Made by a program: the position numbers and the translations under genes
Shown: one piece after another, positions 1 through 34,592 of the stretch
How positions within the stretch are numbered: position 1 is the stretch's first letter
Layout of the letters: each line of letters starts with the position of its first letter
NCBI GenBank assembly: GCA_004377365.1
Contig: SOHZ01000469.1
Span: forward strand, 1-34,592
Direction of reading: 5' to 3'
Length of the DNA stretch: 34,592 nt
From: Anaerolineales bacterium
GTDB lineage: Bacteria; Chloroflexota; Anaerolineae; E26-bin7
Notes under the pieces: generated by a model
Databases searched by the model: none
What the model saw: the letters and a program-made list of their open reading frames with translations, nothing else
What the model was told of the DNA's origin: nothing

Positions 1-72
1 AGCTATCGTGTTCTCCGAATAGCCCTTCTCCGCGACAAGGAAGTCAAGGAATTTCCTTATTTGCTCCTGCAT
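1..72 (-). CDS. Tyrosine recombinase, XerC/XerD-like, N-terminal fragment (runs off window start)
   Basis: Reverse complement from ATG at 72 reads MQEQIRKFLDFLVAEKGYSENTIA, typical of the Xer core-binding domain N-terminus; SD AAGGAG upstream. Not in the ORF track because truncated. Confidence 0.7.
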   Translation of the reverse strand, partial: MQEQIRKFLDFLVAEKGYSENTIA

Positions 73-98
73 GGCCAACACTCCTTTCTTGCACCCCT

Positions 99-127
99 AT
101 TGTACCATTAACTTTGCATAAAATCAA
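99..127 (-). promoter_or_regulatory. Sigma70-type promoter for the Xer-like gene
   Basis: - strand TTGATT-17 bp-TACAAT, about 27 nt upstream of the ATG. Confidence 0.6.
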
Positions 128-133
128 ATCTGG

Positions 134-1396
134 CTAGTAGTGCACCACCACCAGGGTGCCAGGGTTCCCGTCACTGGCCCGCACAGAGTTCTTGCCGGAG
201 GGCACAACAGGGCCAGACCACTCGTAGAGCCACCGGGCGTCCTCAGTCCGCAGGTTGACACAACCGTGGCTCATCGGTTGGCCAAAATTACTGTGCCAGT
301 AGGTACCGTGAAAGGAATAAGCTTTGTAGAAAAACATGACATAAGGGACATTGGGCAAGTAATAGCCGGGGCCGGACATGGCCTGAGAGCGGACCTTCAG
401 GTAGATATGGTAACGGCCTGTGACAGTGGGGGTCCAGCGAGTCCCGGTCGAGGCTAGCGCCCAGTAAACGGGTACGTCACCCTCATAAGCCGTCAGGCTT
501 TGGGAACTAAGGTTGATATCTATCCACCTGTTGGAAGCAGCAACTGGAGGCGATGTGGGGATGGGTGTCGGCGGCGGCGGTGTGGGGGTAGGAGGCTCCG
601 TCGCCACCATGGTCGGTGTAGCCGTCGGCTGAGGCGAGGGGGTATCTGTAGGAGGCGGAGTAAAGGTCGGTGTATCCGTAGGTCTCGCCGTTGGCGTGGG
701 ACTGGGCGTGAGCGTCTCGGTGGGTGTGGGGGTGTCGGTAGGCACCGGCGTATCTGTAGACGTGGGGGTAGGTGTATGTGTCAACGTGGGCGTCGGCGTA
801 TCCGTGGCTGTGGCTGTAAAGGTTGGGCGCAAGGTGGCCGTGAAGGTTGCAGTAGGCGCAGTGGTAGGCAACAATGCGGCCCTGACGGTCTGCTGGTCAT
901 CGCCTCCAACGAGGGCGAATAAGCCACCTACCAGAAAAGCTAAAATGCAGAGAAGCGTGGCCCCGCCGATGCTCGATATCAAACGCCGAGCTCGATGGGC
1001 TTTAACAGCTTCCTTGCCCCTGACGCGAACCGCCGAAGAAGTCAGGTCCACCGGACGTGGTGGGCCCTGACCCCGGCGACCAGCCTGCTCGAACCTCGTC
1101 ACCCGCTTGCGGGCCCAGCGGATGCCAGCCTTGGCGTATTCGTTCCGCGGATTGATGGTCAATACCCGAACCAAATAGGCCAGGCTCTCGCGGGGGGCAT
1201 CGGCCAGGCCAGCCTGCCAGAGGAGAGCCTGCTCGTTGTTCGGATCCATGTCCAAAACAGCAACAAAACAAGCACGGGCATCAGCCCGTCGGCCTACGTC
1301 CGCCGCGATGATGCCCAGCCTCAGCAAGTTCGAGATCTGATCCCCTTCTGGGGGAGATTTGAACCTCCTCTGTTGTGGGTTGCTCTCTTCAGACAT
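134..1396 (-). CDS. TPR / TM / Thr-Pro-rich linker / L,D-transpeptidase (YkuD) protein
   Basis: N-terminal TPR-like region, TM segment [25 protein letters not shown], PTxTPT linker, C-terminal catalytic motif [16 protein letters not shown]. Confidence 0.85.
560..850. repeat. Low-complexity DNA encoding T/P-rich linker
   Basis: Degenerate GT-rich hexamer-like repeats (gtgggggtaggtgtatccgtag...); open frames on both strands are a by-product. Confidence 0.7.
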
Positions 1397-1519
1397 TCAA
1401 AAGCTCTCCACCTGCCGTGAGAATCGCTGTCCGACTGGATTATGTCGTGTTTTATCTTACCATAAAATCACCAATTTGACAAATCGGTCAGGAGCAGCCT
1501 TGGCCGTTTAGCACCCGAT

Positions 1520-1548
1520 TTGACAGTTGGGGCAAAATGTGCGATAGT
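1520..1548 (+). promoter_or_regulatory. Candidate sigma70 promoter
   Basis: TTGACA-17 bp-GATAGT upstream of the 1569 CDS. Confidence 0.45.
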
Positions 1549-1568
1549 TTAGATGGAGGTAATGGACT

Positions 1569-4500
1569 ATGAAAGTGAAGGCAATGTTGTGGGGTTCGCT
1601 CCTGTTGGCCCTCGCGGCAGGCTGCGGGCTATCCAGAGCACCTTCGGAAATGGGGCAGGGGACGTCGGTCTCTGTTGTTGGCGGGTCTATCCCAGAGACG
1701 CGAATGGCCTCGCCTGCCAGCGGGACACAGGTTCCAACACCGACAGCCATAGCCTCTCCCACACCTGAGACCATGCCCATGCCGACCCATCAGGCCAAGA
1801 TGGCATTGCCTGCGGTGCTGACCCAGCTTTCCCTGGGCGTGCCAGCCGGTAACGGCTACTACCCAGAAAAGATGGCCGTCAATCCCAATACCCACCGCGT
1901 CTATGCGCACAATCAGACCGGCGAGAAGGGTATGGGACGGGTCTCGGTCATTGATGGGCAAACTCAAGAGATCGTTGCCACCATTGACGTGGGACTGAGC
2001 GGTTCCCCAGTAGGCAGGGTGGTCGTGGACGAGGCGGTCAACCGCGTGTATGTGATCAGTGGCGATGAGACTCTCTCTGTCATCAACGGAGCTACCAATG
2101 AGATACTGACGACCATTGATGGGGTTCAGGATATGGCGCTGGACCCGGCTGGTGGCATCGTATACGTGGCGGACGACTTCTCACTGCGAGTTCTGGACGG
2201 CGACGATTACCATGAGTTGCGACGGACCGGGCTGGCGTTGTCAGGGACCGTAGACCTGTTGGCCGTCAACCCGCCCGCCGACCGCCTCTATCTGGCCTGC
2301 TTGGGCACTGCGACTCTCGACATCATCTCGGCCAGCACTTTGGATATGATCACTACTATCCCTCTGGAGAGTCCGCTCCAGGACATGGCTGTCAACACCC
2401 TCACCAATCGCCTCTATGTGACCCTCAGCTCCCAGGGCCGCAACCAGGTCTTGGCTCTGGACGGAGACAACGGGAGTATCCTGGCCAGCCTGGCCATAGG
2501 TGATGAATACCAGTCCATCGTCTTGGCCGTGGATGAAGCGGCCGAGCGCCTCTACCTGGGCAAAGGGACCAGTGAAGAGCCAGGCGTAACCATCGTTGAT
2601 GGACGCACCATGAAGCCGATTGCCGAGCTACCGACGTCCACAAGCGTGTATGGCCTGGCTGTTGACCCCACTCTCAACCAACTCTACGCGGCTCAGACCT
2701 ACGAAAACCAGGTGCTGGTCTTCGACGTCGAGCGGGAGACCGCTGTGGCCAGGATCGCTACGGCCATCGAGTTGATGGACCTGGAGGTTGACCCTCAAGC
2801 CCAGCGACTGTACGCTACCGACAGCACCGATAGGTTGCACATCATTGATAGTACCAACTACGAGGAATTGGAGGTCATCCCTGGCCGTGGTTCCATGGCC
2901 CTCGACCAGGAACGGGGGCAGCTCTACGTCGGTGATGTCGAGGGCCAAGGCATTCAAATCCTCGACACTGGCAGCCATCAATCCATGGGTCTTATCCCCC
3001 AAGTGGGTAAGCCAGTCGTCAACCTGGTGACGGGCAGAGTCTACATCGTGGAGCACGGGGTCTACATTGCTGACCCCGAAGCGCAAGCCGTGCTCGGCGA
3101 GGTCGAGGGCCTCTCCGCCGGGCCGGAGCAGTTCTACTCCCCTTTTGCCCTCGATCTGACGGTTGATCCCCAGCGTGAGCTGCTTTACTTCATCGTCAAC
3201 AACAACACCCCCGGTTCCAACAATGGCAATTACCTCTACGTCTACGACGAGCCCACGCTCACCCGCGTCCTGACCGACACCGAGCGCAGCGTGCAGGCCG
3301 TTGACGTGGACCCGCTGACCGGGCTGGCCTACGTGACCCGTGTCTGGTTCGACCGGAGCTTTCTGAGCGTGCTGGAGGCAGGCGAGCGCTACGTGGCCCG
3401 CCTGGAGGGCGTCACGGGGCCAGTGCGGGTGGACCCGGCCGCCGGGCGCGTCTACCTGACCCAGAGCGGCTACGAGCTCACACGGCTGCTGGTCATTGAT
3501 GCCGAGACGGCCAGCCTGATGGCCACGGTGCTTTTGGAAGGAGACTTTGACCTGGACACTTTGGATCCAGCCACCGGTCGCCTCTACCTGCGCGGGCGAG
3601 GGGGACGCATCCTGGCCATGGCTCCCGACGGGGGGAGCTTCCCGTCTGCCTCCCCGCCCCGGCCGGTGGTGTTGCCGGCCAGCCCGATTCAGCAGATCGT
3701 GGCCTCCCCCAGCTCCGAAGAGAATGGCACCCTTTTCGTCATTGTGGAGACCAGGCTCTACAAATCCACCGATGGCGGGGAATCGTGGGGCTCGGTCGGT
3801 GGGGGCCTACCCCTTGATGGCTGGGTAGTCTCCCTGGCCCTGTCCCCAAACTACGCTGACGACCAGACCCTCTTCGCCGGGGTGTCCTCGGGCCTCACCG
3901 GGGGAGGCGTCTACAAATCCACCGACGGCGGGCACTCCTGGCGTCTGGCTTGCCTGGGGTTGAGCGACCTCCTCGTCCAGGGGATAGCTGTCTCTCCCGA
4001 CTACGCCGACGATGCCACGGTCTTTGCTCGTTCGTATCGGCAGGGACTCTTCCGCTCTACCGACGGCGGGGCTCACTGGACAGCCCTGGGGGAGCACTAC
4101 GCTGGTGAGCCGGAAAACCGCCGCCTGGGAACGCTGGCCCTTTCCCCCGCCTACGCCACCGATGGCATCCTGTGGGCTGGGATGAGCGGCCTGGACCGCA
4201 ATGCCCTCCTGGCCTCGACCGACGGTGGAGACACCTGGCAGGAGTTGATGAGGGGAGGGGCCGAGGCCCTGGCCCTGTCACCGGCTTTCACCGAAGATGG
4301 GACGGCCTTTGCTGCCTTCAGTGGGATCGGTTTGTTGCGTACCACAGACGGTGGGCATACGTGGGAAGCAGCCAACACGGGCCTGCTTTACGAGAACGCT
4401 GCTTTCACCGCTCTGGCCCTCTCGCCCTCATTCATCCAAAACCGGACCCTCTATGCTTTGCTTGCCTGGTGGGCCGAAGGCTTCGAGGCGGCGCACCTCT

Positions 4501-5684
4501 ACCGCTCCACTGACGGCGGTGACTCGTGGCAGGGGCTCCAGGCTGGCCTGCCCTCTGAGTCCAGAATCACAGCCCTGAGCCTTCTGGACGATGACTCCCT
4601 TCTCCTGGGCACTGAGGATGGGGGCGTCTACCACGTGGCTGTGGATGATCTGGACTGGGCAGCCGTGGTTGGGAAGGAAGGGACGGTCCAGCCTTACGAG
4701 GTGGACGTGAACGCGCTGGCCATCTCACCGGACTATGCCCAAGACCGGACCATCTACGCTGGCAGCGCCGCAGCAGGAGTGTTCCTCTCCACTGACGGGG
4801 GGTTGCATTGGCAAGAGGCGGGCTTCCCGGCACGGGGTAGCGACCCCGACCTCTTCCACCTGGCCCTTTCGCCGGATTACCCTCAAGACAGGACGCTTTT
4901 CGCCACGGCCGGCTGGCGACTCTATCGCTCGACCGATGGCGGAGGCTCCTGGCAGGCGATGGGGCGGGGGTTGCCGGCCGCCTTCCCCATCTCCGCCCTG
5001 GCTGTCTCGCCTGACTATGGTCGGGACAGGACCATCTATGCCGGGGGCAACTACCTCGTCCCGCGCATTTTCGTTTCCCCCGACGGTGGAGAGAGTTGGC
5101 AGGCGTCGGGGCAGGGGCTGCCCGAGTCTAGCTCTGGCATAGATGCCATCGCTTTATCCCCCGGCTACGCTATGGACCACACGGCCTATGCCTGGGTGAA
5201 GAACCGGGGCCTTTATCGCTCCACCGATGCAAGCGGTTCCTGGGAGCAAGCCTTTGAGGAGGAAGAGTGGTCGGTGCAGTCCCTGGTTCTCTCGCCCCGT
5301 TTCCCCACCGATGGGATGCTTTTCGTCGGCGCTCTCTTCGGCCAGTTGCACCAGTCCTTCGATGGTGGTTTCACCTGGCAGGATTTGAGCGCGGGCCTGC
5401 CGTCGGGCACGGTCTGGGTCAGGGCTTTGGTCCTCTCGCCGGATTCCGAAAACGATAGCACCCTTTTCGCTGGTCTCGATGAGGGCGTCATCAAATCCAC
5501 CGACGGCGGTCGCACCTGGCGGCCAGTCAACGCCGGGCTCCCTCTGAAAGACGACAGCAAACCGCCCTCAGTGCTCTCCCTGGCCATCTCGCCGGACTAT
5601 GCCAGCGACGGCACCCTCTTCGTGGGGTTGGTGGACTATGGCGTTTATAGATCGGTGGATGGGGGAGAGAACTGGGGGCGGTGA
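1569..5684 (+). CDS. Secreted lipoprotein with YVTN-type beta-propeller and BNR/sortilin-type repeats
   Basis: Lipobox-like signal LLLALAAGC; N-terminal repeats of the type VNPNTHRVYAHNQ..GRVSVIDG; about 12 repeats of LYRSTDGGxSWxxxxxGLP..ALSPDYAxDxTLFAG. Confidence 0.85.
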   Translation: MKVKAMLWGSLLLALAAGCGLSRAPSEMGQGTSVSVVGGSIPETRMASPASGTQVPTPTAIASPTPETMPMPTHQAKMALPAVLTQLSLGVPAGNGYYPEKMAVNPNTHRVYAHNQTGEKGMGRVSVIDGQTQEIVATIDVGLSGSPVGRVVVDEAVNRVYVISGDETLSVINGATNEILTTIDGVQDMALDPAGGIVYVADDFSLRVLDGDDYHELRRTGLALSGTVDLLAVNPPADRLYLACLGTATLDIISASTLDMITTIPLESPLQDMAVNTLTNRLYVTLSSQGRNQVLALDGDNGSILASLAIGDEYQSIVLAVDEAAERLYLGKGTSEEPGVTIVDGRTMKPIAELPTSTSVYGLAVDPTLNQLYAAQTYENQVLVFDVERETAVARIATAIELMDLEVDPQAQRLYATDSTDRLHIIDSTNYEELEVIPGRGSMALDQERGQLYVGDVEGQGIQILDTGSHQSMGLIPQVGKPVVNLVTGRVYIVEHGVYIADPEAQAVLGEVEGLSAGPEQFYSPFALDLTVDPQRELLYFIVNNNTPGSNNGNYLYVYDEPTLTRVLTDTERSVQAVDVDPLTGLAYVTRVWFDRSFLSVLEAGERYVARLEGVTGPVRVDPAAGRVYLTQSGYELTRLLVIDAETASLMATVLLEGDFDLDTLDPATGRLYLRGRGGRILAMAPDGGSFPSASPPRPVVLPASPIQQIVASPSSEENGTLFVIVETRLYKSTDGGESWGSVGGGLPLDGWVVSLALSPNYADDQTLFAGVSSGLTGGGVYKSTDGGHSWRLACLGLSDLLVQGIAVSPDYADDATVFARSYRQGLFRSTDGGAHWTALGEHYAGEPENRRLGTLALSPAYATDGILWAGMSGLDRNALLASTDGGDTWQELMRGGAEALALSPAFTEDGTAFAAFSGIGLLRTTDGGHTWEAANTGLLYENAAFTALALSPSFIQNRTLYALLAWWAEGFEAAHLYRSTDGGDSWQGLQAGLPSESRITALSLLDDDSLLLGTEDGGVYHVAVDDLDWAAVVGKEGTVQPYEVDVNALAISPDYAQDRTIYAGSAAAGVFLSTDGGLHWQEAGFPARGSDPDLFHLALSPDYPQDRTLFATAGWRLYRSTDGGGSWQAMGRGLPAAFPISALAVSPDYGRDRTIYAGGNYLVPRIFVSPDGGESWQASGQGLPESSSGIDAIALSPGYAMDHTAYAWVKNRGLYRSTDASGSWEQAFEEEEWSVQSLVLSPRFPTDGMLFVGALFGQLHQSFDGGFTWQDLSAGLPSGTVWVRALVLSPDSENDSTLFAGLDEGVIKSTDGGRTWRPVNAGLPLKDDSKPPSVLSLAISPDYASDGTLFVGLVDYGVYRSVDGGENWGR

Positions 5685-5697
5685 GCTGCGCTTGAAA

Positions 5698-5726
5698 TTG
5701 ACAAATCCAACCTGTTGGACTATAAT
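5698..5726 (+). promoter_or_regulatory. Consensus sigma70 promoter
   Basis: TTGACA-17 bp-TATAAT, perfect consensus. Confidence 0.8.
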
Positions 5727-5734
5727 CTAATCAA

Positions 5735-6319
5735 ATGGACAATCAGCCCTATCAACTGGAGAATGAAGCCATGATCTACGACAAGCTCTTCGCCACCAGC
5801 CACGCCCAGGTATTGCGTTTCCTGGCCCGCCATGTGGGTCGGTCATTCTATGAGCGGGAAATTGTGGAAAGCACTGCTGTCAGCCGGAGTGCTGTCAACC
5901 TGGCCGCCAACGCTCTTTATGAAGCAGGCTTCTTGAGGCGTGAGCGACGAGGAAGGATGAACTTTTATGCAGTCAACGACCGCCACCCCTTTGTGCGTCA
6001 GTTCAAGATACTCGATACCATTGCTCTGTTGGGGCCGCTTCTGACGCAACTGCAACCGTTGAGCCGTCGGATTGTGCTCTTTGGCAGTTGCGCTCAGGGC
6101 ACCGATGCGGCTGACAGCGATGTGGACCTGTTTGTCCTGACACCGGACCGCAGCCGAGTGATGGCCCTCATCAGCCACAACAGACTTGAGCGGCCAGTAC
6201 AGCCGGTGATCGTCAGCAACCAGGAACTGGCAACGATGAAGCAGAATGATCGCGCCTTCTACGAGCAGGTGCAACAAGGTATCGTCCTATGGGAGACGGT
6301 GGATGAACTGGCAACTTGA
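5735..6319 (+). CDS. Winged-helix / nucleotidyltransferase (MNT-like) protein
   Basis: HTH-like N-terminus (EREIVESTAVSRSAVNLAANALYEAGFLRRERRGRMNFY) followed by NTase motif LFGSCAQGTDAADSDVDLFVL. Alternative ATG at 5771 with GGAG SD. Confidence 0.75.
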   Translation: MDNQPYQLENEAMIYDKLFATSHAQVLRFLARHVGRSFYEREIVESTAVSRSAVNLAANALYEAGFLRRERRGRMNFYAVNDRHPFVRQFKILDTIALLGPLLTQLQPLSRRIVLFGSCAQGTDAADSDVDLFVLTPDRSRVMALISHNRLERPVQPVIVSNQELATMKQNDRAFYEQVQQGIVLWETVDELAT

Positions 6320-6348
6320 TTGACATCTAAGAGAATATGTTTTACAAT
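6320..6348 (+). promoter_or_regulatory. Sigma70 promoter for EF-G-like gene
   Basis: TTGACA-17 bp-TACAAT. Confidence 0.7.
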
Positions 6349-6437
6349 AGGGTAGAACGCGCGCATTGAGTTGCGTGAAGTTACATGGCGATAGGCCATC
6401 AGCTATCAGCCATAAGCCATCTGTTAAGGAGGATTTG

Positions 6438-8513
6438 ATGACGGATAGTTACAAGACCGAGCAGTTGAGGAACGTCGCCCTTATCGCTCACGGTAGCGCT
6501 GGCAAGACCTCGCTGGCCGAGGCCATGATCTTCGATACGGGGGCCACCAGCCGATTGGGTAAAGTAGAAGACGGGACCACCGTCTCTGACTATGACACCG
6601 AGGAGATCCGGCGCAAGATTTCGCTGAGCACCTCGATTGTACCCTGTGAGTGGAACGGCCACAAGATCAACGTGTTGGATACCCCCGGTTACATAGACTT
6701 TGTGGGCGAGGTTAAGGGAGCGGTCAGGGTTGCCGATGGAGCGATGGTAGTACTGGATGCCGTCTCCGGTGTCGAGGTGGGCACAGAACTGGTCTGGAGT
6801 TTCGCCGATGAGCAAAACCTGCCGCGCCTGGTCTTTGTCAACAAGATGGACCGCGAGAATGCCAATTTCACGCACACTCTGGAACAATTGGACAAAAAGT
6901 TTGAAGGGAACATGATTCCTGTCCAGTTGCCTGTAGGCAGCGAAAGCCAATTCAAAGGCGTGGTGGATTTGGTTTCCATGAAAGCCTACCTGGGCGATAA
7001 AGCTGAAGAGGGAGGGATACCAGCAGGCCTGGAAGACGAGGTAGAGGAATATCGTCTGCGTTTGATTGAAGCAGCGGCCGAAGGCGACGATGAATTGATC
7101 GTGAAATATCTGGAAGGGGAAGAGCTAACTGAGGGGGAAATCAAGCGCGGATTGGCAATCGGTGTCAAAAGCGGCAAGATAATCCCCGTCCTCTGTGGTT
7201 CGGCGATCCTGAACTTGGGCGTTCAGCCGCTGCTCCAGGCCATCATTGATTATTTCCCCTCACCGGCTGACCGCCCGGAGATTAAAGGGACGAATCCAGC
7301 TACTGGCGAAAAGGAAATCCTGGAGCCGACTCCCATGGCCCCTCTCTCAGTCATGGTCTTCAAGACTATCGCCGACCCCTATGTGGGCAAACTGACCTAT
7401 TTCCGCGTCTGCTCAGGAGCTATGGAATCCGATTCGCGTGTCTTTAACCCCCTCAGCGGCGAGGAGGAGCGCATTGGCCAGCTTTACCTTATACGGGGCA
7501 AGGAGCAAGAGCCAGTCAAGACAGTTCAGACGGGGGACATCGGCGGGGTGGCCAAGCTATCAGCCACGACCACTGGCCAGACCCTTTGTGATAAAGGACA
7601 TCCGATCGTTTTACCTTCCATCAGTTTCCCCAATCCCGTCTTCTCGGTGGCCGTTGTCCCCAAGACCAAAGCCGACCTGGATAAGATGGGCACAGCCCTG
7701 AACCGGCTGGTGGAGGAGGACCCGACTTTACGGGTGGAGCGTGAGCCGGGTACGGGTGAAACCATTCTCTCGGGCATGGGCGAGTCCCACGTGGACATTG
7801 CCACCCGGCGACTGAGCCAAAAGTTTGGGGTGGATATTTTGACCTCGATCCCCAAGGTGCCCTACCGGGAGACCATTACCAGAAAGTCTGAAGCCCAGGG
7901 CCGGCATAAAAAGCAAACCGGTGGCCGGGGACAGTTTGGGGATGTTTTCATCCGCTTCGAACCCCTGCCGCGTGGCTCTGGCTTTGAGTTTGCAGGCAAG
8001 ATCTTTGGCGGCGCTGTGCCCAAGGGGTTTATCCCTGCTGTGGAGAAAGGATTGAGGGAAATCATAAAGAAAGGGGTGCTGGCTGGTTATCCCACCGTGG
8101 ATTTCCGGGCCACTCTCTACGATGGCTCCTATCACCCGGTGGATTCCCAGGAAATCGCCTTCCGGCTGGCTGCCCAACTGGCTTTCAAAAAGGGCATCCC
8201 CGAGGCTGGCCCCGTGCTCCTGGAGCCCATCATGAGCGTAACCATCACCGTGCCCGAGGAATACATGGGCGATGTGCTGGGCGATCTCAACACCAAGAGA
8301 GCCCGGGTGCAGGGCATGGAGCAGCAACGGGGTAACAGCATCGTCACCGCCCAGGCGCCTCTGGCCGAGATGCAACGCTACGCCACCGACCTGCGCTCCA
8401 TCACTCAGGGGCGGGGCATTTTCTCTATGGAATTCTCACACTACGAAGAAGTGCCCGGCCATCTCGTGGAGAGCATCGTCGCTGAGACCAAGCGAGAGGC
8501 CGAGAAGGAATAG
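6438..8513 (+). CDS. Translation elongation factor G-like GTPase (EF-G paralog)
   Basis: P-loop AHGSAGKTSLAEA, DTPGYIDF, NKMDREN; EF-G domains II-V; start at 6438 preceded by AAGGAGG (the ORF-track start at 6366 is upstream of the SD). Confidence 0.9.
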   Translation: MTDSYKTEQLRNVALIAHGSAGKTSLAEAMIFDTGATSRLGKVEDGTTVSDYDTEEIRRKISLSTSIVPCEWNGHKINVLDTPGYIDFVGEVKGAVRVADGAMVVLDAVSGVEVGTELVWSFADEQNLPRLVFVNKMDRENANFTHTLEQLDKKFEGNMIPVQLPVGSESQFKGVVDLVSMKAYLGDKAEEGGIPAGLEDEVEEYRLRLIEAAAEGDDELIVKYLEGEELTEGEIKRGLAIGVKSGKIIPVLCGSAILNLGVQPLLQAIIDYFPSPADRPEIKGTNPATGEKEILEPTPMAPLSVMVFKTIADPYVGKLTYFRVCSGAMESDSRVFNPLSGEEERIGQLYLIRGKEQEPVKTVQTGDIGGVAKLSATTTGQTLCDKGHPIVLPSISFPNPVFSVAVVPKTKADLDKMGTALNRLVEEDPTLRVEREPGTGETILSGMGESHVDIATRRLSQKFGVDILTSIPKVPYRETITRKSEAQGRHKKQTGGRGQFGDVFIRFEPLPRGSGFEFAGKIFGGAVPKGFIPAVEKGLREIIKKGVLAGYPTVDFRATLYDGSYHPVDSQEIAFRLAAQLAFKKGIPEAGPVLLEPIMSVTITVPEEYMGDVLGDLNTKRARVQGMEQQRGNSIVTAQAPLAEMQRYATDLRSITQGRGIFSMEFSHYEEVPGHLVESIVAETKREAEKE

Positions 8514-8542
8514 GGAGCCAAGCTGAGCTAAACATAGGGAGA

Positions 8543-8580
8543 AAAGGCCCATCCATCCGAGTTGTGGATGGGCCTTTCAA
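8543..8580 (+). terminator. Rho-independent-like hairpin
   Basis: Perfect 13-bp stem AAAGGCCCATCCA / TGGATGGGCCTTT, 9-nt loop. Confidence 0.75.
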
Positions 8581-8634
8581 CCAGGAACTGGTAAAGGGAG
8601 GCAAGGATTGGCTCGCTGATCTAGGGGTGGTTCC

Positions 8635-10875
8635 ATGATCGGCACTGTTATCAAGAATGAGTACAAAATCTACGATGAGGTTGGCAGCGGCGGCATCGCC
8701 ACCGTCTACGTGGCCCGTGACCTCAAGACCAATGAGATGGTGGCCGTCAAGGTCATTCACCCTCACATCGCCAAGGACCTCAACACGGTCAAACGCTTTG
8801 AGCGAGAGGCCAACCTTTTGATGAGCCTGACCGATCCGCACCTGGTTCGGGTCTACGACTATGGTATCGAAGAGGGCCGCCACTACCTGGTGATGGAATA
8901 CGTCGGCGGGCGAACCCTGAAAGCCATCATCAAGGAAGAAGGCCCGCTAGCAGTGGATCGTGCTCTGGACATCGCCCAGCAGGTGACTGAGGGACTGTCG
9001 GTCATCCACCAGCAAGGGGTCGTCCATCGGGACATCAAGCCCCAAAACCTGATAGTCCAGACCGACGGCAAAGTCAAGGTGATGGACTTTGGCATAGCCA
9101 GGATGGCGGATCTTTCGGCCTTGACGCAAAGCGGTTTCCTGGTAGGCACACCTCACTACATTTCGCCCGAGCAGGCTATGGGCCAGCGGGTGGATCACCG
9201 CTCCGACATCTACTCTTTGGGCGTGGTGCTTTATGAGATGCTGATGGGCAAGGTGCTCTTTGATGGTGACAGTCCTATTACGGTGGCCTTGATGCACGTC
9301 AAAGACCCTGTGCCCTCTCTGCGCTTGCAGCGGACTGATATACCCCCCCAAGTGGAGCAGTTGGTGGACAAGTGTCTGGACAAAGAGCCAGGGGACCGCT
9401 TCCAGACAGCAGCGGTATTGGCAAACGCCATCCGAAGCCTGCGCGGTGAGCCAAAGGCGGCGGTTCCTCAACCGGCAAGGGAGGCCGAGCCGTTGGCCAC
9501 CCTCTACAAGGAGGGGATGGCCCATCTGGTCGCCGAGCGGAGGCAGGAGGCCAGCCAGCGTTTCGAGTCGGTGGTCGCTCAGGACCCTAGCTACAGAGAT
9601 GCTGCCGCCAGGCTATCCGAAGCCAGAGAGGGCTGGCACCGGGCTTCTCTGGCGGAGGGGCCCCGCCCTGCGGCTCCGCCGGCGGAAAGACGGGGTGGGA
9701 TAGGGCTTATGGCCATGGCCTTGATGATGGGGGCCTTGTGTTTGATCAGCCTGGCCTTGGTGGGGGGCTATGTCCTATGGAACCAATGGGCTGCTCCAAC
9801 GCCCATACCACCAGTTATTGTGTATGCCAGCTCAACGCCTTCGCCAACCCCTCCTCCTGAGCTGACCTTCACACCGACGCCATCTTCTATCACACCACCC
9901 GAAGTAGCGACACCCACTTTCACTCTCACCCCCACCCTGACACCGGAGCCCACGGACACACCGACAGCCACCCCTACGTGGACGCCGACACCCACCCCCA
10001 CATCAACAACGTGGCCCATGTGTACGCCTCCCCCATGCAATCCTGGCGAAGTGTACTATTGCCCAGGTGAGTGTCCCGGCGGGTGCGGCGTCCAATGCGC
10101 GACTCCAACGCCACTCCCCAATCACCCGCCGGTAGTGCAGCGGGTGTATGCCGACGTAGGGAGCGTAGGGGAGAACAAGACGATGGCGGTTCATTGTGAG
10201 GCTTCTGACCCTGATGGCGATTCCATTCAGTACAGTTGGATGGCCACTGGAGGGCAGGTTTCTGGTTCTGGCCCCTCGGTGACCTACGTGGCCTCTGCCC
10301 CCCCAGGCTCCTATACCATTAGCGTGGCGGTGACGGATGGGCGCGGGGGCAGCGCCAGCGACAGCATCACCTTGCAGGTTGTGGCTGCTGGCCCGCCCAA
10401 CGGCATGTACGAACCGGAAGGCAAGTTCGGCAAGGTCTGGCACGAGAATTCCACTGTTCGGGAAAAGTTGGGTTGGGCTGTGGAAGAAGAACAGTCACCG
10501 CCGATGGCCCAGGAAGCCTTCGAGCGAGGGTTCATGTTCTGGCGGGAAGATACCCGCCAAATACGTGTTCTTCACAGCGAAGGGACCTGGCAGGTCTTCC
10601 TCGATACCTGGACTCCAGATCAGCCCCGGTATTCCTGCCCTGATGTGGCTCCTTCCCAGAGCCCTCCCACCCCCCTAAGCGGTTTCGGCAAAGTCTGGTG
10701 TGAACGATTGGGTGGGCCTAGTGCGGCCATCGGCTGGGCCAAGGCCGTCGAAGAAGGCTACACCGGTGCAGCCATGCAGTTCGAGCGCGGCTTGATGCTT
10801 TGGAGCAAAGACCGTATCATTTATGTGCTTTTCGATGACGGCACCTGGCAGGAGTTTGCCGATACCTATTATTGA
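8635..10875 (+). CDS. Ser/Thr protein kinase, TM, T/P and Cys-rich linker, PKD-like domain, two C-terminal LGFP-like repeats
   Basis: VAVKVIHPH, VVHRDIKPQNL, DFGIA, GTPHYISPEQ; TM LMAMALMMGALCLISLALVGGYVLW; PKD-like PPVVQRVYADVG..YSWMATGGQVSGSGPSVTYVA..; repeated FGKVW..GWA..FERG.M.W....GTWQ.F.DT. Confidence 0.9.
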   Translation: MIGTVIKNEYKIYDEVGSGGIATVYVARDLKTNEMVAVKVIHPHIAKDLNTVKRFEREANLLMSLTDPHLVRVYDYGIEEGRHYLVMEYVGGRTLKAIIKEEGPLAVDRALDIAQQVTEGLSVIHQQGVVHRDIKPQNLIVQTDGKVKVMDFGIARMADLSALTQSGFLVGTPHYISPEQAMGQRVDHRSDIYSLGVVLYEMLMGKVLFDGDSPITVALMHVKDPVPSLRLQRTDIPPQVEQLVDKCLDKEPGDRFQTAAVLANAIRSLRGEPKAAVPQPAREAEPLATLYKEGMAHLVAERRQEASQRFESVVAQDPSYRDAAARLSEAREGWHRASLAEGPRPAAPPAERRGGIGLMAMALMMGALCLISLALVGGYVLWNQWAAPTPIPPVIVYASSTPSPTPPPELTFTPTPSSITPPEVATPTFTLTPTLTPEPTDTPTATPTWTPTPTPTSTTWPMCTPPPCNPGEVYYCPGECPGGCGVQCATPTPLPNHPPVVQRVYADVGSVGENKTMAVHCEASDPDGDSIQYSWMATGGQVSGSGPSVTYVASAPPGSYTISVAVTDGRGGSASDSITLQVVAAGPPNGMYEPEGKFGKVWHENSTVREKLGWAVEEEQSPPMAQEAFERGFMFWREDTRQIRVLHSEGTWQVFLDTWTPDQPRYSCPDVAPSQSPPTPLSGFGKVWCERLGGPSAAIGWAKAVEEGYTGAAMQFERGLMLWSKDRIIYVLFDDGTWQEFADTYY

Positions 10876-10982
10876 ATTGCAGGAGCACCGCTGAGAACTG
10901 GGAGATAGCCTTTAGGGAGATAGGCTCACTGTCAAAGGTGGACGATTCAACCACACAATTCATTTAGAAAAGGAGATTCCCC

Positions 10983-11462
10983 ATGACAAAAGCAGGATTG
11001 AAGGCAGGAGCTGTAGGTGCGGTGGTGATGGTCGTACTGAACTTGATGGGTCTGATCCCCTGTGTAGGCTGCATTACTTGCATACTCGGGCTGCTCGCCT
11101 ATGTGGGGGCCGGAGCACTGGCGGCCTATTGGTTGCCCCCGACGCGTACGGCTGGAGAGGGTGCTGGCGCTGGAGCCATCGCCGGGGTGGTGGCCGGCAT
11201 CGTCGGCGGCATCGTGAACATGATCGTCGCCGCCGTCCGGTTCGCCATCTCAGGAGGGCCTGAGGCCGCGATGAGGCAGATGGGCCAGCTTCCCCCAGAA
11301 GTCATGAACCAGATCTACGAGGCTGGCGTTGATCCCGCGATGTTTGCTAGCATCGGCGGTGTGATCGGCGTCTCGGCAGCATGCTGTGTGATCGGCTTTA
11401 TCCTGGCCGCCGTCCTCGGTGCCATCGGCGGGGTCATCTTCGCAGCCGTCAAGCCGGAGTAG
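10983..11462 (+). CDS. Gly/Ala-rich multi-pass membrane protein, function unknown
   Basis: 159 aa, several hydrophobic helices rich in GxxxG/AxxxG; SD aaaaggaga before ATG. Confidence 0.7.
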   Translation: MTKAGLKAGAVGAVVMVVLNLMGLIPCVGCITCILGLLAYVGAGALAAYWLPPTRTAGEGAGAGAIAGVVAGIVGGIVNMIVAAVRFAISGGPEAAMRQMGQLPPEVMNQIYEAGVDPAMFASIGGVIGVSAACCVIGFILAAVLGAIGGVIFAAVKPE

Positions 11463-11568
11463 AGACCTTTACTGAAGGGCGCGCGTGTGTTTCCGACTCT
11501 CTACTCCTATCCGTCTATATGGGATCAGATAGAGGATGAACCTGTCGCCGTCCACGAGGAGAGGAAGA

Positions 11569-11602
11569 GGCTGTCTGTTTCGTTTGCAGACAGCCCCTTT
11601 TT
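11569..11602 (+). terminator. Rho-independent terminator
   Basis: GGCTGTCTG / CAGACAGCC stem followed by CCTTTTT. Confidence 0.75.
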
Positions 11603-11627
11603 CCACCAGACAGGTACTTTTGGCCTA

Positions 11628-11656
11628 TTGCAAAAAATCGGATTATGTTGTATAAT
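11628..11656 (+). promoter_or_regulatory. Sigma70 promoter
   Basis: TTGCAA-17 bp-TATAAT upstream of the 11707 CDS. Confidence 0.65.
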
Positions 11657-11706
11657 ATTATGTAGTTTTCACGGCACGAGATAGGCTGTGGACGAGGGGG
11701 AATGTC

Positions 11707-12732
11707 ATGAAACGGGTGGGGAGAATCCTCGCCATTTGCGCCATAACTGGGGCGAATTTCTTGTTGCCCTGCTCTATCCATGGGCAAATGCCCACCATCA
11801 GGTACTTTTCAGAGACAGGCCACAACGTACGTGGGGAGTTTCTAGAGTTCTTTGAGGCTCATGGCGGTTTGGCGGTCTTTGGCTATCCCCTGACAGATGA
11901 GTTCACCCAGGATGACCGCCATATCCAATACTTCCAAAAAGTGCGTATGGATTGGCATCCAGAATTCCCTGAGCCATACAATGTGCAATTGGGGCTTCTG
12001 GGTGATGAGTTAGGATATCGCAAACCCCCTATTTCGTCGGCAGAAATTCCTCCAGCCAACCACCCTCAGCGGCGCTACTATCCACAAACGGGGCACACTG
12101 TCTCATTCGCTTTCCTGACTTATTTCGACGAACACGGGGGCCTGGACATCTTTGGTTATCCCATCACAGAGTTTCTAATCGAGAGGGGCCGCATCGTCCA
12201 GTACTTCCAGCGGGCGTGCCTGGAATGGCATCCAGAGAATCCCCACCCTTATAAAGTGCAATTGGGACTGCTGGGGGAAATTGACGTCGACCAGAAGCAG
12301 GATGGGAAAAAGCTAGATCCAACCCTTCTCGACCCACAGCCGGCCATACTGACCTCGCCGACTCCTTCCACTACCTCGGACAGCAGCGCCTCGCCCACCG
12401 CTACTCCGACTCCCTTGCCCTCAGTCACGGCCATGGACGTCTCCGCCTCGGTGAAATACGCCATCACAGGCCGGGAAGGTTACCAGACGCTATACGTGTA
12501 TGTTACCGACCAGCAAGGGCGGGGCCTGCCGGGAGCTCAAGTCAGCTTTGTGGCTCATTACACCACCAGGGATCGAGCTTTCTCTGTGCCGCCCACCGAC
12601 ACGACCGGCTATACCCACCACATCTTCAATGTGGGCAACCCCTTGCCGGGCTATATCATTGTCATTGACGTCACCGTCACCTATGGCAGGCTCACCGCCA
12701 CCACTCAGACCTCCTTCCTGCCCTGGTGGTAG
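11707..12732 (+). CDS. Secreted protein with two LGFP-like repeats and a C-terminal Big/Ig-like domain
   Basis: Signal peptide; two copies of FSETGHNVRGEFLEFFEAHGGLAVFGYPLTDEF..QYFQK.R.DWHPE...PY.VQLGLLG; C-terminal VYVTDQQGRGLPGAQVSFVAHYTT. Confidence 0.75.
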   Translation: MKRVGRILAICAITGANFLLPCSIHGQMPTIRYFSETGHNVRGEFLEFFEAHGGLAVFGYPLTDEFTQDDRHIQYFQKVRMDWHPEFPEPYNVQLGLLGDELGYRKPPISSAEIPPANHPQRRYYPQTGHTVSFAFLTYFDEHGGLDIFGYPITEFLIERGRIVQYFQRACLEWHPENPHPYKVQLGLLGEIDVDQKQDGKKLDPTLLDPQPAILTSPTPSTTSDSSASPTATPTPLPSVTAMDVSASVKYAITGREGYQTLYVYVTDQQGRGLPGAQVSFVAHYTTRDRAFSVPPTDTTGYTHHIFNVGNPLPGYIIVIDVTVTYGRLTATTQTSFLPWW

Positions 12733-12757
12733 CAAACCAGCTTCAAGCCTCTCCACG

Positions 12758-12784
12758 GCCGTAGCGCGCAGCTACGGCTTTTTT
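12758..12784 (+). terminator. Rho-independent terminator
   Basis: GCCGTAGC-GCGCA-GCTACGGC-TTTTTT. Confidence 0.9.
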
Positions 12785-12838
12785 GGATTGGCGCCATCAG
12801 ACGGAGGGCACGGGAGGTGGCCCCTTAACCAGGGCCAT

Positions 12839-13051
12839 TCAGTTCTCAGCTTCCTCACCTTCTTCCCAACCAATGATCCACACGCACAGCCCGGCCAAGA
12901 TAATGGTGGTTACGATAAGAGCTGCCCACTGGTGCGGTAACAGCCCCACGTCTTTAGCCGCCCAGATGAGTATCAAGACCATACCCACGGCCAAGGCAAA
13001 CCAGGCTGTCAACTGCGGATGCTTGCTGATGAACTGCCGAATAAAGGCCAT
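12839..13051 (-). CDS. Small two-TM membrane protein
   Basis: 70 aa; LTAWFALAVGMVLILIWAA and WAALIVTTIILAGLCVWIIGW; SD-like AAGGAGGAAG upstream. Confidence 0.6.
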   Translation of the reverse strand: MAFIRQFISKHPQLTAWFALAVGMVLILIWAAKDVGLLPHQWAALIVTTIILAGLCVWIIGWEEGEEAEN

Positions 13052-13151
13052 GAGATCACTTCCTCCTTAAAATTGTTCTGTCGCCTCGCTAGTGTTGAGC
13101 CCACAGATGCAAGACTGCACAATTCACCTCTCGAAATCAGCCGTCAAGGGA

Positions 13152-14177
13152 CTAAAGCGGCTGCATGATGCGTTTCTCCCTCAGCTTTCTGAGCATCAGG
13201 AACCTGTCTTCGGTCATGAACTCTGAAGCCACCTCACGCCAAATTTTAATCAGGTCTTCCAGTTGCTGGCGCTCGTAGCCACGGCTGGCAAAGAATTCGA
13301 CGGCCCCTTGCGGATGATACTTGTCTACGAAGACAATGGAAACCTCGCACGAGAGATTATAGGCTTCCGCCTCAATGGTTTCCAGCAAAGGGCCGCCAAT
13401 CCCCTCCCAATGGCCGGGCGGATAGACGTAGAATTCGTCAATGCAGGTCACCAGATTCTCGGCCTGCCAGCCAGCCAAGCCTCCAGCCTTTTCTCCCACG
13501 GCTACCCAATACGCTTTCTCAAAGATCTTCTGCATTACATCGTCTGCGGTGAAGGTTCCCTTACCCAATAAGCCGTTCATGATGACAGTGATAGCCGGAA
13601 TGTCCCTGCGCTTGGCCCGTCGCACTATCACTTCTTTACTCGTCTTGACCTCCTCCTCTTCCTCAACCTCTTCCTCCTCAACCTCCAGGAACATCTCCAT
13701 GAAGACTTCGTCGTCGTATTCCTCACCAATCCTGACCTGCTTCTCTAACGTGCCCTTGGGCACAAAACCTAGCTCCCAATAGAATTTCTGGGCGGCCCTG
13801 TTGCTAGCCCGCACGTAGATGACCGCTTTCTCATAGCCCTTCTCCCATGCGAATTTGAAGGAAGCCTCGGCCAGCTGACGGCCGATGCCTTGGCCCCGAA
13901 AGTCGGCGTGGACGAAAGTGCCCATGATACCCACATGATCCATAGCAGAGGTATAGGTGGCAAAGGGCTCGATGGTCTGGAAGCCGACGATGTGACCATC
14001 AAGTTCAGCCACGAAGAAACCGCTCCTCTCCCCTAGCGAGGCGATGAACTGGCGCTCCTCCTCTACGGTCAATATCCTGTCCAAGGAGCTATACTTTTGC
14101 TCCCGCACCACAGAGTTGAGCACCTCAAGCACTCCCTTGGCGTCATCAGGAGTAACCATCCGTATTTTGATGTCCAT
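13152..14177 (-). CDS. Tandem GNAT-family N-acetyltransferase
   Basis: GNAT motif GTFVHADFRGQGIGRQLAEASFKFAWEKGYEKAVIYVRASNRAAQKFYWELGF; second divergent GNAT (YVYPPGHWEGIGGPLLETIEAEA..EFFASRGYER) after a poly-Glu linker. Confidence 0.8.
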   Translation of the reverse strand: MDIKIRMVTPDDAKGVLEVLNSVVREQKYSSLDRILTVEEERQFIASLGERSGFFVAELDGHIVGFQTIEPFATYTSAMDHVGIMGTFVHADFRGQGIGRQLAEASFKFAWEKGYEKAVIYVRASNRAAQKFYWELGFVPKGTLEKQVRIGEEYDDEVFMEMFLEVEEEEVEEEEEVKTSKEVIVRRAKRRDIPAITVIMNGLLGKGTFTADDVMQKIFEKAYWVAVGEKAGGLAGWQAENLVTCIDEFYVYPPGHWEGIGGPLLETIEAEAYNLSCEVSIVFVDKYHPQGAVEFFASRGYERQQLEDLIKIWREVASEFMTEDRFLMLRKLREKRIMQPL

Positions 14178-14226
14178 TACAAGCCTCCTTACTCATTGGT
14201 CCAGAAACCAGGCAATGTCAGAGAAA

Positions 14227-15546
14227 CTAATAAACGCAGCGAAACCCAATGTCAATGCCTCTATTGGAGGGATCGAACCTGATGCGGAAGGCACAGCGCG
14301 CCATATCGCCATGCCCGTTCCAGGAACCTCCACGCAGCACCTTGTACTTCTCACCGAAGGAGTCATCCATGTAATCACTGCCTGGGTAAGCCTTCAACCA
14401 ATCGGCCATCCACTCCCAGACGTTGCCCGCCAAGTCCAGGCAACCGTAAGAGCTGGCCCCGGCGGGATAGCCGCCCACCGGCGTGACGGTATGAGGACCT
14501 ACTTCGGCGGTGTTGGCCTTCCTCTCGTCCCACTCGTTGCCCCAGGGCCACAGCCACCCTTGAGTGCCCCGCCCTGCCTTCTCCCACTCGACTTCCCTTG
14601 GCAAGCGTTTGCCCGCCCAATCCACATAGGCCACCACATCGTTCCAACTGACCATAACCACCGGGTGGTCCATTCGATCCTCGATGGTGCTCCTGGGACC
14701 ATTAGGATGTCGCCAATCAGCCCCCTCGACTTTGGCAAGGCGCCGTCCCCAGACCCAACCCCACCCTTCTATCTCGGCGTCAGTCACATAGCCTGTGGCG
14801 TCCACAAATCGCTCGTACTCGGCGTTGGTCACCAGGTACTTGTCAATGTAGAAATCCTCCACATAGACCCGGCGATGGGGCGTCTCGCGCCGCCTCCACT
14901 CGTGGTCCCAGCCATAGCGGCGTTTCAGTTCGGCCAGTTGCTCCTGGCTGGTGCCCATCGGGAACTCTCCCGCCGGCACCAGCACCATCTCCTTGCCGTC
15001 TCTTTCCCAGATAATGGACTCCGGCAACCGTGCGAATCTAGTTAAATCATCGGGAGAAGCGACGATGGGAAGAGGGAGAAAAGGCCTTTTGCTTTCCAAG
15101 AGCTCCCTGCCTATCATACTCAGATTTCGCCTCAGTTTCGGAATACTGACCATCCCATCGTCATTCCCGTAGTGGACATAGAGCATAGGCCGCAGGTCAA
15201 AAGGCACATCCTCGGGCCGTTGAGTGATGAGGACGACCGGCTTGCCCAGGACATGAGCGATGCCCAGTTCGTAGAAGACGTTGGGGCTCCTGCCCGTCAT
15301 GTCGGCCACGATGAACCGCGCCCGCTGGATGTTCTGGCAGATAGCTACACACATGATCTCGCGGGTGTGAAAGATCTCGTCCGAACGGCTGCAGCGGAAC
15401 CCCAGCCTCTGCCAGACCTCTTTGATGGTCTTGTACACCTCATCGAACTCCTTGACGAAGGGCATCAGCACAAAAATCAGGTCAGACTCCTTATAGACTT
15501 CGTAGCGGCACTCGTCGCCAGTTTTGAAGCAATATGGTTTGAACAT
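14227..15546 (-). CDS. TIR-like / nucleoside-deoxyribosyltransferase-fold N-terminus fused to FGE-sulfatase domain
   Basis: N-term FVLMPFVKEFDEVYKTIKEVWQ..RSDEIFHTREIMCVAICQNIQRARFIVADMTGRSPNVFYELGIAHVLGKPVVLITQ; C-term MVLVPAGEFPMGTSQ..PVVMVSWNDVVAYVDWAGKRLPREVEWEKAGRG..LRGGSWNG..RCAFR..GFRCVY. Start at 15546 chosen because it has SD GGGGAGGG. Confidence 0.8.
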   Translation of the reverse strand: MFKPYCFKTGDECRYEVYKESDLIFVLMPFVKEFDEVYKTIKEVWQRLGFRCSRSDEIFHTREIMCVAICQNIQRARFIVADMTGRSPNVFYELGIAHVLGKPVVLITQRPEDVPFDLRPMLYVHYGNDDGMVSIPKLRRNLSMIGRELLESKRPFLPLPIVASPDDLTRFARLPESIIWERDGKEMVLVPAGEFPMGTSQEQLAELKRRYGWDHEWRRRETPHRRVYVEDFYIDKYLVTNAEYERFVDATGYVTDAEIEGWGWVWGRRLAKVEGADWRHPNGPRSTIEDRMDHPVVMVSWNDVVAYVDWAGKRLPREVEWEKAGRGTQGWLWPWGNEWDERKANTAEVGPHTVTPVGGYPAGASSYGCLDLAGNVWEWMADWLKAYPGSDYMDDSFGEKYKVLRGGSWNGHGDMARCAFRIRFDPSNRGIDIGFRCVY

Positions 15547-15608
15547 CGGCCCTCCCCTCAAAGAGAGAGACTTGGGGACCGCCCCAACCCCTCAACAAAG
15601 GAACTACC

Positions 15609-16208
15609 CTATACTCCCAACCTCTCCCACTCCCACTCCACCTGTTCCCTCATCTCCTTCAGACTACCTGAATTATCAATCACCACATCAGCCAGGGCAG
15701 CCTTATCCTCCTGTGGAGGCTGAGCCTCGATGCGCAGCAGGGCCTCTTCCCGGCTCAACTTTCGCATGCGCATCAGCCGCTCCAGTTGCTGCTCCTGAGG
15801 GCAGGTCACCACCCACAGGGCGTCGCAGGTGCGGTGCCAGCCAGCCTCGATGAGTTTGATGGCTTCCACCACGACCACGGGTTCCGTCGCCTGGCGGATC
15901 AGTTCGTCCACGCGGGCAGTCACGGCCGGATGGACGATGGCCTCCAGTCTCTTGAGGGCCTCTGCATCGGCAAAGACGATGGCCCCCAGTTTCCCCCGGT
16001 CTATCCCACCCTCGGGTCCGAGAAGCCCCTCTCCAAACTCGCCCAGGATGGCCTGCCAGACGGGCATCCCCTTAGCCATCAACTGGTGGACCAAAGCATC
16101 GGCGTCAATGACCTTGGCCCCCAGGCGCTCGAGCATCCTGAGCACGGTACTCTTTCCCGTGGCGATGTTGCCCGTAAGACCGATGAGGTATTTCTTAGCT
16201 GACATCAC
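15609..16208 (-). CDS. coaE: Dephospho-CoA kinase
   Basis: P-loop GLTGNIATGKSTVLRMLERLGAKVIDADALVHQLM. Confidence 0.92.
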   Translation of the reverse strand: MMSAKKYLIGLTGNIATGKSTVLRMLERLGAKVIDADALVHQLMAKGMPVWQAILGEFGEGLLGPEGGIDRGKLGAIVFADAEALKRLEAIVHPAVTARVDELIRQATEPVVVVEAIKLIEAGWHRTCDALWVVTCPQEQQLERLMRMRKLSREEALLRIEAQPPQEDKAALADVVIDNSGSLKEMREQVEWEWERLGV

Positions 16209-16222
16209 TGAAACCGTCTTTC

Positions 16223-16251
16223 ATTATACCATATCCTTGTCTCTTTACCAA
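16223..16251 (-). promoter_or_regulatory. Promoter for coaE
   Basis: - strand TTGGTA-17 bp-TATAAT. Confidence 0.5.
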
Positions 16252-16277
16252 CTTTGCACCGCGAAACCCAGGAAATC

Positions 16278-16311
16278 GAGGCCTATCGGCGGGCCAGGGC
16301 AGATAGGCCTC
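16278..16311. repeat. Perfect 10-bp inverted repeat in coaE/parB intergenic region
   Basis: GAGGCCTATC ... GATAGGCCTC. Confidence 0.5.
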
Positions 16312-16348
16312 TAGCGCTCTGAATCCGAGGCGAGAGGGTAAGCAAGAA

Positions 16349-16377
16349 GCCGCCTGGGAGTGAAAAGCCCAGACGGC
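16349..16377 (-). terminator. Terminator-like hairpin downstream of parB
   Basis: - strand GCCGTCTGGG / CCCAGGCGGC, one mismatch, short T-rich tail. Confidence 0.5.
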
Positions 16378-16433
16378 CTGTACTTTGCGAGTCTGATATT
16401 CACATCTCATCACGAAAGGGGTGAAGGGCCCCA

Positions 16434-17306
16434 TCAGCCCCCTCTATCGCCTCCCACGATAATCCTATATATCGCCTCCAACTCCTCCTCCGAGTAGAAC
16501 TGGATCACCAGCTTGCCCCCCTTCTTGCTGCGGAAGAGCCTCACCTTGGTACCCAGAACATTCCTGAACTCATTTTCCAGAGCCTTGGTCTCCGGCGAGG
16601 GAAGCTCACCCCTACGCTTGGGTTGCGTCCCGGCTGCCACGCGCCTCACCATTTCTTCCGTCTGGCGTACACTGAGACCCTTCTTGACGATGGCTTCCAA
16701 GACCTTCAACTGATCGGCTCGTTTGTTGAGGGCCAGCAGGGCCCGGGCGTGGCCCTCGCTGATCTGGCCTTCGGCCAGAACCTGCTTGATCTCGTCAGGC
16801 AGGCGCAGGAGCCGCACCGAGTTGGCCACCGTCACCCGACTCTTGCCCACCTTCTCCGCCACCTGTCCCTGGGTCAAACCAAAATCGTCTAACAACTGGC
16901 GATAGGCAGCAGCCTCTTCCAGAGGATTGAGGTCGGCCCGCTGGATGTTCTCCACCAATGCCAGTTCCAGCATCTCCTGGGGTGTGGCTTCCTTCACGAT
17001 GACCGGCACCCTGGTCAGGCCGACTATCTTGGCCGCTTCCCATCGCCGCTCTCCGACGATGATTTGGTATTGAGCGTCGGAGGCCGGGTCCTGGATGCTG
17101 GTAACGATGAGAGGCTGAATGAGGCCATGCTCGCGGATGGAGTCAGCCAGCTCCTGTAGGGCCTCCGCATCAAGAACCTGGCGGGGCTGCATGGGATTGG
17201 GCACAATAAGGTCAACGGCGACCTCGCTCAGGCCTGGGCCGCTGACCTCGGTTGCCGGGATGAGAGCCCCCAGGCCCTTCCCCAGTCCCCGTCTTTGTTG
17301 AGCCAC
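16434..17306 (-). CDS. parB: Chromosome partitioning protein ParB/Spo0J
   Basis: RRGLGKGLGALIP, ParB/Srx GERRWEAAKIVG, HTH LTQGQVAEKVGKSRVTVANSVRLLRLP. Confidence 0.93.
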   Translation of the reverse strand: MAQQRRGLGKGLGALIPATEVSGPGLSEVAVDLIVPNPMQPRQVLDAEALQELADSIREHGLIQPLIVTSIQDPASDAQYQIIVGERRWEAAKIVGLTRVPVIVKEATPQEMLELALVENIQRADLNPLEEAAAYRQLLDDFGLTQGQVAEKVGKSRVTVANSVRLLRLPDEIKQVLAEGQISEGHARALLALNKRADQLKVLEAIVKKGLSVRQTEEMVRRVAAGTQPKRRGELPSPETKALENEFRNVLGTKVRLFRSKKGGKLVIQFYSEEELEAIYRIIVGGDRGG

Positions 17307-17388
17307 CGCTCTATCACCTCCAATGGCCAGGAATAAGAGGTAAGAATGGGGCAGGAGATAGACATCTATTACCCCTGTCCCTTGTCCC

Positions 17389-18162
17389 CTATCCCCTGTC
17401 TTTGTTCAGAAACTCCTCCGTCAAGGCCTGATAAGCCAAAGCTCCGGCCGATCTGGAGGCATAGCTCAGGATGGTCTCACCGTAGCTGGGAGCCTCGCTT
17501 AGACGGACGCTGCGCGGGATCACGGTGGAGAACACCTTGCTTCCAAAATGTTTCCTCACCTCGTCAACCACCTGCTGCGAGAGATTGGTGCGGACATCGT
17601 ACATGGTCATCAGGATGCCAGCGACAGTCAGCCTGGGATTCAGGTTCTCTCGCACAAGATTGATGGTGTGGATCAACTGGGTCAGGCCTTCCAAAGCCAG
17701 ATACTCACATTGGATGGGAATAATGACACCATCGGCGGCTGCGGTCAAGGCGTTAACGGTCAGAAGGCCCAGGCTGGGTGGCGAGTCTATAAGCACATAG
17801 TCGTAACGGTCGAGGACAAGAATGAGCGATTCTCTCAAAAGATGCTCGCGGCCCGGCAGGCGGACGATCTCCACTTGGGCCCCGGCGAGGGAAGGCGAGG
17901 AGGGTGCGATATCCAAGCGGAGCCTGTTGGTGAGAATGATGATCTCGGCCAGGGGCACATTATCAATCAGGACATCGTAGATGGACAGGGGTAGTTTGTT
18001 CTTGTCAATGCCCAAGCTGCTGGTGGCGTTGGCCTGAGGGTCAGCATCAACAAGCAGAACCCGCTCGCCACCGGCTGCCAGATAGGCCCCCAGGTTTACG
18101 GCTGTGGTTGTTTTGCCCACTCCGCCCTTTTGGTTGGCCAGAGCATAGACTTGGGTCGTCAT
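17389..18162 (-). CDS. parA: Chromosome partitioning ATPase ParA/Soj
   Basis: Deviant Walker A NQKGGVGKTTTAVNLGAYLA; DADPQANATSSLG; DSPPSLGLLTVNAL. Confidence 0.95.
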   Translation of the reverse strand: MTTQVYALANQKGGVGKTTTAVNLGAYLAAGGERVLLVDADPQANATSSLGIDKNKLPLSIYDVLIDNVPLAEIIILTNRLRLDIAPSSPSLAGAQVEIVRLPGREHLLRESLILVLDRYDYVLIDSPPSLGLLTVNALTAAADGVIIPIQCEYLALEGLTQLIHTINLVRENLNPRLTVAGILMTMYDVRTNLSQQVVDEVRKHFGSKVFSTVIPRSVRLSEAPSYGETILSYASRSAGALAYQALTEEFLNKDRG

Positions 18163-18190
18163 GGCAATATCAGACTATCCGTTTCCATCC

Positions 18191-19036
18191 TCAGACATCC
18201 ATCCGATAGGAGGTCAACAAACACGACTCGACTTTCTCTCTGCTGGGAATGCCCGTCACGCCTGGCTCCACGACGGAGAAGGAGGCCACACAATTGGCGA
18301 AATGGGCCGCCTCCCAAGGGTCACCGGTCTCCTCCAGCCTGACCAGATAAGCCGCTGCGTAGGCATCGCCAGCTCCTGTCGGGTCAACCTTGCTCACCTT
18401 GCGAGCCGGGAAGTATCGCCTCTGGCCCCGATGATATACCGTTGACCCCTTCCAACCCGCCGTCACCACGACGATCTCGGTCAGCTCAACGTATTGCTGG
18501 ACCAGGGCCGTGTCCCCGCCCACATCCTCCTCACTCAAAACCAGGACCCTGGCAAAAGGGAGCACCTTCTCTGGTGCGGCCCAGATCACCGGTGAGACCC
18601 GCCCCTCGTCATCCCACTGCCTCATCCACCCCTGCGGGGTGACCCCAATGAGCGAGCCTTTGAAGAGATGGATCACCCCTTCGTCGAGTTCCTGGGTCAA
18701 AGGCCCCAGTTGGACAATGGGGCTGCGGTGCCACTGGGGAGGTATTGCCTCGGCGGTGATCCTCTCGGCCACGGCCTTGATGAACTGCTGGCGTGTGCCA
18801 TCGTGATAAATGTTCTGAAAGGCGGTCGTCACCGACGACGGTACGCTGACCACTTCGATACCTGGCAGGGCCTCTTCGAGGTCAAAGTCGGGGGAAGCAC
18901 TGGTGACCACACCAACCCTACGTCCCAGCCTCCTGGCCGTCAGACCCGAATAGGTGACCGTGCCACCGACAGTGAAGCCGCCGTCCAATAGGTCCCGGGT
19001 GATGTGACCGATGACGAGATAATCTGGACAATGCAT
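18191..19036 (-). CDS. PfkB-family carbohydrate/nucleoside kinase
   Basis: DPTGAGDAYAAAYLVRL catalytic motif; N-terminal GGTVTYSGLTARRLG. Confidence 0.85.
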   Translation of the reverse strand: MHCPDYLVIGHITRDLLDGGFTVGGTVTYSGLTARRLGRRVGVVTSASPDFDLEEALPGIEVVSVPSSVTTAFQNIYHDGTRQQFIKAVAERITAEAIPPQWHRSPIVQLGPLTQELDEGVIHLFKGSLIGVTPQGWMRQWDDEGRVSPVIWAAPEKVLPFARVLVLSEEDVGGDTALVQQYVELTEIVVVTAGWKGSTVYHRGQRRYFPARKVSKVDPTGAGDAYAAAYLVRLEETGDPWEAAHFANCVASFSVVEPGVTGIPSREKVESCLLTSYRMDV

Positions 19037-19132
19037 CTTGGTAAAAGAAGCCCACCTGGAAAGGTGGAGGCTGAAATACTGAAGAGGTAACTACTCACCC
19101 TCTTTGCGTCAAACCAAGGGTAAGAGTCGCAG

Positions 19133-19236
19133 TGTCATTGCGAGGAGCGCAGCGACGAAGCAATCTCGTTTCGGACTGCTGGATATTGTTCGTCAACAAC
19201 GAGATTCTTCGCTCCCTTCGGTCGCTCAGAATGACA
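19133..19236. repeat. Dispersed palindromic repeat (CHCEERSDEAI-type)
   Basis: Left arm TGTCATTGCGAGGAGCGCAGCGACGAAGCAATCTCGTT is the imperfect inverse of AACGAGATTCTTCGCTCCCTTCGGTCGCTCAGAATGACA. Confidence 0.8.
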
Positions 19237-19284
19237 ATGGCTGAGTGGTTACCTGAAGAGTTTAGAAACCTCTGATGCTCAGTG

Positions 19285-20031
19285 CTAGGTCTTGGGGATG
19301 ATGGTCACCTTGCGTTCGTCGCCCTCACCCACGCTCTCGGTGGTCACGCTGGGATGGTTACGCAAAGCGATGTGGACGATGCGGCGCTCGTAGGCTGACA
19401 TGGCTTCCAGGGCTATTGGTTGCCGGCTGAAAGAGACCCGCTCGGCCATCTGTTGAGCCAATCGTCTGAGGGACCTCTCCCGCCGAACCTTATACTGTTC
19501 CACGTCTACAACGAGAGGATACCAGCGGCGCGTCTTGCGGCTGACCAGCAGGCGAGTAATGTATTGCAGTGCTGCCAACGTTTCGCCCCGCCGCCCAATG
19601 AGGATACCCAGGTCGTCTCCCACGATATCCAAGACAACAGGTGGTGGTTCCCCCTCTTCCGCGTCAACCTTTTGGCGGATGACCACCTGAGCCCTGACCC
19701 CCATCTTTGCCAGTAGTTCCTTCAGGATCCCCCTGGCCATCTGCTGGAAGTCCTTCTCTAGAAGAGGAGCCGCCAGCTCTCTGACTTTTTTCTCTTCCTC
19801 TACCTCTATTTCCTCTACGTATTTCCCCACAACCTGGGGTTCAATAACGCTGATCCGCACTCTGGCCTCTTCAGCGCCCAACCCAAACAGGCCACGGCTT
19901 CCTTCACTGAGAACCTCTATCTCCACCTCGTCTCTGGTTCTCCCCAACTCAGCCAGACCTTGGGCAATGGCTTCCTCGACGTCTTTACTGCTGAGTTCAA
20001 CGCTTCTTTTTCCCTTTCTTTCTTGTTCCAC
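19285..20031 (-). CDS. jag: Jag/SpoIIIJ-associated RNA-binding protein (Jag_N, KH, R3H)
   Basis: EEAIAQGLAELGRTRDEVEIEVLSEGSRGLFGLGAEEARVRI; GILIGRRGETLAALQYI; R3H-like ALEAMSAYERRIVHIALRNHPSVTTESVGEGDERKV. Confidence 0.93.
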   Translation of the reverse strand: MEQERKGKRSVELSSKDVEEAIAQGLAELGRTRDEVEIEVLSEGSRGLFGLGAEEARVRISVIEPQVVGKYVEEIEVEEEKKVRELAAPLLEKDFQQMARGILKELLAKMGVRAQVVIRQKVDAEEGEPPPVVLDIVGDDLGILIGRRGETLAALQYITRLLVSRKTRRWYPLVVDVEQYKVRRERSLRRLAQQMAERVSFSRQPIALEAMSAYERRIVHIALRNHPSVTTESVGEGDERKVTIIPKT

Positions 20032-20851
20032 TCTCTCTCCCTTTCTGAACTGTTGACCCTTTCACGCCGCTGACCTTGGCTTCCCTTTTCGCTTCTGTGG
20101 CCTTTTCATCCCCTTTTTGGGGCAAGAGGCTCCCCCAGCCGGTGATGAAATACTGCTGGATCATGCTGAAGAGGTTCGAGGTGACCCAGTACAAAGTAAG
20201 ACCCGCGGGCACCTGAAGAGTGATGAAGCCAAACATGAAGGGCATGAAAAGCATGGTCTGCTGCATGGCCGCTTGCTGTGGGTCCTGGCTGGCAGTACGT
20301 GAAGTCGTCATCCTCTGCATGGCAATCTGGGTAACGACAGTCAAGACCGGCAATATCACATAGAGCGCCGCGGTTGTCCAGCCGCGGAATTCAGGCGCTG
20401 GAGGCCATATCCACTTTATCCCTATCTCACGGGTGGGGAAGGCCAAGTCGGGGATCCAGAGAAAGCGCTGGCCTACAATCTCCCCTGTGGAAGCCAACTT
20501 GTAAAGGGCTTGATACAGTCCAAACAAGATGGGAAGCTGAATCAGCATCGGCAGACAGCCCCCCAGAGGGTTCACCCCGTGCTCCCGGTAAAGCTCCATC
20601 TGAGCCTGAGACAACTTTTCCTTGTCTTTGGCGTACTTTTTCTTTAGCTCCTCAAGTTTGGGCTGGAGTTCCTGGGTAGCCTTCATTGACCGAGCTTGTT
20701 GCAGGTTCAACGGCAGCGTCACTGCTTTCATGATCAGGGTGAAAAGGATGATGGCAAAACCCCAACTATAGGGAATGCCCATCCCCTGGATCAAGTCATT
20801 AAGAAAGATCAACCCCTGGGTCAGCGGTGTGACCACTAAAGAATCCCACAT
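19997..20851 (-). CDS. yidC: YidC/Oxa1 membrane protein insertase
   Basis: YSWGFAIILFTLIMKAVTLPLNLQQARSMKATQELQPKLEELKKKY; NPLGGCLPMLIQLPILFGLYQAL. Confidence 0.95.
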   Translation of the reverse strand: MWDSLVVTPLTQGLIFLNDLIQGMGIPYSWGFAIILFTLIMKAVTLPLNLQQARSMKATQELQPKLEELKKKYAKDKEKLSQAQMELYREHGVNPLGGCLPMLIQLPILFGLYQALYKLASTGEIVGQRFLWIPDLAFPTREIGIKWIWPPAPEFRGWTTAALYVILPVLTVVTQIAMQRMTTSRTASQDPQQAAMQQTMLFMPFMFGFITLQVPAGLTLYWVTSNLFSMIQQYFITGWGSLLPQKGDEKATEAKREAKVSGVKGSTVQKGRESGTRKKGKKKR

Positions 20852-20899
20852 TAAATAGACAACCTCCTAATTGGCGTATGGCCAAGCCACACGCGTATA

Positions 20900-21109
20900 T
20901 TATGGTACAGGATCGTATCCTCCTGCATTAAAGGGGTGGCAGCGGCTGACACGTTTGATACCCAGCCATCCTCCTTTGAGAAGACCGTATTTCTCGATAG
21001 CCTCGTAGGCGTAATGGGAACAGGAGGGGACAAAGCGGCAACTGGGGGGTAGCAAAGGCGCGAGGAACCTCTGATACAATTTGATAACGCCCAAGACAAC
21101 CGTCTTCAT
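20900..21109 (-). CDS. yidD: Membrane protein insertion efficiency factor YidD
   Basis: [62 protein letters not shown]-type sequence. Confidence 0.95.
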
Positions 21110-21121
21110 CTAAATCTGAGT

Positions 21122-21532
21122 CTAACCTTCTGACAGCGCAACGGGGAAACCAGCCCCCGTTACCTCCTCAGCCGCTTTCAGCAGGCGAGCGCGTCTCAAA
21201 AGTTGTTCAACGGCTCGATCTACCTGATGAAAGTTTGCTTCTCGCATGGGCTGGCGGGCGATGATGATCACGTCCCAGCCGTCTGCGATCATCGCCTGGC
21301 GGAGCCTGGTCGCCTCCCGCATAAGACGCTTAGCGCGGTTACGTACCACCGCCCCTCCCACCCGCTTGCTCACCGAAAAACCAAAGCGGCTGTAACCCAG
21401 GTCATTGCGCAGAGCACAGAGGACCAAAAGCGGATGGGCCCATCTACGGCCTTTCTTGTACACTCTCTGAAAATCCGAGCTCTTTCTGAGACGGAACCTC
21501 TTTTTCATTGCAGCCTGTGTCCGCCCCAGCAC
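21122..21532 (-). CDS. rnpA: Ribonuclease P protein component (start may be 21508)
   Basis: MKKRFRLRKSSDFQRVYKKGRRWAHPLLVL...RFGFSVSKRVGGAVVRNRAKRLMREATR. Confidence 0.95.
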   Translation of the reverse strand: MLGRTQAAMKKRFRLRKSSDFQRVYKKGRRWAHPLLVLCALRNDLGYSRFGFSVSKRVGGAVVRNRAKRLMREATRLRQAMIADGWDVIIIARQPMREANFHQVDRAVEQLLRRARLLKAAEEVTGAGFPVALSEG

Positions 21533-21577
21533 CTATCCCATATCGTCCACTACTGCACGCGACACCCTACTTATAGA

Positions 21578-21715
21578 TTAAACCGTCAACCTTTTACGGC
21601 CCTTGCGGCGACGGGCCTTGAGCACCCTTCGTCCACCTTTAGTGCGCATACGGGCCCGAAAGCCGTGCACCCTGCTGCGGCGTCTCTTCTTGGGCTGATA
21701 AGTTCGTTTCGGCAC
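21578..21715 (-). CDS. rpmH: 50S ribosomal protein L34 (GTG start)
   Basis: Own translation from GTG at 21715: [45 protein letters not shown], 45 aa. Absent from the supplied ORF track. Confidence 0.97.
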
Positions 21716-21752
21716 GATGCCCTCTCCTCGCTAAGAATGAGTATGACAAGCT

Positions 21753-21782
21753 ATTATACCCTGTTTTGCTATTAACTGTCAA
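21753..21782 (-). promoter_or_regulatory. rpmH operon promoter
   Basis: - strand TTGACA-18 bp-TATAAT, just upstream of rpmH. Confidence 0.8.
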
Positions 21783-21783
21783 A

Positions 21784-23262
21784 TCACTGTAGCAGACCGA
21801 CTTTCTCTTCGTGCTTGTGCCTCTCATCTGCCTGGGCGATGATCTCCTTCACTTCCTTCAGCACGTCGTCAGGCAAGGGCTCAGGTTCATAGTTCTCCAG
21901 GAGGTCTATCACTTTTTCCCTCACCCGCTGGCCCATGGTTTTGGAGCCCGCCTGCTGCCAGTCGTCCCAACGTAAGCGATCCATGAGCTGAGGGAACCAG
22001 AACTCGCTCCTGAAATGCTTGTAGGTGTGCTCGTCGGCCAGGTAATGGCCGCCAGGGCCGATGCGGTTGATGACGTCCACAGCCAGATGTTCCTCGTCCA
22101 CCAGGATGCCCCTCATAATGCGCTTGACCATACTGATGACTTCGTCGGACATGACCAACATGTCGTAGCTACCTATGAGCCCCGATTCCAGGTAGCCCAC
22201 ATCGTGGATCAGGTTGGCCCCGGATAGGGCGGCCACAGTGATGGAGATGGCCGATTCGATGGCCGCCTGCTGGTCCAAGACTTTGGCATCGCTACAACCA
22301 GCCGTGGAGAAGATGGGTATCCTCAGCCACTTGGTGATATCTGCGTAAGCGGCACTGAGCAGATGCAGTTCTGGCGCTCCGTAACACAGGACGGTAGAGG
22401 CCATATCCAGGATAGAAGCCACCCCACCGATGATGATAGGAGTCCCCTTTTTCTTGAGTTGAGCGATGACGACACCCACCAGACATTCGGCCAGGCCCTG
22501 CGCCAATGCCCCGGCCAGGGTGGCTGGCGCTGTGGCACCGCCGATGACGCAAGGGGTGTAAATAGCCGGGATGCCCCTCTCAGCGGAATACAGCACTTTT
22601 TGCACCGCGGCTTCCGAATTGCTGAGGGGTGAGCTGGGCTCAATGTAGATCACAAAGAGAGGATTCTTCCGCCATTCGTCCTCCCCGCCCAGGATGGCAC
22701 AAGCCATCTGGTACTGATCGGCCAGCCCCTCACAGTCTACGGCGGTGATGACCAGCGGTTTGGTAGTACCGCTGACCATGGCCAGGAACTGGTGACGGTC
22801 GTAGGTGCCGATGGGCACATCAGAAGTCAGGCCCACGGACATGTGGAAATCAATGTTGGGCAGGGCGTCGGTGATCTTGGCCGCGTTGTAAACGTCCTGG
22901 TAGGTGAACCGCCGCCGCTCATCGGTGTAGGGATCGGCTATGAAGGGGCAGTCAGAGCCGGTACCGAAGTAGATGTGGTCCTTCTCCAAAAGGACCTTCT
23001 TCTTGCCATCCCGCCCGGTCAGAGTAACTCGCTCTGGCGTGGCATCCAGAGCGGCCTCGACCATGAAGGAAGGGATGCGGACCAGATTGGTGTCACTGAT
23101 GCTAGCCCCGCCCTCCCGCAGCAGTTCCAGGGCCTCTTCCTCGTGAACCCTGGTCCCGGTGCGGGCCAGCACTTCCAAAGCGGCGAAGTAGATCTCCTCG
23201 ATTTGATCATCAGAGAGGATGCGGAACAAGGGAGTAGCGTTGACCTGGTAATTGACTCTCAT
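21784..23262 (-). CDS. MttB-family (trimethylamine/glycine betaine) methyltransferase, no in-frame TAG
   Basis: MttB-like architecture; ILGGEDEWRKNPLFVIYIEPSSPLSNSEAAVQKVLYSAERGIPAIYTPCVIGGATAPATLAGALAQGLAE; about 490 aa uninterrupted. Confidence 0.85.
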   Translation of the reverse strand: MRVNYQVNATPLFRILSDDQIEEIYFAALEVLARTGTRVHEEEALELLREGGASISDTNLVRIPSFMVEAALDATPERVTLTGRDGKKKVLLEKDHIYFGTGSDCPFIADPYTDERRRFTYQDVYNAAKITDALPNIDFHMSVGLTSDVPIGTYDRHQFLAMVSGTTKPLVITAVDCEGLADQYQMACAILGGEDEWRKNPLFVIYIEPSSPLSNSEAAVQKVLYSAERGIPAIYTPCVIGGATAPATLAGALAQGLAECLVGVVIAQLKKKGTPIIIGGVASILDMASTVLCYGAPELHLLSAAYADITKWLRIPIFSTAGCSDAKVLDQQAAIESAISITVAALSGANLIHDVGYLESGLIGSYDMLVMSDEVISMVKRIMRGILVDEEHLAVDVINRIGPGGHYLADEHTYKHFRSEFWFPQLMDRLRWDDWQQAGSKTMGQRVREKVIDLLENYEPEPLPDDVLKEVKEIIAQADERHKHEEKVGLLQ

Positions 23263-23329
23263 CTCTGTGCTCCTTTATTACTTATCATGCTCCCTCCTAT
23301 CGGAGAAGGCACCATCAAAACCTACACCT

Positions 23330-23358
23330 ATTATAACATGGTCCAACGGGGATTTCAA
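23330..23358 (-). promoter_or_regulatory. Promoter for MttB-family gene
   Basis: - strand TTGAAA-17 bp-TATAAT. Confidence 0.6.
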
Positions 23359-23379
23359 ACTCTCCAGAGGCCTTGGCCG

Positions 23380-23751
23380 TCAAAAGTCCTCAGATTCGGG
23401 GAATTCCATCGCATCCAGAAGGACCTGTCGCTGCTCGGGTGGGAGCGCGGTCAAAAGCGCCCCCAACTCGGAAGGGATCTCATCACCCTCCATCGTCCTC
23501 TCTGCAAAGGCAGCTTCCAGCCCCACCTGGCGGCAGTGAGCCAGCAGTTGGCGGTGCTCGGTGAAAGCGCCCTCAGCCTGGGCGTCACCCTGCTGGCGAG
23601 CGATGGCCACCAGTTGGCTCAGCAATTGGTCAGCCTCGTCACTCAGCAGTTCAGGGCGAGCCTCGATAATGCGCTGCGAGGCGGCCCAGGTGTCGGCCTG
23701 TACAAAGGTCTGGATGACGTCGAACAGTTGAACCAAATCCAGAGAATTCAT
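23380..23751 (-). CDS. Small helical protein resembling CHAT/TPR-associated repeat units
   Basis: IIEARPELLSDEADQLLSQLVAIARQQGDAQAEGAFTEHRQLLAHCRQVGLEAAFAE. Confidence 0.55.
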   Translation of the reverse strand: MNSLDLVQLFDVIQTFVQADTWAASQRIIEARPELLSDEADQLLSQLVAIARQQGDAQAEGAFTEHRQLLAHCRQVGLEAAFAERTMEGDEIPSELGALLTALPPEQRQVLLDAMEFPESEDF

Positions 23752-23763
23752 AGCTGCATCCTT

Positions 23764-25464
23764 TCAGTCTCTCTCTACTTGAATGGCGTGCTCCTTCACC
23801 AAAGGATAATAATTAAAAGAGCAATCGAAAGCTGCTTTCTCCCCCGTCCTGACACGCCGGGGCTCACTGTAGACAAAGCCAGCGTTGATGATTTTGCCCC
23901 ACTTGTCGTAGAGGGTGACAATGACCTGTACGCGGTCGGCAGTCCTTTGGCCGCTGTTCTTCACTTCGCCTGTCACGTGATAGAAGCCCACCCCATCCTC
24001 ATCAGCATGGCTTTGGACCACCTCCAGGCCCGCCAGTGGCTGCTCCAAAGTCGGCCGGGCCGTGATGCGCAGGCTGTACTCCCATAGGTCCACTGGTCTG
24101 GGCAGGGTGAGAGCAAAGGGCGAGCGCTGGCCAGGGAGAAGGACGTCCATCATGGTAGAAGTGGACACTTCTTCGATGACATCCCCACTGTCGTTGTAGA
24201 AGGTGGCCCCTACCAAAACCCTGTCTACATTCATCTGGAGGTCGTTGCGCACCTCGCCTACGATGGTGAAGAAACCCAGGTCGTCTTCGTAGTCGTGGCT
24301 GCTCATGAGGCCCAGGAGGACGGTGTCAGGCGGCAGAGGAGTGGGGGTGGTCACGATCCGTCGCGGAGTGGGCGATGGCCAAGGCGTTTGGGCGAATGCA
24401 GATGTGGCTGTGAGTCGCCGGGTAGGGGACGGTGTAGGCGTCCGGCTGGGCGTGGAGGTGGGCGTAGGTGAAGGGTTCACAGTAGACGTAGGCGTGGCCG
24501 TCGGTCGCCGGCCAGGCGATGGCCGGGGTGTTTGGGTAGGTCCAGATGTAGCCATCGCTACCGGTTTGGGCCGGGCGCGGGTAGTGGTCAGCACCTCGCA
24601 GGCAGGCGACTCATAGCTACCGTCGTAAGCCACGATCAGATAACGATAGGCCGTACCGGGACGCAGGTTCAGGTCGCTGTAGCGTGTTCCCTCCACGCTG
24701 GTCTTGTAGGTGTACAAACCCAGACCCAGGCCCATGTCCCAATAGATGTAGTAGGTCAGGGATTCTGGGCCCGTGGCTGGCTTCCAACTCAGGTCAATCC
24801 GATCGCTGCTTGCGGAGAGGACCTTGATCGCGGCTACCGGGGCTACGGTGGGTCGTGGGGTCGGGGTGACCGTGTCCGTGGGAGCAGGCCCCTCGACTTT
24901 GCTCGGGACAGGCGTGGGTGTCAACGTGGCTGTCGGCGTAGCGGTTGAGCTGGCCGTGGGAGTATGGGTGCGAGTGGTAGTCGGTGTGTTGGTCGGCGTA
25001 GTAGTGTCGGTAGGGATGGGCGTTGAAGTGTCCGTCGGAGTATGGGTGGGAGTGAGAGTCGGTGTACTGGTCGGCGTAGGGGTGTCCGTGGGGATGGGTG
25101 TTGGAGTGTCCGTCGGAGCAACCGTATCAGTAGGCGTTGGGGTGTCCGTTGGAAGCGAAGTGGAGGTGGGGGTATCGGTTGCCGCAACAGTATCAGCAGG
25201 CGCAGGCGTAGGGGTAGACGATGGGACAAGCGTTTCGGTCAGGGGGGGGTGCGCTGCACCAGGGGTGGGGGTGAAGGTAGGTCTCAGAGTAGGCGTAGCC
25301 TGGGCCACCATCGTCGGGCTGGCAGGGAGTTCCACCTTCACCGGCTCATACAATAAAGATTCCAGATCGGTAGCCACCAGCCAGGCCAGGATGCCGAAGA
25401 CAATGAGATTCACAACGATCAGGATAGCGATGACGCCCATCCATTGCCGAGGTGTGAGTTTCAT
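23764..25464 (-). CDS. Membrane-anchored protein: T/P-rich linker, FN3-like domain, two FxLYD-like domains
   Basis: N-terminal TM GVIAILIVVNLIVFGILAWLVA; VLSASSDRIDLSWKPATGPESLTYYIYWD..AYRYLIVAYDGSYES; FFTIVGEVRNDLQMNVDRVLVGATFYNDSGDVI and FYHVTGEVKNSGQRTADRVQVIVTLYDKWGKII. Confidence 0.75.
   Translation of the reverse strand: MKLTPRQWMGVIAILIVVNLIVFGILAWLVATDLESLLYEPVKVELPASPTMVAQATPTLRPTFTPTPGAAHPPLTETLVPSSTPTPAPADTVAATDTPTSTSLPTDTPTPTDTVAPTDTPTPIPTDTPTPTSTPTLTPTHTPTDTSTPIPTDTTTPTNTPTTTRTHTPTASSTATPTATLTPTPVPSKVEGPAPTDTVTPTPRPTVAPVAAIKVLSASSDRIDLSWKPATGPESLTYYIYWDMGLGLGLYTYKTSVEGTRYSDLNLRPGTAYRYLIVAYDGSYESPACEVLTTTRARPKPVAMATSGPTQTPRPSPGRRPTATPTSTVNPSPTPTSTPSRTPTPSPTRRLTATSAFAQTPWPSPTPRRIVTTPTPLPPDTVLLGLMSSHDYEDDLGFFTIVGEVRNDLQMNVDRVLVGATFYNDSGDVIEEVSTSTMMDVLLPGQRSPFALTLPRPVDLWEYSLRITARPTLEQPLAGLEVVQSHADEDGVGFYHVTGEVKNSGQRTADRVQVIVTLYDKWGKIINAGFVYSEPRRVRTGEKAAFDCSFNYYPLVKEHAIQVERD
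24380..25280. repeat. Low-complexity T/P linker DNA
   Basis: Extended GT-rich degenerate repeats encoding PTxTPT. Confidence 0.65.
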
Positions 25465-25473
25465 AAAAAGTCC

Positions 25474-25665
25474 TCACCCCCCCGAGATCACCGCCACCAG
25501 CTTGATCACATCGCCGTCGCGGGTGAGGGTCTCTTCGTTGATCAGCTGGCCATCGCGCACGGCCAGGACGGCCTCAACGTCCAATCCTACCTTGAGGATG
25601 GCATCACGGACGGTCATGCCGTCCTTCAACTCCCATTTTTTGTCGCGGTAAACAATCGTGAACAT
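25474..25665 (-). CDS. ThiS/MoaD-like ubiquitin-fold protein ending in GG
   Basis: 63 aa: MFTIVYRDKKWELKDGMTVRDAILKVGLDVEAVLAVRDGQLINEETLTRDGDVIKLVAVISGG. Confidence 0.8.
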   Translation of the reverse strand: MFTIVYRDKKWELKDGMTVRDAILKVGLDVEAVLAVRDGQLINEETLTRDGDVIKLVAVISGG

Positions 25666-25682
25666 AGTATTGATGGTTGCCT

Positions 25683-25916
25683 TTACGAGGATGAAGCAGC
25701 CGCAGCCAATGCCGGTGCGATTTCAAACACGATCCGCCCTTCTACCTGGCCCAGCACCTGGCCAGCATCCAGGATTTCCAGGCCGGCCAGTTTCCCATCT
25801 GGCCCATAGTTAGCGATCAGTTCATCGCTCAGTGGACGGGCTTCTGCAGTCCCATCCGCCAGGGGATGGAATTCAATATACAATGCATCTACTTCGGCAT
25901 CATAATAAATCTTCAT
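25683..25916 (-). CDS. DUF2283-type protein
   Basis: MKIYYDAEVDALYIEFHPLADGTAEARPLSDELIANYGPDGKLAGLEILDAGQVL. Confidence 0.8.
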   Translation of the reverse strand: MKIYYDAEVDALYIEFHPLADGTAEARPLSDELIANYGPDGKLAGLEILDAGQVLGQVEGRIVFEIAPALAAAASSS

Positions 25917-25967
25917 GACACAACCTCCTACTTTCCATAGTAGACCAGAACGGTGACGATGACAATT

Positions 25968-26084
25968 TCATTCCAGTGCGGCCTCAATCTGTTCCACCAC
26001 CGTCCGCTGCGGCGAACCATCCCCCGGCTCACGCTCCCTAGCTATGCGCTCCGCCTCCAGCAAGGGTCTCACAATTTCCTCCAT
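25968..26084 (-). CDS. Putative 38-aa micro-ORF / conserved tail module, copy A
   Basis: MEEIVRPLLEAERIAREREPGDGSPQRTVVEQIEAALE*; in frame with and 33 nt after the TAG of the DUF5615 ORF; homologous to copy B at 26789-26962. Confidence 0.45.
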   Translation of the reverse strand: MEEIVRPLLEAERIAREREPGDGSPQRTVVEQIEAALE

Positions 26085-26117
26085 AGTAGGTGCAGGCAAG
26101 AAAGGAAGAAATGTCTT

Positions 26118-26501
26118 CTAAAGGTTCCTCGCGCGCCTGATTGGCAACGCGCGAATGCGAATGCGACTTTGCTCAAAGACAACAATGCTTCCCTGTTCTA
26201 GAGCCTCCTGAAGGGCAGTCAAGTTCGCTTGCAACAGAGCCAATTGATTCTCGGGACGGCGCTCCGTGCCTCGCCGGAATAAGATAACTGATGGCTTATT
26301 GTCCTGTCGCAGGGCAAGCAGCGTGCCAAAATCGGTATCCGCAGAGATGAGAATACGATCCTCCGAGGCGGCCCGGACAAAGATTTCTTCATCTGCTGCG
26401 GCCTGCATGCCATAGTCACGGACATGGACTGCATCATGGCCCAGCCGCCGCAGCCCCTCGGCCACGAAGGGCGACAAGGCGTTATCCACCAGAAATTTCA
26501 T
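26118..26501 (-). CDS. DUF5615 PIN-like (Mut7-C-like) putative toxin
   Basis: [65 protein letters not shown]. Confidence 0.85.
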
Positions 26502-26728
26502 CCTGCCGTCACCAGAGGCAGTGCTCGTTCCCGCACGGCTTCCGCTGCAAAGCGCAGGGCTTCGCGAATGTCCTCGCTTTCTAGATCGGGAAAGGCTCGC
26601 AAGATCTCTGCTTCGCTCATACCCTCGGCTACCATACCCACAACGGTAGCTACCGGAATACGTAGACCGCGAATGCAGGGTGCTCCCCCCATTTGGTGTG
26701 GGTTAATGGTAATCCGTGTAAAGTTCAT
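26498..26728 (-). CDS. DUF433 putative antitoxin
   Basis: [63 protein letters not shown]; start at 26728 with SD GGAGGGACC; ATGA overlap with the DUF5615 ORF. Confidence 0.85.
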
Positions 26729-26788
26729 GGTCCCTCCTCCCGGCCTTGTATATGCAGCCGTGATCATCTTCTCGAAGCAACTCACTCC

Positions 26789-26962
26789 TCACCACTTATT
26801 TGCCGACGCCAGCGCCGCCTCAATCTGCTCCACCACCGTCTTCTGCGGAGAACCATCCCCCGGTTCACGTTCACGGGCGATGCGCTCCGCCTCCAGCAGC
26901 GGGATGCCTTCCGGGATGGAGGAGATGGTGTCCCCCAATCCTCGCCCATCGGCGGGGAAGGG
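26789..26962 (-). other. In-frame open extension downstream of STAND stop, copy B of the conserved tail module
   Basis: Reads PFPADGRGLGDTISSIPEGIPLLEAERIAREREPGDGSPQKTVVEQIEAALASANKW*, in the same frame as the STAND ORF after its TAA (26963-26965). Confidence 0.5.
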
Positions 26963-26984
26963 TTAGGGTGGGGGTTGTCTCCCC
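26921..26984. repeat. Dispersed palindromic repeat (LTLPRRWARIGG / NPNPSPPMGEDWG type) overlapping STAND 3' end
   Basis: - strand GGAGACAACCCCCACCCTAACCCTTCCCCGCCGATGGGCGAGGATTGGGGGACACCATCTCC; imperfect inverted ends. Confidence 0.6.
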
Positions 26985-29569
26985 CGCAGCCTCTCCACCA
27001 ACTCCCGCGCCTCCGCCAAACCCCTGCTCTGCAGCCGCTCGTAAATCTCCAGCGCCTCTTGCGCCAACGGCAGCGCCAGGTCCGCCCGCCCTTCCGCTTC
27101 CCACACGCGCGCCAAGCCGTATTGTGCCTGTGCGATGATTTCAACCCTTCCGACTTCTCTCGCTAGCGAAAGTGCCTGCTCAAACCACTGGCGCGCCTCA
27201 GCCCATTGCTCGCGGTCCAGCGCAAGTTGGCCCAGGTTACCCATGCTGTCAGCTTGATTACCTTTGTCATCAATCTTGCGCAACAGCTCCAACGCCTCGC
27301 GGTAATACCGTTCCGCTGCGTCATAATCTTGGCGCTCGTGGGCAAGCTCGCCCAAATCGAAGAGCCCATTCGCTACATCAGCATCCAAACCCAAATCGCG
27401 CCAAACGGCAAGGGCGTCTTGGTAAAGTCGTTCGGCTTCATCATAGTCTTCGCGCTGCCGTGCAACCAGCCCGCGCGTCCGCGTGGCAGTGGCTTGCTCA
27501 CGTTTGCTTCCCCCGCGTGCCCACGCCTCCGCGCAGCGGTCCGCCCACAGCGCGGCGTCGTCGGTGCGGGCGCGGTGACAGTGAATCCAAGCTGCTTGAT
27601 AGGCACGCCAACCCGCCTTGCTCCAGTCTTGCAGCGCGCGCGCTGCTTCATACGCCCACGCGCTCAACTGCACCCGCTCATCCCAACGCCCGCCAAACCA
27701 AAGGAACCGCGACAGTGCATGTGCCAAGTCAACCAACATCCGCGCCGCGTCTTTGTCCCCCACCGTTTCGCCTCGCACCGCCGCCATCTCCCACAGCCAA
27801 TTGGCCGCCGCCTCCAGGTTCGCCCACTCCGCTTCGAGCCGGTCGTACGTCTTGTAGCTCTCCTTGCCCTCGCCGCCGTATCGTTTGGCATAGTCCAGCC
27901 AAAAGCGCGCAAAGCGCATGCCCGTCTCGCCCGCCGCGTCCGCATCGGCCAGCAACTCGTCGCGGACGTAGGCGCGGGTGAGGGGGTGCAGACTGTAGCG
28001 TTCCTCGCCCAACTCTTTGTTCACCAATGAAAGGGCGTCCAGTCGTTCCAGCACCGTCTCCAACGCCGTGCGCGACAAATCGGCCACGGCCATCAGCACC
28101 TCAAACGTGGCCGACGGGACAAAGAACGAGAGCGCGCTGAGCGCCGCCACGTCGCTCGTGCCCAGCTCTTGGCGCGCCTCCTGGTAGACGAACTCTTGCA
28201 GTGGCGATTCGCGCGCCGCACCTCGCCGCAGCATGGCCAGCGCGCCGTCAAAGCTCAGCGTGACACGTACACGCATCAAGCCCAATGTGTGCACGAGCGC
28301 CAGCGGCGAGCCGCCCGTCGCGTCATGCAACTCTTGCCAACGCCCTTGAACGCGCTGCAATTTACCTTTCAAGCGCGCGTCGCGTTCGGCTTGGTGAGCG
28401 ATAATCTCGCGCGCCGTCTCCCAATCCAACTTTTCCAGGCGCAGCCAGAGCGCGCCCTCGCCGCCGCGCCGTCGGCTGGTCAGCATCGCCTTGTTGCCCT
28501 GCGGCAGGAAGCGCAGCCAATCCGCCAGCGCCTCCTGCTCCTCCTTGGTCAGCGTTTCCAGGTTATCGTAGATGATCAGGGCACGTGTCGTCTGCAGCGT
28601 GTCCAGCAACGCGCGCCGCCTGTCCTCGCCCGTCAGTTGGGTGATGCCTGGCTTGCCCAGGGTGCGCGCCGTCTCGTTGACGAACTCGTCCAGCGTGGTC
28701 GCCGCGCGCGCTTCGGCTCTGATGCCACTCGGTTCCAAACGCTTTTGCTTGGCGCTGACAAAGATGAAGGCATCGAACAGATCGCCCTCTTTGCAGCGAT
28801 AAGCCGCCTCCACCGCCAGCGCCGTCTTGCCGATGCCGCCGATGCCGTCAATCACCACACCCCAGCCGCGCTCCTCGGGACCCAGCGCGCCCAGCACCCT
28901 GTCCATCTCCCTGTTTCGCCCGAAGAACGCCGCGCGGCGCGGCAGGTTGTCGGGCACGCGCGGCGCAAAGACCTGGACTTCTTGCGGCGAAACGACGCGC
29001 TGCTTGACCTGCTCCGAATAGTCGAGGAGAAACGTGGTCAGGTTCTGGCGCACGAGGCGTTCAAACGATTCAATGCTGTCAAAGGTTCGATAGAGGCCAG
29101 GATGATCCGCGTCAGGCGTAAAGCCCGTGAAGAACTCTTTGACGCGCTGAAACTGAGCGGGGTCGAGGTCATCGGGCGGGATGCTGCGCTTGCACCAGTA
29201 GAACATCACGCGCGGACGTTTGTGTTGCTGCCACAGGCGATACGCCACGCGAAATTCTTCTTCCGTGCCAGATAGGTACTCCTTTTGCGTCTGCGGGTCC
29301 TTGCCCCCTGGCAGCGTCCCAAAGCGATGCCACAGAATGCCGATGAACAGGTCCCACGTGTCGGGCTTGAGTTGGTCGAGGATAATTTGCTCGGGGCGAC
29401 CCAGGCCAGCCACGACCTGTCGCCAATCCACCAACTCCAACGTCACGCCGACGTGCTCCGCCAGCGCTTTCAAATCCTCGACGACCGTCGCCAGCCGCGC
29501 GCGCTCGTTCGCCACATCCCTCGGCGACGCGGCAAAGATGCGCAGTTTCTTCAAACTGTCTGTGTTCAT
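26963..29569 (-). CDS. DUF4062 - NB-ARC/STAND ATPase - TPR protein
   Basis: N-term LRIFAASPRDVANERARLATVVEDLKALAEHVGVTLELVDWRQV; P-loop IDGIGGIGKTALAVEAAYRC; ALIIYDNLETL; GNKAMLTSRRR; C-terminal TPRs. Confidence 0.9.
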   Translation of the reverse strand: MNTDSLKKLRIFAASPRDVANERARLATVVEDLKALAEHVGVTLELVDWRQVVAGLGRPEQIILDQLKPDTWDLFIGILWHRFGTLPGGKDPQTQKEYLSGTEEEFRVAYRLWQQHKRPRVMFYWCKRSIPPDDLDPAQFQRVKEFFTGFTPDADHPGLYRTFDSIESFERLVRQNLTTFLLDYSEQVKQRVVSPQEVQVFAPRVPDNLPRRAAFFGRNREMDRVLGALGPEERGWGVVIDGIGGIGKTALAVEAAYRCKEGDLFDAFIFVSAKQKRLEPSGIRAEARAATTLDEFVNETARTLGKPGITQLTGEDRRRALLDTLQTTRALIIYDNLETLTKEEQEALADWLRFLPQGNKAMLTSRRRGGEGALWLRLEKLDWETAREIIAHQAERDARLKGKLQRVQGRWQELHDATGGSPLALVHTLGLMRVRVTLSFDGALAMLRRGAARESPLQEFVYQEARQELGTSDVAALSALSFFVPSATFEVLMAVADLSRTALETVLERLDALSLVNKELGEERYSLHPLTRAYVRDELLADADAAGETGMRFARFWLDYAKRYGGEGKESYKTYDRLEAEWANLEAAANWLWEMAAVRGETVGDKDAARMLVDLAHALSRFLWFGGRWDERVQLSAWAYEAARALQDWSKAGWRAYQAAWIHCHRARTDDAALWADRCAEAWARGGSKREQATATRTRGLVARQREDYDEAERLYQDALAVWRDLGLDADVANGLFDLGELAHERQDYDAAERYYREALELLRKIDDKGNQADSMGNLGQLALDREQWAEARQWFEQALSLAREVGRVEIIAQAQYGLARVWEAEGRADLALPLAQEALEIYERLQSRGLAEARELVERLRGRQPPP

Positions 29570-30216
29570 CTTCCCATTAGCTCTTTTGCCAGTGCCACCG
29601 CTCTGATGGCGTTCTCAGAATAGCCATCAGAGCCAATCTCCTCGGCCCACGATTGGCTCACCGGAGCCCCGCCCACTATGATCTTGACCTTCTCGCGCAA
29701 CCCGGCTTCCTGGAAGCTCTCGATGACCTTCCTCTGATTGAGCATGGTGGTGGTCAGCAGGGCCGAAAGCCCTACGATGTCGGCCTCCACTTCGCTGGCT
29801 TTTTCCACGAAAGCGGAAACAGGCACGTCAACTCCCAGGTCAAAGACCTGGAAGCCGTTGGCCGACAGCATGGTGGCCACCAGGCTTTTGCCGATTTCGT
29901 GGATATCACCGGCCACGGTGCCGATGACCACCTTGCCCAACACCTGCCGCTGCTGTTGCCTGCGGGCCAGTTCGGGCTCCAGCACGGCGATGGCTGCCTT
30001 CATAGCCTCCCCACCCATGACCAGATGGGGCAGGAAGACGTCGCCCTGGGTGAAAAGATCGCCCAGCACGTTCATACCACGTGTGTATCCGTGGTCAATG
30101 ACCTCCAGCGGGTCCAGGCCTAGACTGACGGCCTTCTGAGCCAGTTCCTCAGCCTGCTCAGGCTCGCCATCTATGACACTTTGGCTCATGGTTTGATACA
30201 GTTCGTTGGTAGACAT
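29566..30216 (-). CDS. Corrinoid (B12-binding) methyltransferase protein, MttC/MtgC-like
   Basis: B12 motif GTVAGDIHEIGKSLVATMLSANGFQVFDLGVDVPVSAFVEKA..VGLSALLTTTM; start set at 30216 (MSTNELYQ), because the ORF-track extension is repeat-derived. Confidence 0.9.
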   Translation of the reverse strand: MSTNELYQTMSQSVIDGEPEQAEELAQKAVSLGLDPLEVIDHGYTRGMNVLGDLFTQGDVFLPHLVMGGEAMKAAIAVLEPELARRQQQRQVLGKVVIGTVAGDIHEIGKSLVATMLSANGFQVFDLGVDVPVSAFVEKASEVEADIVGLSALLTTTMLNQRKVIESFQEAGLREKVKIIVGGAPVSQSWAEEIGSDGYSENAIRAVALAKELMGR

Positions 30217-30231
30217 AAATGTTCTCCTTGG

Positions 30232-30265
30232 GATTGCTTCGTCGCTTCGCTCCTCGCAATGACAC
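30232..30265. repeat. Second copy (fragment) of CHCEERSDEAI-type repeat
   Basis: gattgcttcgtcgcttcgctcctcgcaatgacac, inverse of the 19133 left arm. Confidence 0.75.
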
Positions 30266-30300
30266 AAAAATGTGACATCGGCAAGAAGATAGGTTCTCGA

Positions 30301-31761
30301 TTATTCCGGTGAGGGCAGCTTGTCCAGCCCGGCGGCTTTCGCAGCCCGTAGGGTGATGCCCTCCAGTTCCTTGATCACCTCTGGCGGCAGTTCCCTGGGC
30401 TCGTAGGTGGCGATCAGCTCCTCCACCTGTTCGTGGGCGCGATGGGTGGCGTCCCTGGCCCCTTTCTCCTCCCAGGCCTGGCGGGTGTCCCGGTCAATCA
30501 CAGCCGAGGGCATGAACAACTCTTTTTGGAACCATTCGACGGTGTGCTTGGTGGCCAAAAAGTTGCCTTTGTGCCCCACCTGCTGGATGATGGCCGTAGC
30601 CAGGGGGTCCTCGGAGCAATCCATGCCCTGAACCAGACGGCGGGCCATGCCGATGATCTCGTGGTCAATGACCAGTTTCTCCAGGCTGAAGCAACTCTCA
30701 AAGTCCATCATCCCGGCCCCGGAGACCATGTTGACTCCGGCCAGGGCGGCCATGATGGTCCCGATCCCCGATTCGAGACCAGCCTGGCCGTCAACGACCT
30801 TGGCATCGCTCATGCCCATGTAGGCGTGGGTGGGCAGGTCCAGATACTTGCCCACCTGAACGTAGGCGCAATCCATCATCAGGGTCTCGATGGCTCCCAT
30901 GGGCGTCGTGCCGGTGCGCATGTCAAAGGCCGCTGGCGACCCGCCCCAGACGATGGGGCTGCCCACCTTAGCCAGTTGGTGGATGGCCAGGCCGCTGAGG
31001 TTTTCAGCGGCGTGCTGGACCACGGACCCCACCAGGGTGGCAGGACCGGTCGCCCCGGCCAGGGGCATGGAGACCAGTTCGGCGGGGACACCAGCGCGGG
31101 CGCAATCAATCAGGTTCTGGCAGGTGATCTCGCTCCACAGCAAGGGCGGTGAGGGACAGACGTCAAAGACGGCCAGGGGGTTCTCAGCCAGGGCCTCCGC
31201 GCTGCCAGCCACGGCCACCAGCAGATCGTGCATGACCGACCAGGTCTCCACGGCAAAGGCCCCGGTGACCACTGGCTTCACGGCGTAGCGGAGCACCAGA
31301 TAGAGACGATAGAGATCGCCCATGCTCTCCGGCACGTCGGCACAGACCATAGCAGTGCTGACCGCGTCCAGTTCGGGCAGCACCTCGGCCAGTTTGATGT
31401 ACCGCACAAAATCGGCCGTGACGGGTGGGCGCGACCTGACCGCGCCGTGGTCGAGGATGTGGATAGCCGCCGAACCGGGGTCGAACTGGACGTCGTCGCC
31501 CCCATAATGAACCATGGGCTCCCCACTGGTGTCATAAAGGTGAAAAGACGAAGGTGCGCTCTCCACCGCTTGGCGGGCCAGTTCGGCCGGGATTTGGGCC
31601 ACCCTGGCCTCTAAATCCACGGTGGCTCCGGCGTCGGCCAGGAGGCCCAGGGCCTCGTCGCTGTGGATGCGCACGCCGGGGTCCCAGAGCAACTCGTAGG
31701 CCTCGGCTACGATGCGCTCGATGGTCTCCCGATTCAGCAGTTCCAATTTGGGTCTGAGCAT
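30301..31761 (-). CDS. MttB-family methyltransferase, second paralog, no in-frame TAG
   Basis: MttB-like: LAENPLAVFDVCPSPPLLWSEITCQNLIDCARAGVPAELVSMPLAGATGPATLVGSVVQHAAENLSGLAIHQL; adjacent to the corrinoid protein. Confidence 0.88.
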   Translation of the reverse strand: MLRPKLELLNRETIERIVAEAYELLWDPGVRIHSDEALGLLADAGATVDLEARVAQIPAELARQAVESAPSSFHLYDTSGEPMVHYGGDDVQFDPGSAAIHILDHGAVRSRPPVTADFVRYIKLAEVLPELDAVSTAMVCADVPESMGDLYRLYLVLRYAVKPVVTGAFAVETWSVMHDLLVAVAGSAEALAENPLAVFDVCPSPPLLWSEITCQNLIDCARAGVPAELVSMPLAGATGPATLVGSVVQHAAENLSGLAIHQLAKVGSPIVWGGSPAAFDMRTGTTPMGAIETLMMDCAYVQVGKYLDLPTHAYMGMSDAKVVDGQAGLESGIGTIMAALAGVNMVSGAGMMDFESCFSLEKLVIDHEIIGMARRLVQGMDCSEDPLATAIIQQVGHKGNFLATKHTVEWFQKELFMPSAVIDRDTRQAWEEKGARDATHRAHEQVEELIATYEPRELPPEVIKELEGITLRAAKAAGLDKLPSPE

Positions 31762-32095
31762 TTCTTTCTCCTTTGAACAAAGTCATTCGCACCCAATGAT
31801 AGCACGCAGTGGGAGCTTTGTCAATTAAGGGCTGACAACCCAATGCCAAAGCAAGGCGCGACGCGCTTGCGTCTTCAGGAACGTTACGCAATGGAGCCTT
31901 CCCCCATTCCCGTGTCCAAACCGTGTAACACTCACCTGGTACTTCTTTCCCATTGACTTTCACAAGGGTTGTGGTATGTTAATAAGGAAAGTTTCGGATC
32001 AGAGGAGCCAGAGCAGCCAGCGCGATAGTAGCGTAACAGAGTGTCGCTATTACCCTCATAATAAGTATCCGCTACGTAAGCGTTTTTTTACACAG

Positions 32096-32124
32096 TTGAC
32101 TTAAAGCAAGAGTGAGGGTATAAT
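32096..32124 (+). promoter_or_regulatory. Sigma70 promoter for the DUF4388/GTPase module
   Basis: TTGACT-17 bp-TATAAT. Confidence 0.75.
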
Positions 32125-32197
32125 TCGAATATACGCTTTTTCAAATAGCGGCCTGTCCAGAAACGGCGGTTCACTACTAAAGCAAAGGTGAAAGAAC

Positions 32198-33025
32198 ATG
32201 GCACTTAAGGGAAATCTGAGGGACTTTAGCACTACCCAGCTTCTCAATCTCATCAACCTGGCACGTAAGACGGGCGCTCTAACTATTAAAGCGCAGGGGA
32301 CCTCGGCCAGGTTGTTTTTCAAAGAGGGGAAGCTGATCCATGCCTCTCTAGGTGGTCGGGATGGACATCTAGCTAATATGTTGCTTAAAGCAGGCAAGCT
32401 CAGCGCCGAGCAATCCAGAACTATCCAGGCACATTCTGAGATTGATTCTGATAAGGAGCTTGGGCTTCTTCTGATCAATGCTGACTATGTCACCCAGAAC
32501 GACATTGTACAGAGTGTAAAAGTCTACATCCTGGATGTGGTTTACACGCTCTTCACATGGGTAGAGGGCCTGTTTTATTTCGAGCCCAATCTCCTTCCCT
32601 CAGAAGACAAGATCACTGTGCCCATCAACCTCGAAAACATCATTTTGGAGGGGAGTCGCCGGCTCAAGGAGTGGGAAAGATTGCAAGATGAACTCCCTGA
32701 CTTGAACAGGGCCTTGAGATTCACAGACCGGCCTGATACTAAGCTCCGCGACATTAACCTCAGCGTGGAAGAATGGCGGGTTATCTCCTTCATAAATCCT
32801 CGCAACACCATCAAACAGATAGCCCAATCTAACAATATGAGCGATTTCCAAATTCGGAAAATCGTCTATGGCATGTTTCAAGCTGGCTTGGTAGAATTAG
32901 TGACACCGGAAGGGGGTGAGGTAAAACCAGGAATGCTACCTGGACGCCCAAGGACTGCGGCACCGCCACCGGCGGTGAAGCGGGGGGTGATCCTGCGTCT
33001 GATTGATAGGATTAAAAAGATATAG
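32198..33025 (+). CDS. DUF4388 (PATAN-like) domain protein
   Basis: MALKGNLRDFSTTQLLNLINLARKTGALTIKAQGTSARLFFKEGKLIHASLGGRDG; C-terminal helical/wHTH-like region. Confidence 0.8.
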   Translation: MALKGNLRDFSTTQLLNLINLARKTGALTIKAQGTSARLFFKEGKLIHASLGGRDGHLANMLLKAGKLSAEQSRTIQAHSEIDSDKELGLLLINADYVTQNDIVQSVKVYILDVVYTLFTWVEGLFYFEPNLLPSEDKITVPINLENIILEGSRRLKEWERLQDELPDLNRALRFTDRPDTKLRDINLSVEEWRVISFINPRNTIKQIAQSNNMSDFQIRKIVYGMFQAGLVELVTPEGGEVKPGMLPGRPRTAAPPPAVKRGVILRLIDRIKKI

Positions 33026-33119
33026 AGAACACTCCTGAGGCGGAGAGTCGGGGAGAGGCAGAGGATTGTTTCTCATTGCCCTTCCTATTCATCTGAAAGA
33101 GAAGAGGTAGATAGCCAAA

Positions 33120-33656
33120 ATGCAAACAGTAAAAATGGTCGTCACCGGCCCCTTCAGTGCTGGCAAAACAGAGTTTATCAAAATCATCAGCGAGATTGAC
33201 GTCGTCTCCACCGAACGCAGAATCACTGATGAGACCCAGCGCGTTAAGAAGGAGACCACAGTGGCTATGGACTTTGGGCGTATCACTGTTGATGAGGATT
33301 TGGTCTTATATCTTTTTGGCACGCCTGGCCAGAAGCGCTTCGATTTCATGTGGGAGATTCTGTCCGAAGGGATGCTAGGCTTCATTGTGCTCATAGACAG
33401 TGTTCGCCCCGAGACCTTCCGTGAGGCGAGACGCATCCTTGACGTCTTCAGCGGCTATGGTGCCACCACGCCCTACATTGTGGCCGCCAACAAACAAGAT
33501 TTGCCTGACGCATGGCTGCCGGAGGATCTACGCATCGCCTTGAAGATAGATCGGAATGTGAAAGTCCTGCCCTGTGTGGCCACCGACAAAGAAAGCGTTA
33601 AAACGGTCCTTTTGGAACTCCTGTACTACATTTTGGAGGGGACGGAAGAGGAATAG
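33120..33656 (+). CDS. MglA/Ras-like small GTPase
   Basis: P-loop VVTGPFSAGKTEFIK; FGTPGQKRFDFMWE; NKQD. Confidence 0.88.
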   Translation: MQTVKMVVTGPFSAGKTEFIKIISEIDVVSTERRITDETQRVKKETTVAMDFGRITVDEDLVLYLFGTPGQKRFDFMWEILSEGMLGFIVLIDSVRPETFREARRILDVFSGYGATTPYIVAANKQDLPDAWLPEDLRIALKIDRNVKVLPCVATDKESVKTVLLELLYYILEGTEEE

Positions 33657-34015
33657 CTGTCCTCTGAGGGGAAGACAGCATTGATGGTCTGAGTATGGCT
33701 TCATCACCGGCCCCTGGCGTGGAGGAGTGGGGCTTGGTATGCTCCTCCTGGGTGAGTGTATCACCATTGAGCTGGGACGGGACATGGTCGTTCAAGATCT
33801 ACATCAGGAGCGAAAGCTTACATATTTCTGATGCCAGCAGGTGAGGAAGCAGTTCTGACGGCCCTGGCTCGACGGCAGGCGGAACCAGATCTCTGGATAC
33901 GAAACGGGCCGCTAAGGATCTGGAGAGGGTGGTCTGATCGAGTTCGGTGATTAGGTTCCAGGTAGCCAGCCGCCTAATCACCCAGACCTAGCCACCCGCA
34001 GCGGAGGGGACAGGT

Positions 34016-34592
34016 TGAGTTCCATAGTTACGGATAAAGGGATCGTTCATTATGAAGTAGACGGACGTGGCAAACCCCTCGTTTTCCTGCACGGTTGGTT
34101 GGGTTCATGGGGTGTCTGGCGGGACACCATGTTGACTATCTCAGATCTGCGCCAGTACAAAATCTACGCGCTGGATTTCTGGGGCTTTGGTGACTCAGCG
34201 AAAAAGAGCTTGGCCTCCTTTACTATCTCCTCATATGTATTCATGGTAGATCAGTTCATGGAGATAATGGGCATAGCGCAGGCTCCAGTGATTGGCCATT
34301 CGATGGGAGGGACAGTGGCCATGAATTTAGCTTTGGAGCATCCCTCCCGTGTCGAGAAGGTCGTTGTTATAGATTCTCCTATGATAGGCAGTTCTCTTAA
34401 CATCCTACTCAAGCTTGCCGGCCGTAAATTTATCGCTTCTCTCATCTGGAGCAATCTTGGCCTTCTGCGCTTAGGCCTAAGAATATATTCTTCTCAGTGG
34501 GCCAAAGATGGCCTGAAGCTTTACAGGATGATAGAAAAAGACCTCTCCCAGATGACTGTAGAAGCGTTCTGGTGGAGCATAGCTTCGTTACG
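34016..34592 (+). CDS. Alpha/beta hydrolase, partial (runs off window end)
   Basis: Own translation from TTG with SD GGAGGGG: LSSIVTDKGIVHYEVDGRGKPLVFLHGWLGSWGVWRDTM..YALDFWGFGDSA..VIGHSMGGTVAMNLALEHPSRVEKVVVIDSP. Not in the ORF track. Confidence 0.85.

Follow-up and report, generated by a model that had tools for sequence, protein, structure and literature searches.

A conserved tail of STAND-like NTPase-TPR proteins and its two probable relics in an Anaerolineales genome

A 31-codon module that occurs twice in the window, by which we mean the whole stretch of 34,592 nucleotides of Anaerolineales DNA that was analysed, is the C-terminal tail of a family of long NTPase-TPR proteins, and its two copies (A and B) are most probably the 3′ relics of two separate tail-bearing STAND genes, a reading to which we give a probability of roughly 80%. 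The copies themselves are most likely without function at present, and they are probably not new mini-genes.

Two copies of the module in the window

The features that bear on the argument are the following, all of them on the minus strand.

25683–25916, minus strand: small DUF2283 protein, the first gene past copy A (Pfam PF10049)
25968–26072, minus strand: copy A, an orphan 31-codon tail (core 25974–26066), recognised because intact NTPase-TPR proteins end in a homologous stretch
26072 (GTG, 34 codons) or 26084 (ATG, 38 codons), minus strand: starts of possible reading frames through copy A, with GGAGGA at 26077–26082
26118–26501, minus strand: DUF5615 PIN-like toxin gene (Pfam PF18480, E=1e-26)
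26498–26728, minus strand: DUF433 antitoxin-like gene with ATG at 26728 and GGAGGAGGGA upstream (Pfam PF04255, E=2e-24); the program-made open reading frame extends to 26785
26789–26938, minus strand: copy B, a probable tail relic (core 26810–26902), continuing the STAND frame past its stop codon
26932–26974, minus strand: imperfect, REP-like palindrome, CCCCCACCCTAACCCTTCCCC...GGATTGGGGG, recognised by sequence shape and by similar ends in the loci L101 and L108
26963–29569, minus strand: 868-residue STAND-type protein with DUF4062, NB-ARC and TPR domains (Pfam; PADLOC PDC-S60)

The two cores lie where the initial annotation had placed them, and its count by hand is reproduced: 14 nucleotide differences across 93 nucleotides hit 12 of the 31 codons, 11 of them synonymously and one with an exchange of R and K. 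Under neutrality, a simulation (14 substitutions, kappa 3) yields 8.9 amino-acid differences on average; one or fewer, as observed here, came up in none of 20,000 runs. The NG86 comparison of the two copies over 90 nucleotides (S=10.5, N=2.5) gives a dS of 0.67 and a dN of 0.04; from the pairwise comparison of tails by this method the L089 row was left out, its alignment being out of register. The bias that had been read as purifying selection on the peptide is real, though it does not by itself point to a stand-alone peptide and would most simply have been inherited from the parent genes.

Both copies sit in open frames that start directly past the stop codon of the gene upstream and are in frame with it, this gene being DUF5615 for copy A (43 codons from TTG, 38 from ATG) and the STAND gene for copy B (49 codons). 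They are the only tail copies in the source genome (5.87 Mb, 88.8% complete), and Pfam agrees with the earlier statement that they flank a DUF433/DUF5615 pair. When tails are compared at the nucleotide level, copy B is 13 differences away from copy A and 13 from the intact tail of L057, and copy A is 20 from the latter. Copy B would accordingly lie near the node and copy A on a longer branch, with about ten of the changes between them falling on copy A and nearly all of these private changes synonymous. Since B is equidistant from A and from an intact tail, the two need not stem from a local duplication, and the simplest account would be that they come from two parents which diverged under selection within working proteins and were lost late. 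The nearly exclusively synonymous changes of copy A are unlike those of a long-dead relic, so that either a recent loss of its parent or some residual function is needed. A DGR variable/template repeat was also considered and rejected, as the differences are mixed in type and fall mostly on third positions, without the restriction to adenine positions of one copy.

The parent family and its tail

The module is homologous to the C-terminal ~45 residues of seven intact NTPase-TPR proteins of 980–1045 residues (L055, L056, L057, L058, L061, L063 and L066), and open frames ending in the tail among the relatives measure 1016, 1058, 1025, 1044, 1023 and 991 residues. For copy B the homology covers 26804–26938 of the window and residues 962–1006 of the intact L058 protein. 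The suggestion that the module might be a conserved or lost C-terminal tail of STAND-type proteins is supported; as to whether its relatives stand alone or close longer proteins, they are either C-termini of long proteins or orphans, many of which are decaying.

By their sequence the parents appear to be STAND-like, that is P-loop NTPases with a C-terminal repeat sensor: they carry the P-loop GVGGVGKSS and TPR_12 (PF13424) above the cut-off. They share with known STAND NTPases that have TPR sensors (AAA_16/NB-ARC/NACHT-type plus TPR) the order of P-loop NTPase and then TPR, but differ from them in that AAA_16 remains below its cut-off (19.4 vs 32.6 bits) and in that the C-terminal module and the tail lie outside Pfam. 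This module occupies residues about 838–1004 behind the TPR sensor, ends in ...PRPDTISPIPEGIPLLEAERIAREREPGDGSPQKSVVEQIEAAL and has no Pfam family; Pfam recognised no N-terminal effector domain in the parents, and the tail has no match in Pfam or NCBIfam. Overall the parents are about 38–64% identical in pairs, and the tail is their most conserved part, with a mean pairwise identity of 82% over the last 44 residues vs 26% in the TPR middle. An AlphaFold2 model of an intact parent (10 sequences, pLDDT 63) has the tail as two short helices, mostly at a confidence below 50, and is too weak to inform on its role. Such strong conservation suggests a contact, interaction or regulatory segment in the intact proteins.

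The middle of the parents (residues about 521–834) is only about 20–38% identical in all pairs, whereas its flanks in L057 and L058 are 72–91% identical, with 53–82% identical codons among conserved residues. In nearly all pairs the middle comes to about 25%, and the closest pairs attain 80–90% in both flanks. A tree of the middle places L056 with L063 (support 0.997), in conflict with the N-terminal tree, where it groups with L055, L057 and L058 (support 0.795). The low identity of the middle, the conserved flanks and the conflicting trees together fit a candidate case of a sensor replaced wholesale between conserved ends.

Homologues are found in Chloroflexota. The tail is present, with one to three copies per genome, in 15 of the 396 Anaerolineae genomes searched; in two families 6 of 14 and 3 of 6 genomes have it, and outside the class two genomes of the phylum in a draw of 400 do. 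Matches with E above 0.01 in the search for relatives (L007–L032) were treated as chance, and the phage, plasmid and viral collections gave no relative of the tail. The contigs that carry it belong to MAGs labelled Chloroflexi, Anaerolineae, Thermoflexales and similar, with L063 as the one exception: there the tail-bearing STAND gene is intact and sits on a contig (PQAS01000058.1) of a MAG titled Methanoperedenaceae archaeon, so that either the gene has been transferred to archaea or the contig was wrongly binned. The family looks uncharacterised and is patchily distributed.

Orphan tails elsewhere and the history of the window locus

A full-length parent mapped onto all the tail loci reveals decay in all its stages. 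Some loci retain much of the gene, as in L054, where an in-frame internal deletion joins residues 1–148 to 834–1005, or L062, where the lesion lies in the C-terminal half between residues 730 and 910. In L089 the C-terminal piece is frameshifted and an N-terminal piece lies detached farther along; L068 has an N-terminal piece and two tails. Only the end of the parent is kept in L059, L065, L069 and L064, the last of these being truncated and the first three still open; L070 holds a relic with stops, and in L060 the second tail is interrupted by a palindrome and a RAYT-type transposase gene. The longest orphan tails retain about 65 codons and the shortest 8; orphans vary in start, length and integrity, many being truncated, interrupted or degenerate, and no recurring start codon or ribosome-binding site was found among them. 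Tandem tails around differing, unrelated genes occur in L055, L060 and L068 as they do in the window. At the gatB locus of another genus the orphans L065, L068 and L069 give dN/dS values of 0.22–0.39, which with 90 nucleotides rest on little data; they have probably been orphans for longer, with selection apparently relaxed, and values below 1 could possibly also arise through independent losses.

In L055 (4228–4300), L060 (941–1012 and 2280–2310) and L057 (6153–6200) the tail is adjoined or interrupted by the palindrome TAGGACAAATTTATAAATTTGTCCTA and RAYT-type transposase genes; the first two of these loci also have, behind the palindrome, part of the tail end a second time. Three genomes also have a 371-residue protein (MSEYQYYEWQTIDRPLTASEQ...), which has no Pfam match, placed between two tails or directly before one (L055 4299–5414, L059 1–1115 and L060 1012–2127).

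Genes behind the other tails include UPF0175 with PIN, ParE-type and DUF4258 genes, that of the 371-residue protein and housekeeping genes. Toxin-antitoxin-like genes directly follow 8–9 of about 25 tails, with only some of these calls confirmed by Pfam, and other tails are followed by RAYT-type transposases or housekeeping genes; a DUF433/DUF5615 pair directly follows a tail in the window only. Some pairs recur: an antitoxin with a ParE-type gene in L061 (6172–6640) and L068 (7728–8230), and a UPF0175-like with a PIN-like gene in L068 and in G001, a genome of the same genus as the source; L068 (8649–9460) and L099 (754–1510) likewise have a toxin-antitoxin-like pair in common behind their tails. 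That genomes of different families share such pairs suggests that tail and pair may have travelled, or been inherited, as a unit.

The window locus is bounded by the genes for a corrinoid protein and for ThiS. In G001 this interval is short, and the corrinoid gene runs straight into GTGGAGCAGACTGAGGCGGCATTG (VEQTEAAL), a tail relic, VEQTEAALREN, with eight tail codons left, which is followed by a putative toxin-antitoxin pair, the UPF0175-like and the PIN-like gene, and then by ThiS. As this relic is at the orthologous site, the tail was once present at the locus in the genus, and its front has been deleted in G001. No full-length parent was found in the source genome, where the only matches were A, B and weak TPR matches; at 89% completeness, a missing contig could still hold a parent gene.

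The 868-residue STAND protein next to copy B belongs to a family (DUF4062/NB-ARC/TPR) different from the tail parents. Its relatives, 47–62% identical over the aligned part, stop at the same position without a tail, which argues that copy B is not a lost tail of this gene. The REP-like stretch forms the PPP-stop end of the STAND frame and adjoins copy B; because a near-exact search finds it at only three places in this genome, and it is thus rare, its status as a repeat is judged from the palindromic shape and from the similar ends of L101 and L108. These two relatives, from other families, share the PPP-stop; their ends, like that of the 868-residue STAND gene, fall within a REP-like stretch rich in C, which looks as though the palindrome had moved along with the gene.

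Taken as relics, the two copies would go back to two different members of the tail-bearing STAND family that formerly stood in tandem at this locus, each followed by a small, putatively toxin-antitoxin, gene. The interval between the corrinoid-protein and ThiS genes would then be a turnover hot spot, in which the bodies of both parents were deleted or replaced, one of them by the unrelated 868-residue STAND gene, and the synonymous bias would be a record of purifying selection from the time when the tails belonged to working proteins. The order of these events and the recency of the deletions are what we infer from the present arrangement.

Alternative readings and relation to known systems

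That copy A, and possibly copy B too, is translated on its own into a peptide mimicking the STAND tail, for example a decoy or inhibitor titrating the partner of the tail or a small partner of the neighbouring toxin-antitoxin genes, seems to us improbable. The strong synonymous bias, the Shine-Dalgarno-like GGAGGA-AATT-GTG ahead of copy A with its 34–38 codons, the orphans that are still open and the dN/dS below 1 at the gatB locus speak for it, but the start and ribosome-binding site do not recur, orphan lengths are very uneven with several orphans broken, a full copy is absent from G001 and neighbours vary by locus. For the same reasons (different neighbours, no recurrent start or ribosome-binding site, many broken orphans) the micro-protein tied to DUF433/DUF5615 that the initial annotation had put forward is not supported. 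It is very improbable that copy B is the true C-terminus of the 868-residue protein, severed by a REP-like insertion with an in-frame TAA or reached by read-through: the frame is the same, no stop lies between the TAA and the tail and the palindrome sits exactly at the junction, but relatives end there without a tail, two of them with the same PPP-stop, and the tail belongs to another NTPase-TPR family. A non-coding repeat (MITE or REP element) with an open frame by chance would be short, duplicated and beside REP-like palindromes, as here; conservation at the protein level, one to three copies per genome and the fact that intact copies are mostly C-termini of long proteins leave it a negligible probability.

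A different reading, which we regard as unlikely, takes the tail DNA as a recombination seam, with units of tail and downstream toxin-antitoxin genes exchanged or stacked through homologous recombination at the conserved 3′ end of STAND genes. The alternation of tails and toxin-antitoxin genes in the window and L068, the pairs shared by L061 and L068 and by L068 and G001, and the middles of the parents, which look swapped between conserved ends, would all fit it. However, genomes have only one to three tails, 8–9 of about 25 tails precede toxin-antitoxin-like genes, and plain loss of STAND bodies from STAND-toxin-antitoxin operons would yield the same picture. In an equally unlikely extension, inner sensor segments and trailing toxin-antitoxin units would both be swapped by homologous recombination between tail copies, the orphans being retained as seams and not as inert stumps. 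Orphan cassettes behind polymorphic-toxin genes (PMC3482391) offer a likeness, in that there too truncated ends of homologous genes pile up behind an intact one, with different small genes after each of them, but here the repeated piece is the conserved STAND 3′ end and not a toxin tip, and decay into relics accounts for the tails without programmed exchange.

The EADs of NTP-dependent conflict systems (Kaur et al. 2020, PMC7159879) are likewise short conserved modules that end a conflict-type protein. We rejected this assignment: every tail found is either a STAND C-terminus or an orphan, and with no copy found on a separate effector, the homotypic pairing by which EADs are defined is not seen. 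The DUF433/DUF5615 (VapBC-like) pair between the copies is an ordinary one; other types of gene also occupy positions between or behind tails.

Relics whose parents evolved separately can look just like a conserved micro-gene, and a strong synonymous bias between short repeats is therefore by itself no proof of a micro-protein. The tail serves as a sensitive marker for hot spots of gene turnover, and the apparent replacement of the sensor in its parents provides a testable case of the diversification of bacterial immune-type receptors.
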